Below, piece after piece: positions 1 through 64,000 of a stretch of 64,000 bases of DNA (its first letter is position 1; each line of letters starts with the position of its first letter). The notes below the pieces were generated by a model. That model was not told where the DNA came from. It did no database searches and saw only the letters and a program-made list of their open reading frames with translations. The position numbers and the translations under genes are program-made. The DNA comes from Verrucomicrobiia bacterium (GTDB lineage Bacteria; Verrucomicrobiota; Verrucomicrobiia; Limisphaerales; JAEYXS01): positions 1 to 64,000 of the forward strand of contig DASWYF010000028.1 in the NCBI GenBank assembly GCA_036405135.1, written 5' to 3'.

Positions 1-1582
<1,582 letters not shown>

Positions 1583-1604
1583 TTCGGGTTCGCAAAGAAT
1601 TGCG

Positions 1605-1637
1605 AACGGCGGCTTGGGTAACCAGGCCGCCGTTTTT
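1605..1637 (+). terminator. Rho-independent terminator of gap
   Basis: A 9-bp perfect stem, AACGGCGGC (1605-1613) with GCCGCCGTT (1626-1634), extends inward by four more pairs to a GTAA tetraloop at 1618-1621. Five T residues at 1633-1637 complete it. It lies 23 bases after the gap stop codon. Confidence 0.9.
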
Positions 1638-1673
1638 GCTTTTCAGGCATTGAACAAACCCTGCCTTGGACTC

Positions 1674-1692
1674 GTCTAACTAACCGTTAGAC
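1674..1692. promoter_or_regulatory. Inverted repeat, candidate operator of the HMA gene
   Basis: GTCTAAC (1674-1680), spacer TAACC, GTTAGAC (1686-1692) is a perfect 7-bp inverted repeat. It lies between the gap terminator and the metal-binding protein gene, 57 bases before its start. Size and place fit a dimeric regulator's operator. The regulator is unknown and no metalloregulator gene is in the window. Confidence 0.45.
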
Positions 1693-1749
1693 ATGGAATA
1701 GAAACGGAGCTAGTTTCTCCGATAACGGAAACTTTAATAATCTAAAAAT

Positions 1750-2010
1750 ATGCGCAAGTTGCTCGCTCTGTTGGTGTTCGTCGGTGGTACGGCTCTCGTC
1801 CAGGCGGATGAAGTGAAGCTGAAGGTCGAAGGCATGGTCTGCGAAGAAGGCTGCGTGAAGTCTGTGGACAAGGCCCTCGGCAAGCTGCCCGGCGTGACGA
1901 AGAAGGAAGTGAAGATCGGCACCGCCGATGTCACGTTCGACGCGTCCAAGACATCCAAGAAGGAGATTATCGCTGCCATCGAAAAGGCTGGTTACACGGT
2001 GCAGAAGTAA
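1750..2010 (+). CDS. Secreted heavy-metal-associated (HMA) domain protein
   Basis: An 86-residue protein with a cleavable signal peptide (about residues 1-19, ending before DEVKLKVEG) and one HMA fold of about 65 residues. HMA domains bind Cu(I) or other soft metals through two cysteines in M-x-C-x-x-C. Here the site reads GMVCEEGC, so the cysteines are separated by three residues, not two. The rest of the fold is intact: V-K-S-V after the site, LPGV, VTFDASKTS, and IEKAGY near the end. With an export signal it would act in the periplasm as a metal carrier or scavenger. It is transcribed alone, with terminators on both sides and a palindrome upstream. Metal specificity cannot be told from the sequence. 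Confidence 0.88.
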   Translation: MRKLLALLVFVGGTALVQADEVKLKVEGMVCEEGCVKSVDKALGKLPGVTKKEVKIGTADVTFDASKTSKKEIIAAIEKAGYTVQK

Positions 2011-2024
2011 GCGAAAGTTTTCAG

Positions 2025-2063
2025 AAAAACGGCCATCTGGAAACAGGTGGCCGTTTTCGTTTT
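2025..2063 (+). terminator. Rho-independent terminator of the HMA gene
   Basis: The stem AAAACGGCCATCTG pairs with CAGGTGGCCGTTTT (2044-2057), with one wobble pair and a short A-rich loop. It is followed by CG and another TTTT (2060-2063). It starts 15 bases after the stop codon. Confidence 0.85.
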
Positions 2064-2278
2064 AGACTGCCTGCAGCGTGATTTGGAAGCATGATCGCCG
2101 CGCGAATTCTAGCCGAATGTAAGCGGATGCATCCGAGCTAGCGCGAGGTAAAGTATACGGCCTGGACAGAGGGAATATCACCCATGCAGCTTCAGATCGC
2201 TTTCAGATGTGGAGCGCAGTCCCGAGATCTAAGAATTCTCTCTGTTGCCAGCGGCGATGGGTTTACTATGCTTGGTGG

Positions 2279-2782
2279 ATGAAGTCGTTTTTACGCTGCT
2301 GGCTGCTGGTGGTTGTACTGCTGTCTTTCACGAGCTGCAAAACTACGGGTCCGGAGACCATGCCGCCATCCGTTAAGGATGACGCCTACCTTTTTTTCCA
2401 GCATAATAATGTGGAGCTTTTTTGGGTGCCCTCCAGCGGATCATTCGCGGATTCGACGTTCAATGCGGTTTCCACAACCGCTCCTTCGCAGACGGCGATG
2501 ACGCTTTCCAGAATCATGGCCAAGGGCGGATTGAAGCAGGTGGACCTGGCCATTTCTGGGCCGAACAGTGAGAAGGTGCGGCGGGTGATCAAGGACGCCT
2601 TCAAAGAGCAGATCACGCGGCTGCCCAAGCTGTATGTGCTCTATATCGGTGAGCCGACGGAGCTGGAAGAGATCGAGAAACTGGCGAAAGAGCTGAACGT
2701 CCGCTTCTATTACATCGCCAAGCCGCAGTCGGAACTTGGAGGCAAGGCGCCCAAGAAAAATAAGGAAAACGAAGGCAAGTGA
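2279..2782 (+). CDS. Putative lipoprotein, unknown function
   Basis: The frame is open from 2207, but I choose the ATG at 2279 because it gives a typical lipoprotein signal: MKSFLRCWLLVVVLLSFTSC, with the lipidated cysteine at residue 20 and KTTGPE after it. The mature protein has about 148 residues. It includes a region resembling a substrate or nucleotide-binding alpha/beta fold (AISGPNSEKVRRVIKDAF, then LYVLYIGEPTELEEIEKLA) and a lysine-rich tail. I recognise no family. It should be anchored in the inner or outer membrane. It is a single gene, convergent with the small gene at 2795-2938. Confidence 0.7.
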   Translation: MKSFLRCWLLVVVLLSFTSCKTTGPETMPPSVKDDAYLFFQHNNVELFWVPSSGSFADSTFNAVSTTAPSQTAMTLSRIMAKGGLKQVDLAISGPNSEKVRRVIKDAFKEQITRLPKLYVLYIGEPTELEEIEKLAKELNVRFYYIAKPQSELGGKAPKKNKENEGK

Positions 2783-2794
2783 GCCTCTGGCCTC

Positions 2795-2938
2795 TTACCA
2801 AGACTGCTGTTGGCCGTATTTCAGGAGGAAGTAGAGGAAGAACGCTATGTTCGCTGCCCACGCGCCAAGCAGGAGAGCTTGCACCGGGCGGTTCACTTCC
2901 GGCTTGTCTACTTTGGCGACTGCGATGGCTTTGTTCAT
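2795..2938 (-). CDS. Small single-span membrane protein, 47 residues
   Basis: An ATG at 2938 opens a 48-codon frame that ends with TAA at 2795-2797. The product begins MNKAIAVAKVDKPEVNRP, then has one hydrophobic span (ALLLGAWAANIAFFLYFLLK) and ends YGQQQSW. A charged N-terminus, one clean transmembrane helix and a short polar tail are the layout of a real small membrane protein, not of random sequence. It ends 12 bases from the lipoprotein gene on the other strand. I recognise no family. Evidence is limited to composition, so it may be spurious. Confidence 0.42.
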   Translation of the reverse strand: MNKAIAVAKVDKPEVNRPVQALLLGAWAANIAFFLYFLLKYGQQQSW

Positions 2939-3242
2939 TTTGTTTTTCACGTCTGAACCGGATCACCGGTTTTGGGGCCGTGAACCTGATGATTCATCGG
3001 CATCAACCGTTCGTTACTTAAGTGATCCAGCAACTCTGCTAAACACGCCTGGAGTTCTAACAGAGATGGAGACAATGGCTCTACCGTGGGCCACGTAATT
3101 CGGGATAGGGGGAAGGCTTGTCTTATTTTGTCGTTCAAGCGGGGATTTCAGAAGTCAAAATCGAGAACAATGAGGATAACAGGCTCGAGAAGAGGAAGGA
3201 CTTCAGCGGGTTCGCTTTCCCTCTAGCCTACGGTCTGGCGGA
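2939..3242. other. Intergenic region, nothing recognised
   Basis: About 300 bases between the small minus-strand gene and the TRAP operon. I find no tRNA, repeat or convincing gene. The promoters of both neighbours must lie here; I cannot assign -35 or -10 boxes. Confidence 0.4.
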
Positions 3243-4211
3243 ATGTTACAACGTCCGCCCATGCATCGTCTGAAACAGAAACTGTTGTTGTGCGGACTGC
3301 TGGCGTTCACGCTGGCGGCGGGCAGCGGCTGTTCCGTTAAGAAGATGGCCATCAACAAGCTGGGCGATGCTCTAGCCGGTGGCGGGACGACTTTCTCCAG
3401 TGATGACGATCCGGAACTGGTGAAGAGCGCGGTGCCGTTCAGTCTCAAATTGATCGAGAGTCTGCTGGCGGAATCACCGGAGCATGAGGGGCTGTTGCTC
3501 GCCGCTGCGAGCGGCTTCACGCAATACGGTTACGCCTTCGTCCAGCAAGAAGCGGATGAGGTGGAGGAAGATAACCTCATGCGTTCACGCGAGTTGCGGG
3601 CGCGGGCGCAGAAGCTGTATCGCCGGGCGCGGGATTACGGTTTGCGCGGCTTGGAGGTGCGGCACGAAGGCATCACGGCAGCACTGAAACAAGACCCGAA
3701 GAGCGCGGTGGCGGTGCTGACGAAGAAGGACGTCGCGCTGATGTATTGGACGGCCGCCTCGTGGGGCTCGCTGATCTCGCAATCGAAAGACCAGCCGGAC
3801 ATCGTCTCGCAACAACCGATCGTAGAAGCGTTGTTTGATCGCGCGCTCGCTCTGGATGAGACGTTCGAGTCTGGTGCGTTGCATTCGGCGATGATTTCCT
3901 ACGAACTTTCCCGGCAAGGCGCCGAGGGCAAGCCAGCCGAGCGCGCACGGAAGCATTTCGCTCGCGCCATTGAACTTTCGAAAGGCCAACAGGCCGGGCC
4001 TTACCTCTCGCTCGCCGAAGGCGTGAGCTTGCAGGAGCAGAACGGCAAAGAATTCAAGGCGCTCCTCGAAAAAGCGCTCGCTGTAGATGTGGATGCCAAA
4101 CCGGAATGGCGTCTGGCCAATCTCGTCATGCAACGCCGGGCGCGCTGGCTGCTGGGCCGCATGGACGACCTGATCATCCCTGAATTGCCTCCAACTGAAA
4201 CGAAGCCATGA
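3243..4211 (+). CDS. TRAP transporter-associated TPR lipoprotein (TatT-like)
   Basis: A 322-residue lipoprotein: signal peptide with lipobox ending AAGSGC and a lipidated cysteine at about residue 30 (an ATG at 3261 would give the same mature protein). The body is helical with degenerate TPR-like repeats. It matches the TatT family (Treponema Tp0956 type), recognisable by ESLLAESPEHEGLLLAAA, YAFVQQEADE, RRARDYGLRGLEV, and ALALDETFESGALH followed by a family-typical end. TatT trimers bind the TRAP periplasmic binding protein and are thought to help pass hydrophobic ligands. It is the first gene of a three-gene operon and overlaps the binding-protein gene by ATGA at 4208-4211. Confidence 0.85.
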   Translation: MLQRPPMHRLKQKLLLCGLLAFTLAAGSGCSVKKMAINKLGDALAGGGTTFSSDDDPELVKSAVPFSLKLIESLLAESPEHEGLLLAAASGFTQYGYAFVQQEADEVEEDNLMRSRELRARAQKLYRRARDYGLRGLEVRHEGITAALKQDPKSAVAVLTKKDVALMYWTAASWGSLISQSKDQPDIVSQQPIVEALFDRALALDETFESGALHSAMISYELSRQGAEGKPAERARKHFARAIELSKGQQAGPYLSLAEGVSLQEQNGKEFKALLEKALAVDVDAKPEWRLANLVMQRRARWLLGRMDDLIIPELPPTETKP

Positions 4212-5248
4212 AGTTGAACCGTCGCAAAATGTTGAGCTCGGCGCTGGCCGCCGTCGCTGTCACGTCACTGAATCCTGCCGCCCTGCTCGCGCAGGATAAG
4301 AAGGTGAATGTGCGCCTCGGCACACTGGTGCCGAAAGGCACGTCATTTCACACGACGCTGCAGGAGATGGGGGATCAATGGCAGAAGGCTTCCGTCGGCA
4401 ATGTGCGCCTGACGCTCTATACCGATGGCACGATGGGCGGCGAGGCTGACATGGTGCGCCGGATGCGTGTGGGCCAGCTCAACGCCGCGCTGCTCTCAGC
4501 ACCTGGCCTGGCGACGATCGAGGATTCCGTCCGCGCCTTGCAACTGATGCCGATGATGTTCGCCTCGCTGGAGGAGTTTGACTACGTGCGGTCCAAGCTG
4601 GAGGCGGGATTGGAAAAGAAGTTCTTGGACAAGGGTTTTGTGGTGCTCTACTGGGGCGATGCGGGATGGGTGCATTTCTTCTCGAAATTCCCGGCGACGA
4701 AACCGGATGACTTCAAGAAGGGCAAGATGTTCGTGTGGTCCGGGGACAAAGACAGCATCGGCATCATGAAGGCCATCGGCATCAACGCCATCCCGCTGGA
4801 GCAGACGGACATCCTGACCGGCCTGCAAACGGGCTTGATCGACTCCGTTCCCTCCGTGCCGTTCTATGCGCTCGCGGGACAGTTTGACAAGCCCGCGCCG
4901 CACATGCTCGCCGTGAACTGGGTGCCGCTGGTCGGTGCCACTGTCATCACCAAAAAGACCTGGGATGAGATTCCGGCCAACGTGCAGGCGCAGTTGAAGA
5001 AATCCGCGCTGGAGGCTGGCACCAAGATCAAAAAACGCAGCCGTGAGGAGGCGCTGGAATCCATCGCCGCGATGGAGAAGCGCGGCCTCAAAGTCACGAA
5101 GCTGACTCCCGAAACGCAAACGGAGTGGAACAAGTTCGCCGAGTCGGTCTATCCGCAGATCCGCGGGAAGATCGTCCCGGCCGAAATGTTCGATGAAGTG
5201 CAGAAGCTGGTGAAGGAATATCGTGCAAGCAAAGGTGCGGGCCAATGA
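4208..5248 (+). CDS. TRAP transporter substrate-binding protein, DctP family
   Basis: A 346-residue periplasmic binding protein. The N-terminus carries a twin-arginine-like signal (NRRKMLSSALAAVAV), ending near LLAQDKK. The DctP fold follows: VRLGTLVPKGTSFH, WQKAS, LYTDGTMGGEADMVRRMR, then the conserved LQTGLIDSV region and a lid helix near WDEIPANVQAQLKK. DctP proteins capture organic acids or related small molecules and deliver them to the DctQM permease, driven by an ion gradient. The arginine that normally binds carboxylate cannot be placed with certainty. Pairing with a TatT lipoprotein suggests a hydrophobic or unusual ligand. It overlaps its neighbours by 4 bases on both sides. Confidence 0.92.
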   Translation: MKLNRRKMLSSALAAVAVTSLNPAALLAQDKKVNVRLGTLVPKGTSFHTTLQEMGDQWQKASVGNVRLTLYTDGTMGGEADMVRRMRVGQLNAALLSAPGLATIEDSVRALQLMPMMFASLEEFDYVRSKLEAGLEKKFLDKGFVVLYWGDAGWVHFFSKFPATKPDDFKKGKMFVWSGDKDSIGIMKAIGINAIPLEQTDILTGLQTGLIDSVPSVPFYALAGQFDKPAPHMLAVNWVPLVGATVITKKTWDEIPANVQAQLKKSALEAGTKIKKRSREEALESIAAMEKRGLKVTKLTPETQTEWNKFAESVYPQIRGKIVPAEMFDEVQKLVKEYRASKGAGQ

Positions 5249-7155
5249 GCGAAGCCGCCGCTGCAGCCGCCCCGTCTCCTGTGACTCCGCTGCAACGCGT
5301 CGGCGCGTTCCTGCGTGGTACCGAGAACTGGATACTGACCCTGGCTCTCGGGGTCATGATGCTGCTGCCGTTGATCGAGATGGGGTTGCGCAAGGCTGGG
5401 CACACCGGTCTGGCAGGCACGAACTCCATCGTCCAGCATCTCACCTTGGTGCTGGGTATGCTCGGAGGTGCGGTCGCAGCTCGTGAGGCGAGATTGCTTG
5501 CGATGTCTTCCGCCAACACCTTCTTCAAAGGGCGGATGAAGGATGTCGCCGGCATCTTCAGCGGTGCCATGGCCATGGTCATCACCGTGTTTCTCAGTGT
5601 GGCCGGCTGGCAATTCGTCCAGAGTACCCGTGAAGCCGGTGAAAAATTGGCCTATGACATCCCGGCCTGGTCGGTGCAGCTCGTGATGCCGGTCGGTTTT
5701 GCCCTGATCGCGTGGCGTTTGTTGCGACACGCTTCGGACCGGTGGAAGGGCAGAGGCATCACGCTGGTCATCACCATCGCACTGGTGTGGCTGGCTTTGA
5801 AGCCGCCGGTGGAGCCGGAGAAGCTCGTCACCCCGGGCCTCACCGTTTTGTTGCTGGCCACCATCTTGGGGGCGCCGGTGTTCGTCACCTTGGGTGGCGC
5901 AGCAGTAATTCTTTTTTGGGGCATGGATTTTCCCATCGCCTCGGTACCGTTGGACCACTACCGCCTCGTCACGAACCCATCGTTACCAGCCATTCCGTTG
6001 TTCACCCTGGCTGGATATTTCCTGGCGGAAGGCGGTGCCTCCAAGCGGCTCATCCGGGTCTTTCAATCCTTGTTCAGCCCGGTGCCGGGTGGTACGGCCA
6101 TCGTTACTTGCGTGGCCTGCGCGTTCTTCACCACGTTCACTGGCGCTTCCGGCGTCACGATCCTGGCGCTCGGCGGTTTGCTGATGCCGGTGCTTATTGC
6201 GGAGAAGTATTCGGACAAGAATGCCCTCGGTCTCATCACCAGTGCCGGTGCGCTGGGCTCGCTCTTTCCGCCCTGCCTGCCGTTGTTTCTCTATGCCATC
6301 ATCGCGGGCAATGCAGGCGCGGACATGCCGCTGGAGAGCATTTTCTTGGGCGGCCTCATCCCGGGTCTTTTGTTAGTGGCGGGCACTGCGGGATTGGGTG
6401 CCTGGCAGGGGCGTGGCGGCAGCAAGGAACGTCCGCCCTTCAATGGCAAGGAAGCCCGGGCTGCCTTGTGGGATGCCAAATGGGAACTGGCCATCCCGGT
6501 GATCGCGCTGGGCGGCATCTTTGGCGGCATCGCCACGGCGGTTGAAACCGCCGCCCTCACCGCCTTCTACGCTTTCTGTGTGGAGACGTTCATCTATAAA
6601 GATCTCAAGCTCACCAAGGATGTTCCGCGCGTGATGACGGAAGGCGGCCTGGTGGTAGGCGGTGTGTTGTTGATCCTGGGGGTGGCACTGGCCTTCACCA
6701 ACTATCTGGTCACCAGCGAAGTGGCCACCGCCGCGCTGGATTGGGTGCAGGCCAATATCAAATCCGCCTTGCTCTTCCTCTTTGTGCTGAACCTCTTCCT
6801 GCTCGTCGTCGGTTGCCTCATGGATGTCTATTCCGCCATCATCGTGGTGGTGCCGTTGCTGGTGCCGATGGGCGAAGCTTTTGGCATCCATCCTGTCCAC
6901 CTTGCCATCGTCTTCCTGGCGAACTTGGAACTGGGCTTCCTCACACCGCCCGTGGGCATGAATCTCTTTCTGGCCTCCTACCGCTTTGGCAAGCCGCTGC
7001 CGGAAGTGTATCGTGCAGTCGTGCCCATGCTCGTCGTGCGTTTCATCGTGGTGATGCTCATTACATATATGCCCTTCTTCACCACCTGGCTGCCGGATCT
7101 GATGAAGGAAAAGCCCAAGGTGGAACAGACAGTTGAAGCAGTGGCGGCACCTTGA
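5245..7155 (+). CDS. TRAP transporter permease, fused DctQ and DctM subunits
   Basis: A 636-residue inner-membrane protein. About the first 190 residues form the small four-helix DctQ domain (ENWILTLALGVMMLLPLIEMG and three more spans). The rest is the large DctM domain of the ion transporter superfamily, with many spans and hallmark stretches PLFTLAGYFLAEGG, TGASGVTILALGG and LGSLFPPCLPL in one half and LGFLTPPVGMNLF in the other. A Q-M fusion is a known variant of TRAP permeases. It starts inside the end of the DctP gene (ATGA at 5245-5248), so the three genes should be translated as one unit. Confidence 0.94.
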   Translation: MSEAAAAAAPSPVTPLQRVGAFLRGTENWILTLALGVMMLLPLIEMGLRKAGHTGLAGTNSIVQHLTLVLGMLGGAVAAREARLLAMSSANTFFKGRMKDVAGIFSGAMAMVITVFLSVAGWQFVQSTREAGEKLAYDIPAWSVQLVMPVGFALIAWRLLRHASDRWKGRGITLVITIALVWLALKPPVEPEKLVTPGLTVLLLATILGAPVFVTLGGAAVILFWGMDFPIASVPLDHYRLVTNPSLPAIPLFTLAGYFLAEGGASKRLIRVFQSLFSPVPGGTAIVTCVACAFFTTFTGASGVTILALGGLLMPVLIAEKYSDKNALGLITSAGALGSLFPPCLPLFLYAIIAGNAGADMPLESIFLGGLIPGLLLVAGTAGLGAWQGRGGSKERPPFNGKEARAALWDAKWELAIPVIALGGIFGGIATAVETAALTAFYAFCVETFIYKDLKLTKDVPRVMTEGGLVVGGVLLILGVALAFTNYLVTSEVATAALDWVQANIKSALLFLFVLNLFLLVVGCLMDVYSAIIVVVPLLVPMGEAFGIHPVHLAIVFLANLELGFLTPPVGMNLFLASYRFGKPLPEVYRAVVPMLVVRFIVVMLITYMPFFTTWLPDLMKEKPKVEQTVEAVAAP

Positions 7156-7162
7156 TTTCGAG

Positions 7163-7186
7163 TTACAATCTCCCTCCCAATTGTAA
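7163..7186. promoter_or_regulatory. Inverted repeat upstream of the first membrane paralog
   Basis: TTACAAT (7163-7169) and ATTGTAA (7180-7186) form a perfect inverted repeat with a 10-base spacer. TTACAATC-CCTCCC starts the region upstream of the first paralog and recurs, without the second arm, at 8171-8185 upstream of the second. It may be an operator, or a weak terminator of the TRAP operon; no T-run follows. Confidence 0.35.
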
Positions 7187-7256
7187 TCGCGAGATCGGAT
7201 GGATTTGCTATCCTGTCGCTGATTCATTCGGGAAACCGCGATAATCAGGCCAGGCC

Positions 7257-8150
7257 ATGGCTACCAAGCTCGTCATCAAGCAAGACGCCAAGCTGAATCC
7301 GCACGTGCTCGATATGCGCCCGATCACCTGGGAGCAGCGCCGCGAGTGGTTTAAGCAAGGGTTGGTTTTTACCCTCTACTGGTGGTGGGGCTTTTCGATT
7401 TTGTTGTTCAACTTCTGGATTAAAGACGAGGTTATAAGCTGGGGGATGATCTTGGCCTGTTTGGTGGTCGTGCCACTCTTTTTTGGCGCGGGCATCGCTG
7501 GCATACTCGAATTGAGGCTGCGTTTAGAGCGCAGGGTTTCTCGGACTCTCTCTATTTCTACCGGCCATCCAGTGGTGTATTCGGGAGAGATGCGCTTCTC
7601 CTGGGAAAATATCGAAGGCTGGCATTTCTCGTCTTTGAATGATGGTTCGGGGTATCAAAAACTGACGATACTTAGCCACCGCAATTCACATCGCAGCGAT
7701 CCACGGCTCAGATACCTCAAGCAGTGGAGCCTTATCATAACCGACTACACACAAGTGGAAGCGCTCAAATCTTTGCTGCAACAGGCGGAGAAGGACGGCA
7801 AACCGGGCACCCGCCTGCTCTCGATGCTGCCTCCGGCTTCTGAGCCGCGTAAACTATCGTGGGCCGGTATCAGTTCTATGGTGATTGGCATTACGGTGGC
7901 GATCCCCGCTTTGCTCGGGCTTATAGTCGGTTGTTTGATGCTCTTTAAGAAAAACGTCCTGTACCGTCGCGTAACGGATGCTTCGCACGGTGGGAATTTC
8001 GAAAGTGCTTTCAATTCCTTTCTAAATCATTTCAACAGTACGTGGGAAATCGCCTGGCTACTGGTCATCGTAGGCGTGCTGACCGCATTGGTCGGTGGCC
8101 TGCTTGTCCGCTGGGGAGAGCGTGCGATAGTCGCTAAACATCAGGTCTGA
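7257..8150 (+). CDS. Membrane protein with internal soluble domain, paralog 1
   Basis: A 297-residue protein of unknown function. Two hydrophobic spans lie at about residues 38-60 and 63-85 (YWWWGFSILLFNFW; MILACLVVVPLFFGAG). A soluble beta-rich stretch of about 85 residues follows (RTLSISTGHPVVYSG to QWSLIITDYTQVEALKSL), and two more spans lie at about 205-230 and 267-287. The soluble part has the feel of a bacterial PH-like domain, in which a conserved GWHF/GWHW strand is followed by a short helix; this is inference. The protein is clearly homologous to the next gene over its full length (TKLVIKQDAKLNPHVLD against TKLIIQQDATLNSHVLD). It begins at an ATG 101 bases after the TRAP operon. Confidence 0.75.
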   Translation: MATKLVIKQDAKLNPHVLDMRPITWEQRREWFKQGLVFTLYWWWGFSILLFNFWIKDEVISWGMILACLVVVPLFFGAGIAGILELRLRLERRVSRTLSISTGHPVVYSGEMRFSWENIEGWHFSSLNDGSGYQKLTILSHRNSHRSDPRLRYLKQWSLIITDYTQVEALKSLLQQAEKDGKPGTRLLSMLPPASEPRKLSWAGISSMVIGITVAIPALLGLIVGCLMLFKKNVLYRRVTDASHGGNFESAFNSFLNHFNSTWEIAWLLVIVGVLTALVGGLLVRWGERAIVAKHQV

Positions 8151-8241
8151 TTACCTGGCTTCCTGCCTGATTACAATCGCCTCCCTTGACGCATTTGCCC
8201 TGCTGTAGCCTATTTAATCTTGAAACCACGGAAGACAGACC

Positions 8242-9129
8242 ATGACTACCAAGCTCATTATTCAGCAAGATGCCACGCTGAACTCACATGTGCTGGACCT
8301 GTCTCCCGTCTCGTGGCCAACACGTTGGGCGTGGATGAAGGAAGGACTATGGCTGGCTCCCATCTGGTTCTGCGGTTGCGCCTTTTGGCAAGCAATGCGC
8401 TGGATTGATGATTTGCCAGCCTCATGGGGTCAATTTCTAGCAGGTTTTCTCACGCTCACGTTATTGGGCTGCTTGGGAGTGGCAGCTCTACATGAATGGT
8501 TGGACTGGCACGAAAAAAAGTCATCCCGCAGACTTTCCCTTGGACCGAAGCAAATCATCATGCATCCACGTCGGACCTTGCCCTGGAAAGCGATTCAAGG
8601 CTGGCATTGGGCTCCTTTGGCCGGGAATGCAGACCTTCAGAAACTGACCGTAATTTATCTTCCCTACGCTAAAGCTCGCTTTACCCGTCAATGGAGCATG
8701 GTGGTGACTGATCCGGCACAGGTGGAAGCGTTGCGAGAATGGTTATCCGATCGCATCCAAGCAGGACAGCCCGGCGCAAGCTTGCTAACAACGCTGCCTG
8801 TTTCTCACCCAATACCACTGGCACACATGTTCATGGGAATGGCATTCATGACCTTAGGTATGTTATCTCTGATGTTTTCCAAGATGATGGCGTTTCTTGG
8901 AATGTTATTCCTGCTCTTCAACTTTCAGATCCAACCTGACCTGTTCTCTGCACCGAAAGAAAACCGCAACCTGATCGGTTTGTTCGAAGATTTCGCCGCA
9001 CTTTTCCGCAGCAACAGTACTTATGAACTAGGTTGGGCATTAGTCATCACCGCAGGCGTCATGCTTCTCACCACCCTTGCGCTATTCAAATTAGGCAACC
9101 TGCAGTTGAATAGTAAAACAGTTGCGTGA
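8242..9129 (+). CDS. Membrane protein with internal soluble domain, paralog 2
   Basis: A 295-residue tandem paralog of the previous gene with the same layout: two N-terminal spans, a soluble beta-rich middle (KAIQGWHW in place of ENIEGWHF, QWSMVVTDPAQVEALREW in place of QWSLIITDYTQVEALKSL), and two C-terminal spans ending near LGNLQLNSKTVA. The upstream regions of the two genes also share sequence, so the duplication included the control region. The divergence shows that it is not recent. It converges with the minus-strand gene that ends 10 bases further on. I recognise no named family. Confidence 0.75.
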   Translation: MTTKLIIQQDATLNSHVLDLSPVSWPTRWAWMKEGLWLAPIWFCGCAFWQAMRWIDDLPASWGQFLAGFLTLTLLGCLGVAALHEWLDWHEKKSSRRLSLGPKQIIMHPRRTLPWKAIQGWHWAPLAGNADLQKLTVIYLPYAKARFTRQWSMVVTDPAQVEALREWLSDRIQAGQPGASLLTTLPVSHPIPLAHMFMGMAFMTLGMLSLMFSKMMAFLGMLFLLFNFQIQPDLFSAPKENRNLIGLFEDFAALFRSNSTYELGWALVITAGVMLLTTLALFKLGNLQLNSKTVA

Positions 9130-9139
9130 ACTCAGCAGA

Positions 9140-9787
9140 TCACTCGCCTGCCTTCGCCACGAACCACAACTCTCCCCAGCCCACTTCGTTAGCCCCATAA
9201 CCAGCAGCCTCCACACCGCGGAACAATTCCGCGAACGGCGTGAACTGCAGTTTGCCCGCCATCGCCGCGCGTGCGAATTGCGGCCGCGCGATGAACTCGC
9301 CCTTGATCCCTGCAGCCTCGAAACCCACGTCCTGCAACAGCTCCAGCCAGATTTCTGCCGTGTGATACGGCCACAACTTCTCTGCGGCGAGATCCATGAA
9401 GCGCTGGCTCTCCGGAGAGTTATCCCGCAGACATGGGATAATGCCCACCAAGCGGCCCGCCGGATTCAGATGCCCCTGCGCCAGCGGGATCAACGTCTCT
9501 GCCAGCATGATCTCCGTTAACGGTCCGGCCAAGAGGATCGCGTCCTGACCGTGATCGAGAATGGTGGGCGTGTTCAGCATCGCCGCTTGCAACAACGGCA
9601 GCGCGAGCGCGGGACTGGACCAATCACTCCACGCGAGACCGGTCATGGCCGATTCCACAAACCGCCCTTGCGCCGCCAAGTCTTCCTCCGACCAGCGCAA
9701 TGCCTGGTCGTGCGGGTAATGTTGCAAGAACTCGGCGAGCGCTGGTGAAAACATCTGCATGACGGGGATAGGGTGGGAGTTTGACAT
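9140..9787 (-). CDS. Hypothetical protein, possibly methyltransferase-like
   Basis: A 215-residue soluble protein. The C-terminal half resembles the end of a class I SAM-dependent methyltransferase fold (LNPAGRLVGIIP, then an acidic helix, AEIWLELLQDVGFEAAGIKGEF, and a final strand WGELWFVAKAGE). The Gly-rich SAM-binding motif is not visible in the N-terminal half, so activity is doubtful. The ATG at 9787 is preferred; a second ATG lies nine codons in (MQMFSPALAEF). It is transcribed divergently from the nuclease-like gene at 9827. The assignment is weak. Confidence 0.55.
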   Translation of the reverse strand: MSNSHPIPVMQMFSPALAEFLQHYPHDQALRWSEEDLAAQGRFVESAMTGLAWSDWSSPALALPLLQAAMLNTPTILDHGQDAILLAGPLTEIMLAETLIPLAQGHLNPAGRLVGIIPCLRDNSPESQRFMDLAAEKLWPYHTAEIWLELLQDVGFEAAGIKGEFIARPQFARAAMAGKLQFTPFAELFRGVEAAGYGANEVGWGELWFVAKAGE

Positions 9788-9826
9788 GGAACTGGCAAGC
9801 CGTACGAGTTAAGAAAAGACAGGTGC

Positions 9827-10306
9827 GTGATCAATGGTATCTCGAAGGAACAGCAATCCACCATACACTTTATGCTAACGGAATCTGATGTCATCAACGC
9901 TGTCTGTGATTACCTCCGTTCTCTTGAATGTAGTGTTTCGTGTCACCGTTGTGAAACTGAGCAAGGGGATGACATTGAAGCTGTGAGTCCTGCGGGGCAG
10001 ACTATCCTCATAGAAGCAAAAGGCGAAACCAGTTCACAAAAACATACGAAACGTTTCGGAAAAGTGTTCACTTCAAATCAGGTATTGGATCATGTGGCCA
10101 AAGCTGTTTACCGCGCCTGTGATTGTGCTAGTCGTGGTAATGTTTTGGCGGGAGTGGCATTTCCCAAGAACAAGCATCATGAATCTCGTGTTGAAAAGAT
10201 TCAGCCTGCGTTAAAGAAGCTTCAAATCGAAGTATTTTGGGTTTGCGTCGAAACCAAACAGGTTTCCGTAATGGGCAACTGGGACTTGATACTTCATGAT
10301 CGCTAA
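9827..10306 (+). CDS. PD-(D/E)XK nuclease-like protein
   Basis: A 159-residue protein. It starts with a short helical part (LTESDVINAVCDYLRSLECSV), then GDDIEAVSPAG and ILIEAKGET. The acidic residue and the E-x-K on two neighbouring strands form the catalytic core typical of the PD-(D/E)XK nuclease superfamily. A helix follows with repeated bases and acids, then a domain with FGKVFTSNQVLDHVAKAVYRA. The start could be the GTG at 9827 or the ATG at 9872, which removes 15 residues and keeps the whole fold. Base composition is AT-rich (23 G+C in the 60 bases at 10021), unlike the flanking genes, so transfer is likely. It is 6 bases from the zinc-ribbon gene and probably cotranscribed. The substrate is unknown. 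Confidence 0.68.
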   Translation: MINGISKEQQSTIHFMLTESDVINAVCDYLRSLECSVSCHRCETEQGDDIEAVSPAGQTILIEAKGETSSQKHTKRFGKVFTSNQVLDHVAKAVYRACDCASRGNVLAGVAFPKNKHHESRVEKIQPALKKLQIEVFWVCVETKQVSVMGNWDLILHDR

Positions 10307-10312
10307 ATCCAT

Positions 10313-10591
10313 ATGAGCGAAAACGATGACGATTTGGTCGAATATCGGGGCTCGGTGAAAGGGCTTACCGGTGCGGACATCGAGCAGATACCGTCCAAGC
10401 TGAAATGTTCCGGTTGCGGCTTTGTACTGATCAGTGCGAAGAAAAATCACAAGAAGAAGCACATGCAGTTGGTGATACACACCACTATACTTCCTGAGTT
10501 TACTCACCCGAGTGAACGCATGGGTGTACTTACCTGCCATAAGTGCAAAGTGAAAACGAATTTTGACCTATTGATGTTCGGGGTGAAATAA
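10313..10591 (+). CDS. Small zinc-ribbon protein
   Basis: A 92-residue protein with two C-x-x-C pairs, LKCSGCGF near residue 33 and LTCHKCKV near residue 77. They are separated by a basic linker containing KKNHKKKHM. Together they can hold one zinc ion as a zinc ribbon. The N-terminus is acidic (MSENDDDLVEYRG). I recognise no named family. It follows the nuclease-like gene by 6 bases and shares its low G+C content, so the two probably work together, perhaps in nucleic-acid binding. That role is inference. Confidence 0.6.
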   Translation: MSENDDDLVEYRGSVKGLTGADIEQIPSKLKCSGCGFVLISAKKNHKKKHMQLVIHTTILPEFTHPSERMGVLTCHKCKVKTNFDLLMFGVK

Positions 10592-10605
10592 CAAGGGCAT
10601 TACCA

Positions 10606-11307
10606 ATGCAAAAAGAAGCCATTACCGCCATATTCGATCAGCAAGCCGCGACGTATGATCAGAAATGGAGCGAACTGGCTCCCATCAATAATGCGCTGCA
10701 TCTGCTCACGAGCGCGGTGTTGCTGAAACTTCCTGCCATGGCGAACCTCCTTTGCGTCGGTGCTGGAACTGGCACGGAGATTCTTTATCTCGCGAAGAAA
10801 TTTCCCGGCTGGACTTTCACTGCGGTGGAGCCGTCCGTGCCTATGCTGGATGTCTTCCGCCGTCGTGCTGAGGAAGTGGGCATCTCTGCCCGCTGCACCT
10901 TTCATGCGGGTTATTTGGATTCATTGCCGCCGGGCGGATTGTTCGATGCCGCCACCGCTTTTCTCGTCTCGCAGTTCATACTGGATCGCCAAGAGCGCTC
11001 ACAATTCTTTCAAGGCATCGCTGATCGATTAAAACCTGAAAGCATCTTAATCAGTGCTGATCTAGCGGGAGACCTAAACGCTCCGGATTGCCGGGATCTG
11101 CTGAAAGTCTGGTTCACACTCATGAAAGGCAACGGTGTTGCACCAGAGGAAGTGGAGAAGATGCGCGAGGCATATATCCGTGATGTCGCCGTCCTGCCGT
11201 CGCAACAGGTTCGCGAAATCATCACGAGTGGTGGCTTCGAATTTCCCGTGCAGTTCTTTCAGACGGGATTGATTCACGCGTGGTATGCAAAGCGATCTGG
11301 TATATAA
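10606..11307 (+). CDS. Class I SAM-dependent methyltransferase
   Basis: A 233-residue cytosolic methyltransferase of the Rossmann type. Motif I reads LLCVGAGTGTEILYLA at about residues 48-63, motif II FTAVEPS near residue 70, and a motif IV-like LFDAATAFLVSQF near residue 115. The N-terminus (IFDQQAATYDQKWSEL) is typical of small-molecule methyltransferases of the UbiE/tellurite-resistance type. The substrate cannot be told. G+C content is normal for the window (34 of 60 at 10861), so it is probably native although it sits between two AT-rich accessory blocks. It starts 14 bases after the zinc-ribbon gene. Confidence 0.85.
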   Translation: MQKEAITAIFDQQAATYDQKWSELAPINNALHLLTSAVLLKLPAMANLLCVGAGTGTEILYLAKKFPGWTFTAVEPSVPMLDVFRRRAEEVGISARCTFHAGYLDSLPPGGLFDAATAFLVSQFILDRQERSQFFQGIADRLKPESILISADLAGDLNAPDCRDLLKVWFTLMKGNGVAPEEVEKMREAYIRDVAVLPSQQVREIITSGGFEFPVQFFQTGLIHAWYAKRSGI

Positions 11308-11412
11308 GTCGGAGCAGATTATCACATTCCACCACCAAGCAATCTAATTTTTACTGGCCGAACTTGTCTCGCTAAGTTTTGCTAAAGATGTCTTAAAAAG
11401 ACACAAGCAAGT

Positions 11413-12633
11413 TTACAGGAATTGTGGTTCCTCCACCGGAGTAGTGTCATGATGTCCGTTCTTCTTCACGCTTTCAGCGGTCCAGAGATGCAACTGCTGT
11501 CGTTGCGATTTGATTTTTGGCGTAAAAAGGCAGTTGTAGTCTTCCCTGAATTTACGCAGATACTCGGCTTCTTCTCTGACATCTTCAAAGCGAGCAACGA
11601 TATCCTCTACAGGTCCTATCTCAATCCCGGTCCAGCGCCGGTTTTTGATTTCGGCGACCACGTAAGTTGAACCGGAACCACCAAAAGGGTCAAAAATGTG
11701 ATCCCCTTCCTTGCTGGCCATTTCAATCACACGGTCTAGAAGTTTAATGGAAAGCTCATTTGCCCCCGCGCGTTTCTTGTAGCGTTTGTGGCGAACAGGA
11801 GGGATGTCATACCAAACGTCCGTTAAATTGACCCCGAGCGGGTTCATTTTGTCTTTGTAACCGCCATAATCGGTCAGGTCATTAAAGCAATGCGGGCAGA
11901 CCTTCATCGGCAGTCGATCTGGCTTAAAGGCCGCTGGCCGCTCACCTTTGGCATAGTAGAGCAGCGAGTAATGCGAAGGATACAAGCGGTTAGCCAATGG
12001 TAGTGAAAACTTCATGTCCACGGCGATCCAGTCACGAAAAACCAACCGACCATTCAAATATTCGGCAATCGCCGTGTTCCATTTAGGAAGATTGTATATG
12101 AATAGGCTTCCACCCTCGGCCAAGAGACGAATGCATTCATCAACCCATGCAAAACACCAAGAGAGATAGTCTTCACTCTTGAGTGCATCATTGATTTTCG
12201 AGGGATACTGTTTGTTTATGTTGAAAGGTGGATCGGCAAAAATCAGGTTGAAAGAGCCGGAGGGCAATCCCCTCATCAGGCTTAAGCAATCCCCTTGATA
12301 CAATGATCCTAGGTTTGTGGAGAAAACTCTTCTCGCTGGAGGCAGCTCAGATACTTGAACCTGATCTTTGATTTCAGAAAAACTTTCAGCCTCTTTCATC
12401 AAAAGATTGCGAACGTGGTCATCGATCAATCCCATGCGCAGCTTAACAACCAAGGGGTTCAGTCCGTATTCTTGGCAAATCTGTTTTAATTCCACATCCG
12501 AAGGAGCAAGCAAGGCGGTATCCCAATACTTTACGAGTTGCAGCGAAACTCCAGCCGCAGTGGCAATGCGCTGGAATTCAGGGCCTGAAGGTGTGACCTC
12601 CAGCGCATGCAATAATGATCGTAATGGTCGCAT
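11413..12633 (-). CDS. Type II DNA methyltransferase, beta class, probably N6-adenine
   Basis: Modification enzyme of a restriction-modification system. Counting from the ATG at 12633, the catalytic motif IV DPPF lies at 134-137 and the SAM motif I DPFGGSGST at 315-323. This order (IV before I, with the recognition region between) is the beta class. DPPF points to N6-methyladenine, not N4-methylcytosine, which usually has SPPY. The target region carries a VCPHC zinc-like pair near residue 247. The first 75 residues include a helix-turn-helix (EFQRIATAAGVSLQLVKYWD), which could let the enzyme repress its own promoter. A TTG at 12672 would add 13 residues, but the inverted repeat at 12642-12655 would then be inside the gene. 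The gene is AT-rich and divergent from the controller and endonuclease genes. Confidence 0.9.
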   Translation of the reverse strand: MRPLRSLLHALEVTPSGPEFQRIATAAGVSLQLVKYWDTALLAPSDVELKQICQEYGLNPLVVKLRMGLIDDHVRNLLMKEAESFSEIKDQVQVSELPPARRVFSTNLGSLYQGDCLSLMRGLPSGSFNLIFADPPFNINKQYPSKINDALKSEDYLSWCFAWVDECIRLLAEGGSLFIYNLPKWNTAIAEYLNGRLVFRDWIAVDMKFSLPLANRLYPSHYSLLYYAKGERPAAFKPDRLPMKVCPHCFNDLTDYGGYKDKMNPLGVNLTDVWYDIPPVRHKRYKKRAGANELSIKLLDRVIEMASKEGDHIFDPFGGSGSTYVVAEIKNRRWTGIEIGPVEDIVARFEDVREEAEYLRKFREDYNCLFTPKIKSQRQQLHLWTAESVKKNGHHDTTPVEEPQFL

Positions 12634-12641
12634 ATCTATTG

Positions 12642-12655
12642 CGGACAATAGTCCG
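12642..12655. promoter_or_regulatory. Inverted repeat, candidate controller-protein box
   Basis: CGGAC-AATA-GTCCG is a perfect 5-bp inverted repeat between the methyltransferase ATG (12633) and the controller start (12692). C-protein operators are typically built on GAC/GTC arms of this sort. Its place 37-50 bases ahead of the controller gene suits regulation of both divergent transcripts. Only one such repeat is obvious here, whereas classical C-boxes have two. Confidence 0.45.
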
Positions 12656-12691
12656 TAGATTGAATCTGTCAATTTCTGTACAAACCAAACA

Positions 12692-12925
12692 TTGAAATTA
12701 GGTCCAAAATCTTTCTCCAGAATCCTTAAATCTTTGCGTAATGCGAAGAAAATTTCGCAAGAAAAATTAGCTGAATTGAGCGGGTTGGACCGCTCTTACG
12801 TATCTTTATTGGAAAGAGGACTGCGACAACCCTCGTTGGAAACTCTTTTCTTGATTGCCAGTGCATTGGAAATCTCGCCTGCAGAAATCGTGCGGAAAAT
12901 AGAGAAGGATTCCAATGCTGATTAA
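12692..12925 (+). CDS. Controller (C) protein, XRE-family HTH regulator
   Basis: A 77-residue single-domain helix-turn-helix protein: LRNAKKISQEKLAELSG, LDRSYVSLLERGLRQPSLETL, then FLIASALEISPAEIV. Size and sequence are those of restriction-modification controller proteins, which delay endonuclease expression until methylation is complete. No ATG is available before the domain, so the TTG at 12692 is the likely start. The endonuclease gene begins inside it (ATG at 12915, overlap of 11 bases), the classical C-R arrangement. It is divergent from the methyltransferase gene. Confidence 0.88.
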   Translation: MKLGPKSFSRILKSLRNAKKISQEKLAELSGLDRSYVSLLERGLRQPSLETLFLIASALEISPAEIVRKIEKDSNAD

Positions 12926-13565
12926 ACAACGCAAAGATATTTTGGCTCCTGGGAATGTTCTTGATCAACAATGGTTTCAATCCATTTGCAGGGAGGTCGA
13001 AATAGCGATCGAATCGGTAATCCATCCTGCCGGAACCAGCACTTTTAGAATAAATCCCGTTAGACAGGGAAATGGGGTGATACCAATTAAGCAGAATTTC
13101 GTAAAATGCCTTAAGGAAAAGTACGGGTGGGAATTGGAATCTCGGCTGGAAATTTCGTCCTCCGGTAAAAATGCTGGTAAGATTGATGCTGTTAAAGCGA
13201 TTCCCGGAACTGGCAAATATTTTGCCGTCGAATGGGAAACCGGCAATATATCTTCAAGTCATAGAGCATTGAATAAGATAGCCTTGGGCATCATCAGCGG
13301 CAAATTAGTTGGAGGCGCCTTGATTGTGCCGTCTCGGAAGCTGTACGAGTATTTGACAGATCGCATTGGTAACTATGCCGAAATGGAACCCTATTTCCCC
13401 GTTTGGGGAAATTTGAAGGTAAAAGGTGAGTGTATCATCTCAGTCTTTGAAATTGAGCACGATTCAGAGGATTCATCGCTTCCTTTAATATCAAAAGGCA
13501 AAGATGGAATGGCGAGAGGGCTTTTGGCGTCTAGGAAAAAGAGGTTGAGAAAATCACGACCGTGA
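12915..13565 (+). CDS. Type II restriction endonuclease, BamHI/BglII-like
   Basis: A 216-residue protein, close in size to BamHI. The active site reads KIDAV with Asp91, then VEWETGN with Glu106 and Glu108. D-x14-E-x-E is close to BamHI's Asp94, Glu111, Glu113. After it come [20 protein letters not shown] and [17 protein letters not shown], the same helix-strand order as in the BamHI/BglII/BstYI family, where this region reads roughly F-x-x-G-x-I-x-x-G-V-I-I-x-R. These enzymes cut palindromes with a central GATC, so a GATC-containing target is a reasonable guess, not an observation. The gene overlaps the controller gene, is AT-rich (22 G+C of 60 at 13081) and is followed closely by GC-rich thiG. 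Confidence 0.78.
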
Positions 13566-13662
13566 TGTGATCAATGTATCCTTTGGGTTGCTGAAAACTC
13601 GGTTTGTAATCAAAGGACTGGGCACTCGACACCCCGCTCCCCAGAGCCTATTGTCCCGCGCA

Positions 13663-14445
13663 ATGTCTGATGGTTCTTTAGTTATCGCGGGCCGCACGTT
13701 CCGTTCCCGCCTGATCCTTGGCACGGGCAAGTTTTCCTCGCCCGAGGCCATGCGCGATGCCTTGGCCGCGAGCGGCACGGATATGGTCACCGTGGCCTTA
13801 CGCCGAGCTGATCTGAGTGGCAAGGGGGATACCTTTGCCAACATCCTCGATTTCATCGATCCTGCGAAATATCTCCTGCTGCCGAACACCAGTGGCGCGA
13901 TGAATGCGGAAGAGGCCGTGCGCCTCGCCCGTCTCGCCGTCGCGGCCGGTCTGCCCAAGTGGGTGAAGCTGGAGATTCATCCCGACCCGCGCTATCTGCT
14001 GCCGGACCCGATCGAGACGTTGAAGGCCGCCGAGATTTTGGTGAAGGAAGGCTTCACCGTGCTGCCTTACATCAATGCCGATCCCGTGCTGGCCAAGCGC
14101 CTGCAGGAAGTCGGCACTGCTACGGTCATGCCGCTGGGTTCGCCCATCGGCTCGAATCGCGGCATCCAGACGCGCGACCAGATCCGCATCATCATCGAGC
14201 AGGCGACGGTGCCGGTCGTGGTCGATGCCGGTATCGGCGCACCGAGTCACGCGGCGGAAGCGATGGAGCTCGGCGCAGACGCCGTGCTGGTGAACACCGC
14301 CATCGCCGTGGCGACCGATCCGAACCGCATGGGCATCGCCTTCAAGCAAGCCGTTGAGGCAGGTCGCACTGCGTATGAGATCGGCCTGGCAGCGCAGTTG
14401 AATACTGCGAGTGCTACGAGTCCTTTGACCGCGTTCCTTGATTAG
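13663..14445 (+). CDS. thiG: Thiazole synthase ThiG
   Basis: Makes the thiazole phosphate of thiamine from deoxyxylulose phosphate, dehydroglycine and ThiS thiocarboxylate; cytosolic TIM barrel. The ATG at 13663 gives the normal start ([20 protein letters not shown]) and 260 residues, close to the family length; the frame is open from 13567, but that part is not ThiG-like. Conserved blocks include [16 protein letters not shown], the NTSGA segment, the Schiff-base lysine in [18 protein letters not shown] and [22 protein letters not shown] (split here for clarity). No thiS, thiF or thiH lies next to it; the gene is solitary. Confidence 0.96.
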
Positions 14446-14494
14446 AAGCAGTATGCACGTGAAAATGAGCGCACACTGGAATCAAGCATCTCCC

Positions 14495-14607
14495 TCGCCC
14501 CTCGGAGGGGAGAGGGCCGGGATGAGGGGTGCCCGCGCTTCATTGCGAGCCAACTTCGGGACGGGCACCCCTCATCCTCAATCCTTCTCCCCTCCGAGGG
14601 GCGAAGG
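14495..14607. repeat. Long imperfect palindrome between thiG and rfaE1
   Basis: Two arms of about 45 bases pair almost completely: 14497-14536 (CGCCCCTCGGAGGGGAGA, then GATGAGGGGTGCCCG) with the complement at 14563-14605 (CGGGCACCCCTCATCC, then TCTCCCCTCCGAGGGGCG). The outer part of each arm is itself palindromic (CCCCTCGGAGGGG). The loop of about 26 bases is less conserved. This is the look of a mobile REP/MITE-like intergenic element, and similar sequences are common in bacterial intergenic DNA. It could also act as a transcription attenuator between the two genes. Confidence 0.7.
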
Positions 14608-14650
14608 AAGAACAGTTGCCGCATCTATTAAAAGTGCCTGACGGATTCTA

Positions 14651-15676
14651 ATGACTTTCATGAAAACGCTCAGCCCCAAACGCCTTCGTGAGATCCTCAC
14701 CACCGCCGCCAAGACGCGCGTACTGGTCCTCGGTGATGTGATGCTGGACCAGTTCATCTGGGGCCGCGTCACGCGCATCTCGCCCGAGGCACCCGTGCCC
14801 GTGGTAGAGTTCGAGCGTGAGAGTTTCATGCCCGGTGGTGCGGCGAACGTCGCGCGCAACCTCACGGCCTTGGGTGCGAATGCAGAACAGTTCGGCGTGG
14901 TGGGCAGCGATAGTGCAGCCAAGACGTTGAAAGACCTGCTCAAATCCGAGCGCGTGGAGACGAACGGGCTCATCGCGCTCAACGGCAAGATGACCACGCG
15001 CAAGGTGCGCCTCGTCGCGCATCAGCAACAGATCGCCCGTGTGGACCGCGAGAATCGCGGGGACATCGATGCGAAGGTAGAGCGCCGTATCCTTGCCGCT
15101 GTGGATGAACGGTTGCCGGAGATCGACGCCATCATCGTGGGTGATTACGGCAAAGGCGTGGTGACACAGGATCTGCTGAACAGCTTGAAGGAGCGTTGCC
15201 ACACTCGCGGCATCTGGCTCAGCCTTGATCCCAAGCCCACGCATCATCTGGATCTTACGAAACTTTCGCTCATCACGCCGAACCGCAAAGAAGCCTTTGA
15301 ACTCGCAAGCATGCGGGACACCGGCCATCGCTGCGCGAACCCGCTGGAAGATGCGGATCTGATGACCGTGGCGAACAAGTTGCTTGCCACACTGCAACCG
15401 GCTTTGCTGCTCGTCACCTTGGGTGATCAAGGCATGTTGCTCTGCCAGCGCAGTCACGCGCCCTATCATATTCCTACCGTGGCACAGGAAGTTTTTGATG
15501 TGTCTGGCGCAGGCGATACGGTCATCGCGTCGTTCACACTCGCTGTGGCAGCAGGCGCGTCTCCGGTGGAGGCGGCGATCTTTTCCAATCACGCGGCCGG
15601 TGTCGTCGTGGGCAAGGTCGGCACAGCCACCGTCACCCCGGAGGAACTCGTGGCGAGTTTCAAACTCAAGAAGTAA
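14651..15676 (+). CDS. rfaE1: D-glycero-beta-D-manno-heptose-7-phosphate kinase domain protein (RfaE1/HldE kinase)
   Basis: A PfkB/ribokinase-fold enzyme of 341 residues that phosphorylates heptose-7-phosphate on C1 on the way to ADP-heptose for lipopolysaccharide inner core. The N-terminal LVLGDVMLDQFIWG, SPEAPVPVVEFE and PGGAANVARNLTALG blocks are typical of RfaE1, as is the C-terminal anion hole FDVSGAGDTVIA, where the aspartate in GAGD is the catalytic base. There is no C-terminal nucleotidyltransferase domain, so the adenylyltransferase (RfaE2) must be a separate gene outside the window. It starts an operon with gmhB 6 bases later, a lipoprotein gene and kdsB. An in-frame ATG three codons further on could also be used. 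Confidence 0.93.
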   Translation: MTFMKTLSPKRLREILTTAAKTRVLVLGDVMLDQFIWGRVTRISPEAPVPVVEFERESFMPGGAANVARNLTALGANAEQFGVVGSDSAAKTLKDLLKSERVETNGLIALNGKMTTRKVRLVAHQQQIARVDRENRGDIDAKVERRILAAVDERLPEIDAIIVGDYGKGVVTQDLLNSLKERCHTRGIWLSLDPKPTHHLDLTKLSLITPNRKEAFELASMRDTGHRCANPLEDADLMTVANKLLATLQPALLLVTLGDQGMLLCQRSHAPYHIPTVAQEVFDVSGAGDTVIASFTLAVAAGASPVEAAIFSNHAAGVVVGKVGTATVTPEELVASFKLKK

Positions 15677-15682
15677 CCGAAG

Positions 15683-16225
15683 ATGAAACGCGCTGTATTT
15701 TTGGATCGCGATGGAACGATCAATATCGAGAAGAAGTATCTCTCGAAGCCTGAGCAACTCGCTCTCTTCCCCGGTGCGGAAGCGGCGATGAAACGTCTCC
15801 AAGACGCAGGCTATCTGCTCATCATCGTCACAAACCAGTCGGGCATCGGCCGCGGTTATTACACCGAGACGGACATGCACAAGGTGCATGAACGCATGCT
15901 GGAAATGTTTCAGCCGTACGGCCTGAAGATCGAGAAGATCTATTTCGCCCCCGAATCTCCGGAAGAGCCAAGCCGTGGTCGCAAACCATCACCGGCCTTC
16001 CTGCAAGATGCGCGGGATGAATTCGGCATCGACCTTGCGCAGAGCTACATGATCGGTGACAAGCTCATCGACCTGCAATGCGGTTGGAATGCTGGCGTGA
16101 AGAAATCCATCCTTGTGCGCACGGGTTACGGTGCGGAATGGGAACGCGATGAGCCGGAACTGGTGAAGCAGGCGTGGGTGGTGGATACACTGGAAGAGGC
16201 GGCGGAGAAGATTCTTAAAGGATGA
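15683..16225 (+). CDS. gmhB: D-glycero-D-manno-heptose-1,7-bisphosphate 7-phosphatase
   Basis: A HAD-superfamily histidinol-phosphatase-type enzyme of 180 residues that removes the C7 phosphate made by the preceding kinase's step. Motif I is FLDRDGTIN (nucleophile Asp at residue 7, acid/base Asp at residue 9), motif II VTNQSGIGRG, and motif III/IV KPSPAF followed by YMIGDKLIDLQ. The usual zinc loop with a histidine and three cysteines, between motifs II and III, is replaced by YFAPESPEEPSRGRKP without any cysteine. It therefore belongs to the zinc-free variant. It overlaps the next gene by 4 bases. Confidence 0.92.
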   Translation: MKRAVFLDRDGTINIEKKYLSKPEQLALFPGAEAAMKRLQDAGYLLIIVTNQSGIGRGYYTETDMHKVHERMLEMFQPYGLKIEKIYFAPESPEEPSRGRKPSPAFLQDARDEFGIDLAQSYMIGDKLIDLQCGWNAGVKKSILVRTGYGAEWERDEPELVKQAWVVDTLEEAAEKILKG

Positions 16226-16875
16226 TCAGAGTCATGATGAAGGTGAGACATTTTTTGTGGCTGCTCCTTGGAGTCTCGTTTTTCATTGCTGGTTGCGCCT
16301 CCCAGCAAGAACCGCATGGAGTGCCTATTCCGGTTCAAGCCGCGCCCGCAGCGGCTGTCTATGTGCCTAAGGGCAAACCCGCGGCCAAGAAGTTCAAAGT
16401 GGGTGAGCATGGTGTTCTTGGTTTCGATCTGCCGCGTGGATGGAATTATCGTCCGTATCGCACGAGCCCGCTGATCCCGGCGTCGTTCCGCTTGGATGCG
16501 CCGGATGGTTCGGCGGCGATGATCGTCAGCATCTCCTGGGATGGCATCGGCACGGGCAAGGAAGCACCAGATGAGCAGTTGCTCGAACGCAAGTTGCGCA
16601 ATGAGGCGGAGAAGCGCATCCGCACGTCCGTGGAAAAAACGGTGGAGGTGAAGACGGTGATCCTGGATGACGGCCATGTGCAATACGCGCAGTTCACGCA
16701 GGCGATGTGGGTGAATGCCGAAGTGCCCAAGGGCAACTACCGTTACAGCACGGATGGCGTTTTCCGCTGTGGTAACCTTTGGGGTGCCATCACCGTTTAT
16801 TCGCAGGATAAAACCGGCGACTCTTTCCGCCCCGCTTTGGAAGTCATAAAATCTTTCCGTAAACTCGACCGCTAA
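16222..16875 (+). CDS. Lipoprotein of unknown function in the LPS core operon
   Basis: A 217-residue lipoprotein. The signal (FLWLLLGVSFFIAGC) puts the lipidated cysteine at residue 25 of the frame starting at 16222; ATGs at 16234 and 16237 are alternatives with a more usual n-region. The mature part has a proline/alanine-rich linker (VPIPVQAAPAAAVYVPKG) and a beta-rich domain of about 150 residues (GVLGFDLPRGWNYRP to YSQDKTGDSFRPALEVIKSFR). The shape recalls PsbP/DUF1795-like proteins that bind amphipathic surfaces, but I am not sure. It is placed between gmhB and kdsB with a 4-base overlap, so it is cotranscribed with LPS genes. Confidence 0.68.
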   Translation: MIRVMMKVRHFLWLLLGVSFFIAGCASQQEPHGVPIPVQAAPAAAVYVPKGKPAAKKFKVGEHGVLGFDLPRGWNYRPYRTSPLIPASFRLDAPDGSAAMIVSISWDGIGTGKEAPDEQLLERKLRNEAEKRIRTSVEKTVEVKTVILDDGHVQYAQFTQAMWVNAEVPKGNYRYSTDGVFRCGNLWGAITVYSQDKTGDSFRPALEVIKSFRKLDR

Positions 16876-16880
16876 GCAGC

Positions 16881-17624
16881 ATGAACATCGTAGGCATACT
16901 TCCGGCGCGTTACGCTTCCACCCGTTTTCCCGGAAAACCGCTGAAGCTCATCGCAGGCAAAGCGCTCATCCTGCACGTGATCGAGCAATGCCGCAAGGCG
17001 ACCACGCTGAGCGAAGTGATCGTGGCCACGGATGACGAACGCATCCGTGCGGCAGTAGGCCCTTACTGCCGGGTCGAGATGACTGCTGAGCATCATCCGA
17101 GCGGTTCAGATCGTATCGCGGAAGTTGCGGGCCGATTGAACTGCGATGCCGTGGTGAACATCCAGGGTGACGAACCGCTCATCGATCCGCATGTCATTGA
17201 TCTCGTCGCGCAAGCACTCATCACTTCGGAGATGTCCACCGCTGCCACCCCCATCAAACAGGTGGAAGATTACGATAATCCGAACGTCGTGAAAGTGGTG
17301 GTCGATTCATCCGATCGCGCGCTCTATTTCTCGCGCCGCACCATTCCTTACCTGCGCGATGCGGCGGGCAAACCCTCTGCCGAGCAATTGAAGGCGTTCC
17401 CGTTCCTCAAACATTTAGGCATCTACGGTTACTTGCGTGAGACATTGCTGAACTTGGTGCGTCACCCCGTTTCTTCGTTGGAAAACGCAGAGAAGCTGGA
17501 GCAATTACGTGCCTTGGAGAATGGCATCCATATCCATGTCTGTCGCGTGGACTATGAGAGCATAGGTGTGGATACGCCGGAAGACGTGGCTCGCGTGGAA
17601 GCGATCTTGGCGGGAAAGAAATGA
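16881..17624 (+). CDS. kdsB: 3-deoxy-manno-octulosonate cytidylyltransferase
   Basis: Activates Kdo as CMP-Kdo for attachment to lipid A; cytosolic nucleotidyltransferase of 247 residues, the normal family length. Recognised by the N-terminal IGILPARYASTRFPGKPL-type start (here VGILPARYASTRFPGKPL), VATDDERI, VVNIQGDEPLIDP and FPFLKHLGIYGY, ending in ESIGVDTPEDV. It begins 5 bases after the lipoprotein gene. Together with rfaE1 and gmhB it shows that the organism makes a Kdo/heptose LPS inner core. Confidence 0.96.
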   Translation: MNIVGILPARYASTRFPGKPLKLIAGKALILHVIEQCRKATTLSEVIVATDDERIRAAVGPYCRVEMTAEHHPSGSDRIAEVAGRLNCDAVVNIQGDEPLIDPHVIDLVAQALITSEMSTAATPIKQVEDYDNPNVVKVVVDSSDRALYFSRRTIPYLRDAAGKPSAEQLKAFPFLKHLGIYGYLRETLLNLVRHPVSSLENAEKLEQLRALENGIHIHVCRVDYESIGVDTPEDVARVEAILAGKK

Positions 17625-17669
17625 TCGTTACTCAGGTTGTCAGTCTGCGCTACAGAAGAATTTTTACAC

Positions 17670-18485
17670 ATGTCCAAGCAATCCAAACCGGTGCTGGCGG
17701 TAGAGGCGCTTACCATCATCCGCAACACACAGACCATTCTGGACGATGTCTCATGGGAAGTTAAGCGGGGCGAGCATTGGGTCATCCTTGGCGCAAACGG
17801 TTCCGGCAAAACATCATTGCTTAGTTCACTCGCGGGTTATATGCCGCCGACTTCGGGTGAGATGGCAGTGTTTGATCGCGTGTATGGGGAGACGGATTGG
17901 CGCGAGCTGCGTCGGCGTATCGGTCTCGTCAGTTCCTCCATCCGGCAGATGATGGCGGATACGGAGACGGGGTTGGAGACTGTCGCGAGCGGCAAGTATG
18001 CGATGATCGATTTCTGGGGGCCGGTAAAACGCGCTGACAAGGTGCGCGCTCTGGAAATCCTCAAACAAGTCGAGTGCGAATACCTCGCCAAGCGTCCATG
18101 GCTCTATCTATCTCAAGGTGAGCGCCAGCGCGTGCTTATCGGCCGCGCGATGATGGCGCAGCCGCACTTGCTTATCTTGGATGAGCCTTGTGCAGGGCTG
18201 GATCCGGTAGCCCGTGAGAACTTCCTCCATTTCCTAGAACGCCTCGCCACCTCTCCTTCTGCGCCCACTCTTGTCCTGGTGACGCATCATGTGGAAGAGA
18301 TTGCCCCTGCCTTCACCCATGTCCTGATGCTGAAAGGTGGCAAAGTCCTCGCTGCCGGGGAGAAAAAGAAAGTGCTCACGGCGAAGTTGCTGGGTGAAGC
18401 GTTCGGTGCGCAGGTGAAGCTGAGATCACGGGCGGGCATTTATTCTCTCACTGTTGGCAAGGCCCGTACGAACGTGATCATCTGA
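17670..18485 (+). CDS. ABC transporter ATP-binding protein (YlmA/ModF-like)
   Basis: A single ABC ATPase of about 271 residues. Walker A is GANGSGKT, the signature LSQGERQR, Walker B LLILDEPCAGLD and the H-loop VTHHVEEI. The motif HWVILGANGSGKTSLL and the lack of a partner permease are typical of YlmA/ModF-type stand-alone ATPases. The frame starts at a TTG (17637), but the ATG at 17670 (MSKQSKPVLAVEALTI) is the better start. It follows kdsB by 45 bases and may be read through from that operon. The transported substrate, if any, is unknown. Confidence 0.85.
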   Translation: MSKQSKPVLAVEALTIIRNTQTILDDVSWEVKRGEHWVILGANGSGKTSLLSSLAGYMPPTSGEMAVFDRVYGETDWRELRRRIGLVSSSIRQMMADTETGLETVASGKYAMIDFWGPVKRADKVRALEILKQVECEYLAKRPWLYLSQGERQRVLIGRAMMAQPHLLILDEPCAGLDPVARENFLHFLERLATSPSAPTLVLVTHHVEEIAPAFTHVLMLKGGKVLAAGEKKKVLTAKLLGEAFGAQVKLRSRAGIYSLTVGKARTNVII

Positions 18486-18616
18486 TCTGGTCGTGGGGAT
18501 TTTGGATATTGCCAGGCCGTTTGGACAGGGTATCTCGCCCCTTGCGAAGGTCACTGCGGCAGCATAGCATCCAAGTGTCACAGGAGTATCGCGACACAAC
18601 ACATGGACCACGCAGC

Positions 18617-19957
18617 ATGCAGGTGTTGGAAATAAAGATTCAGTGCGCTTGCGGTTCACGCTTCGCTTTCGACGTGCAACCGGTTCATGGTCGCATGCCT
18701 TCCACGGTCGCATGCCCCCGGTGCGGCTGTGATCATACAGGAGATGCCAACCTCCAGATCGCCCGCAGCATGGCTCCGCCGCCGCTCCACGATGGCCGCC
18801 GAGGGCTGAAGATCTTAAATCTTCCAGCTTATAATCTTCCGGAAGCCGAGCCGGATGACCAGATGCTTGTCTCCATCCCGCAACCAGGCATTCAGATGTT
18901 GCCTGTCGGGGGGAAGACCAATCGCACCACGGAACTGGACATCCCCATCATGGATAACAGTTCCGCCGCGCCGCATTTGCAAGGTGCTGTGGATGCCGCG
19001 ATCAATTCCTCCCAGGTGCCCATCATTCCGGGAGGCACGGGTGCGCCATCGGCGGAAGTGCATGGCAGTTCTGGACCGGCTGCGCCAGCTCCGGGCGGAT
19101 TGCGTGTGCGCCAGAGCAGGAAAGGTCAGACCACCACGGTCATTCCGCCACCGTTGCCGCCGCCTGAGGATGCACTTCCCGTCTTGAAGCGCAAACCGGT
19201 TCCGGCTGCGCCTGTGTATGATGACGATCCACCGCAAGGCGTCCTCGGCTGGATCAAGGCGAGCGGCAAAGTGATCTTCGCAATTTTCATCGGGTTGCTT
19301 TTCGTGCTCAAGATCATCGGAAAGTTCAAACTCGCGAAGATTCTGGCGTTGTTTGGCATCGGGGCGGCCAGTTCGACTTCTGATCTGAACATTCCGCCGG
19401 GCAATTTCCCGTTCGTAGATGCCACGCAGATCTACGTGCAGGTGGATGACTCCAGGAAAGTGGTGGATGCGTGTGTGGCTTATTGGAGTGCGCAAGGCAG
19501 GACACTGAACGTGAAGGAGAGCTCTGACGGGGAAGTAGACGAACCCAAGCATTGGCTGGTGTTTCCGGCGCATCACGGCTATGTGACCATCTTGGGTGAC
19601 TTTGATGTGGACCAGACTTTCGTGGATGGTCTGGCGCAAAACCTTTCCATGACCTTCAATTCCACGGTGATGAAGATGGTGGAGGATGACATCGGCTCCC
19701 ACCGCTTCACCGTGTTTCAATCCGGCCAGAAGCAGTTCTACCATCAACTGGATATCAAGGTGAACGGAAAAGATCTGGAGACCAGCTTCAAGGTGGAGAA
19801 CGAGAACTGGGTGGTGGAAAAAGGCTACTTCAAACCGGATGGCGAAGGATTCAAGGGTTTTGATTTCGATGATGTGGACAAGGTCTCCCAGCAGCTAGGA
19901 TTGCAATGGTGGACTTTCCCTGAGGATGCCAAGGGCTTTCACGACTTGAGCGAGTAG
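18617..19957 (+). CDS. Zinc-ribbon membrane protein, unknown function
   Basis: Counting from the ATG at 18617 the product has 446 residues; an upstream in-frame start at 18509 adds 36 residues unlike a protein N-terminus. Residues 1-40 form a zinc-ribbon-like element (QCACG, then ACPRCGCDHT). A long proline/alanine-rich linker follows (IPGGTGAPSAEVHGSSGP; IPPPLPPPEDALPVLK), then one transmembrane span near residue 222 (VIFAIFIGLLFVLKIIG) and a C-terminal soluble domain of about 190 residues. The C-terminal domain is not recognised. The first domain resembles those on Verrucomicrobial kinases and GYF-type proteins. A small palindrome (GTGTC / GACAC) sits at about 18573-18596 ahead of the start. 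Confidence 0.7.
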   Translation: MQVLEIKIQCACGSRFAFDVQPVHGRMPSTVACPRCGCDHTGDANLQIARSMAPPPLHDGRRGLKILNLPAYNLPEAEPDDQMLVSIPQPGIQMLPVGGKTNRTTELDIPIMDNSSAAPHLQGAVDAAINSSQVPIIPGGTGAPSAEVHGSSGPAAPAPGGLRVRQSRKGQTTTVIPPPLPPPEDALPVLKRKPVPAAPVYDDDPPQGVLGWIKASGKVIFAIFIGLLFVLKIIGKFKLAKILALFGIGAASSTSDLNIPPGNFPFVDATQIYVQVDDSRKVVDACVAYWSAQGRTLNVKESSDGEVDEPKHWLVFPAHHGYVTILGDFDVDQTFVDGLAQNLSMTFNSTVMKMVEDDIGSHRFTVFQSGQKQFYHQLDIKVNGKDLETSFKVENENWVVEKGYFKPDGEGFKGFDFDDVDKVSQQLGLQWWTFPEDAKGFHDLSE

Positions 19958-19981
19958 GGGAGTTAGAGCTATCTTGTTGGC

Positions 19982-20308
19982 GTGAAGAAGACCACGCAGC
20001 ATCGCATCATCCTCGTCACCGCTCCCAATCTTAAAACGGCCCGCAAGCTGGTGAAAGCGGCACTGGAAGCGAAACTCGTGGCGTGTGCGAATCTCATCCC
20101 GAAGATCGAGTCTCACTATTGGTGGCAAGGGAAGCTGGAGCGCAGTGCTGAGGTGCTGATCCTCTTCAAATCCACTGAGGCGAAATTGAAGGCTTTGGAG
20201 AAAACCATTTTGGCAAACCATCCGTATGACACGCCAGAGTTTGTGGTGTTGCCGATCACAGCGGGGAATGAGCGGTATCTGGACTGGGTGACGGGGGCGG
20301 TGAAGTAG
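19982..20308 (+). CDS. cutA: Divalent-cation tolerance protein CutA
   Basis: A 108-residue trimeric ferredoxin-like protein of the CutA1 family. Typical blocks are ILVTAPNLKTARKLVKAALE, KLVACANLIPKIESHYWW and HPYDTPEFVVLPI, with YLDWV near the end. Its role is unsettled; it was linked to copper tolerance in Escherichia coli. A GTG start at 19982 is used. It follows the zinc-ribbon protein gene by 24 bases on the same strand and converges with the YaeQ-family gene 3 bases away. Confidence 0.93.
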   Translation: MKKTTQHRIILVTAPNLKTARKLVKAALEAKLVACANLIPKIESHYWWQGKLERSAEVLILFKSTEAKLKALEKTILANHPYDTPEFVVLPITAGNERYLDWVTGAVK

Positions 20309-20311
20309 TCG

Positions 20312-20905
20312 TCAAAACTTTGCCGTGTAGAAGGGGACGTCGAACCAGAGTTCGTTGAAGTCGAATTGCAGGGTGGGTGGTTCGAACCCGGCCTGGACGA
20401 GATAGAATTGATTGCGCGTATGGAGCAGGCGGAGCATTTCATCGAACATCTCTTCTTCAAACGCCACGAGATGATAGCGCTTCTTGCGCAGCTTTGCGTG
20501 TTCCATCTGTCTGAGCAAATTCGCCATGGACTCCGGAGAACGGAGCATCACCCAGATCTCTGCCTCGTGGACTTTCACGGCGAGTTTATCGAGCTTCTGC
20601 ACAGTGCATTCGCCGCATTCCACCCAGAGGATGGGGTTGAGCTGGTAGTCCAATTGCACCACACCGGGGATGAAAGGGATGTCCTCGTTATGCAGGTTGG
20701 GGCTGAGTTCGAGGCGCTCACGGAAGAGCAACACGTAGGCGAGGAGCTTCAGCACGACGTGTTCATCCGTCTCCAGATCGCTGCGACCAATGATGAGCTT
20801 CTCCGGCAGCTTGCGCTGCCAGTCATCACTCCGCAGATCAAAATTGAACTTGCTGCTCATGCCGTTCAGGGCAGCCGTTGTGCCATAGAAGCGGAGAGGC
20901 CGCAA
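20312..20905 (-). CDS. YaeQ-family protein
   Basis: A 197-residue protein similar to YaeQ, a small family with a PD-(D/E)XK-like fold and unclear role. Family features are the early SDLETDEHVVLKLLAYVLLF (usual S-E-T-D-E-R-M-x-x-R-L-L-A), an acidic strand before ILWVECGE that corresponds to the W-I-E-x-G core, and KLDKLAVKVHEAEIWVML. An in-frame ATG at residue 16 (MSSKFNFDLRSDDW) is the more likely start by family length. It ends 3 bases from cutA on the other strand. Confidence 0.75.
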   Translation of the reverse strand: MRPLRFYGTTAALNGMSSKFNFDLRSDDWQRKLPEKLIIGRSDLETDEHVVLKLLAYVLLFRERLELSPNLHNEDIPFIPGVVQLDYQLNPILWVECGECTVQKLDKLAVKVHEAEIWVMLRSPESMANLLRQMEHAKLRKKRYHLVAFEEEMFDEMLRLLHTRNQFYLVQAGFEPPTLQFDFNELWFDVPFYTAKF

Positions 20906-20958
20906 TGGGGTGTTCGTGGAGCGCGGGTTGACCTAATCAGCAGCAACCCTCGCTCCGG

Positions 20959-23900
20959 CTACTCCGCGATGCGCGCGCCGATAGGAGCCAGATCGGTGAG
21001 GCGATCCACCGGTTGTCCCGCTGACCAGCAGATGCCGCGCAGGGCGAGCACACGGAAGATCGGGTCATCGAAGGTCCAGTTGTAATGGCCAGGGATGCTC
21101 ACGAAGACACGGCCGGGGCCGACATTGCGCGTCCACAATTGCGGACGGAGCTGGCCATCCTCCATGGAGCTAGCGAGGAGGTTCACGTTTTTCTCTTCCC
21201 CCCGGAAGAGCCAGTAGGATTCATCAATGAACTTCGCTTTCGTGAAGCTCGTCGCATTGAAACCCTTCGCCAGTGGATGCTCGGCGAACTGCAGATCGAG
21301 CGGACCATGGCGATATTTCAAGAGCGGTGAGTTCGAGGCGAGGCCGATGCGGCGAGCGAAAGCTTCGGCATCACCACGGGCTTCTACGGCCCAGTGGAAA
21401 TAGACCGCGCCTTTGCCGCGCGCGAGGTAGCTGTCCAGCTCCTGGCCTTTGGTCTCATCCCATACGGGATTGTTGTTGAAGAAGCAGATGACATCGGCTT
21501 TCGCGAACTGTTCTGCGCTCGGCCATTTGTCGGCGGTGCTGACGGTCACGCCTTCGCTCATCGCGAGGAGCTTGGACCAGCGGCGTTGCCACATGGGATA
21601 ATCATGCTCGCCTTTGCCATGATCTTTCGGTCCGGCGCAGAGGACGATGTGCATGGGTTTCATTTGGGCGGGCAATGGCTCACGACTGCTTAGCACAGCA
21701 TTGAGTTCTGCACGAGAACGTGCGGGTGGAGCGCCGCCGATCTCGATGGGCGCGGGTTCCAGCGGTACGGTCAGAAGGAAGGTCATGAGGTCTTTCATCG
21801 CTGCTTCGCCGAGGCCTTTATCCAAGCCCTCGGGCATGAGGGAAATGGAGGAAGGCTTCACGCTCTTGATGGTGTTCTTGGCTACGCGAAGGGGTTGGCC
21901 GGTGGCGCTGCCGAGGGTCAATGCTTCTGCATTATCGCCCATGATGACGCCGGTGAGGACATCGCCATCTTTCAGTTCGATATTGAAGGCGGTGTGATCG
22001 GGATTGATGGCGGCGCTGGGCTCGCTGATGTCGCGCAAGACGCTGGCGTAGTCGCGATGGATCAGATTAGAGAGATCGGGGCCGAGCTTGCCTCCGACGC
22101 CACTGACTTGATGGCACTTGGAGCAAGCGGCTTGTTCACTGTGGAAGAGTTTTTGTCCACGCAACCAATTGCCGCCAGCGAGTTCAGGGACGACGCGTTC
22201 GGAGGCGAGTTTGACGGGTTCGACGGTGGGTTGTGCGCCGGGGAGGAAGAAGCGGCGGAGGGGGAAGGGGCGTTGCCGCTCATCGAGGCTTGTGCTCCAG
22301 TGCAGGGACGGCATCGAGGCTTGGGGAGAAGGTGTGATAGTTACATTAAATAACGCCCAGTCTCCATGCTCTGGGGTAATATGGTGGCTGTCCTGAAAGC
22401 GTCCGATGCTGACTCTCAAATGATGGCTGCGAGCGCCGCTCAGCTCAGATTTACTTTCGCCACCGCCTCGGAATTGAGTCGAGATATGAATCTGTTCTGA
22501 AGGGTAATCGTGATCCAACTTAGCACCCTGCTGAATCTCTGGTTGAAGCATGCGGTTGAGATCCAGTTGGGTGAGCAAAGTAAGAAATCCTCCTTTTGCT
22601 GAAGCAGCCCACAATTCCTCATGCGTTTTGCTTCCTTGCGTAAATGCTTTCGAGGCTTCGGCGTCTATATGCGGCAACCAGCCTTTCCAGTTGCTTTTGC
22701 CATCCGTTGATTTCCACTCGGCTTGCACGCCATTCATATCTGCCAGCACTTCGATCTGGTCGTAGGCGGCTTTTGTTTTCGAGCCGAGCTGGAGCTCGGC
22801 GCTCCGGGAGACGTTTGGTAGCTCCACGGCGTAGTTCACGGCAGCGGTGCGTGGTGGTGTGGTGAGCACGAGGGTGCGGTTGTCCGGTGTCACGTTCGCC
22901 GAAAGCACGGGGACGTTGTAGCGCGGGACGGCTTTTTGGTCTTTGATGACCTGATAGCCGGGCCACATGGCTTCGAAACGGTCGCCGGGCATCACGTATT
23001 TGCCTTGCGTGATCTTTGTTTCCTTGGCGAGGTTCTTCAAATTAGCCGGATTCAACGGACGGTCGAAGGCGACGCGGATCTCCGTCGGGCTCGCGCTGTA
23101 GGTGACGACGGGTTGTGGGGCTTCCTTGTCCGTGTAGGAGATCTGAAAGAGTTTGCCGATGCCGCTGGGGCCAGTGCCCCAATCCGGTTTACCGCTGTGC
23201 GTGGAGACAATGGCGTGGCCTTTCGGCGTGATGCAGATATCCGTGGTGAGCAGGTTCAGGCACGCGATGAGATGGTTCTGCGCCACGTAGCCCGACGAGG
23301 TCTTCACGAGCTTGGTGCGGTAGATCTTGCCGCGGGATTCACCGGTCATCAGCACATCACCTTCCCAGAATTTCGGGCCGAAGGCGGGGCCGCCGTTCAC
23401 GCCGTAATTGAAATTGAAACCGCAGGTGGATTGATGCTGCGGCGCGTAATCGAACACGCTCGGTTCATCTACCACGTTCGGCAGGTGTTTGGGGTGACGC
23501 GGCGGGAAGCCGTAGTGGCGGTTCGGCTGGATGTGCAGGAGTTCATCGAAAGGATTGCCATTCGGCAGCCACGTCGCACCTTCCTGTTCGCTGGCGAAGA
23601 GATCGCCGTCCTTGTTGAAGTGCATCGCCACGGGGAAGCGGATGCCGGTGCAGATGATCTCGCGCTTGGAGAAATCCGGTGACACTTTCAGTACGGTGCC
23701 ACGCTCGGATTTGAGATCGTAAGCGGCCACGCCCGTGTCTTTATCGATGAGGTAGCCGTTCGCGTAATTCGCAGTACCGAGCGCGAAGTAGATGTTGCCG
23801 TCCTTATCGAGCGCCACGCCGATAGCATCCACGTTCTGCGTGATCTCCTTCCAGCCGGTGGCCACGATGATCTCTTCATCCGCTTTATCATCGCCGTCTT

Positions 23901-25107
23901 TATCGATGATGAGCGAGAGCTTGCCTTTGCTGGGCACGAAGACGCCCTGTCCTTTTGCGTACCCGGGCGGCGTGAGGGCCATGCCGATGGGGCCGCGCAT
24001 GGTGTTCTTATCCCAGAAAAGCGTGGCTTTGTCCTCAATGCCATCGCCATCGGTATCGGAAAGGATGTGGATGTGGCCGTTGTAACCGAGTGCGACGAGC
24101 TTGCCGTCTGCGCGGTACTGGATGCTGTTGATGTTTGGGATCTGGATGGGCAGTTCCTTCACGGTGAAGCCCGGCACGAGCATTTGCACAGGAGGCGGGT
24201 TCGCGACGATTTCCAAAGGACGGATGCCAGCGGGATCATCCGTGCTGGTGAGCGCGGCGTGTTTGGCGGTGAGGTAATTCTCCACCTTTGCACGATCACC
24301 ACCGGAGAGGACGCGATTGAAGACGAGGACTTCAGCGATATCGCCGGAGTAAAAGCTCTGCACGGAAGGCAGATCGGCGGTGTTAGAGTAGGAGCGAGCG
24401 CCGATGACGAGTTCATCCATGGTCATGGCCTCGGCCTTGCGATCGCGACGACCATGATCCTGGCCATTCACAAATAGCCGCACGCCCCCCGTGCCCGTAC
24501 CGAACTGGACGCTCAAGGTGTAGAAGCGGCCAAAGGGATAACCAGAGTTCAAAAGATTCGCTGCACCACGAAATCCAGCGCCTTCAGTATTTAAGACAGT
24601 GAACTGCTCACTGCCTTTGGAGCCGAGGTCCACATTCAAGCCGCTGACGTAATCATTCACGCCGCGCTTATTGAAGGCGAGGAAGCCGGGGAAGTAGCCG
24701 TTGTTGTTCTTAGGCGCGGCGACGATGAAGACGGTGGCATTCGTGAATGACCCGTTGAGATTTGCGGCACCGAGGAAGTCATCCTTGCCATCGAAGCGGA
24801 AGCTGGCGGAGTTCACGACGGAGAAAAAGCGCGGGCGGCTCTCCGTGATGCGCTGGGAGACATGGCGGCCCAAGCCCGAGCCATCGAACCACGTGTCCGT
24901 GGCGGTGGAGTTGTTGAGCGTGGGCAGCTTCAGCGCGGTGCGGGCGGCGTTCTGCTGCGCGGCATCCAGCCAGAGTTCGAGGCCCTCAGTGACGGTGAGT
25001 TTACCATCGGCCCATGGTTCCATGGCGGAGGTTGTATGAAGGGCGGCCAAAAGAAATGCCGACAGCAAGGCAGAGGAACTACCAGTTGTCCGGGCTAAGG
25101 GGTGCAT
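20959..25107 (-). CDS. LamG / beta-propeller / cytochrome c / ThuA-domain fusion protein
   Basis: A 1382-residue exported protein of a type expanded in Planctomycetes and Verrucomicrobia. A signal peptide (about residues 1-28) is followed by a LamG concanavalin-like domain (about 45-285, with FRFDGKDDFLGAANL and GDIAEVLVFNRVLSGGDR). A six-bladed glucose/sorbosone dehydrogenase-type propeller comes next (about 310-640, with SDTDGDGIEDKATLF and IIDKDGDDKADEE repeats), then a linker domain. A c-type haem region lies near residue 990 (CSKCHQVSGVGGKLGPDL, a CxxCH site), and the C-terminal ThuA glutamine-amidotransferase-like domain is at about 1150-1370. The set suggests periplasmic redox or polysaccharide breakdown work with the ThuA part acting on sugars; the substrate is unknown. 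It is a single gene. Confidence 0.88.
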   Translation of the reverse strand: MHPLARTTGSSSALLSAFLLAALHTTSAMEPWADGKLTVTEGLELWLDAAQQNAARTALKLPTLNNSTATDTWFDGSGLGRHVSQRITESRPRFFSVVNSASFRFDGKDDFLGAANLNGSFTNATVFIVAAPKNNNGYFPGFLAFNKRGVNDYVSGLNVDLGSKGSEQFTVLNTEGAGFRGAANLLNSGYPFGRFYTLSVQFGTGTGGVRLFVNGQDHGRRDRKAEAMTMDELVIGARSYSNTADLPSVQSFYSGDIAEVLVFNRVLSGGDRAKVENYLTAKHAALTSTDDPAGIRPLEIVANPPPVQMLVPGFTVKELPIQIPNINSIQYRADGKLVALGYNGHIHILSDTDGDGIEDKATLFWDKNTMRGPIGMALTPPGYAKGQGVFVPSKGKLSLIIDKDGDDKADEEIIVATGWKEITQNVDAIGVALDKDGNIYFALGTANYANGYLIDKDTGVAAYDLKSERGTVLKVSPDFSKREIICTGIRFPVAMHFNKDGDLFASEQEGATWLPNGNPFDELLHIQPNRHYGFPPRHPKHLPNVVDEPSVFDYAPQHQSTCGFNFNYGVNGGPAFGPKFWEGDVLMTGESRGKIYRTKLVKTSSGYVAQNHLIACLNLLTTDICITPKGHAIVSTHSGKPDWGTGPSGIGKLFQISYTDKEAPQPVVTYSASPTEIRVAFDRPLNPANLKNLAKETKITQGKYVMPGDRFEAMWPGYQVIKDQKAVPRYNVPVLSANVTPDNRTLVLTTPPRTAAVNYAVELPNVSRSAELQLGSKTKAAYDQIEVLADMNGVQAEWKSTDGKSNWKGWLPHIDAEASKAFTQGSKTHEELWAASAKGGFLTLLTQLDLNRMLQPEIQQGAKLDHDYPSEQIHISTQFRGGGESKSELSGARSHHLRVSIGRFQDSHHITPEHGDWALFNVTITPSPQASMPSLHWSTSLDERQRPFPLRRFFLPGAQPTVEPVKLASERVVPELAGGNWLRGQKLFHSEQAACSKCHQVSGVGGKLGPDLSNLIHRDYASVLRDISEPSAAINPDHTAFNIELKDGDVLTGVIMGDNAEALTLGSATGQPLRVAKNTIKSVKPSSISLMPEGLDKGLGEAAMKDLMTFLLTVPLEPAPIEIGGAPPARSRAELNAVLSSREPLPAQMKPMHIVLCAGPKDHGKGEHDYPMWQRRWSKLLAMSEGVTVSTADKWPSAEQFAKADVICFFNNNPVWDETKGQELDSYLARGKGAVYFHWAVEARGDAEAFARRIGLASNSPLLKYRHGPLDLQFAEHPLAKGFNATSFTKAKFIDESYWLFRGEEKNVNLLASSMEDGQLRPQLWTRNVGPGRVFVSIPGHYNWTFDDPIFRVLALRGICWSAGQPVDRLTDLAPIGARIAE

Positions 25108-25222
25108 GACGAAGGATTGAATACAAACTGGATAATCCCGCCAAGGAAGAAGGTGGAGGTGAGGGGGAAACCCAAGAATCTAACGCCCGACTTCTAGCGA
25201 AGAAACTGCAGGTAGTAGAGCT

Positions 25223-25250
25223 TCCTTATCCCGCGTGCGGGACTGCTACG
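25223..25250. repeat. Dispersed 28-bp palindromic element, copy 1
   Basis: The element reads TCCTTATCCCGCGTGCGGGA then CTGCTACG. The stem TCCCGC/GCGGGA flanks a GT loop. It matches 25 of 28 bases with the copy at 38132-38159. It sits between two minus-strand genes. Confidence 0.6.
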
Positions 25251-25255
25251 GGCAG

Positions 25256-25283
25256 AAAAATCGCCGCACATGTGTGCGGCGAT
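25256..25283 (-). terminator. Rho-independent terminator of the macrodomain gene
   Basis: The perfect 10-bp stem TCGCCGCACA (25261-25270) / TGTGCGGCGA (25273-25282) has a 2-base centre. On the minus strand it is followed by a run of T (complement of 25256-25260). It lies 52 bases after the macrodomain gene's stop. Confidence 0.82.
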
Positions 25284-25335
25284 CTTGTTTAAATTTTAGC
25301 CTGCTTTGCTGTGCCCCAGGACGGACACGCTCCTG

Positions 25336-26097
25336 TTAGGCGGTGATTTCTTTTAGCGCGGCGCTGAAGGCGTCTACGGCATCTTCACCGAAGCCGACGA
25401 GGTAGACTACTTCGATGCCTTTGTTGTCGCTCAGGAAACGGGCGATCTCCTGCACGGCCACGCGGGTGGCCTGGTCCAGAGGATAGCCGAAATTGCCAGT
25501 ACTGATGGCCGGGAAGGCGACGCTCTTGAGGCCGTAACCTTTCGCGAGCTTCAGGCTGTTCTGATAGCAGGAGGCGAGCATCTGGGGTTCGCCCTGATCG
25601 CCGCCTTTCCACACGGGACCGGCGGTGTGGATGACGAAACGGCAGAGGAGCTGGTGGCCGGGGGTGATCTTGGCTTCACCGCGTTCCACGCCGCCGAGGC
25701 CATGGCATTCGTCCACGAAATCTTTTCCAGCAGCGGCGAAGATGCGGCCCTCCAGACCACCACCGCCTTCGAGGCTGCGGCTGGCGGGGTTCACGATGGC
25801 ATCGATGGCGAGGCGCGTAATATCCGCCTTGATGAGGGTGATGCGGGAGCCGGTGGCGGTCTCCAAAGTGGTGAGGGGCTTGATCTCTTCCGCTTTCAGG
25901 GCGGGTGTGCTGGGCGGAGGGGGCTGGCCGAAGGGGGCCTTGCGCTCACTGGAGATGCCACCACCGCTGCCCGCCATGCGGCGTTCGAGCTCGGCGATGA
26001 TGTCCACGACGGCGGCGGCGGTTTCGCGCTCGACGCGGTCGATTTTCTGGCGATGTGCCTCGTAAACCTTGGCCAAACGATCAGCTAGCTCACCCAT
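25336..26097 (-). CDS. Macrodomain protein (ADP-ribose binding, MacroD-like)
   Basis: A 253-residue protein. The C-terminal macrodomain (about residues 75-250) has ITLIKADITRLAIDAIVNPA, then GGGGLEGRIFAAAG and FVIHTAGPVW, followed by AFPAISTGNFGYP. This is the order found in MacroD-type mono-ADP-ribosyl hydrolases and O-acetyl-ADP-ribose deacetylases. The usual N-A-A/N-S-x in the INPAS stretch reads NPAS here. The first 50 residues are charged and helical (LADRLAKVYEAHRQKIDRVE), probably a coiled coil, then a glycine/proline-rich linker follows. The substrate is inferred from the family only. No ADP-ribosyltransferase is nearby. Confidence 0.88.
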   Translation of the reverse strand: MGELADRLAKVYEAHRQKIDRVERETAAAVVDIIAELERRMAGSGGGISSERKAPFGQPPPPSTPALKAEEIKPLTTLETATGSRITLIKADITRLAIDAIVNPASRSLEGGGGLEGRIFAAAGKDFVDECHGLGGVERGEAKITPGHQLLCRFVIHTAGPVWKGGDQGEPQMLASCYQNSLKLAKGYGLKSVAFPAISTGNFGYPLDQATRVAVQEIARFLSDNKGIEVVYLVGFGEDAVDAFSAALKEITA

Positions 26098-26123
26098 AAG
26101 TCAGAGATTTTGTTGGAGCCTTT

Positions 26124-26204
26124 AACCGGTGCCCACCGGTTGATGGGTGGGCGTGACGGGAAGTAGTTAACGCGATATCGGGGAAAGTTCAAAGTTCAAA
26201 GTTG
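26124..26204 (+). promoter_or_regulatory. Overlapping hairpins and heptamer repeats upstream of tyrS
   Basis: AACCGGT (26124-26130) pairs with ACCGGTT (26135-26141). The stretch GCCCACC (26131-26137), which uses part of that stem, pairs with GGTGGGC (26146-26152). The two hairpins exclude each other. Three heptamers AAAGTTC, AAAGTTC, AAAGTTG follow at 26184-26204. The region lies between the divergent macrodomain gene and tyrS. No T-box hallmarks are seen, so a regulatory role is only possible. Confidence 0.25.
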
Positions 26205-26329
26205 CCAGCTATTAAACCGTCGGTAAGTCGGCTGCTGCAAAGAAGAGAGGGCGAGAGTGATAAGGGTTGCGACGAACCGCAGTTTTCCTTGTTTCCCGGC
26301 TGGGCATTTCTCCATAACATGTGCCGCTC

Positions 26330-27610
26330 ATGAATATCATTGAGGAACTGCAGTGGCGCGGCTTGATCGCCGATCAGACGGATGCGGAAGGCCTGGCGAA
26401 ACGCCTGGCTGAAAAGCCCATCACGCTCTATGCCGGTTTCGATCCCACGGCGGACAGCCTCCATGTCGGTCACCTGGTGCCGTTGATCGCCTTGCGCCGG
26501 TTCCAGAATGACGGACATTTCCCGATCGCTATCGCCGGTGGGGCCACGGGCAGCATCGGTGATCCGAGCGGTAAATCCGCCGAGCGTTCCTTGCTCACGA
26601 AGGAGATGATCCAGGCGAATGTGGATGCGGTGCGTCCGCAGTTGGGTCGCTTGCTGGATTTCGAGACGACGAAGAATCCGGCGAAGCTGTTGGACAATGC
26701 GGATTGGACGGCGCAGTTGAGCTTCCTCGATTTCCTCCGGGACATCGGCAAGTTTTTTACGGTGAACCAGATGGTGCAGAAGGAGAGTGTTCGTGCCCGC
26801 ATGGAAGACCGTGAGGTGGGCATCAGTTACACGGAGTTCAGCTACCAGTTGTTGCAGGCGTTTGATTTTTATCACCTGAACCAGAAGTTCGATTGTGAAT
26901 TGCAGATCGGTGGCAGCGATCAGTGGGGCAATATCACGGCGGGCATCGATCTCTTGCGCAAGAAGGGCAGCAAGTATGGTTACGGCGTAACGCTGCCGCT
27001 CATCACGAAGGCGGACGGCACGAAGTTCGGCAAGACGGAGGGCGGCGCGGTGTGGCTCGATCCGAAGAAGACGAGCCCGTACCAGTTCTTCCAATTCTGG
27101 ATGAAGACGGATGACCGCGATGTGATCCGTTACCTGAAATTCTTCACGTTCTTGCCGCAGGACGTGATCGCGGATCTGGAAGCGAAGCACACGGCGAATC
27201 CGGGTGCGCGTGAGGCGCACAAGGCATTGGCGAAGGCGTGTACCGATCTGATCCATGGCGAGAACGCGACGCAGGAAGCAATCCGCGCGAGTGATATTTT
27301 GTTCGGCGGCAGTCTGGCGGGTTTGGCGGAATCCACGTTTAACGAGATCGTGGGTGAAGTGCCGACGAAGGAATTGCCTGCTGGGCAGTTCGCTGGTGCG
27401 GGTTCGACTTTGCTTGATGTGCTCGTCGCCTCCGGCCTCGCGACATCCAAGGGGCAAGCGCGCAAGGATGTGGAAGGCGGCGGTATCAATGTGAACAACG
27501 AGCGTGAGACAAATATCGCGCGCTTGCTCGTGGAGAATGATTTGTTATTCGGGAAGCATATCCTTTTGCGCAAGGGCAAGCGGAACTATGTGGTGATCAC
27601 GGCGAAGTGA
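26330..27610 (+). CDS. tyrS: Tyrosyl-tRNA synthetase
   Basis: Class I synthetase that charges tRNA-Tyr; 426 residues from the ATG at 26330 (a GTG at 26321 is an upstream alternative). The HIGH motif is LHVGHL and the KMSKS loop KFGKTEGG. The tyrosine-binding part has YAGFDPTADSLH, SYTEFSYQLLQAFDF and GGSDQWGNIT. A C-terminal S4 RNA-binding domain follows (LLDVLVASGLATSKGQARK and VNNERETNI). The organisation is that of the standard bacterial TyrRS. The next feature downstream is a palindromic element at 27623, and no terminator is obvious. Confidence 0.98.
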   Translation: MNIIEELQWRGLIADQTDAEGLAKRLAEKPITLYAGFDPTADSLHVGHLVPLIALRRFQNDGHFPIAIAGGATGSIGDPSGKSAERSLLTKEMIQANVDAVRPQLGRLLDFETTKNPAKLLDNADWTAQLSFLDFLRDIGKFFTVNQMVQKESVRARMEDREVGISYTEFSYQLLQAFDFYHLNQKFDCELQIGGSDQWGNITAGIDLLRKKGSKYGYGVTLPLITKADGTKFGKTEGGAVWLDPKKTSPYQFFQFWMKTDDRDVIRYLKFFTFLPQDVIADLEAKHTANPGAREAHKALAKACTDLIHGENATQEAIRASDILFGGSLAGLAESTFNEIVGEVPTKELPAGQFAGAGSTLLDVLVASGLATSKGQARKDVEGGGINVNNERETNIARLLVENDLLFGKHILLRKGKRNYVVITAK

Positions 27611-27622
27611 GTTTGTGGCGTT

Positions 27623-27649
27623 GGAGCGCGACCTTTAGGTCGCTTCAAC
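27623..27649 (-). repeat. 27-bp palindromic element, copy A
   Basis: Read on the minus strand this is GTTGAAGCGACCTAAAGGTC followed by GCGCTCC. The stem GCGACC/GGTCGC flanks a TAAA loop. It has the same outer bases as copies at 27750 and 30023, but a different stem that still pairs. Confidence 0.7.
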
Positions 27650-27749
27650 GCGAATATTATCACGACGGGTGAAATATTTGAGGGCAGACAAAAAGAATCG
27701 GTGCTCATTCTGAACTCTGAACCATTTTTCACACGCTTGGCTGGTGGAT

Positions 27750-27776
27750 GTTGAAGCGGCTTAAAAGCCGCGCTCC
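27750..27776 (+). repeat. 27-bp palindromic element, copy B
   Basis: GTTGAAGCGGCTTAAAAGCC followed by GCGCTCC. The stem GCGGCTT/AAGCCGC is preserved with changed bases relative to copy A. The preceding bases TGGAT also match copy C. Confidence 0.75.
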
Positions 27777-27866
27777 TAGCGCGTTGGATTGGCGGATGCA
27801 TGAGTTGCATGCGAACCTTGATTTGCGTTCAATGTCATTGTGGTTTTTAACGTCAGATTACCTGCT

Positions 27867-29966
27867 ATGAAGACGCTGCGTGTTTTTCTGGTTCTGATCG
27901 TGGGGGCGGTTTGTGCTCAGGCGGCGGAGTTGCCGGGCGACAAGCTGCTGGCGGAATATTTCCGCAAGGAGACGGCGAGGGTTTCGGAGGACACGTTTAA
28001 GGGGATCAAGACGTTGGAGGATTGGAAACGCGAACGTGCAGTGGCCAAGAAACAAGTGGAGGAGATGCTTGGCCTTTCGCCCATGCCAGAAAAAACCGAT
28101 CTCAAGGCGAACATCACGGGGCGCATAGACCATGAGCAATTCTATGTAGAAAATCTCCATTATCAGTCCATGCCCGGTCTCTTCGTGACGGCCAATCTGT
28201 ATGTGCCGAAGAATCTCACGAAGAAAGTTCCGGCCATCCTCTATGTCTGCGGTCACGGGCAGATGAAGACGAACGGGGTGAGTTTTGGGAACAAGACCGC
28301 GTATCAACATCACGGGGAGTGGTTCGCTCGGAACGGCTATGTGTGCCTGACGATTGATACGATCCAACTCGGAGAACTGGAAGGCATCCATCACGGCACG
28401 TATCGCGAGGGGATGTGGTGGTGGAATTCGCGGGGTTATACGCCAGCGGGTGTGGAGGCGTGGAACTCCATCCGCGGATTGGATTACTTGCAATCGCGTC
28501 CAGAGGTGGATGGCGAGAAGTTGGGCATCACGGGACGTTCTGGTGGTGGCGGTTACTCATGGTGGACGACGGTGCTGGATGAGCGCATCAAGGTCGCTGT
28601 GCCGGTCGCAGGCATCACGGATCTTCAGAACCATGTGGTGGATGGATGTGTGGAGGGGCATTGCGATTGCATGTTCATGGTGAATACGTATCGGTGGGAT
28701 TACGCAAAGGTGGCGGCATTAGTAGCCCCTCGGCCCTTGCTCATCGCAAATACGGATAAGGACCGCATCTTCCCGCTGGATGGTGTGGTGCGGTTGCACA
28801 AAGACGTGGCGGCGATCTACAAACTTTACGGTGAAACGAATAATCTCGGTCTGCTCATCACGGAGGGGCCGCACAAGGACACGCAGGATTTGCAGGTGCC
28901 CGCGTTTCGGTGGTTCAACCGGTTTCTGAAGGGTGAAGAGCCCCTGATCAGCATGGCGGCGGAGAAGTTGTTCAAGCCGCAGGAACTGAAAGTTTTTTCC
29001 TCACTGCCAACGGATGAGCGGACAACGAAGATCCAGGACACATTCGTGCCGATGGCGAAGCCGCCGGTCCCCGTTGACAAGGTGGGGTGGGAGAAGCAAA
29101 AGGGCGAATGGTTGTCCGCATTGAAGGAGAAGTCATTCCGCGGCTGGCCCACGGAGTGGAGTCCGAACAAACCCGGCCTGCGGAATCAAACGGGTGCGGA
29201 CACGATCAAGCTGATTCTTTGGCGATTCACCAGCCAGGAGGGTGTGGAGCTGCCGCTATATTGTATCGCCAAGGGCAATCACTTGGCGGCGCGCAAGGTG
29301 AAGCTCCAGGTGGTGGACGAGAAGGGTTGGGCCAATGTGCTGGCGGCATTCTCCGCGTATCAAGCGGGCAAGTTGGGGGATGAACTGGCGATCACGCCAG
29401 GTGTGAAACCGGACATGCTGGCGTGGATTAAGATGGTGGCGGATGTGGAGACAGATCTGACGGCAGTAGTGTTCCTGCCGCCACGCGGCATCGGCCCGAC
29501 GATGTGGGATCAAGACAAGCGGGAACAAACACAGATCCGCCGTCGCTTCATGATGTTGGGGCAGACGCTCGATGGAATGCGTGTGTGGGATATCAAGCGA
29601 GCGTTGGAAGTGTTGCAGACGGAATTCCCGGATCGAACGGTGCAGTTGGTGGGTGAGCGCAATCAGGGGATCAACGCACTGTATGCGTCGTTATTTGTGA
29701 ATGTGGTCAGTTCATTGGAGCTGATCGAGCCGCCGTCATCACATATGACAGGACCGGATTATCTGAATGTTTTGCGGTATCTGGATATCCCACAGGCGCT
29801 GGCGATGGTGGCGGAGAAGACGAAGGTGAAGGTCACGGATGGCAAACCGGAGGATTTCAAGTGGGCGACGGATGCGGCGAGCAAGCTGGGCTGGCCGCAG
29901 GGGCAGATAAAGTTCATCGATGCGAGAGCGGAGGCGAGGGAGAGGGCGAGGAAGGCGTTGGAATAG
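27867..29966 (+). CDS. Secreted alpha/beta hydrolase (acetyl xylan esterase-like)
   Basis: From the ATG at 27867 the product has 699 residues with a signal peptide (residues 1-20, VFLVLIVGAVCAQAA). Residues about 90-360 form an alpha/beta hydrolase domain of the acetyl xylan esterase / prolyl-oligopeptidase-like type: LYVPKNLTKKVPAILYVCGH, the nucleophile motif GRSGGGG (serine near residue 226), and the catalytic histidine probably in ITEGPHKDTQD. The second half (about 420-700) is not recognised. Related proteins are abundant in PVC bacteria and are thought to remove acyl groups from polysaccharides. The gene stands alone between palindromic elements. Confidence 0.82.
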   Translation: MKTLRVFLVLIVGAVCAQAAELPGDKLLAEYFRKETARVSEDTFKGIKTLEDWKRERAVAKKQVEEMLGLSPMPEKTDLKANITGRIDHEQFYVENLHYQSMPGLFVTANLYVPKNLTKKVPAILYVCGHGQMKTNGVSFGNKTAYQHHGEWFARNGYVCLTIDTIQLGELEGIHHGTYREGMWWWNSRGYTPAGVEAWNSIRGLDYLQSRPEVDGEKLGITGRSGGGGYSWWTTVLDERIKVAVPVAGITDLQNHVVDGCVEGHCDCMFMVNTYRWDYAKVAALVAPRPLLIANTDKDRIFPLDGVVRLHKDVAAIYKLYGETNNLGLLITEGPHKDTQDLQVPAFRWFNRFLKGEEPLISMAAEKLFKPQELKVFSSLPTDERTTKIQDTFVPMAKPPVPVDKVGWEKQKGEWLSALKEKSFRGWPTEWSPNKPGLRNQTGADTIKLILWRFTSQEGVELPLYCIAKGNHLAARKVKLQVVDEKGWANVLAAFSAYQAGKLGDELAITPGVKPDMLAWIKMVADVETDLTAVVFLPPRGIGPTMWDQDKREQTQIRRRFMMLGQTLDGMRVWDIKRALEVLQTEFPDRTVQLVGERNQGINALYASLFVNVVSSLELIEPPSSHMTGPDYLNVLRYLDIPQALAMVAEKTKVKVTDGKPEDFKWATDAASKLGWPQGQIKFIDARAEARERARKALE

Positions 29967-30022
29967 AGAGGCTGGGGGTTAGGGATGTGGCTGGCCAGTT
30001 TCACCACTGTTGGCGAGTGGAT

Positions 30023-30049
30023 GTTGAAGCGGCATGAATGCCGCGCTCC
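30023..30049 (+). repeat. 27-bp palindromic element, copy C
   Basis: GTTGAAGCGGCATGAATGCC followed by GCGCTCC. The stem GCGGCAT/ATGCCGC differs from copies A and B at paired positions. It lies 56 bases after the hydrolase gene and 102 bases before the sigma factor gene. Confidence 0.75.
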
Positions 30050-30150
30050 AAGGGTCAGTTCGGCCTCCTGACCTCGGCGGCTACGGAGTTGGTTTTCTTT
30101 TCCTGTAACAAACGCGGATGGATGCTTAATGTGAGGGGACAAGCATTAAC

Positions 30151-30891
30151 GTGTCCGATACGAGTCCATCTACCAAGGCGCCGTCGCTGTTCGTCACCAC
30201 CCGCTGGTCGGTGGTGCTGGCGGCGCAAGACAAGGCGTCGCCGGATTCCGCGGCGGCCTGGGAAACCCTGTGCCGCACGTATTGGTATCCGCTCTATGCG
30301 TATGTGCGGCATCAGGGGCACAGCCCACATGATGCGCAGGACTTGACGCAGGAGTTCATCGCGCGGTTTCTGGCGAAGGATTATCTCAAAGCGGCGGATC
30401 GCGAGAAGGGGCATTTCCGCACGTTTCTACGCGTAGCTCTTAAAAGATTTCTCCTGAACGAATGGGATCGCGTGAAGGCCCTCAAGCGCGGTGGTGGACA
30501 TGCGATTGTCTCTTTCGATACGGAAGTGGCGGAGGCGAAATATCAGACGGAGGCGCACGGCAAACCATCGGAGCAGGTGTATGAACGTGAGTGGGCCATG
30601 GCGCTGCTGCAAAAGACGATGGCGGATTTGCGCGGCGAGTATGAACGGGCGGGTAAGACGAATGAATATGAGCGTTTGAAGAATTGCCTGACGGCGGATC
30701 GCGGAACGATCAGTTACGGGCAGATCGCGACGGACTTGGGCATGAGCGAGGGGGCGGCGCGCGTGGCGGTGCATCGGTTGCGCAAGCGTTTTCGTGAAGT
30801 GTTCCGCGAGGCGGTGGCGGATACGGTTTCTGAAGCAACTGAAGTGGATGACGAAGTGCGTTATGTGGTGGGTTTGCTGAGCCAGGGATAA
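30151..30891 (+). CDS. ECF-type RNA polymerase sigma factor, kinase-associated
   Basis: A 246-residue sigma-70-family factor. The region 2 part reads AAWETLCRTYWYPLYAYVRH, then DAQDLTQEFIARFL; the region 4 part reads TISYGQIATDLGMSEGAARV and RLRKRFREVF. It starts with GTG at 30151 and has a longer linker between regions 2 and 4 than most ECF factors. Sigma factors of this type sit next to a Ser/Thr kinase gene in Verrucomicrobia (here the kinase starts 51 bases later), so the kinase probably controls the factor's activity. No anti-sigma factor gene is present. Confidence 0.88.
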   Translation: MSDTSPSTKAPSLFVTTRWSVVLAAQDKASPDSAAAWETLCRTYWYPLYAYVRHQGHSPHDAQDLTQEFIARFLAKDYLKAADREKGHFRTFLRVALKRFLLNEWDRVKALKRGGGHAIVSFDTEVAEAKYQTEAHGKPSEQVYEREWAMALLQKTMADLRGEYERAGKTNEYERLKNCLTADRGTISYGQIATDLGMSEGAARVAVHRLRKRFREVFREAVADTVSEATEVDDEVRYVVGLLSQG

Positions 30892-30942
30892 CGTCATGAG
30901 ATTTTTTGTAACAACGATGACAGGCCGCTTAATCACTAGGTA

Positions 30943-33900
30943 ATGAGCGATACTGGTCATACAAAATGCCCGCGGTGCGGCAAGGAACTTACGGCGTCGG
31001 CGCCGGAAGGATTGTGCCCCGCCTGTCTGGCGGGATTAAATTTCGCTACAGAGACGAATCTGAGCGGCGCGGATATGAAGGACGCTCTGCCGCCGATGAC
31101 GCCTGCGGAACTGGCTCCGCATTTTCCGCAGTTGGAGATATTGGAGTGTTTGGGGCGCGGCGGTATGGGGGTGGTTTACAAGGCGCGGCAGAAATCGCTG
31201 AACCGGATGGTCGCGCTGAAACTGATGGCGCCGGAGCGGGTGCAGGATGGGAAGTTCGCTGCACGCTTCGAGAAGGAGGCGCAGGCGCTGGCGGTGCTGA
31301 ATCATCCGAACATCGTGACGGTGCATGACTTCGGACAGGCGGGTGGTTTCTATTTCCTGCTGATGGAGTTCGTGGATGGCGTGAACCTGCGGCAGCTCCT
31401 GCGCTCGCGTAAGCTGCAACCTGCGGAGGCTCTAGCCATCGTGCCACCGATTTGCGAGGCGCTGCAGTATGCGCATGAGCATGGCATCGTGCATCGGGAC
31501 ATCAAGCCGGAGAATCTGTTGCTGGCGAAAGATGGACGGGTGAAGATCGCGGATTTCGGCATCGCGAAGATATTGGGAAACCCAGCGGACAAAGACGAGA
31601 AAGCAGAAGACAAGGCAGCTGCTGATGGTGCCACACAGCACACGACGATGGGGACGCCGCAGTATATGGCGCCGGAACAGCGCGAGCATCCGCAGACGGC
31701 AGATCATCGGGCGGATATCTATTCGCTGGGCGTGGTGCTGTATGAGTTGCTGACGGGAGAATTGCCGGCGGACAAGTTGCAGCCCCCTTCACGCAAGGTG
31801 CAGATCGATGTGCGGCTGGATGAAGTGGTGTTGCGCGCACTGGAGAAGACGCCGGAGTTGCGCTACCAGACGGCGGGAGAGTTCAAGACACGGGTGGAGA
31901 CGGTGACCGCAGGGAACAGTCCGTCCTCAAGTAAACACCCGACTTTAATCAAACAGGCCCGTGGCCGTTACACTTCGCCGGAGTATCTGGCCACGCCGGG
32001 GGGAGGATTTCTCAAGCACGAGGGCAAAGGAGAGCTTTCGCTTTATTCGGATCATCTGATATTTGCTGCCTCCGGGAAGCGGACCAGGATTCCTTTTGAT
32101 TCATTGCGGCAACTGGCCGCTGCTCGCGGGCCCAGATGGACGAGTCCCGCGGGGCACCAATACCTCTCGCTGATCTATGACGATGGCAGCCGCAAGAGGC
32201 ACCTGTTGTTCATGGCCGGGGAAGGAATCTTCAAAACCGCTGCGGATACGGAGGATGACGCGGCGGACTGGATCGCGGCGATCCAGGCAGCGGTCTTGGA
32301 GAATGGGGGCAAGGCGTTGATCGTTCCAGAAGGCGGTCCTCTTGTGGTGGCGGCTTCGCCTGGGCTGACAGCCTTCATCCTGCTCCCGTTCTTTGTTTTG
32401 GCGGTTTTCGCATGGTTGTTACCGCTTATGCCGGGCCCGCGACCGGGATCGGGGCATGATTCCAATAGGTGGGTTCATTTGGGGCCGCTGCTTGCATTAT
32501 TGGCTGGAGCTGGTGCCGCGCTGCTATTTTTCTCCCGCCGTACCAGACGGACATCAGGGAAAGGCAAAGTCAATGGCAGTCAAGCCCGGGGGAACGCGTC
32601 AGAAGCGGGGACGGCATCTACGCCCCCAGCCGGTTTGGCGAAGGAAAGAGCCTCTAGAAACACCAGTGTGGGGAATCATGCAGGCAAGGTGATCTTCTAC
32701 GTGAGTGTGATCTTGGGGGTGCTGCTGATCGGAATGTTGCCGTTCCGTTTCAATCGTGATTCGGCCTATCTTCTTCTGGTTGGGGTTTCCCTGATGTTTT
32801 CGATTTTCGCCGGGGTGATGATGGAGAGGAGGTGGCGCCGGGCGATCACCTCACAAGATCTGAACAGCATTGAGCTATGGCAGGCGCGTTTCAAGGCGTT
32901 GTCGGTGGTGGCGTGGATATTGTCATTGCCGGTGATCGGATTCGGCATCTTCTTTCTCGTGAACGTGCTGTCTGAAAAAGGCGGATGGAATCCGGCAGTG
33001 TCCGAGGCAGTGCTGGTGCCGTTGACATGGCTGGGGATGCTATTCCTGCCGTGGGCGGGAGCGAGGTTGAGCCGTGTGGAGTCGAATCCGCCGGAGAAAT
33101 CGCGGGGCAGCGGTGGCGGAGGTGCCTTCGTGTTGCGGTTGGTGATCTTCCTCGTGTTCATCGCGGTCTTCGTGAATGTGGCCTCAAAGACGCGGGAACA
33201 CGCGGAGACGGACTGGCGTGAGGCACAGAAGCAGAAGCTGGCGCAGGCGATGTGGTCACCGATGTCTGAGCGCAAGATCAATGAACCTCCCTTTATCGCG
33301 CATCTGCCAGACGGCCGCCGGTTGGAACTGCTGGCGGTGCGGTTGCCGAAGACGGATAAGAGTGAGGCTTGGTGGAAACCGGATGGGTCACCTTCCATTT
33401 ATGGTGGGGACGTGCAGATGGAAGGGACATTGACCTCGTCCAACGGAGTTTTGGGTTTGGTCAGGATCGAGCCGAGGTTTCAAACGCTATCAGACAATAT
33501 GGCCTCCTTTCCGGATGGCTACAGGATGGTGCTTAAGAATGGTGTGCGGCAACCGACGGGTGAGCTTTCCGTGATGCACTTCGACCGGGTCGTGGGCGAT
33601 GGGGAGACGGCCAGCCTGTTTGTGAGGGTGGGGGTGCGGGATTGGGACACGTTGCTGGTGATGGAGGCGGGTGTCGGAGGCTATCTGAAGGGAGGAGCCG
33701 CACGCAGACAGTGGGAGTTTTCCGAGACATCGAACGGTAACCTCAAAGTATCCACTAAAAACCTGATGAAGCAGGAGGGGATGGAGTATTCATTGGTGGC
33801 CATCGGCAAGGATGGGAAAACATATCGCCCCAATTTGATCCAGGAAACGAAGGCGACCGGGAAGGCGTGGAGCGAGTATGAGGCGGGTTTCGATTCCGGG

Positions 33901-35466
33901 GGCATGACGGATGCCTTAAAGCTCAGCGAGGTGAAAGAGGTGCGCTGGCGGGCACGAACTTTAGATACGGTGGAGTTCCGGAATGTGTCGCTGAAGCAGG
34001 GAAGAATCACGCAGGTGGAGGTGAGGGATTTGGGGACGGATCTAAGAACAAGGGAGGAAGCAGTCCGCAGAGATGCTGATAATACCAAGGTGCTTCTGGG
34101 CACAGCCAGCCTGATCCAGGCCAAGGCCGATGGCCTAAGCTGGCGCTGGCGGGTGAACAAGCAGCGGTCCGCGCGGCTGCTCTTTGGCCTTACCGATAGC
34201 GACCTTAATGGCGTGCTGGGAACAATCGTGCCGGTATCGCTCCGTGAAAATGAAGTGGTGAATGGTGATTGGAGCGTGGAGAAGGACATTTTATTGACGA
34301 CGATCAAAACGGGTGATTCCAGCCAGGTGAAGCTTGAGGAGAAATCCATCTCACCGCTGGCGAGATTTCAGCAGGCGGCGAGCGTTGGCACTACCTTGGA
34401 AAGCTGGCAGCAAATCACCAGCCAGACTCAACCGATCACGCTCAGCAGCACCTATTATCAGACGCTGTGGGAAGCCGAGGTGGTCAGATTTTCTGCGGAT
34501 GGAAAAACCAGATCACCCCGTAGATTGCGCGTGGTCGTACGTTTGGCTGACCCGGATGAGGCGGAAAACATCGAGGTTTTGCAAGATAGTGATCCAGTGA
34601 AGGAGGTCCGGGCGATCGAGAACAAAGGAATAGTTTCCATGGGGCAAGCGATGGATACGGCGAGCAAATCGATAGCACTCCGTTCGGTGACCAATAGCTC
34701 TGGAGCCATCAGCTTGATGAGCAGGACGGCGCTGTTGCCGGGGGAGATTCTTCAACCGGTTTTGCGGTTTGAAGATGGCCGATTGGAGCCCGGCAGCGTC
34801 ACCTATTTTGTCATCAAGCGTGAGAGGTCCGATTATGATACGCTTTCGCTAACGTGGCAGCCTTTTCCGGGCTTGGCACCGGAGTTGGAGTTGGCTGCGG
34901 TTGAACAGATCCGGGAACGGTGGACCAGCAACAACATCATACTCCCACCCGGGCAGGCATCGCGGGTATTCACGGTGACCAATGCCGAGGGGGTCTTGAT
35001 CCACGGCGAGGTGAATTTCAAGCGTAGTCATTCCGTTGTCGGGGAGACAAATGCGGCTGCCAGTCTGGTTTTCGAGAAGACCTCCGGGTTCGGCCAGTCT
35101 CTCATGTTGCATTTTTATAATGGGAGCATTCCGGAGGGGTATAAGTTAGTGGCTAACGGGGTGATTCCAGAGAGCCTTAGCGGAGATACGCATACGCATG
35201 TTAGCAAGGGAATCCATGGTCAAATGGGGACTTTTTCATGGAGTTTGCGCCCGCGAAGAAGTTTGACCAGAGACGAGTTGTTACAGAGGGGTGGATTCAT
35301 GGGTGCAGGCGGATTTGCTGAAGAGGCGGCCCGCCAGATCAACAATCGCGGTGCCAAAGGCCCGATTGTGGTGCGACCGGGAAAACCCATTGAGCTGTTC
35401 TCCGTCACCAATTCCGCCGGGGAAGTTTTCAAAGGCTCACTCGAACTTGTGGGGAACAAGCCATAG
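30943..35466 (+). CDS. Large membrane Ser/Thr protein kinase with PH-like region and sensor domain
   Basis: A 1507-residue protein. Residues 9-28 are a zinc-ribbon-like element (CPRCGKELTASAPEGLCPAC). The Hanks-type kinase domain runs from about 65 to 325: LGRGGMGVVYKAR, VALKLM (catalytic lysine), VHRDIKPENLL (catalytic aspartate) and ADFGIAK. A beta-rich PH/GRAM-like stretch follows (about 335-455), then seven hydrophobic spans between about 470 and 760 (TAFILLPFFVLAVFAWLLPL is the first). The long C-terminal part of about 740 residues is probably outside the cytosol; it has no clear family but includes a segment with EVRWRARTLDTVEFRNVSL. The neighbouring sigma factor is its likely output. 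A hairpin terminator follows at 35501. Confidence 0.88.
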   Translation: MSDTGHTKCPRCGKELTASAPEGLCPACLAGLNFATETNLSGADMKDALPPMTPAELAPHFPQLEILECLGRGGMGVVYKARQKSLNRMVALKLMAPERVQDGKFAARFEKEAQALAVLNHPNIVTVHDFGQAGGFYFLLMEFVDGVNLRQLLRSRKLQPAEALAIVPPICEALQYAHEHGIVHRDIKPENLLLAKDGRVKIADFGIAKILGNPADKDEKAEDKAAADGATQHTTMGTPQYMAPEQREHPQTADHRADIYSLGVVLYELLTGELPADKLQPPSRKVQIDVRLDEVVLRALEKTPELRYQTAGEFKTRVETVTAGNSPSSSKHPTLIKQARGRYTSPEYLATPGGGFLKHEGKGELSLYSDHLIFAASGKRTRIPFDSLRQLAAARGPRWTSPAGHQYLSLIYDDGSRKRHLLFMAGEGIFKTAADTEDDAADWIAAIQAAVLENGGKALIVPEGGPLVVAASPGLTAFILLPFFVLAVFAWLLPLMPGPRPGSGHDSNRWVHLGPLLALLAGAGAALLFFSRRTRRTSGKGKVNGSQARGNASEAGTASTPPAGLAKERASRNTSVGNHAGKVIFYVSVILGVLLIGMLPFRFNRDSAYLLLVGVSLMFSIFAGVMMERRWRRAITSQDLNSIELWQARFKALSVVAWILSLPVIGFGIFFLVNVLSEKGGWNPAVSEAVLVPLTWLGMLFLPWAGARLSRVESNPPEKSRGSGGGGAFVLRLVIFLVFIAVFVNVASKTREHAETDWREAQKQKLAQAMWSPMSERKINEPPFIAHLPDGRRLELLAVRLPKTDKSEAWWKPDGSPSIYGGDVQMEGTLTSSNGVLGLVRIEPRFQTLSDNMASFPDGYRMVLKNGVRQPTGELSVMHFDRVVGDGETASLFVRVGVRDWDTLLVMEAGVGGYLKGGAARRQWEFSETSNGNLKVSTKNLMKQEGMEYSLVAIGKDGKTYRPNLIQETKATGKAWSEYEAGFDSGGMTDALKLSEVKEVRWRARTLDTVEFRNVSLKQGRITQVEVRDLGTDLRTREEAVRRDADNTKVLLGTASLIQAKADGLSWRWRVNKQRSARLLFGLTDSDLNGVLGTIVPVSLRENEVVNGDWSVEKDILLTTIKTGDSSQVKLEEKSISPLARFQQAASVGTTLESWQQITSQTQPITLSSTYYQTLWEAEVVRFSADGKTRSPRRLRVVVRLADPDEAENIEVLQDSDPVKEVRAIENKGIVSMGQAMDTASKSIALRSVTNSSGAISLMSRTALLPGEILQPVLRFEDGRLEPGSVTYFVIKRERSDYDTLSLTWQPFPGLAPELELAAVEQIRERWTSNNIILPPGQASRVFTVTNAEGVLIHGEVNFKRSHSVVGETNAAASLVFEKTSGFGQSLMLHFYNGSIPEGYKLVANGVIPESLSGDTHTHVSKGIHGQMGTFSWSLRPRRSLTRDELLQRGGFMGAGGFAEEAARQINNRGAKGPIVVRPGKPIELFSVTNSAGEVFKGSLELVGNKP

Positions 35467-35500
35467 GCAGTCAGGCATGGTTGCTGATATGGGCGTAAAA

Positions 35501-35532
35501 AGAGCGGCGGCCGAGGTGGCCGCCGCTCTTGC
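35501..35532 (+). terminator. Candidate terminator of the sigma/kinase operon
   Basis: A 12-bp perfect stem, AGAGCGGCGGCC (35501-35512) with GGCCGCCGCTCT (35518-35529), has a 5-base loop. The following T-run is short (TT, G, C, TT), so it is a hairpin with a weak tail. Confidence 0.65.
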
Positions 35533-35639
35533 TTGATTGCGGTATGCGTTGAGGAATGGCGCAGTGGCAGGGCATTTGCGCATATTTGCCGATTGCGCGG
35601 AAACAGCCGCTTATTAGTATCCAGCTTGTGAACTCCCTG

Positions 35640-36419
35640 ATGACACGTCTGGCGAGTGTTTTGGCCATCGGTTTGCTGCTGGCCGTGAATCAAATTTCCC
35701 TGGCTGCTGAAGGGGCCACTACGGCGTCCAAGCCCACGGAAAATTCCTTGGGCATGAAGTTTGTCGCCGTCCCGGGCACCAAGGTGCTGTTCTGCATCTG
35801 GCCGACGCGCGCCCAGGACTTTGAAGCCTTTACCAAGGCCAAAAACATAGACCGCAAGTGGGCTGAGCCCGCCCTTGGTCCCACGCACCCGGTCGTCAAC
35901 GTGTCGTGGAAGGATGCCAAAGACTTTTGCGCGTGGCTGACGGAGCACGAGCGCAAAGCGGGCAAGATACCGGAAGGCTCCTACTACCGCCTGCCGACGG
36001 ATGAGGAATGGAGTGTGGCTGTCGGCATCGCGGACAAGGAGCAAGGCGCGACGCTGACGGACAAGATGTGGTCCGTGAAGCTCTACCCATGGGGAGAGGA
36101 TAAACGGCCGCCAAAAAACTTCGGCAACTACCTTGCGGAATGGATGGTCGATGATTTTGAGAAGACCTCGCCGGTGGGGAGTTTCAAGCCGAACGCTTTC
36201 GGTCTCTATGACATGTCCGGTAATGTCGCGCAGTGGTGTGAGGGTCTGCTGGATCCAAAAGCAACGGACCGCCGCCTGATCCGAGGCTGTTCGTGGAATC
36301 GCTCTGGTCATCCTTACAGTTGGTCCAGTTACCGTGCCCACGGGGATCTGGATCACTGGAGCGATGACCGTGGCTTCCGTGTGGTGCTGGCCAAGGAACC
36401 ATTGCCTGACAAACCTTAA
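35640..36419 (+). CDS. Secreted SUMF1/FGE-like domain protein
   Basis: From the ATG at 35640 (a GTG at 35628 is an alternative) the product has 259 residues with a signal peptide (ending near ISLAAEG). The rest is one formylglycine-generating-enzyme-like fold: NSLGMKFVAVPGTKVLF, HPVVNVSWKDAKDFCAWL, YRLPTDEEWSVAVG, GLYDMSGNVAQWCEG, and RGCSWNRSGHPYSWSSYR at the end with GFRVVLA. The two catalytic cysteines of true sulfatase-maturing FGE, which lie in the region after RGGSW, are not present, so this is probably a binding or other non-FGE member. Such proteins are common next to kinase genes in PVC bacteria. Confidence 0.85.
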   Translation: MTRLASVLAIGLLLAVNQISLAAEGATTASKPTENSLGMKFVAVPGTKVLFCIWPTRAQDFEAFTKAKNIDRKWAEPALGPTHPVVNVSWKDAKDFCAWLTEHERKAGKIPEGSYYRLPTDEEWSVAVGIADKEQGATLTDKMWSVKLYPWGEDKRPPKNFGNYLAEWMVDDFEKTSPVGSFKPNAFGLYDMSGNVAQWCEGLLDPKATDRRLIRGCSWNRSGHPYSWSSYRAHGDLDHWSDDRGFRVVLAKEPLPDKP

Positions 36420-36433
36420 TTTCCTGACATGCT

Positions 36434-36871
36434 ATGAAGACATCCATCGCTTTCGCCGTCGCCCTGATGTTAGTGGCTTTGATTCCTGCGCAAGGGGCTG
36501 ATCCAGAGCCCAAGGTGTTCCATGATCTTTCGGTCAAGATCGGCAAGAAGACGGCGGACAAGGTGTTCGAGATACCGGTCCCCAAGTCGAGGGTGCAAAA
36601 CTGTTCTGATACCGGGACGGCTTATGAGTATCGTGTCACGGGCACATTGACGGTGGATACCTCGGTGATCGGCGGGGATTTGCCGCCCAAGGTGACGGTG
36701 AGCGGATTGGACCGGCGTATCACGGGGAAGCTGGAGGCGGAGCGTCAGGCAACACTCCGGGTGAAACTGGCCATCAAAGCCAAGCCGCAGAAGGACAAGA
36801 CGAAGCCACCCGTTTACGAGTGGGTTTTCGAGGGCTTCACGCTGAAGGACGAGAAGGCGAATTGCAAATAG
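36434..36871 (+). CDS. Small secreted protein, unknown function
   Basis: A 145-residue protein with a signal peptide (residues 1-21, ALMLVALIPAQGADPEP) and a beta-rich mature part with alternating charged and hydrophobic residues (GTLTVDTSVIGGDLPPKVTV, ITGKLEAERQATLRVKLAIK). Two cysteines in the mature part (RVQNCSDTG and a final NCK) could form a disulfide. I recognise no family. It follows the SUMF1-like gene by 14 bases on the same strand and may be in the same transcript. Confidence 0.62.
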   Translation: MKTSIAFAVALMLVALIPAQGADPEPKVFHDLSVKIGKKTADKVFEIPVPKSRVQNCSDTGTAYEYRVTGTLTVDTSVIGGDLPPKVTVSGLDRRITGKLEAERQATLRVKLAIKAKPQKDKTKPPVYEWVFEGFTLKDEKANCK

Positions 36872-36980
36872 CGGTGCGGTGGGGTGATGGACGCAAACCC
36901 CGACTAAAACGCCGGGGCAAGGAGGCGCAGGATTATTAGCCACGGATCAACACGGAAGCACACAGATTGGGGGAAAGAAA

Positions 36981-37083
36981 ACAGGCGACTAGAAGGTCGC
37001 CTGTCTGGTTTTGTGATTGGGGGAGACTGGACAGGCGGTGGCGCCTGTCCCACTACATTGCGTGACGGGCGAGGGCGCCCGTC
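36981..37083. repeat. Cluster of three palindromes with co-varying stems
   Basis: Three hairpins in about 100 bases: ACAGGCGAC / GTCGCCTGT at 36981-37004; GACAGGCG-GTGG-CGCCTGTC at 37030-37049; GACGGGCG-AGGG-CGCCCGTC at 37064-37083. The last two differ at one stem position on both arms (A-T against G-C) and are each followed by C, C/G, ACTA, so they form a 34-base tandem unit. No T-run follows. A stretch CCACGGATCAACACGGAAGC at about 36940 resembles a common intergenic repeat in PVC genomes. Confidence 0.7.
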
Positions 37084-37119
37084 CGACTATGGCAGGTGAG
37101 GCGTCTGCTCCACTTCGGC

Positions 37120-38034
37120 TTACTTAGGATTCGCTGCACCCCAGCCGCGGACGAAACCGATGCATTGGGCGATGTCGGGCACGGAGTTGTCCCAGTTGTA
37201 TTCGTATTCGATGGAGATGTTGCCGTCGAATTTCTGGCGGCGGAGTTCGGCGAGCATGTCGCCGATGCCGGTGATGCCGGTGCCGAAGATCATGTCGTGG
37301 TTGCTGGGCCCAAGGGCGCCACGGTCTTTCATGTGGAGGCTGATGATGCGGCCTTCGAGGAGCTTGATGGCGTCGATGGCCTTGAGGCCGGAGGTCTGCC
37401 AGTGGCCGACATCGGCGGCGGCACCAATGCGCTTGTCGCGGTTCTTTACGAGGTTCAGGACGTATTCGGGGTTCCAGATCTTGTAATCGGTGTTTTCCAC
37501 CTGCTGGCCATCCGGGCCTTTCTTGAAGCGCTTGGCGTGCTGGTGGAAGCCGACCTTGATATCGTATTCCTTCACCATCTTCTCAATCATGTCGATGGAG
37601 CCATCGGATTCCGTGGTGATGGCGTAGAGGCCCATCTTTTTGGCGAACTCGAAGACCTTGCGAGCACCGGCTTCGTCATTCGGGATGGGGACGACGCCGT
37701 AGTTCACGACTTTGATGCCGTGTTTCTTGAGTTTCTCTTTTACGAGGTCGAGGATTTCGTCCGGAGCGTTGTGATTGCAGAAGGCGTCGGGGCGTTCCTT
37801 GCTGAGTTTGTGATTGGGGTAGAGCTCGATGACTTTGCCGCCGGTCATTTCGGTCTTTTCAATGGCTTCGAACAGGGTGAAGCGGTTGAAGCTGTAGGCT
37901 TGCACGCCCACGGCGAATCCGCCGGTGTGGTATTCAGCGGGGATGGGGTTGGCGGCTAAGGTGAGGCTGGCGGGAAGAACGGCCAGCGCGGCGATCAGGG
38001 ACAACAAGGCGCGTTTGGTGAACGGGGATTTCAT
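37120..38034 (-). CDS. Secreted sugar phosphate isomerase/epimerase-like TIM barrel
   Basis: From the ATG at 38034 the product has 304 residues with a signal peptide (AALAVLPASLTLAANP). The barrel is of the xylose isomerase-like / IolE type: VGVQAYSFNRFTLFEAIEK, KVIELYPNHKLS, GIKVVNYGVVPIP, then IKVGFHQHAKRF, AAADVGHWQTSG, ISLHMKDRG and ISIEYEYNWDNS. The E, D, H and E residues at the ends of strands in these segments could bind a divalent metal, as in the family. In PVC bacteria such proteins are exported. The substrate is unknown. An in-frame start at 38145 lacks a credible signal and is rejected. Confidence 0.83.
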   Translation of the reverse strand: MKSPFTKRALLSLIAALAVLPASLTLAANPIPAEYHTGGFAVGVQAYSFNRFTLFEAIEKTEMTGGKVIELYPNHKLSKERPDAFCNHNAPDEILDLVKEKLKKHGIKVVNYGVVPIPNDEAGARKVFEFAKKMGLYAITTESDGSIDMIEKMVKEYDIKVGFHQHAKRFKKGPDGQQVENTDYKIWNPEYVLNLVKNRDKRIGAAADVGHWQTSGLKAIDAIKLLEGRIISLHMKDRGALGPSNHDMIFGTGITGIGDMLAELRRQKFDGNISIEYEYNWDNSVPDIAQCIGFVRGWGAANPK

Positions 38035-38131
38035 GGGGGATGTGATAGCGGGTAAGGGCTTGGGGAGCAATGATGAATGAAGAAGGAGCTGGGGAAACAT
38101 CGAACATGAGAGGGAGGAGGTTAGGTCTGCC

Positions 38132-38159
38132 TCCTGATCCCGCATGCGGGACAGCTACG
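38132..38159. repeat. Dispersed 28-bp palindromic element, copy 2
   Basis: Matches 25 of 28 bases with 25223-25250. The stem TCCCGC/GCGGGA has an AT centre in place of GT; the tail AGCTACG follows. Confidence 0.6.
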
Positions 38160-38167
38160 AGAGAGGA

Positions 38168-38184
38168 ATCGAGGACGACGACGA
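38168..38184. repeat. ATCGAGGACGACGACGA element, copy 2
   Basis: An exact 17-base match to positions 26-42. Both copies are followed within 60 bases by similar GATTA and TCTGGTGGG stretches, so the element may be longer and degenerate. A low-complexity GAC repeat alone could also give this. Confidence 0.5.
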
Positions 38185-38270
38185 GGTCGAGGGACGATTT
38201 CGATTATTAGGGGGTGCTTGCGGTCTGGTGGGGGACGGGCGATGATGGGGCGTAGCGGAAAGTATTTGAA

Positions 38271-40106
38271 ATGGCGAATCATGCAGGATTGACGGCGGCG
38301 GACCCGGCGTATGCGAAGAAGCGCTCCACTTGGGAGGTGCTGAAACGGGTGGCGGTGTATCTAAAACCTTATCGGGCTTTGTCGCTGGCGACGATCGCCT
38401 GTGCGTTGCTGACGGTGCTTTGCTCGTTCGCGTATCCGAAGCTGACGGAGTATATCATCGACCATGTGATCGGTGGGAAGCGAGGGGATCTGCTGGTGCC
38501 GTCCATCTTGGCGTTGTTGGGGGCGTTTGTGTTGCGGGATGTGTTCGATAGTATCCGTATCCGCATCAACAATATCTTGGAGCAGAATGTGGTGTATGAC
38601 ATGCGGCGGGAGGTTTATGGGAAGTTGCAACGGCTGCCAGTGGGGTATTTCGATCAGCGGGCTTCGGGGGATCTGATGACGCGGGTGATCGAGGATGTGA
38701 ATTCCGTGGAGCGAGTATTGATCGATGGCACGGAGCAGGGGGCGGTAGCGATCCTGAGCATCTTTGGCGTTTTGGGCATCTTGTTTTATACGAATCCGAC
38801 GCTGACTTGGCTGGCGTTGATACCCATTCCGCTGCTTTCGGCGGGGGCGCTGTGGTATACGCTCACGGCGCACAAGCGGTATCGGGTGCAGCGGGAGGCT
38901 TCGAGTGCAATGAATGCCTTGCTGATGGATAACTTGCAGGGTATCCGGCAGATCAAGGCGTTCGGGCGGCAGGAGCACGAGGATGTGCGGTTTTCAGAGC
39001 GGGCGGAGAAGCTGCGGGAGGGGACATTGCTCATCATGCGGGCATGGGCGAATTATTCGCCAGCGATGAAGTTTGTGGCGTCGGCAGGGTCGGTGCTGGT
39101 GTTGTGGTATGGCGGGAATCAGGTCTTGAACGGGCAGATGACGGTGGGTGAGTTGGTGAGCTTTCTCCTGTTCCTCGGGTTGTTCTATGATCCGGTGAAT
39201 CGTTTGCATGGGCTCAACCAGATGATGCAGGCCGCGCGCGCGGCGGGTGAACGAGTATTTGATATTCTCGATACGCCGCTGGAGCGGTCGGCGGCGGAGA
39301 AGTTGGGTAAATTGAAGGAACCGGTACGGGGTGAGGTGGTTTATGAAAGGGTGACGTTCAGTTATGGACCGGAGAAGGTGGTGCTGAAGGGCGTGAGCTT
39401 GCATGCGAAGCCGGGGCAGATGATCGCCTTAGTGGGGCCGACGGGTGCGGGGAAGTCCACGATTGTGAATCTGTTACCGGGTTTCTATGAGGCGACGGGC
39501 GGGAAGATCACGATCGATGGGCAGGATGTGAGCGGCATCTCGCTGGAGTCATTGCGTGAGCATATCAGTGTAGTGAGCCAGGAGGCGTTTCTCTTCAATG
39601 GGACGATTCGCGAGAACATTCTTTATGGACGCTTGGAAGCGACGGAGGCGGAGCTGATCTCGGCGGCGAAGGCGGCGAATTGTTATGAGTTCATCAGCCG
39701 GTTGCCGGAGGGATTCGACTCCAAGGTGGGTGAGCGCGGGGTGAAATTGAGCGTGGGCGAGAAGCAGCGGGTGAGCATTGCGCGGGCTTTGTTGAAGAAT
39801 TCACCGATCATCATTCTGGACGAGGCGACGGCGTCCGTGGATACGGCGACGGAGAAGCTGATCCAGGAGGCGTTCGAGCATCTGATGGCGGGGCGGACGA
39901 GTTTTGTCATCGCGCATCGCTTGAGCACGATCCGGAATGCGGACCAGATTTTGGTCTTGCGGCACGGGGAAATCATCGAGCGCGGGAACCATGAGGAGTT
40001 GCTGGATGCGGGCGGGCTCTATGCGAAGCTGGCGCGGATCCAGGATACGCGGTCGATCGAGGAAGGCTTCGAGAAGCTGGAGTCGGTTGCACCGACGGGC
40101 CAGTAG
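38271..40106 (+). CDS. ABC exporter, fused permease and ATPase (MsbA-like)
   Basis: A 611-residue half transporter. About residues 1-340 form a six-span transmembrane domain (AVYLKPYRALSLATIACALL, then VYDMRREVYGKLQRLPVGYF, a typical type I exporter coupling segment). The ATPase domain has Walker A GPTGAGKST, the signature LSVGEKQR (usual LSGGQ is changed to SVGEK), Walker B IIILDEATASVD and the H-loop IAHRLSTI. It should work as a homodimer in the inner membrane, flipping lipid A or another amphiphile; the substrate is not shown. It is a single gene, and its ATG at 38271 is well placed. Confidence 0.95.
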   Translation: MANHAGLTAADPAYAKKRSTWEVLKRVAVYLKPYRALSLATIACALLTVLCSFAYPKLTEYIIDHVIGGKRGDLLVPSILALLGAFVLRDVFDSIRIRINNILEQNVVYDMRREVYGKLQRLPVGYFDQRASGDLMTRVIEDVNSVERVLIDGTEQGAVAILSIFGVLGILFYTNPTLTWLALIPIPLLSAGALWYTLTAHKRYRVQREASSAMNALLMDNLQGIRQIKAFGRQEHEDVRFSERAEKLREGTLLIMRAWANYSPAMKFVASAGSVLVLWYGGNQVLNGQMTVGELVSFLLFLGLFYDPVNRLHGLNQMMQAARAAGERVFDILDTPLERSAAEKLGKLKEPVRGEVVYERVTFSYGPEKVVLKGVSLHAKPGQMIALVGPTGAGKSTIVNLLPGFYEATGGKITIDGQDVSGISLESLREHISVVSQEAFLFNGTIRENILYGRLEATEAELISAAKAANCYEFISRLPEGFDSKVGERGVKLSVGEKQRVSIARALLKNSPIIILDEATASVDTATEKLIQEAFEHLMAGRTSFVIAHRLSTIRNADQILVLRHGEIIERGNHEELLDAGGLYAKLARIQDTRSIEEGFEKLESVAPTGQ

Positions 40107-40311
40107 GCAATGAGTTTCAAGTTTTCAGTGGGAAATGGCGCAGTCAGGACATGGGTAACACTAGGAAGATGGGAGGCTTCTCCAAATGTGAGAAAGCCGC
40201 AGCACCAGTCTTTTTCAATTTTGAGAACAGGGGATAAGGGGTGCTAAATTCTTGTGACATGCACGGTTTGCCGTTGCCAAGTGTCCTGTTGCTGGCTAGA
40301 CAGTGCGCCAC

Positions 40312-41757
40312 ATGAACATTTTTTGGGGTAAAAATTTCAAGGTAACCACACTTTCACTGGCTCTTTCAGCAGGTCTTTTCGCGACGCAGTCTTTCGGTGC
40401 GGCGCCTGAAGTGGAGAAGATCATGGCGGATGCGGCTAAAGGTGATGCGAGGGCGCAGACGCAACTGGGTATCCTCTATTATCAAGGGCAGGGAGTACTC
40501 CAGCATTTCGGTGATGCGGCCACGTGGTTCAAGAAAGCGGCTGAGCAGGGCGAAGTGGTGGCGCAGCGCGTATTGGGTATCATGTATTTCCGTGGTCAGG
40601 GTGTGGCGGTGGATAATGCGCAGGGTTTGAAGTGGCTGACGCTGGCGGCGGAAGGTGGCGATGCGACGGCGCAAACGGAGGCGGCATACTACTACGTGAA
40701 TGGTGGCGCAGGTGTGGAGAAGGATTACGCGAAGGCGGCGAAGTTTTACCGGAAGGCGGCGGAGCAGGGTGTGGTGCTTGCGCAGCGTAACCTCGGTGTG
40801 ATGTATCTCAAGGGTTGGGGCGTTAAGCTGGATTACACGGAAGCGGCGAAGTGGCTCGGCAAGGCGGCGGAGAAAGGTGACGTCCAATCACAGAACGAAC
40901 TTGGCTGGTTGATGTCCTCCGGTCTCGCGGGCAAGCAAGATCCTGCTGAAGCGGTGAAGCTCTTCCGACAGGCGGCGGAAAAAGGCGAGGCCACAGCACA
41001 AAAGAATTTGGGCATCCTCTACTTCTTCGGCAACGGTGTGGAGAAGAATGACACGGAGGCGAAGAAGTGGTTCACGAAAGCAGCGGAAGGGAAAAATCCG
41101 CAAGCGTATTACTACCTCGGTCTCATGAACGCGCGCGGTCGTGGTGGCGAGACGAACATGGTGGCGGCGGTGGAGAATTACAAGAAGGCGGCGGAGCTGG
41201 GTGACATCACTTCACAGAACGAACTGGGCTGGATGTATGACACGGGTTCCGGTGTGAAGGAAGACGACAAGCAGGCGTTCACCTGGTACTCGAAGGCGGC
41301 TGAAGGCGGGTTGGCGATCGCGCAACACAACCTCGGTGTCATGTATGCGAACGGGAAGGGCGTGGCGAAGAATGAAGCTGAGGCATACAAGTGGTACTTG
41401 AAGGCGGCGGAGCAAGGTCTCGTCCGTTCCCAGAACGAAGTGGGCTGGATGCTGGACCAAGGCAAGGGTGTGACGGCGGATCAGAATGCGGCGCTGGTGT
41501 GGTTCCAAAAAGCGGCGAACGCAGGACTGGATCTGGCGCAATATAACTTGGGTGTGTTCCTGGCAAACGGCAAGGGAACGCAGAAGGACTTGGTGGAGGC
41601 GTACAAGTGGTTCAATCTGGCGGCATCCCAAGGCAACACGAACGCGGTGAACAATCGCCAATTTGTTTTGCAACAGTTGAAACCTGAGGAAGTGACCGAG
41701 GCTCAAAAACGGGCATCGGCTTTCCAAAGTGACTTGGAAAAGCGCAGCAAAAAATAG
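40312..41757 (+). CDS. Sel1-like repeat protein, exported
   Basis: From the ATG at 40312 the product has 481 residues (a GTG at 40303 gives three more). A signal peptide (ALSAGLFATQSFGAAP) is followed by eleven 36-residue Sel1 repeats of the form A-x-x-x-L-G-x-M-Y-x-x-G-x-G-V-x-x-D-x-x-x-A-x-x-W-x-x-K-A-A-E-x-G. Two are irregular: one lacks a glycine and one has NGGAGV. Sel1 repeats make helical superhelices for protein binding. The mature protein should be periplasmic or outer-membrane associated. Its end is 182 bases before the giant exoprotein gene, so a link with it is possible but not shown. Confidence 0.93.
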   Translation: MNIFWGKNFKVTTLSLALSAGLFATQSFGAAPEVEKIMADAAKGDARAQTQLGILYYQGQGVLQHFGDAATWFKKAAEQGEVVAQRVLGIMYFRGQGVAVDNAQGLKWLTLAAEGGDATAQTEAAYYYVNGGAGVEKDYAKAAKFYRKAAEQGVVLAQRNLGVMYLKGWGVKLDYTEAAKWLGKAAEKGDVQSQNELGWLMSSGLAGKQDPAEAVKLFRQAAEKGEATAQKNLGILYFFGNGVEKNDTEAKKWFTKAAEGKNPQAYYYLGLMNARGRGGETNMVAAVENYKKAAELGDITSQNELGWMYDTGSGVKEDDKQAFTWYSKAAEGGLAIAQHNLGVMYANGKGVAKNEAEAYKWYLKAAEQGLVRSQNEVGWMLDQGKGVTADQNAALVWFQKAANAGLDLAQYNLGVFLANGKGTQKDLVEAYKWFNLAASQGNTNAVNNRQFVLQQLKPEEVTEAQKRASAFQSDLEKRSKK

Positions 41758-41939
41758 CTGGTTCTAGGGGTTTTCACTCATTTTTATCTGCGGGAAAGGC
41801 CCAGTTTTTGCTGTTTGCATTACTGATTTGTATCGTAGTTGGAACGGTATAAAAAAGCGTGTCCCATTCCTAACTTGACATTTTGCAACGTGTTAGGCAG
41901 AAAAGATGCGCAAAGTGAGAGAGTAGCACCAATAGTCCC

Positions 41940-44900
41940 ATGAAAAACAAGCTGTTTACAGGGCTGGTTTTGTCGTCTCTGGCGACAAGCCTCGCGGTAA
42001 ATCAGGGTCACGCGAATCCTTTGGGGGGGACCGTCGCGGCGGGTAATGCGACGATTACCGGCGAGGGAAGTGCGCTGACCACGATCAACCAGACGAGTCA
42101 AACTGCCGTCATCAACTGGCAGGATTTTTCCATTGGTCTGGGCGAGATCACGCGCTTCATTCAACCAGGTGCCGACTCTGCAGTGCTGAACCGTGTACTC
42201 TCCGGTTCACCCTCCCAACTGTTGGGTACGCTCCAGGCGAATGGGCAGGTGTATCTCATCAACCCGAACGGTATCTTCATCGGGTCGTCGGGTCAGATCA
42301 ACGTGAATACGTTCGTGGCCTCCACGCTCGATATCGCAGACAGCGCCTTCCTTTCTGGTGGCAATATGCAGTTCCTCGGCAGCACGACGGCTGGCATCGA
42401 GAACTTGGGTACGATCAACGCCCTCGGTGGCGACATTTTCCTTTTCGGTCACACGGTCAAAAACTCCGGTACGATCAACGCGAGCGGTACGGCTGGTCTC
42501 GCGGCGGGCATGAGCATCGAACTCCGGCAGCAGGGTAATGAACGTATTGGTGTGTTGCTCGGTAACACGGCAGCTCCGACGGAGACGGGTGTTGATAACC
42601 AGGGCTTGGTCCAGGCGACTTCTGTGGAAGTGAACGCGGCGGGTGGTAACATCTACGCCGTGGCGATCAACAACGGCGGTACGGTTCGTGCGCAGCCGAC
42701 GTTGGTGATGGAGGGCGGGAAGCTGGTCTTGAAGTCGGTCGGCGGTACGGTGATCAACTCGGGCACGTTGGATGCCTCGAACGCGGATGGCAAGGGTGGC
42801 GATATCGTGGTGGCGGGTGACAAGGTGGGTATCATGGACGGCTCGGTGGTGAATGCGAGCGGTTCAACGGGTGGTGGCACGGTGAAGATCGGCGGTGGCT
42901 TCCAGGGCAATGACGCCTCGGTGGTGAATGCGAGCAAGACTTTTGTGGGAACGGGCGCCCAGATTTTGGCGGACGCGACCACGGTGGGTGATGGTGGTAC
43001 GGTGATCGTCTGGTCTGATGAGGTGACGCGTTTCGGTGGTAGCATCTCGGCCAAGGGTGGTGCGCAGGGTGGCAATGGTGGTTTTGCAGAGGTATCCGGC
43101 AAGGAATACTTGCAGTTCACGGGCGGTGTGGATCTTCGGGCTTCTGCCGGTATCACGGGGACGTTGCTCTTGGATCCGCGTAACATCCAGATCTTGGATG
43201 GTAACATTGATCCGGTATCGGCCAATGATGCATTTGCAGAGAATGCGACTTTGAATGTCATCTTCGACTCCTCTGACATTGAAACGTTGTTGAACAGTGC
43301 CAATGTGACCTTGCAGGCGAACAACGACATCACGGTGGACAGTGACATCGTGGCGACGGCGGGTGCGTTCAGCCTGCAACTTCAAGCGGGCCGTAACATC
43401 TTCATCAACCAGAACATCACGGTCCTTGGCAGTTTCACTGCCATTGCAAATGATACCACGGCCATCTCCGCAAACCGTGTGGCTGGTGCTGGTGCCATAA
43501 CCATGGCGGGCACGGCCACGCTGTCTGCGGCTGGAAATGTGACCCTTACACTGGATACCCTCTCCACTTCGGGAGATATCACGGTTTCCAAGATCGATGC
43601 GGGCGGCTCGGTTTTCATCAGCAATAACGGTACGACGGCGGGCAGTGATGTCCTTATGGCGGATGCCGGCTCATTGATTACGGTGGGTGCCGGTCAGGCG
43701 CTGGGGGTTCGCGCGGTCACTGGGGACATCGGCACGGGAGCCTTTCCGTTGGTGGCGCAATCTTCGGGAGCTTTGATGGCATTTGAAGCTGCTGCCTCCG
43801 GCAACATCTTTGCGTTTGTCCGGGATGCCGTCAATGTGGGTGGTGCCTCGGGGTTCATCAGTGGTATCTCGGCTGGCGGCACGCTCAGTCTGACGGCCCA
43901 AGGTAACATCACCCAGAACGAGCTGATCACCGCCTCCGGTGCGGCGACTTTCACGGTGGATACGGCCAACCCGGCGGATGTGCTGCTGGGATCGCAGGCC
44001 AATAACTTTGGCGGGACGCTCACGATCCAGGAAGCCAACGGCGGACTTTTGCAAGATGTGGCGGTTCGTAACGTCAATGCGGCTCCAGCTTACCCGGTCA
44101 TTACAACGACGGGTACGTTGCGTGATCTGACACTGATTTTCGATAATGCCAACCTGACCCTCCCGGCGACGACGATCACGGGTAACTTGGTAGCGACTTC
44201 CGGCACGGGCTCAATCGCTCAGAGCGGTATCTTGACGGTTCCAGGGACGACGACTTTGAGCGCTGGAACGACTATCACCTTGGGCTCGGCGAACGAGTTC
44301 ACCGGTGCGGTGGCTTCGACCTCGGCGGGTAACACGACTTTGGTGGATGCGACGGCGATCGTGTTGGGCACCTCTTCGGTGGGTGGCAACCTTTCGGTGA
44401 CGGCTGGTACGGGTATCACTCAGACGGGCGTGTTGACGGTGACGGGTGCGAGCACATTCACGGATACGGGTGCGGATCAGGACATCGTCCTGACCCAGGC
44501 CAACCAGTTTGGTAGCACGGTGAATGCGAGCGGCCTGAACGTGAGCATCACGGAAGCGAACGGCTTGGTGATGGGTAACGTCACGGTGGGTGGTAACCTG
44601 ACGGTATCCGTCACGGCGGGCGACATTACGAGCACGGCGGGTGGTACGGGTATCGATGTGGCGGGCACGAGCAGCTTCACGGCGAGCGGTGCGGGAGTGA
44701 GCATCACGTTGGATAACACGAGCAACGACTTCACCGGTGCGGTTTCCATCAGCGGACCGGGCGGTCTGGCGAATGTGTCCATCTTCGACTTGTCGGCCTT
44801 GGTGCTGAATGCGGTGTCTGTCACGGGCAACCTGACGGTCACGGCCACGGGCATCACCCAGAGCGGAGTGATCACGGTGGGCGGCGCGACCACCTTGGAC

Positions 44901-47900
44901 GGCAATGGTTCAGCCATCGACCTCGGTACGCAGAACAACAACTTTAACTCCGTCACGGCTTCTGATGCGACCAACCTCTTCCTGGATGATGTCAATGACA
45001 TCGTGCTGGGTGCGATCACGATCTCGGGCAACCTGACGGTGGACAGCGGTCTGACGGGAGCGGGTGTGACGGGTAGCATCACACAGACGGGTGCCTTGAC
45101 CATTGGTGGCACTTCCACCTTCACGGTGAATGGTGCGAATCTCTCGGACGTTCTTCTCGCCAGCGCGGCGAATAATTTTAGTGGAGCGATCACCGTGGCT
45201 GAGGCTGGTGCTGGTAACATCCAAGACATCGCCATCCGCAACATCAATGCCGCAGCGGCTTATCCCACGATGCCGACGGGTCTGCGCAACCTGACGCTAA
45301 TCTTTGACAACGCTGCCATTGACCTGCCGGCCACGACTCTGACGGGAACCCTGACGGTGACGGCTGGTGGTGCGATCACAGACAGTGGGGACTTGCTGGT
45401 GACTGGTGTGACGACGCTGACGGCCGGTAACGCGAACAATATCACGCTAAATAACAATAATAACTTCAGCACGGTAAGTGTGGTGAGCGGTAATAATGTG
45501 GTGCTGAACGACACGGGCGCGATTGATTTGGGCGCTTCTACCATCTCGGGCACATTGAATGTGACGGCCGCTGGCTTGATCTCAGACAGTGGCAACCTCC
45601 TCGTGACCGGAACGGCGACTCTGGCGGCCGGAGGGACCATTACTTTGGACAGCGCAGGTAACGACTTCAATACAGTGAGCAGCACGGCTGGCGGCAATGT
45701 AACGTTGGTGGATGTGGACAACATCGATCTGGGGGCCTCAACAATAGGCGGCGGTTTGACGGTGACTGCCGCAGGGGCGATCACCGACAGTGGTGCCCTG
45801 ACGGTAACGGGCCCGACGACGTTGACGGCAGGAGCAGCGAACAACATCACGCTGGATAACGCGAACGACTTCGGCACGGTGAGCGTGGTGAGCGGCAACA
45901 ATGTGTTGTTGGTGGATGTGAATGGCATCAACTTGGGTGCTTCGACGGTTTCGGGAACTTTGGGGGTCACGGCGAACGGCCCGATCACGGACAGCGGTGC
46001 GCTGGTGGTGACGGGGGCGGCAACCTTGGCAGCAGGAGCGGCGAACAACATCACGTTGGACGATGCGAACAACTTCAGCTCGGTGGGCATCACCTCGGGC
46101 AACAATGTGGTGTTGAATGACATCAACGCGATCGCTCTGAATGCCTCGACGGTGTCGGGGACGTTGTCGGTGACGGCGGTCGGTGCGATCACGGATAACG
46201 GAGCGCTGGTGGTGACCGGTGCGGCGACCTTCACGGCCGGTGCGGCGAACGATATCACCTTGGATAATGCGAACGACTTCAGCTCGGTGGGCATCACCTC
46301 GGGCAACAATGTGGTGTTGAATGACATCAACGCGATCGCGTTGAATGCCTCGACGGTCTCGGGGACGTTGTCAGTGACGGCGGCAGGAGCGATCACGGAT
46401 AACGGAGCGCTGGTGGTGGCCGGTGCGGCGACCTTCGCGGCGGGTGCGGCGAACAACATCACCCTGGATAATGCGAACAACTTCAACTCGGTGGGCATCA
46501 CCTCGGGCAACAACGTGACGTTGAATGACATCAACACGATCGCCCTGAATGCCTCGACGGTCTCGGGTACATTGACGGTGACGGCGGCGGGCGTGATCTC
46601 AGACAACGGAGCGCTGCTGGTGACGGGAGCGACGACGCTGACAGCGGGTGCGGCCAACAACATCACGCTGGATAACGCGAACAACTTTAGCACGGTAAGC
46701 GTCGTGAGCGGCAACAATGTGTCATTGAACGATATTAACGCGCTCGACCTGGGTGCTTCGACCATCACCGGCACGCTGACGGTCACTACTGCGGGTGCGA
46801 TCACGGACAGCGGTGATGTGACGGTTGGCGGAGCGACCAGTCTGACGGCAGGTGCGGCCAATGACATCACGCTGAACTCCGCAGGTAACGACTTCAACGC
46901 GGTGACAGTAGTGAGCGCTGCGAATGTCACAATCGTGGATGTGGACGACATCACGTTCTCAGCCAGTTCCACCCTGGCTACTGTGGCGATCACCGGTACG
47001 GCGATCACTCTGCCTTCCAGCATCACTACTACGGCTGGGCAAACTTACACAGGAGCGGTGCTCATCGGTTCGGACATGACGTTGAGCAGCACGGGTGGTG
47101 GCAACCTGACCTTCACCTCTACGATCGACAGCACATCGGGTGGTGCGAAAGATTTGACCCTCTCGACCTCTGGTACAGTGAACATCACGGGTGCAGTGGG
47201 TGGCACGGCTCCGCTGGATGTACTCGATATCCGGGCGAATGCGATCAACTTCGGAGCGATCACGGCCAGCACCTCTGTCACGTTGCGTCCGTTCACTGCT
47301 GGCACGGCGATCGGTGTGGGTGATACGGGCATCACTTTCAATATTTCGGATATGGAACTGGATGGGATCACTTCCCCGTTGGTGACCATCGGTGACAGCA
47401 CGTCTGGTGCGATCACGGCGGCGACCACGGAAAGCATCACCATCGGTTACGGTATCACGCTGGTGAACAACAGCTCAGTGACCTTCGGTGCGAACACGTT
47501 TAGCACGACGGGTGCGCTGACGGTGAATGCGAATGGGGCGATCACGGATGCCTCGGGTGCGACGATTAGTGTGACGGGTTTGGCCAGCTTCAACGCGGGT
47601 GCGGCGAACAGCATCACCTTGGGTGATAACGGTGGGGACACGATCAACTTCGGGACGCTGACGGTGAATGGTAACAATGTGACCATCACGGAGGACAGTG
47701 CGATGCAGTTTGCTGGCAGCAGTACTATTGCTGGGAATTTGACGGTGACAACACAAGCTGGAGACATCACGCAAGCTGCAGGCAGCAGTGTTACGGTTAC
47801 GGGTAATGCTAATCTCACATCGGCAGGAAATATATCCCTTGGAGCTCAAGGAGGCCCAAATGTGAATTTTGGAACCCTTACGTTTACCAGTGTGACGGTT

Positions 47901-50900
47901 GCTATATATGAAACGAGCGGTATATCTCTAATTGGAACCAGTTCAGCTACTGCAGTTGCGCTTACAGCTCTGAACGGAGATTTGACTGATGATGTGAATG
48001 CATCTCTGACAGTAACAACTTCAGCAATCGTTTCCGCTCCAAACGGTAATATCCTGTTGGGTGAGAGTAATACGGACTTTATCAGTTTCGGTGAACTGAG
48101 TGTATTTATCATAAACAGCCCAGGAACGGCAACCATCACTGAAAATGACAGCACGGTGTTTTCGTCCAACAATGGGTCCTCAGTGAACGGGAATTTAACC
48201 ATCAATTCTGGTGGTTCTATCACCGATGAGAGCAATACCAGCTTGGTGGTCACTGGAAATGCGACCTTCAATGCAAACTTGGGTGCCAGTGATATCACCT
48301 TGGGTGACAACGGCGGCGACACGGTTAATTTCGGCAGCCTGACGGTGGTGGGCAACAATGTGACCATCACGGAAGACAGCAGCACGCTGATCACGGGTAT
48401 AAACACCGTGAACGGTTTCCTGAACCTGACCTCCGCCGGTACCATCGCGGATGCAACGGGTGTAACGATCAATGTCACGGGCAATGCGAGCTTCAATGCG
48501 ACGGCAGCGGCCATCACCTTGGGGGATCAGGGCGGAGACACGGTGAACTTTGGCAGCCTGACCTTCAACACGACGGGTGGAGCGGTGGCGATCACGGAAG
48601 ACAGTGACACCGGCCTGGTGGGCAGCAGCACGGCGGACAGCTTGGTCTTGGTGTCGTCGGGCGCAGTTCAGGATACCTCGGGGGCGAGTGTGGTGGTGGA
48701 CAACGGGAACGCGAGCTTCACGGGCACGAGCATCCTGCTGGGTGATGACAATGAGGTCTACAGTGTGAGCGGGACGGCGAGCTTCAACGGTGGCGCGGGT
48801 GCAGTGTCAGTGGGCCAGGGGGCCACGGCGACGACGACCTTCGGCAGCCTCACGTTCAACACGACGGGTGGGGCGGTGACGATCACGGAAGACAACGACA
48901 CGGTGCTGGCGGGGACGAGCACGGGCGACAGCTTGGTGCTGACATCGACGGCAACGATCACGGACGCGACTGGCGCGAGTGTGACAATCGACAACGGTGA
49001 CGCCACATTCAACGGCACAAGCATCAGTCTGGCGGACAATGCGGCGGATGTTTTGAGCGTGAGCGGTACGGCCATCTTCAACGGTGGTGCGGGTGCGATC
49101 ACGGTGGCGGCAAGCGGCACGGTTAACTTTGACAAGTTGACGTTCAATACGACGAGCGCCGGCGTGAGCATCACCGAAGATAGCGCAACAATTCTGACGG
49201 GCACGAGCACGGCTGACAGCCTGGTGCTGAGTTCGACCGGTTCGATTACGGACGATGCAGGCACGAGCGTGACTATCGATAACGGCACGGCTTCCTTCAC
49301 GGGCGCGGGAATCACCTTGGCGGACAACGCAGACACTCTGAGTGTCAGCGGTAACGCCACCTTCAGCAGCGGGGCAAATGATACTTCCATCGGTCAGGGT
49401 GCTACGGCGACTGTCAATTTTGGTACACTTACGGTGACGGGCGCGAATGTGACAGTGACGGAAGACAGCGCGATGAACTTCGCGGGTACCAGCTTGGTTT
49501 CTGGCAACCTGACGGTCACGAGCCAGACGGACAATGTGGATCAGAACGCGACCAGCGCCATCTCGGTGACTGCTACGGCGAGCTTCACTGCGGCAGTCAA
49601 TATCAACATCGGCAATAATGCCTCGACGACCGCGAACTTCGGCTCGCTCACGGTCAACGGCGCGAATGCCAACGTGCAGGAGGACAGCGCCACGGTATTC
49701 ACCGGCAGCAGCACGATCACCTCGGCCTTGACAGTGACTTCGACGGGCAGCATCACGGATGATACCAATGCAGATATCAGCGTGGGTACGGTTGCAAGCT
49801 TCACGGCCACAGGCAGCGACATCACGCTGGGTGATCAGTTGGCCAACGACATCAACTTCGGTCAGTTGACGTTGAACGGTGCGAACGCGACGATCACGGA
49901 AGACAGCAGTACGGACTTCACGGGCAGCAGCACGTTGAGCGGTGCATTGATGCTGACCAGTAACGGTGTCATCACGGATGATGCGAACGCGGATCTGGCG
50001 ATCACGGGCAATGCGAACTTCAATGCGGGTGCCAATGCCATCACCTTGGGTGACAACGCTGGTAACGATATCAACTTCGGCAGCGTGACGCTGAACGGCA
50101 CGACAGTCGCGGTGACGGAAGACTCCGCGATGACGGTGGCGGGTGCCACAGCCACTACCTCGTTGACGTTGTCAGCTGCGGGAACGGTCAATCAGACCGC
50201 GCTGATCACATCGCCCACCTTGAGCGTGACGGTGACGACGGCCGGTATGGACAGCTCTGACATCCTCCTGAACACGCATGACAACAGTGTCTCTGGTGCA
50301 GTGACCTTTGCTGAGTCGACAGCGGATGCGCTCCGCGACGTGCTCTGGCGCAATGTGAGCGCGACGGCCATCTGGCCGACACTCCCGGCGACAGCCACGA
50401 TCAATGACTTGACCATCCAGCACACCATGACGGGCATCAGTATCACGGCTGCCCTGACGCTGAAGGATCTGGCCGGTGACAGCGGTGACCTGAACCTGCT
50501 CGCAGGCAATGGCAGCATCACCCAGACGGCAGGTTCCACCCTGACGATTCCCGGAACCACCACCTTGAGCGCCTCGGGTGATATCACGCTCACATTGGCA
50601 AACGACTTTGACTCGGTTGGTCTGGTGGCTGGTGATGGGGTGGTGACGATTGTTGACGGTGATGCGGTCAGCATCACGGATGTGAACAGCATCATCATTG
50701 ACGCGAGCGATCCGACCACAGCAAATGTGCTGGTCAGCCTGACAGTCAATGCAGGTGGCACGATCTTCATTGAAGACAACAACCTCTCGACCGCTACGCC
50801 GGTCACGATTACTACGACTACGTTCCAGACCTATAACGGTGCCGTGGTGCTGGAGCAGGACACGACGTTGACCAGCACGGGCAATGGCAACATCACGTTC

Positions 50901-53900
50901 GCCAGCACGGTGGACAGCGACACGCATTTGGGTGGTGCTCCACGCGATCTGACAGTGAACACCGGTGGTGTGACGGCGTTCAACGGTGCCAGCTTGGGAG
51001 CCACCTCGCCGCTGGACACGCTGACTACGGATGATGCGACACCAGATGGTGGTTCAGAGCGGACCGAATTGACGGGCACCTTTACGACAGTTCAATACCA
51101 ATTGTTCCAAGATCCAGTGGTTTTGACAGGAAACGTGGTGAACACGGTGACGGGTGTGGGTGATGTGACCTACAGCCAGACGATCAATGGTGGTTTCGCC
51201 CTGACGGTGAACACGGACGAGACAACTATCTTTGGCGGTCAGATCGGTAATACGACAGACCTGTTCAGCCTGACCACTAACACGGGCGGCACTACCCAGC
51301 TCAATGGTGGCGGTGTGGTGGATACAACCGACTTCCAGACCTACAATGATGCGATAGTGATGGGTGGTAACGCGACGCTGACCAGCGCGGGTAATGCGAA
51401 CATCACGTTCAATAGCACTGTGGATGATAACAGCACGGCTGGTAATGCCGCACTGTCTGTGACCACGGATGGTTTGACGATCTTCAACGGCCAAGTCGGT
51501 AACAGTTTCAAGCTGACCAGCTTGACGACCGATGCGGGTGGTACGACGCAGGTCAATGGCGGCAAGGTCGCTACGACTGGTGCACAAATCTACGGCGATG
51601 ATGTGACAATCGGTGCCGGTCTCGCCGGTGCAACGACATTCAGCAGCGACTTGGGGGCTGGTGTCCTGAGCATCCACTTCACGCAACGCGTGGATGATGA
51701 TGGTACCGCGGCGGCTTCCAATGTTTCCATCAATACCCAAGGTATTGGTCGTTTCGATGGTTTGGTGGGTGATACTGCCAAACTGACGAGCTTGACGACG
51801 GATGCGGGTGGCGAAACGCATATCAATCCGGCCGGCGCCACCTCGGGTTCGAATGCGGATGCCAACGTGTATACTTCTGGCAACCAGACCTACAATGACG
51901 ACGTCAAGCTGGCGGTTGATCTCGCGGCCAACAACGGTTTGGATGTCTATCTGAAGGCTGATGCCGGTGCGACGATTGCATTCGGCCCTCGTGTGGATGG
52001 TCGCGACAACTTTGAACAGGGTCTCACTGTTTTCGCAGATTCGGTCAGTATCACGACGACGCAAGTCGGTATTTTGGTGCCGCTGCAATTCTTGGACATC
52101 TCGGCCGGTCCTTCCGGTGTGACGACGTCCACGTTGACGCAGGATACTGAGATTCAGTTCCTCGTGGGAACGGCGATTCTCGGTATCGTTGAGGCAAATG
52201 GCTTCAATCTGACGATCACGGCGAATGATATCAACTTCGTAGGAGGCGCAGGCTCGGTCCGTCCGGGTGCAGGCAATACGTCTGAACTGACATTGCGCCC
52301 GATCAGCACATCGGTCGCGATGCACATCGGACCTTCGGCAGATGTCGCTGGAACGTTCAGCTTGAGCGATGCGGACCTGCTGGCCTTGGCCGACGGCTTC
52401 CGTGGTATCACGATCGGTCGCTTCAACGGTGCGAACCCGATCACGGTGCACACCTCCACGTTCACGGACCCGGTTCGTATCCAGGCTCCGGCTGCTGGTG
52501 GCACGATGCTCATCGATGGTCTGGTGACGAGCACGGCCACGCCGGCTGAAGCTCTGAACGCGCGGGATATCTTCCTGACGGATGTGGACGCCAGCAATAA
52601 CAAGGTGTTCATCAACTCCTATGTGCTGGGTCAAGGTGGCGTCATCACGGGTTCGGCGGGAACTCCGCTGCCGAATGGCGCGGGTGTGTTGCTCTTCGGT
52701 CCTGGTTCCACGGTGACCATGAACGCCAACATCCAGACGGCGGGCACGGCGATCGTGATCAACGACGGTGTGGTGTTGAACACGGATGTGTCTCTGAACA
52801 CGACGTTTAACAGTGTGCTGGCCGGTAACGACATCACCATCACAGGTGCGATCAATTCTGCGGCAGCCAACAACTTCGGTCTCGTGCTGCGCGGAGGCAC
52901 GGGCGGCAATATCGACATCCAGAACACGGTGGGCAACACCCAACCGCTGGGTGATGTGCATATCTTCAGCGCCAACAATGTCGACTTCGACAACACGGTC
53001 GTGACGACGGGGACGATCGATATCGACACAGCCAATACGGTCATCTTCCGTAACACGGTGAACGCGGGCAGCATCGTTCAAGACGCTGGCACGGGTTCGA
53101 CGACTTTTACGGCGGATGTGACGACCACGGGTGGGGCAGGCGTAAACATCACCTCTGCCAGCATCGTGTTGGATGGTCTGACCATCAACAGCACGACGGG
53201 CAATGGCACGATCCGCTTCAACGGTCCAGTGACCTTGAGCACGGCTGATGTGACGGTGAGCTCTGCGGCTGGCAACATCACCTTTGAGAACACGGTCAAT
53301 GGTGGATTCAATCTCGCCTTGAACAGTACGGGCACAACGACCTTCAACGGTCTGGTGGGTGCTGGAACGGCTCTGACGAGCGTGACGACCGATGCGGGTG
53401 GCACGACGGCCATCAATGGCGCAGGTGTGACCACCACGGCGAACCAGACCTACAACGACAACGTCACGTTGGGTGTGGCGGCGGTCACGCTGAATGCGAC
53501 GGGTGCAGGCGCAGACATCACGTTCAATGGAACGGTGAATGGGCCGGCGGCGCTGACGGTGAACGCGGTGGATATCACGACATTCGGTGACGCTGCGGCT
53601 GATACGGTGGGTGGCACGACGGCTCTGCTGAACCTGACCACGGATGCAGCGGGCACCACAGTCATCAATGGTTCCTCAGTCACCACGACCGGCACACAGA
53701 TCTACAATGATCCGGTGACGTTCAATAACGATATCAACTTCACGGGCTCCACCATTACCTTCAACGGTACTCTGGCTGGTAGCGCGAACAATCTGACGGT
53801 GACGGGCAATGCGGTGTTCGGTGATGCCGCTGCAGACAGCGTGACGACGGGCACGATCATCGTGACAGGCACGGCTACTGTGAACACAACTACTGTGAAT

Positions 53901-56900
53901 TCGGGTGCGGAAACCCAGACTTACAACGGTGATGTGACGCTGAACACAGATGTGAACTTCACCGGTACCACGGTGACGTTCAATGAAGATGTGACGGGCG
54001 GTGCCAACAACCTGACGGTGACGGGCAACGCTGTCTTCGGCAATGCGGCCAATGACGCGGTGAGCACGGGCACCATTTTGGTGACTGGAACTACGACGGT
54101 GAACGGTGGCTCGGTGACGACTACGGGCGAGACGCAGACCTACAACGGCGATGTGATTGTCAACACGCCGGTGAACTTCACTGGCACCACGGTGCAATTC
54201 GATGAAGATATCATCGCCGGTGCGAATGCGGTAACGGTCACTGGTAATGCAATCATCGGCAACGCTGCGGATGACGTGGTAAACGCCGGCTCTCTGGCTG
54301 TCACGGGCACGACTGCTATCAATGCTGGTGCTATCACAACGACACTTGGCCAAACCTACACTGGGGCTGCGACCTTGGGCTCAAGCACGACTCTGACGGC
54401 GGGTGGCAATCTACTGTTCTCCAGCACGCTGGTGGGTAACTTCGATCTGACCTTGGCGATCACTGGCAGCAGCACCTTCACAGGTGCGGTGGGTGGTGCA
54501 GCCGCCGGTACAGCAATCGGTGACGGCACGGGCGCGGCAATCACGATCAACTCGACGGGTGCGACGGAATTCCAGAGCACAGTCAATACTGCCTCGGGCA
54601 TCAGCCAGACGGCCGCCGCGGGCATGGTGACGTTCCGTGACAATGTGACAATCGGGCTCGGCAACACGGGCAGCACGTTCAATAACAGCGTGGTGCTGGA
54701 TGGTCTGACCTTCACAAGCGGTGGTGCAGTGATCCTCGGTAGCGATGCGACGGATGTGGTGACGCTGTCCGGTGGACCGGTGACGCTGGCAGTGACGGGC
54801 ACGACGACGGTGAACGCGATCGTGAACGGCAACCAAGACCTGGTGATCAACTCGGCTGGGAGCACGACTTTCAATGCAGCGGTGGGCGGCACTGTGGCTG
54901 CGACCGAAATCGGTGACGGCACGGGCGCTTCGATCGCGATCGGTGCGGCGGCTGGCACAGTAACCTTTGAAAGCACAGTCCGCACGAAGTCCGGCATCAC
55001 GCAGGACGGCACGGCTGGTCTGGTGACCTTCCGCGATAACGTGACGGTGGCCGCTGGTGACACGGCGAGCACCTTCAACGGCAATGTGACCTTGGACGGC
55101 CTCACCTTCACCACGGCTAAGGCTGTGACCTTCGGTGATGCGACCTCCGATACGTTGACGCTCTCTACATCGGATGTGACCGTCACGGCCACGTCCTCGG
55201 GTGCTGATGGTGCAGTCACGTTCAACTCGGCGGTCAATGGCGCGGTGGCCTTGATGGTGAATACTGCCGGTGCGACCACTTTCAACGGCGTGGTTGGTCC
55301 GAACATCACTACGCTGACCACGGATGCAGCTGGCACGACGACGATCAATACTGCGGTAATCGGTGGTGCAGTGCTGGACTTCAATGATCCGATCATCCTC
55401 GAGACTAGCACGGTCTTGACGGGCACGACCTCGGTTGACTTCGCGGGCACGGTGAACAGCGCCGCTGCTGAAGCGAACAGCCTGACAGTCAACTCTCCGA
55501 TCACTGGTTTCCATGGAGTCGTGGGTGGCGCAGATGGCGGTATGCTCGGAACACTGACCACGGACGCAGCTGGCACGACCACGCTGGACACGACCGGCAT
55601 CAATGCGGCTGTTGTGGACTTCAACGATGCGATCTTGCTCACGGCGGATGTCATCGTCACGGGCACGACCTCGATTGACTTCGCCCTGACTGTGAACAGC
55701 GGTGGCACGGCACGTGACTTGACGCTGAACTCTCCGGTGACGGGCTTCCACGGCGTCGTGGGTGGCACGCTGGCGCTGGACGTTCTGACCACGGATACGG
55801 CTGGCACGACGACGATCGACACGACGGGGATCAGCGCTGCAGTGGTTGACTTCAACGATGCTATCTTGCTGACGCAGGATGTGGTGATCAATGGCACGAC
55901 CTCGATCGACTTCGCCCTCACTGTGAACAGCAGTGGTGCGGCACGTGACCTGACGCTGAACTCTCCGACGACGGGCTTCCACGGCATCGTGGGTGGCACG
56001 CTGGCGCTGGACGTTCTGACCACGGATGCGGCTGGCACGACGACGATCGACACGACGGCTGTGACGGGTGCGGTCCTCGACTTCAATGATGCGGTGGTCA
56101 TCGACCAGAACACGACGTTGACGGGCACGACCTCGGTTGACTTCGCCAGCACGCTGAACAGCGCCGTGTTGGAAAATAACAACCTGACGATCAACTCTCC
56201 GGTAACTGGCTTCCACGGCATCGTGGGTGCTGCTTCTCCGTTCGGCACATTGGCCACGGATGCAGTTGGCACGACGACGATCGATACGACGGCGGTGAAC
56301 GCTGCGGTGGTGGACTTCAATGACGCCATCTCGCTCCTGCAGGACGTCACGATCAACGGTTCTACCTCGATTGACTTCGCCAGCACGGTGAACAGCAGCG
56401 GTGCAGCGCGTAACCTGACGTTGAACTCGCCGGTGACGGGCTTCCACGGCATCGTGGGTGGCACGTTGGCGCTGGGCACGCTCTTCACGGATGCGGCTGG
56501 CACGACGACGATCGACACGACGGCGGTCAGCGCCGCGGTAGTTGACTTCAACGATGCCATCCTCCTGACGCAAGATGTGGTAATCAATGGCACGACCTCT
56601 ATCGACTTCGCCGGAACGGTGAACAGCGGCGGTCTCGCACGTGACCTGACATTGAACTCTCCGGTGACTGGCTTCCATGGTGTCGTGGGCGGCACGCTCG
56701 CGCTGGATGTCCTAACCACGGATGCGGCCGGCACGACGACGATTGATACGACTGCGATCAATGCGGCGACAATCGACTTCAACGATGCGATCATCATCGA
56801 CGTCGGCACGGTGCTGACGGCCACGACGCTGATCGACTTTGCCTCCACCGTGAATGGTGCAGTGGGTGAGGTGAACAACCTGACAATCAATTCTCCGAGC

Positions 56901-59771
56901 ACCACCTTCAACGGTGTGGTTGGTGGCACGACGGCACTGGGCACGCTGACAACGGATGCGGCCGGCACGACGACGATCAACACCACGGGCGTAAGCGCTG
57001 CGGTGGTTGACTTCAACGATGCCATCGTGATCGCAGTCAGCACGACGGTGAACGGCACGGTCTCCGTAGACTTCGCCTCGACTGTGGACAGCCAGGCTGC
57101 TGAAGCCAACAGCTTGACGGTCAACTCTCCAGTGACGGCTTTCCACGGTATCGTGGGTGGTGCGGGTGGTGGTGCGCTCGGCACGCTGACAACGGATGTA
57201 GCCGGTGTGACGACGATCGACACAACCGCCATCACGGGTGCGACCTTGGACTTCAATGACCAGGTCACTCTGTCGCAGAACGTGGTGCTGAACGGCACGA
57301 CCACGGTGGACTTCGCCCAGACGGTGGACAGCGATGCGATCGGCACGCCGCGCACGCTGCTGGTGAACTCGCCGTTGACCGTCTTCGGCGGTGCGGTGGG
57401 TGGTTCCCTCCCGCTCGCCAGCCTGACCACGGATGCGGCCGGTCTGACACGGATCAATGGTGGTATCGTGACGACTACGGGTGACCAAGCCTACAATGAT
57501 ACGGTCCGCCTGGGTGCGAACACCATTCTGACGGGAAATGACATCACCTTTGCGACGCTGCTTGACTCCTCGGAAGGCGCGCTCCGCACGCTGCTGATCA
57601 ACAGCACGGGTGGTGGCATCACGACCTTCAATGGAGCGATCGGCACGCTCGACCGCTTGGCCCGTCTCGAAACGAATCTCGATGGTCGGACGGACATCAA
57701 TGCCGTGACGATCAATCTGAACGGTGCGAGCGCGCTCTTCAATGATCCGGTGCTGTTGCTGGCCAACCTGACGATCAATGAAGCCGGTGTGGGCAGCATC
57801 ACCTTCAATAATACGTTGAATGGTGCCTTCGCCCTCGTGGTGAACAGTGATGGCGGCGGCTTGACGATCTTCAACGGTGTCGTTGGTGGCACTGCCGCGC
57901 TGGTCAGCATCACGACGGATGCAGATGGTGCGACGCAGATCAACGGCGGGACGGTCACGACGACCGGCTTCCAAACTTACAACGATCCGGTGACGATCGG
58001 TGCGAACACGGTGCTGAACAGCACGGCGGCAGGTAACATCACCTTCGTCACGACCTTGAACGGTCCGTTCACCTTGCTGGTGAATACGGCTGGCACGACC
58101 ACGTTCGGAGGACCGGTGGGTGGCATCACTCCCCTGAACAGCGTGACGACGGATGCGCCTGGCTTTACCGCGATCAACGGTGGCAGCGTGGTGACCTTCG
58201 CTACCCAGACTTACAATGATCCGGTGACGATCGGTGCGAACACGATTCTCACCAGCACGGGTGCGGCTGCACTGGGCAACGTGACCTTCAATAGCACGCT
58301 GGACAGCGCGGTCGGTCCGTTCTCCATGGTCGTGAATACGGCGGGCAACACGGACTTCAACGGTGCGGTCGGTGGAATCGGTGCTCTGTTGAGCCTGACC
58401 ACAGATGCGCCGGGAACGGTGTCCATCGACGGTGGCGCGGTGACGACCACTGCATTCCAACTCTACAATGATGTGGCGACGATCGGCGCGAACACGGTGC
58501 TGACCAGCACAGGTGCCGGTGACATCACCTTCATGCAAACCTTAGATGGCGCCTTCACGCTGAACGTGAACACGGCCGGCAACACAATCTTCAACGGTGT
58601 GGTCGGTGGTATCACCCCGCTGGTTTCCGTGGTGACGGATGCTCCGGGGGCCACGCAAGTGAACGGAACGGCGGTCACAACGACCGGCCTGCAGACCTAC
58701 AACGACCCGACGACGGTGGGTGCGAACACGGTATTCACCAGCACAGGTGCGGGTAACATCACCTTCGCGAGCACGTTGAATGACAACGATGGTGCAGGTG
58801 CCGCTGGTGGCTCGAATGTGACGGTGAACACGGCCGGTGCGACTACCTTCGGTGGAGCGGTGGGCGGTATCAATCCGCTGACCAGCCTGACGACGGATGC
58901 CGCAGGCAACGTGGCGATCAACGGCGGTCTGGTGACGACGTTCTTCAACCAGACCTACAACGATGTGGCTACGCTGGGTGCGGACACGGTCCTCAACAGC
59001 CTGCTGGCCGGCAATATCACCTTCGCCCAAACGTTGGACGACGATCTGACGATCCCGGCGAACACCTCGAACTTGATTGTGAACACCTCGGGCATCACAA
59101 CCTTCGGTGGTGTGGTGGGCGGCATCTCGCCTCTGACCAGCATCACGACGGATCCGGCAGCGGGACCGGTGGTGGCGGGTGACATCACCCGGATCAACGG
59201 TGGTTTGGTCATCACGACCGGCTTCCAGACCTACAATGATCATGTGACGGTCAATCAGGACACCACCTTGACCAGCACGACGATCGGCAACATCACCATC
59301 GGCCAGCCGAATCCGCCGGTGCCGTGGGGCTTCACGACGCTGATGGGCACGGTGCCAGGTGTGGACATGATCATCAATGCCTTCGGCGGCAATGTACAGA
59401 TCAATGCCGCTGTCTCGGCGGTCGAGACGCTTAACGGATTCGCTGTGAGTACATACGTTGCAGCTAACCCGGGCAACACGGGCATCAACCTGCACATCTC
59501 GGCTCCGACCTCGCCTTATGTGTTCATCTACACTGAGCCGCAGTCCTCGTTCAACGTGAACAACACGTTCTTCCTGGAAGAGCAGATCTTCGGCCGTGAT
59601 GTGGCTAACCTGTTCCGTTATCCGGGTGACTCTACCATGATCAGCTCCAGCATCTCGGCGCTGCTCTCAACCAACAATGTAGAGAAACTCATCGGTGCAT
59701 TGCCAACAGACAAAGTATTGACCAGCTACGACCTTGCAATCCTGGAAGAGGATGCCCGCAAGAAACGCTGA
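41940..59771 (+). CDS. Giant TpsA exoprotein with haemagglutinin-type secretion domain and repeat arrays
   Basis: A single 5943-residue open frame. Residues 1-25 are a signal peptide (LFTGLVLSSLATSLAVNQG). Residues about 26-290 are the TPS secretion domain: VINWQDFSIGLGE, VLNRVLSGSPSQLLG, and NPNGIFIGSSGQINVN with the NPNG hallmark. The rest is predicted to be a right-handed beta-helix of serine/threonine/glycine-rich repeats in several arrays, each with its own period (see repeat entries). The last 70 residues (from about YVFIYTEPQSS) are not repetitive. I saw no cysteine while reading, as is usual for secreted beta-helices. The partner pore gene follows 14 bases later. Such proteins are surface adhesins or contact-dependent toxins; no toxin domain is visible at the C-terminus, so an adhesin/fibre role is likelier. 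Confidence 0.95.
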   Translation: MKNKLFTGLVLSSLATSLAVNQGHANPLGGTVAAGNATITGEGSALTTINQTSQTAVINWQDFSIGLGEITRFIQPGADSAVLNRVLSGSPSQLLGTLQANGQVYLINPNGIFIGSSGQINVNTFVASTLDIADSAFLSGGNMQFLGSTTAGIENLGTINALGGDIFLFGHTVKNSGTINASGTAGLAAGMSIELRQQGNERIGVLLGNTAAPTETGVDNQGLVQATSVEVNAAGGNIYAVAINNGGTVRAQPTLVMEGGKLVLKSVGGTVINSGTLDASNADGKGGDIVVAGDKVGIMDGSVVNASGSTGGGTVKIGGGFQGNDASVVNASKTFVGTGAQILADATTVGDGGTVIVWSDEVTRFGGSISAKGGAQGGNGGFAEVSGKEYLQFTGGVDLRASAGITGTLLLDPRNIQILDGNIDPVSANDAFAENATLNVIFDSSDIETLLNSANVTLQANNDITVDSDIVATAGAFSLQLQAGRNIFINQNITVLGSFTAIANDTTAISANRVAGAGAITMAGTATLSAAGNVTLTLDTLSTSGDITVSKIDAGGSVFISNNGTTAGSDVLMADAGSLITVGAGQALGVRAVTGDIGTGAFPLVAQSSGALMAFEAAASGNIFAFVRDAVNVGGASGFISGISAGGTLSLTAQGNITQNELITASGAATFTVDTANPADVLLGSQANNFGGTLTIQEANGGLLQDVAVRNVNAAPAYPVITTTGTLRDLTLIFDNANLTLPATTITGNLVATSGTGSIAQSGILTVPGTTTLSAGTTITLGSANEFTGAVASTSAGNTTLVDATAIVLGTSSVGGNLSVTAGTGITQTGVLTVTGASTFTDTGADQDIVLTQANQFGSTVNASGLNVSITEANGLVMGNVTVGGNLTVSVTAGDITSTAGGTGIDVAGTSSFTASGAGVSITLDNTSNDFTGAVSISGPGGLANVSIFDLSALVLNAVSVTGNLTVTATGITQSGVITVGGATTLDGNGSAIDLGTQNNNFNSVTASDATNLFLDDVNDIVLGAITISGNLTVDSGLTGAGVTGSITQTGALTIGGTSTFTVNGANLSDVLLASAANNFSGAITVAEAGAGNIQDIAIRNINAAAAYPTMPTGLRNLTLIFDNAAIDLPATTLTGTLTVTAGGAITDSGDLLVTGVTTLTAGNANNITLNNNNNFSTVSVVSGNNVVLNDTGAIDLGASTISGTLNVTAAGLISDSGNLLVTGTATLAAGGTITLDSAGNDFNTVSSTAGGNVTLVDVDNIDLGASTIGGGLTVTAAGAITDSGALTVTGPTTLTAGAANNITLDNANDFGTVSVVSGNNVLLVDVNGINLGASTVSGTLGVTANGPITDSGALVVTGAATLAAGAANNITLDDANNFSSVGITSGNNVVLNDINAIALNASTVSGTLSVTAVGAITDNGALVVTGAATFTAGAANDITLDNANDFSSVGITSGNNVVLNDINAIALNASTVSGTLSVTAAGAITDNGALVVAGAATFAAGAANNITLDNANNFNSVGITSGNNVTLNDINTIALNASTVSGTLTVTAAGVISDNGALLVTGATTLTAGAANNITLDNANNFSTVSVVSGNNVSLNDINALDLGASTITGTLTVTTAGAITDSGDVTVGGATSLTAGAANDITLNSAGNDFNAVTVVSAANVTIVDVDDITFSASSTLATVAITGTAITLPSSITTTAGQTYTGAVLIGSDMTLSSTGGGNLTFTSTIDSTSGGAKDLTLSTSGTVNITGAVGGTAPLDVLDIRANAINFGAITASTSVTLRPFTAGTAIGVGDTGITFNISDMELDGITSPLVTIGDSTSGAITAATTESITIGYGITLVNNSSVTFGANTFSTTGALTVNANGAITDASGATISVTGLASFNAGAANSITLGDNGGDTINFGTLTVNGNNVTITEDSAMQFAGSSTIAGNLTVTTQAGDITQAAGSSVTVTGNANLTSAGNISLGAQGGPNVNFGTLTFTSVTVAIYETSGISLIGTSSATAVALTALNGDLTDDVNASLTVTTSAIVSAPNGNILLGESNTDFISFGELSVFIINSPGTATITENDSTVFSSNNGSSVNGNLTINSGGSITDESNTSLVVTGNATFNANLGASDITLGDNGGDTVNFGSLTVVGNNVTITEDSSTLITGINTVNGFLNLTSAGTIADATGVTINVTGNASFNATAAAITLGDQGGDTVNFGSLTFNTTGGAVAITEDSDTGLVGSSTADSLVLVSSGAVQDTSGASVVVDNGNASFTGTSILLGDDNEVYSVSGTASFNGGAGAVSVGQGATATTTFGSLTFNTTGGAVTITEDNDTVLAGTSTGDSLVLTSTATITDATGASVTIDNGDATFNGTSISLADNAADVLSVSGTAIFNGGAGAITVAASGTVNFDKLTFNTTSAGVSITEDSATILTGTSTADSLVLSSTGSITDDAGTSVTIDNGTASFTGAGITLADNADTLSVSGNATFSSGANDTSIGQGATATVNFGTLTVTGANVTVTEDSAMNFAGTSLVSGNLTVTSQTDNVDQNATSAISVTATASFTAAVNINIGNNASTTANFGSLTVNGANANVQEDSATVFTGSSTITSALTVTSTGSITDDTNADISVGTVASFTATGSDITLGDQLANDINFGQLTLNGANATITEDSSTDFTGSSTLSGALMLTSNGVITDDANADLAITGNANFNAGANAITLGDNAGNDINFGSVTLNGTTVAVTEDSAMTVAGATATTSLTLSAAGTVNQTALITSPTLSVTVTTAGMDSSDILLNTHDNSVSGAVTFAESTADALRDVLWRNVSATAIWPTLPATATINDLTIQHTMTGISITAALTLKDLAGDSGDLNLLAGNGSITQTAGSTLTIPGTTTLSASGDITLTLANDFDSVGLVAGDGVVTIVDGDAVSITDVNSIIIDASDPTTANVLVSLTVNAGGTIFIEDNNLSTATPVTITTTTFQTYNGAVVLEQDTTLTSTGNGNITFASTVDSDTHLGGAPRDLTVNTGGVTAFNGASLGATSPLDTLTTDDATPDGGSERTELTGTFTTVQYQLFQDPVVLTGNVVNTVTGVGDVTYSQTINGGFALTVNTDETTIFGGQIGNTTDLFSLTTNTGGTTQLNGGGVVDTTDFQTYNDAIVMGGNATLTSAGNANITFNSTVDDNSTAGNAALSVTTDGLTIFNGQVGNSFKLTSLTTDAGGTTQVNGGKVATTGAQIYGDDVTIGAGLAGATTFSSDLGAGVLSIHFTQRVDDDGTAAASNVSINTQGIGRFDGLVGDTAKLTSLTTDAGGETHINPAGATSGSNADANVYTSGNQTYNDDVKLAVDLAANNGLDVYLKADAGATIAFGPRVDGRDNFEQGLTVFADSVSITTTQVGILVPLQFLDISAGPSGVTTSTLTQDTEIQFLVGTAILGIVEANGFNLTITANDINFVGGAGSVRPGAGNTSELTLRPISTSVAMHIGPSADVAGTFSLSDADLLALADGFRGITIGRFNGANPITVHTSTFTDPVRIQAPAAGGTMLIDGLVTSTATPAEALNARDIFLTDVDASNNKVFINSYVLGQGGVITGSAGTPLPNGAGVLLFGPGSTVTMNANIQTAGTAIVINDGVVLNTDVSLNTTFNSVLAGNDITITGAINSAAANNFGLVLRGGTGGNIDIQNTVGNTQPLGDVHIFSANNVDFDNTVVTTGTIDIDTANTVIFRNTVNAGSIVQDAGTGSTTFTADVTTTGGAGVNITSASIVLDGLTINSTTGNGTIRFNGPVTLSTADVTVSSAAGNITFENTVNGGFNLALNSTGTTTFNGLVGAGTALTSVTTDAGGTTAINGAGVTTTANQTYNDNVTLGVAAVTLNATGAGADITFNGTVNGPAALTVNAVDITTFGDAAADTVGGTTALLNLTTDAAGTTVINGSSVTTTGTQIYNDPVTFNNDINFTGSTITFNGTLAGSANNLTVTGNAVFGDAAADSVTTGTIIVTGTATVNTTTVNSGAETQTYNGDVTLNTDVNFTGTTVTFNEDVTGGANNLTVTGNAVFGNAANDAVSTGTILVTGTTTVNGGSVTTTGETQTYNGDVIVNTPVNFTGTTVQFDEDIIAGANAVTVTGNAIIGNAADDVVNAGSLAVTGTTAINAGAITTTLGQTYTGAATLGSSTTLTAGGNLLFSSTLVGNFDLTLAITGSSTFTGAVGGAAAGTAIGDGTGAAITINSTGATEFQSTVNTASGISQTAAAGMVTFRDNVTIGLGNTGSTFNNSVVLDGLTFTSGGAVILGSDATDVVTLSGGPVTLAVTGTTTVNAIVNGNQDLVINSAGSTTFNAAVGGTVAATEIGDGTGASIAIGAAAGTVTFESTVRTKSGITQDGTAGLVTFRDNVTVAAGDTASTFNGNVTLDGLTFTTAKAVTFGDATSDTLTLSTSDVTVTATSSGADGAVTFNSAVNGAVALMVNTAGATTFNGVVGPNITTLTTDAAGTTTINTAVIGGAVLDFNDPIILETSTVLTGTTSVDFAGTVNSAAAEANSLTVNSPITGFHGVVGGADGGMLGTLTTDAAGTTTLDTTGINAAVVDFNDAILLTADVIVTGTTSIDFALTVNSGGTARDLTLNSPVTGFHGVVGGTLALDVLTTDTAGTTTIDTTGISAAVVDFNDAILLTQDVVINGTTSIDFALTVNSSGAARDLTLNSPTTGFHGIVGGTLALDVLTTDAAGTTTIDTTAVTGAVLDFNDAVVIDQNTTLTGTTSVDFASTLNSAVLENNNLTINSPVTGFHGIVGAASPFGTLATDAVGTTTIDTTAVNAAVVDFNDAISLLQDVTINGSTSIDFASTVNSSGAARNLTLNSPVTGFHGIVGGTLALGTLFTDAAGTTTIDTTAVSAAVVDFNDAILLTQDVVINGTTSIDFAGTVNSGGLARDLTLNSPVTGFHGVVGGTLALDVLTTDAAGTTTIDTTAINAATIDFNDAIIIDVGTVLTATTLIDFASTVNGAVGEVNNLTINSPSTTFNGVVGGTTALGTLTTDAAGTTTINTTGVSAAVVDFNDAIVIAVSTTVNGTVSVDFASTVDSQAAEANSLTVNSPVTAFHGIVGGAGGGALGTLTTDVAGVTTIDTTAITGATLDFNDQVTLSQNVVLNGTTTVDFAQTVDSDAIGTPRTLLVNSPLTVFGGAVGGSLPLASLTTDAAGLTRINGGIVTTTGDQAYNDTVRLGANTILTGNDITFATLLDSSEGALRTLLINSTGGGITTFNGAIGTLDRLARLETNLDGRTDINAVTINLNGASALFNDPVLLLANLTINEAGVGSITFNNTLNGAFALVVNSDGGGLTIFNGVVGGTAALVSITTDADGATQINGGTVTTTGFQTYNDPVTIGANTVLNSTAAGNITFVTTLNGPFTLLVNTAGTTTFGGPVGGITPLNSVTTDAPGFTAINGGSVVTFATQTYNDPVTIGANTILTSTGAAALGNVTFNSTLDSAVGPFSMVVNTAGNTDFNGAVGGIGALLSLTTDAPGTVSIDGGAVTTTAFQLYNDVATIGANTVLTSTGAGDITFMQTLDGAFTLNVNTAGNTIFNGVVGGITPLVSVVTDAPGATQVNGTAVTTTGLQTYNDPTTVGANTVFTSTGAGNITFASTLNDNDGAGAAGGSNVTVNTAGATTFGGAVGGINPLTSLTTDAAGNVAINGGLVTTFFNQTYNDVATLGADTVLNSLLAGNITFAQTLDDDLTIPANTSNLIVNTSGITTFGGVVGGISPLTSITTDPAAGPVVAGDITRINGGLVITTGFQTYNDHVTVNQDTTLTSTTIGNITIGQPNPPVPWGFTTLMGTVPGVDMIINAFGGNVQINAAVSAVETLNGFAVSTYVAANPGNTGINLHISAPTSPYVFIYTEPQSSFNVNNTFFLEEQIFGRDVANLFRYPGDSTMISSSISALLSTNNVEKLIGALPTDKVLTSYDLAILEEDARKKR
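45339..46965 (+). repeat. Repeat array 1 in the giant gene, 204-nt unit, 8 copies
   Basis: Eight copies of a 68-residue unit (SGTLSVTAAGAITDNGALVV, then GAATFTAGAANNITLDNAN, then ITSGNNVVLNDINAIALNA), about residues 1134-1675. The marker CGGTGGGCAT starts at 46081, 46285 and 46489, exactly 204 nt apart. Those central copies are nearly identical in DNA, including silent positions. The outer copies are more diverged. Confidence 0.9.
47500..50170 (+). repeat. Repeat array 2 in the giant gene, 219-291-nt units, about 11 copies
   Basis: Units marked by V-T-I-T-E-D-S or a variant, followed by G-S-S-T and I-T-D, and a ten-residue stretch such as LGDNGGDTVNFGSLTV. The marker codon lies at 47685, 47904, 48135, 48366, 48591, 48882, 49170, 49455, 49674, 49893 and 50112, giving steps of 219, 231, 231, 225, 291, 288, 285, 219, 219 and 219 nt. 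The middle units are longer because they contain an extra IDNG-type stretch. Confidence 0.88.
53703..54360 (+). repeat. Repeat array 3 in the giant gene, 219-nt units, 3 copies
   Basis: Copies of a unit with TYNGDVTLNTDVNFTGTTV and NAVFGNAANDAVSTGTI. The marker TAC of the YN pair occurs at 53703, 53922, 54141 and 54357, so steps are 219, 219 and 216 nt. Residues about 3922-4140. Confidence 0.8.
54519..55304 (+). repeat. Two-copy 393-nt repeat in the giant gene
   Basis: GGTGACGGCACGGGCG occurs at 54519 and 54912, 393 bases apart. The two copies share IGDGTGA, TVNTASGISQT or TVRTKSGITQD, MVTFRDNVTI or LVTFRDNVTV, and STFNNSVVLDGLTF or STFNGNVTLDGLTF. They are alike, but not identical. Confidence 0.75.
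55315..57480 (+). repeat. Repeat array 4 in the giant gene, 231-240-nt units, 9 copies
   Basis: Copies of about 77-residue units: TTDAAGTTTIDTTAVSAAVV, then DFNDAILLTQDVVINGTTSI, then DFAGTVNS, then LTLNSPVTGFHGVVGG. The GAC of the V-D-F-N-D marker starts at 55377, 55617, 55848, 56079, 56313, 56544, 56775, 57009 and 57249, so steps are 240, 231, 231, 234, 231, 231, 234 and 240 nt. Residues about 4459-5180. The copies keep frame; all length changes are multiples of 3. Confidence 0.9.
57480..59280 (+). repeat. Repeat array 5 in the giant gene, 234-276-nt units, about 7 copies
   Basis: Units with TYNDPVTIGANTVLTSTGAG, ITFASTLN, VNTAGTTTFGGAVGGI and LTSLTTDAAG. The YND tyrosine codon occurs at 57492, 57978, 58212, 58464, 58698, 58956 and 59232. 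The steps 234, 252, 234, 258 and 276 nt (after a first double step of 486) show unit length changes of 18-42 nt, all in frame. Residues about 5181-5780. Confidence 0.85.
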
Positions 59772-59785
59772 TTCCTGAATAGCCT

Positions 59786-61543
59786 ATGTATCCCCAATCA
59801 CTGAAGACGCTCTTGGGAGTTGGACTGGTGGTTTTGAGCAGTTCGCCGGTCTGGGCGCAATCTGAAAGGTTGCAGCCAAAGAAGCCTGAGACGCCAGCAC
59901 CCGCTACTGTGCAAAAGGCCGATCCGGCGACGGTTGGACTTACAGGTTCGCCGCAAGATCCGGGTCCTGCGCTGAAGGGCGTGGCCATACTCGGCTCCCG
60001 TGAAGAGGTGAAATCCAAAGGTGATGTGGCGGCTGATGGTGTGGAAGTAGGCCCTGGCAGCCAGCTAGATTTGCTGCGTTCCAAGGAGTTCAAAGTTGCC
60101 ATTCAGCCGCTGATCGGACAGCCCATCAACAACTATAACTTGGGCCGTTTGCAGCGCGAGATCATCCTCTTCTTCCGCAAAAACCATCGCCCCTTGGTGG
60201 ACGTCGTTTTGCCGGAGCAGGAGTCGGTTGGCAACGGAGTCGTTCAAGTGTTCATCCTTGAAGGAAAACTTGGCAAAGTAGAGGTTGAAGGGAACAAGTA
60301 CTTCAAATCGGAGCTCTTCACCAAGAGCATCAGCTTGCGTCAGGGAGATGTGATTGATTCACAGGAATTGCTTTCCGATCTCGACTGGATGAACCGTAAT
60401 CCGGGTCGTCATGTGGATGCTGCTTTTCGCCGTGGCGAGAAGCTGGGTGAGTCTGATGTCGTCCTGCGGGTCAAAGACCGGTTCCCGCTCCGTGGATATG
60501 TCGGTTACGAAAACAACGGTCCTTTCGTGGCTGGTGAAGATCGTGTTTTCGCAGGCTTTAATTGGTTCAATGCGTTCGGTGTCGATCACCGTCTGAGCTA
60601 CCAATACACTACCGATATTGAATTCGATCTCATTCACGCTCACTCAGTGAGTTATGAGATTCCGCTGCCTTGGCGGCATACGATCAGCCTCTTTGGCGGC
60701 TATGTTGATTCTGAAGCGGACTTGCCAGCTTTTGCTGCCACCCAGAAAGGTTCCAGCTATCAGGCGAGCGGGCGTTATGAGATTCCTTTGGGCCGCATTG
60801 GCAACTTCTCGCACTTGGTGAATTTCGGCATCGACTTCAAGCGCTTGGATAACACCCTTGAGTTCAGCAATTTCCCGGTCTTCGGCCGGGAGTTGGACGT
60901 GTTCCAGGCGGCCGTGCAGTATCGTACGGAATGCACGGACAAATGGGGTGGTACGGGGCTGAAGGTTGAAGGCTTTTACAGTCCGGGCGATGTCACGGCC
61001 AACAATGACAATGCTTCTTACCAGAGCTACGTGCGTCTACGTGATTCCAGTTACATGTATGGCCGCCTGACCTTGGAGCGTATCACCAAACTGCCGTCGG
61101 ACTTCTCTTGGGTCGTGCGTGCAGTGGGGCAGCTTGCCTCGCAGAATATCCCTACCACCGAACAATTGGGCATCGGTGGCTCCATCGGGCCTCGTGGCTA
61201 TGATGAGCGTGAGGCTAACGGTGACAGTGGTTACCTCCTGATCAATGAGATCTATTCTCCCAGCCTCCCGTTGTTCAGCATGATCAACAAGAAGGCAGGA
61301 GATAATCTGCGTTTCTTGGCGTTCTTTGATCTGGGTGAAACTCAAAACAAAGACCTTGCTCCGAACGAAGATCCTCATCTCCAGTTGATGTCATTCGGTG
61401 TGGGTATGCGCTATCAGTTCCGCACAAACCTTTCTGTGAAGTTCGACTACGGCTGGCAGTTGATCGACTCCGGCTCTCCGCTCAACAACCCGCATAGCCC
61501 GGAGAATTCCCGAGGCCACATCTCGGCGATCTTGAGCTTCTAA
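59786..61543 (+). CDS. TpsB two-partner secretion pore (ShlB/FhaC family)
   Basis: A 585-residue outer-membrane transporter of the Omp85 superfamily. The signal peptide (residues 1-24, VVLSSSPVWAQSE) is followed by a POTRA-containing periplasmic region (GQPINNYNLGRLQREIILFF, then VVQVFILEGKLGKVEVEG) and a 16-stranded barrel from about residue 230 (LRGYVGYENNGPFVAGEDRV) to the C-terminal phenylalanine (SAILSF). The loop-6 motif usually VRGY is IGPRGYDERE here, and the strand motif FFDLGE is near residue 511. It secretes the giant TpsA upstream. The gene begins 14 bases after the TpsA stop, so the two are cotranscribed. Confidence 0.94.
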   Translation: MYPQSLKTLLGVGLVVLSSSPVWAQSERLQPKKPETPAPATVQKADPATVGLTGSPQDPGPALKGVAILGSREEVKSKGDVAADGVEVGPGSQLDLLRSKEFKVAIQPLIGQPINNYNLGRLQREIILFFRKNHRPLVDVVLPEQESVGNGVVQVFILEGKLGKVEVEGNKYFKSELFTKSISLRQGDVIDSQELLSDLDWMNRNPGRHVDAAFRRGEKLGESDVVLRVKDRFPLRGYVGYENNGPFVAGEDRVFAGFNWFNAFGVDHRLSYQYTTDIEFDLIHAHSVSYEIPLPWRHTISLFGGYVDSEADLPAFAATQKGSSYQASGRYEIPLGRIGNFSHLVNFGIDFKRLDNTLEFSNFPVFGRELDVFQAAVQYRTECTDKWGGTGLKVEGFYSPGDVTANNDNASYQSYVRLRDSSYMYGRLTLERITKLPSDFSWVVRAVGQLASQNIPTTEQLGIGGSIGPRGYDEREANGDSGYLLINEIYSPSLPLFSMINKKAGDNLRFLAFFDLGETQNKDLAPNEDPHLQLMSFGVGMRYQFRTNLSVKFDYGWQLIDSGSPLNNPHSPENSRGHISAILSF

Positions 61544-61558
61544 GCCAAATAATCTGAT

Positions 61559-62359
61559 TTAACCCACGCGCCCGAGCCATTCCTGGATGGTTCGGGCGCT
61601 TTTCGTTGGAGCGGAGAAGAGAACGTTGTGATCCGCTTTCAGGATGAGCTTGGAATCGCGATAACCGGGGCAATGACATTTCAGCCACGGCGTCACCACA
61701 AACCAAGGCACCAACTGATCCCAGACCCCGCTAAGGCTGAACACGGGCACCTGTGTGCGCCGGACAAGTTCCGCTGGAGCATGACCTTGGATCAAGCGCA
61801 GCCGATGTACCGCTGCTTGCGCATCTTCCGGCGTCCGTCGCTGGATAAACATCTCCACTGAACTCGCCGTCTCCGGTGTCTGCTCGTAGAAGCGATGCAC
61901 GTAGCGCGCGTAATTCTTCATGGCCCTGCGGACACGCCCCTCATCCGCCATGAAGCGGGTGAAGCCTTTGCTGGCCATGCTTACTGCCCAAGGCAGTGGA
62001 TGCCGCCCAAAGCCGCCCGCGAGAATGATGCCTTGGCATTGGAAGCCTGTGTCAGTCTCATTCGCCAGCAACCATGCCACTTGCGATCCGAAAGATTCCC
62101 CCAAGAGCCAGCCCCGCGTGATGCCGTTCTCCTTTAATGCTTTTCTGATGTGTTCGGCGTAGTCAGCCAAAGTCCACGTGACCGTTCGTGGATAAGTGAT
62201 CTCCACGAAGCAAAACTGAGGGATGAGTTTATTCCGTAAGCCGGTGATGACACTCCAGTCACCATGCGTGCCGGGCAGATAGATGAGCGTGGGCAATGTC
62301 AGCGAATCGTGAATGCGGATCCGCACAGACTCATCGGCGCTGACCTTCTCCTCAGGCAT
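61559..62359 (-). CDS. Alpha/beta hydrolase
   Basis: From the ATG at 62359 (a longer frame starts at 62392) the product has 266 residues. LIYLPGTHGDWSVITGLRNK is the first strand and oxyanion region, GESFGSQVAW holds the nucleophile serine, the acidic residue is probably in VFSLSGVWDQLVP, and the histidine in LILKADHNVLFS. The acyl substrate is unknown. Its start overlaps the end of the MFS transporter gene (stop at 62352), so it is translated with it. The end of the gene carries the convergent terminator of the TpsB gene. Confidence 0.85.
   Translation of the reverse strand: MPEEKVSADESVRIRIHDSLTLPTLIYLPGTHGDWSVITGLRNKLIPQFCFVEITYPRTVTWTLADYAEHIRKALKENGITRGWLLGESFGSQVAWLLANETDTGFQCQGIILAGGFGRHPLPWAVSMASKGFTRFMADEGRVRRAMKNYARYVHRFYEQTPETASSVEMFIQRRTPEDAQAAVHRLRLIQGHAPAELVRRTQVPVFSLSGVWDQLVPWFVVTPWLKCHCPGYRDSKLILKADHNVLFSAPTKSARTIQEWLGRVG
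61568..61603 (+). terminator. Rho-independent terminator of the TpsA/TpsB operon
   Basis: GCGCCCGA (61568-61575) pairs with TCGGGCGC (61592-61599), with five more inner pairs including one G-T and a 6-base loop. TTTT follows at 61600-61603. It starts 25 bases after the TpsB stop and lies inside the 3' coding end of the convergent hydrolase gene. Confidence 0.85.
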
Positions 62360-63683
62360 TGCGCAGCTTCTCCCAATCACGCGGCTTGTCATCCACCTTT
62401 TGCAGGATGATGAAGCCCGCGATCATCATCGCCAGCAGGAAGAGCATGCTGATGCCCTGGCCAGTCAGCGGGTCCATGTTCATCTTTTGAATGAAGAACC
62501 AAGTGGATGCCGCCCAGATGCCCGGACCCGTGATCGCGGAGAAGCGCCCCACCATGCCGTAAAGGCCGTAGAATTCGCCTACGCGATCAGGTGGGGTCAG
62601 GCGCAGCATGTAGGGGCGATCTGCGGACCAGACGCCGCCCAGTGCGAATCCAGCCACGCCAGCGAGCACATACATCGCGGCCATGGGCAGCTTGAAAACG
62701 CCGATGCAGAAGCCGAGGATGAAATTGCCGATCCAGAGGGTCAGCACCATGTTCAGCGTCTTCTTCGGGCCGATCTTGTCCGTCAGCCAGCCCCAGAAAA
62801 GCCCGCCAGCGATGGCGAAGGTGATGGCAAACGTCAGGATGAGCTGCGCCTTCTTCTCGCCTTGCTCTTTATCCAATCCCGAAGCGATGGCGACATTCAC
62901 CGTGAAGAGCGACATCACTGTAAGCACCGTATTGATCGGGTCCGTGTAAAACACACGACCAATCAAAAAGCGTCCCAAGCCCGGAAATTTGCTGCCATCT
63001 TTCAAAGCCCGGATTGTTTCACCGGTGGATTTACGGACCATATCCAAATCAATCGGCCGGGGATTTGGATTGCCGCGTTCCTTCACAAAAGCGAGGCAAG
63101 GCAGCGAGAACAGCAGGAACAGCAACGCAGTCAGCACGAAGAGAAATGGCTTGTCACCCGTGCCGAAGTAGAGCGAAGCACCCACTGCGATATAAGATCC
63201 GAGATAACCGATGCCCACGCCGTAACCGCCGATGCGCCCGCGATTCGTCTCATTGCTCACCTCTGGTAACAGCGCATCGTAGAACTGCGTGCCTGCCTGA
63301 TACGCGATATTCGCGAGGATGTAGCAAATGGCCGACAGCATGAACCCAAAGCGCCCCAGTGTCGTCGTCAGCAGGATGCAGATGAGCGTGCTTGCGAAGA
63401 GAAAAGGCATCCGGCGCGGCGCACGATCGGTCATTGCTCCAAGGATCGGCGAAGCGATGAAGATCAGGCCCATCGAAATGGCGGTGATGATGGTGAAGAC
63501 TGTGTCCGCCTTTTCCGCACCGTAGAGGTCGCGCACGTAGAAGGGGAAGAAGAGTGATGTCACACCCATCGCGAAGATGGTGTTCGCGAGATCGTACATG
63601 ACCCACCCAGTCACGGCGCTCTTAGTTACAACATGCGGTGCCGGTACAGACGATGTGGTCGCCCCGGTGGTTTCGGAGTTCAT
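62352..63683 (-). CDS. MFS transporter (UMF1/Atg22-like or LplT-like)
   Basis: A 443-residue inner-membrane carrier with about 12 spans. Features are VMYDLANTIFAMGVTSLFF at the start, the loop 2-3 motif GAMTDRAPRRMPF (usual G-x-x-x-D-R-x-G-R), a second repeat-half motif GWLTDKIGPKKT, and PPDRVGEFYGLYGMVG. The first segment fits the UMF1 family, whose members resemble yeast Atg22. It lies directly downstream of a ligase gene (4 bases between them), as in lplT-aas type arrangements where an MFS carrier imports lysophospholipids and the ligase reacylates them; a similar role is possible but not shown. Confidence 0.85.
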   Translation of the reverse strand: MNSETTGATTSSVPAPHVVTKSAVTGWVMYDLANTIFAMGVTSLFFPFYVRDLYGAEKADTVFTIITAISMGLIFIASPILGAMTDRAPRRMPFLFASTLICILLTTTLGRFGFMLSAICYILANIAYQAGTQFYDALLPEVSNETNRGRIGGYGVGIGYLGSYIAVGASLYFGTGDKPFLFVLTALLFLLFSLPCLAFVKERGNPNPRPIDLDMVRKSTGETIRALKDGSKFPGLGRFLIGRVFYTDPINTVLTVMSLFTVNVAIASGLDKEQGEKKAQLILTFAITFAIAGGLFWGWLTDKIGPKKTLNMVLTLWIGNFILGFCIGVFKLPMAAMYVLAGVAGFALGGVWSADRPYMLRLTPPDRVGEFYGLYGMVGRFSAITGPGIWAASTWFFIQKMNMDPLTGQGISMLFLLAMMIAGFIILQKVDDKPRDWEKLRNA

Positions 63684-63687
63684 AGGA

Positions 63688-64000
63688 TTACTTCTTTTCC
63701 TCGCTGATAAGCTTCTGCAGCTCGCGATGGTTCACTTTACCCGTGCCCAGCTTGGGGATCTCGCGCACCGCTTTGATCTCACGAGGAGCACTCAGGTTGC
63801 TAAGCCCCTTTTCTTTGATCACCTTGCGCAAGTCTTCCAGCGTGAGCTTGGGCTCATTGCTGATGGCGATGAGCTTCTCGCCCTTTTCTTCATCGGGGAT
63901 GGAAACGACTGCCACTTGGCAGCGCAAGCCGAACTGTGGGAACGCACCCGCGAATGCATCTTCAACTGCCGTGAGACTCACCATCTCACCGCTGATCTTG
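63688..64000 (-). CDS. AMP-forming acyl ligase, C-terminal end (partial)
   Basis: The window ends inside this gene; about the last 103 residues are seen, reading from KISGEMVSL to the stop. GEMVSLTAVEDAF is the start of the C-terminal subdomain of AMP-dependent synthetases, and PKLGTGKVNHREL at the end contains the catalytic lysine region (motif A10, usually P-K-T-x-x-G-K). This matches ligases of the Aas-type acyl-ACP synthetase/2-acylglycerophosphoethanolamine acyltransferase group. The MFS gene begins 4 bases after its stop, so the three minus-strand genes form an operon. The acyltransferase part, if present, lies beyond the right end. Confidence 0.8.
   Translation of the reverse strand, partial: KISGEMVSLTAVEDAFAGAFPQFGLRCQVAVVSIPDEEKGEKLIAISNEPKLTLEDLRKVIKEKGLSNLSAPREIKAVREIPKLGTGKVNHRELQKLISEEKK

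Follow-up and report, generated by a model that had tools for sequence, protein, structure and literature searches.

Hairpin elements beside a tyrS-like gene of a Verrucomicrobiia bacterium as candidate REPs with a GGAG foot

Three 27-bp hairpin elements in the genome of a Verrucomicrobiia bacterium are very probably REPs, two of which (27623–27776) together make up a REPIN, and the family to which they belong was very probably spread by a RAYT/TnpA_REP protein, an HUH-Y1 single-strand nuclease. The elements lie in a 64,000-nucleotide stretch of contig DASWYF010000028.1, which was analysed as a whole and is referred to as the window. An initial annotation, made from the letters alone, had offered two readings of these elements: targets of a REP-type transposase, or a folded form kept by selection. 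The first is now supported by a shared design, by stem covariation and inverted pairing, by matching sites that are empty in relatives, by an intergenic location and by close linkage to a single RAYT clade, members of which are flanked by the element in five relatives. As to the second, the covariation is there, and we take the folding to be a requirement of the transposase reading. Two points go beyond that annotation: two of the three copies form one unit, and no close copy of the matching RAYT was found in the genome that carries the window (the own genome, G000).

Hairpin design and stem covariation

The elements and their neighbours are arranged as follows, with gene names taken from the initial annotation.

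26321–27610, + strand: tyrS-like gene, 429-aa open reading frame
27623–27776, no strand assigned: complete REPIN of 154 bp with inverted arms, GGAGC-hairpin-TTCAAC ... GTTGAA-hairpin-GCTCC
27623–27649, REP strand +: left arm of the REPIN, GGAGC GCGACC TTTA GGTCGC TTCAAC
27650–27749, no strand assigned: unit interior of 100 bp, which shares 64% identity with that of a unit in genome G002
27750–27776, REP strand −: right arm of the REPIN, GGAGC GCGGCT TTTA AGCCGC TTCAAC
27870–29966, + strand: hydrolase-like gene that separates the unit from the single arm; ATG at 27870, open reading frame listed from a GTG at 27840
30023–30049, REP strand −: single arm, GGAGC GCGGCA TTCA TGCCGC TTCAAC, with no upstream partner above chance
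30151–30891, + strand: sigma-factor-like gene downstream of the single arm

A spaced pattern of the element matched the window at these three places (27623–27649 on the minus strand, 27750–27776 and 30023–30049 on the plus strand) and had no match in 100 dinucleotide shuffles. The three copies, one of them in reversed orientation, are exact and lie where they had first been described. Their loops had been given differing sizes (TAAA, AA and GA), which did not hold: every copy has a 6-bp stem and a 4-nt TRAA loop, read as TTYA on the opposite strand, which we call the REP strand. On this strand, marked by GGAG, all three copies consist of GGAGC, the stem, the TTYA loop, the returning stem and TTCAAC, and single-stranded DNA folding gave the same hairpin shape for each of the three arms. 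The copies had also been said to flank the tyrS-like, hydrolase-like and sigma-factor-like genes. The third copy does lie between the hydrolase and the sigma factor. The first two lie together between tyrS and the hydrolase as one head-out pair, and 12 bp separate this 154-bp unit from the tyrS-like stop codon. A decayed left arm for the copy at 30023 was also considered. The best candidate scored 12, a value that 62 of 200 shuffles attained as well, and we therefore treat 30023–30049 as a singlet.

Compensating stem changes, which had been read from the three window copies, were confirmed on a larger set. Over 52 distinct copies from the own genome and its relatives, pairing holds in 97.4% of stem cells, compared with 81.6% in shuffles, and the stems contain 49 two-sided changes, a count reached by none of 500 shuffles. 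Sliding the partner abolished the signal. The covariation resides in the inner three pairs, the outer pairs being partly fixed by the search patterns; the number of pairs changed on both sides (three) was reached by 162 of 500 shuffles and is thus not unusual. Covariation and single-stranded folding together identify the element as a short palindrome able to fold, as a REP is.

Because these earlier patterns had fixed the loop, we also ran a search in which the feet and the outer stem were set while the six bases at the centre could vary. Of 366 matches, 150 were listed; these represent 13 genomes, G039 contributing 51 of them, G064 50 and the own genome none. Among these listed matches, 140 have a complementary innermost pair and 139 a TNAA loop (TTNA on the REP strand), the single bases being T in 145, A in 148 and A in 145.

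RAYT genes in relatives and in the own genome

A search for Y1_Tnp domains in nine copy-rich genomes gave 55 matches. Scanning 30 fetched loci for the element revealed one gene bracketed by it, a RAYT of genome G045. A divergent element lies 7 bp before its open reading frame and further elements lie on both sides. The gene scores exactly at the threshold of the NCBIfam profile REP_Tyr_transpos (NF047646; 80 bits against a cut-off of 80), exceeds the cut-off of PF01797 and aligns with E. coli TnpA_REP (4er8) over the HUH and tyrosine motifs with an E value of 1.7e-5. It thus combines the family profile with both motifs of a RAYT/TnpA_REP protein.

This RAYT served as a query against 78 genomes, and 43 RAYT-like segments obtained from 48 loci were compared; the comparison left out L175, L184–L187, L191–L193 and the loci of the Y1_Tnp search except L131. 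Five segments share at least 62% identity with the G045 RAYT, a threshold chosen after the data had been seen. They come from G045, G031, G053, G007 and G028, and each has elements with a 6-bp stem and a TNAA loop within about 310 bp, so that all five genomes contain a REPtron, a RAYT flanked by the same REP. The other 38 of the 43 segments have no such element within 700 bp. In a tree with labels assigned by hand, the five element-flanked RAYTs fall into one clade (support 100/99), within which no element was detected at one fragment (L169). Many of the next-closest RAYTs combine GGAGC or GGACC feet with stems and loops of other kinds, and GTAG feet occur at three that are more distant; the foot of L154 is doubtful. 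The flank scan gave 42 hits against 8 on reversed sequence, so some of its hits are due to chance. On the flanks of the RAYTs L155 (G017) and L158 (G070), GGAGC or GGACC hairpins form direct arrays, in which they recur at regular periods of close to 148 and 129 bp.

Copy number is higher where a close RAYT is present. The 14 relatives with a close RAYT (E ≤ 1e-60) contain a median of 31.5 copies, against 0 in the other 63 (Mann-Whitney P 3e-4, kinship ignored). A RAYT remnant in G045 (L187) has head-out elements on both sides. Direct association is confined to the five genomes, since no close RAYT was found in the own genome or those of the same genus, nor beside elements in the loci fetched from the high-copy genomes G039, G064 and G019. 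In G039 the distance between one element and a RAYT-like gene (L175) is about 1.3 kb. G007, G008 and G017 contain RAYTs of the wider clade, yet no match to the copy pattern. The search for a REP-associated transposase that had been proposed at the outset was thus successful in relatives and returned no close copy from the own genome.

In the own genome, as in G001 and G002, protein searches found no close RAYT of the G045 type, and the family there looks orphaned, without a REPtron. A missed gene is possible because the 5.8-Mb assembly is 97.77% complete and split into 52 contigs. Eight Y1_Tnp hits were found in it, none of them with an element inside the flanks that were fetched, 1.5 kb each. 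The cognate RAYT appears to have been lost from this genome, and its copies are probably relics. A similar situation has been described in Pseudomonas and Stenotrophomonas, where, according to the available portion of PMC3686654, REPs are abundant in strains without the cognate RAYT while related strains keep it.

The best match of the own genome to the G045 RAYT is a segment of 37% identity inside priA. As a cognate of the element it was rejected; one copy lies about 1.6 kb upstream of the segment, before the priA open reading frame, and was not counted as flanking. The encoded PriA (1097 aa, G000:C13:138344-141637; L189:1845-5138, +) contains an in-frame Y1_Tnp/RAYT domain at residues ~379–477, which scores 57.3 bits on the RAYT profile, below the cut-off of 80. 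The domain is framed by two 193-bp direct repeats, 88% alike, each with an inverted pair. To judge from this arrangement, it looks as though a RAYT together with its repeats was inserted in frame into the gene of the replication-restart helicase, which may be more unusual than the hairpin family. Y1_Tnp domains also occur inside other long open frames, at L191 (G053:C42), L193 (G036:C168) and L172 (G035:C6); two families of the order have such a domain flanked by DEAD/DEAD_2 and Helicase_C_2 domains, and another shares its open frame with a UDPGP domain. The own IS200/RAYT-like genes L016–L021 stand amid different hairpins of their own, some of them GTAG-footed, and a similar cluster follows tyrS in G001.

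Two of the own genes, the non-cognate RAYT at C20:86076 and the IS200-like gene at C20:262366, raise the question whether one of their products continues to move the units in trans. Such movement would be compatible with a REP family spread by its own RAYT, and it is conceivable because a hairpin 115 bp upstream of C20:86076 (GGAGT GCGGAGG CTTG CCTCCGC) has a GGAG foot; the gene itself scores above the RAYT cut-off (94.6 against 80 bits). This hairpin differs from the element in stem and loop, however, and two others by the same gene lack the GGAG foot. The hairpins flanking C20:262366 (L017) share the inner sequence GCGGCTTRAAAGCCGC with the element, but their feet differ (ATAG) and the gene scores as IS200, not above the RAYT cut-off. 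Many arms identical to one another persist in the own genome, as continued movement might have it, yet the element itself lies near neither gene. On balance we regard movement in trans as unlikely.

Copy number, empty sites and inverted units

A genome-wide search for the consensus, which the initial annotation had suggested, found further copies well above chance. The own genome contains 15 exact-foot copies (1 for the reversed pattern), and allowing up to three mismatches gave 42 matches against 0 for the reversed control, corresponding to about 40 copies; in at least two of the 42, C48:13512 and C29:3554, the stem does not pair, which gives them the look of chance matches. A covariance model recovered at least 41 copies at E up to 1 among the 150 of 2034 first-look candidates that were scored. 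These copies avoid long open frames: 5 of 37 fall into open frames of at least 200 aa, compared with 251 of 288 control offsets, and 11 of 37 into frames of at least 150 aa, compared with 265 of 288 control positions. Extragenic location and high copy number are as in REPs, the copy number of about 40 being below the hundreds of well-known hosts.

The family recurs in 40 of 78 genomes (the own, two of the same genus, the rest of the same order), with a maximum of 226 matches in G039 and 0–2 control matches per genome. In a sample of the phylum, 16 of 288 genomes match, the own included. More than two matches were found only in the own genome and in G255, G287 and G331, and nearly all matches of the latter three have a GCGGAC stem; the one or two matches in each of the other genomes resemble chance. 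Across a collection of genome contigs the exact pattern occurs in 69 stretches, all under Verrucomicrobial titles, including 2 of Pedosphaera sp. and 5 of Akkermansia muciniphila. The CAMAUZ01 records (L206, L209, L217, L220 and L235), titled Akkermansia muciniphila, carry the hairpin family; two of their contigs equal contigs of G039, a genome of the window's order, in length, and the title may therefore be wrong.

Comparison with the same-genus genomes uncovered three matching sites without the element. The gap between hydrolase and sigma factor measures 138 bp in the own genome, where it holds the single arm, and 16 bp in G002; in G001 this gap has a different sequence and the element is absent. 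Two units on own contig C25 are missing from the matching sites in G001 (222 against 89 bp, and 312 against 136 bp). For the window unit there is no clean matching site, as neither G001 nor G002 was found to have tyrS and the hydrolase side by side; no element follows tyrS in either genome, and G001 has another hairpin cluster there. The whole window unit, interior included, does recur at another G002 locus beside a different gene, with a 74% match over 162 bp. The 64% identity between the two interiors exceeds that of 100 shuffles of the interior (mean 49%, maximum 55%). From these alignments we infer that units were inserted in the own genome rather than deleted in its relatives; the absence in relatives could in part be due to deletion.

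These sites also bear on a rival idea, in which the hairpins would serve the host as RNA or DNA signals fixed at genes (transcription terminators, stabilising mRNA ends or protein binding sites) and their covariation would reflect host function rather than mobility. The strong covariation itself and the location between genes, often no more than tens of bases from where an open frame ends, would suit such signals, as would arms that are more alike than interiors, a likeness inflated by the selection of most units through an exact arm pattern. Signals fixed at genes are difficult to reconcile with three same-genus sites that lack the element and with the patchy distribution within the order. 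Moreover, an Rfam search of 27500–30200 gave no match at the elements (the single match elsewhere reached 21.3 bits against a gathering score of 49), and no T run follows the window hairpins. A host signal is therefore improbable as the origin of the family; some copies may have been put to host use later.

Inverted pairing is the rule wherever two copies are close. Close pairs are head-out in 9 of 9 cases in the own genome, in 8 of 8 found in 29 one-per-genome relative loci, and in 38 of 39 among the listed free-loop matches, these 38 being spaced by 72–84 bp. Two REPs inverted as a spreading unit are a REPIN, and the pair in the window is of this kind. As single-stranded DNA the 154-bp window unit folds into one hairpin (z −4.26), and 0 of 200 shuffles were as stable. 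Inspected by eye, the interiors of the nine own units look mutually unrelated; the bases preceding GGAG are not conserved among them. Interiors are shared in other genomes: 75 of 153 comparisons among 18 units of G064 and 15 of 55 among 11 units of G039 share at least 70% of the interior, as would be expected of copied units. The copied stretch can be longer than the unit, since parts of the flanks are also shared in these two genomes. A MITE of an ordinary DDE transposon, with hairpins in its terminal inverted repeats, would account for inverted ends, unit sizes of 72–154 bp and GGAG/CTCC termini, but is hardly credible given that no target duplication was seen by eye at the nine own units, that singlet arms are common in the own genome and that the gene linked to the element in relatives is an HUH-Y1 RAYT.

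Several patterns within units deserve mention. In most G064 units at L295–L314 the innermost pair is A-T in one arm and G-C in the other, a pattern that copying from one asymmetric master would give. Three apparent singles of the own genome (L074, L077 and L079) have a different hairpin arm at partner distance, GGAGCGCGGTCCCGC-ATGCGGGACCGCTTCAA or near it. Among the listed matches, the two arms share the innermost base in 6 of 38 units, against 16.9 expected. We do not claim from this that arms avoid identity, because 21 of the 38 units are from G064, many of them mutual copies, and 6 of 9 own pairs are alike. The notion that arms evolve more slowly than interiors is confounded by the picking of units through an exact arm pattern; the window and G002 units, one case free of this bias, are 85% and 100% identical in their arms and 64% in their interiors.

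Proposed recognition by the transposase and comparison with known REPs

As to how a RAYT may have spread these REPs, we infer the following route. When the DNA is single-stranded, the REP strand would fold into GGAGC-hairpin-TTCAAC. In this folded state the foot (GGAG) and the loop (TTNA) would be read by the RAYT, whose tyrosine would cut at a nearby C|T. The unit would then be copied or moved to another intergenic site without target duplication. A stem that must pair but needs no set sequence would give rise to compensating changes, and loop bases T, T and A that are read directly would be nearly invariant.

REPs are preceded by a tetranucleotide, most often GTAG, according to the text available from PMC8266576. 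Five RAYT subclasses have GT[AG]G REPs, and classes 2.6 and 3 lack this consensus, in the part of PMC6006769 at hand, which also gives 10–13 nt for the foot plus stem of short-stem REPs. The window family, in which foot, spacer and stem add up to 11 nt, has a conserved 5' tetranucleotide as well, but it is GGAG instead of the common GTAG or GT[AG]G. We call this a variant on account of its foot, since "most often GTAG" (PMC8266576) and classes 2.6 and 3 (PMC6006769), as far as these excerpts go, leave the kind open.

The group 3 REPtron Mb of Marinomonas, as portrayed in the accessible sections of PMC8266576, is similar in its short perfect stem, its 4-nt TTNA-type loop and its short gap between foot and stem. 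It has a GTAG foot, a 5-bp stem and a 2-nt gap, whereas the window family, known from sequence alone, has GGAG, 6 bp and 1 nt. In the same sections, REP_Mb with a TTNA loop behaves as the wild type does, and when the substrate was CT, selection on the foot fell mainly on its last two bases. The loop rule of the window family coincides with what Marinomonas TnpA_Mb tolerates. REPINs of Pseudomonas fluorescens (excerpts of PMC3116915) are likewise extragenic inverted REP doublets with a predicted hairpin and a link to specific RAYTs; the window family differs from them in foot and hairpin, in its occurrence in Verrucomicrobia and in an own genome where no cognate RAYT was found. In Pseudomonas and Xanthomonas, REPs of the type of GTAGGAGCGCACC... 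and TGTGGGAGCGGGC... (excerpts of PMC2817692) likewise place GGAGC immediately ahead of a short G+C-rich palindrome. In them GTA or GTG precedes GGAGC and yields the GTAG or GTGG tag, whereas the bases at this place are not conserved in the nine own units. The Pseudomonas and Xanthomonas REPs thus contain GGAGC, and the GGAG foot may be their foot, shortened or shifted. GTAG-tagged repeats that include the Verrucomicrobium O. terrae (excerpts of PMC3733652) are similar as high-copy tagged stem-loops; their tags are GTAG or CGTC. As the start of a word, GGAG is absent from the available portions of PMC3733652, PMC6006769, PMC2817692 and PMC12306157. No description of a GGAG-footed family was recognised in the literature searched, which is no proof of its absence from print.

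The REP reading explains a repeat family common to many genomes of one Verrucomicrobial order, and the family provides paired RAYT and hairpin variants with which to ask how RAYTs recognise hairpins and choose where to cut. GGAG retains the last two foot bases that have been proposed to guide CT cleavage, with the second base changed, and the TTNA loop conforms to the rule measured in one Marinomonas enzyme, so that both rules become testable in a distant lineage. It is conceivable, though less likely than not, that a Verrucomicrobial RAYT clade shifted its guide from GTAG to GGAG(C), with stem length and loop diversifying along with the transposase, and that the arms of the focal genus were kept without their transposase by an enzyme acting in trans or by host use. 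If this were true, the clade would be a natural series for reading the RAYT–REP recognition code.
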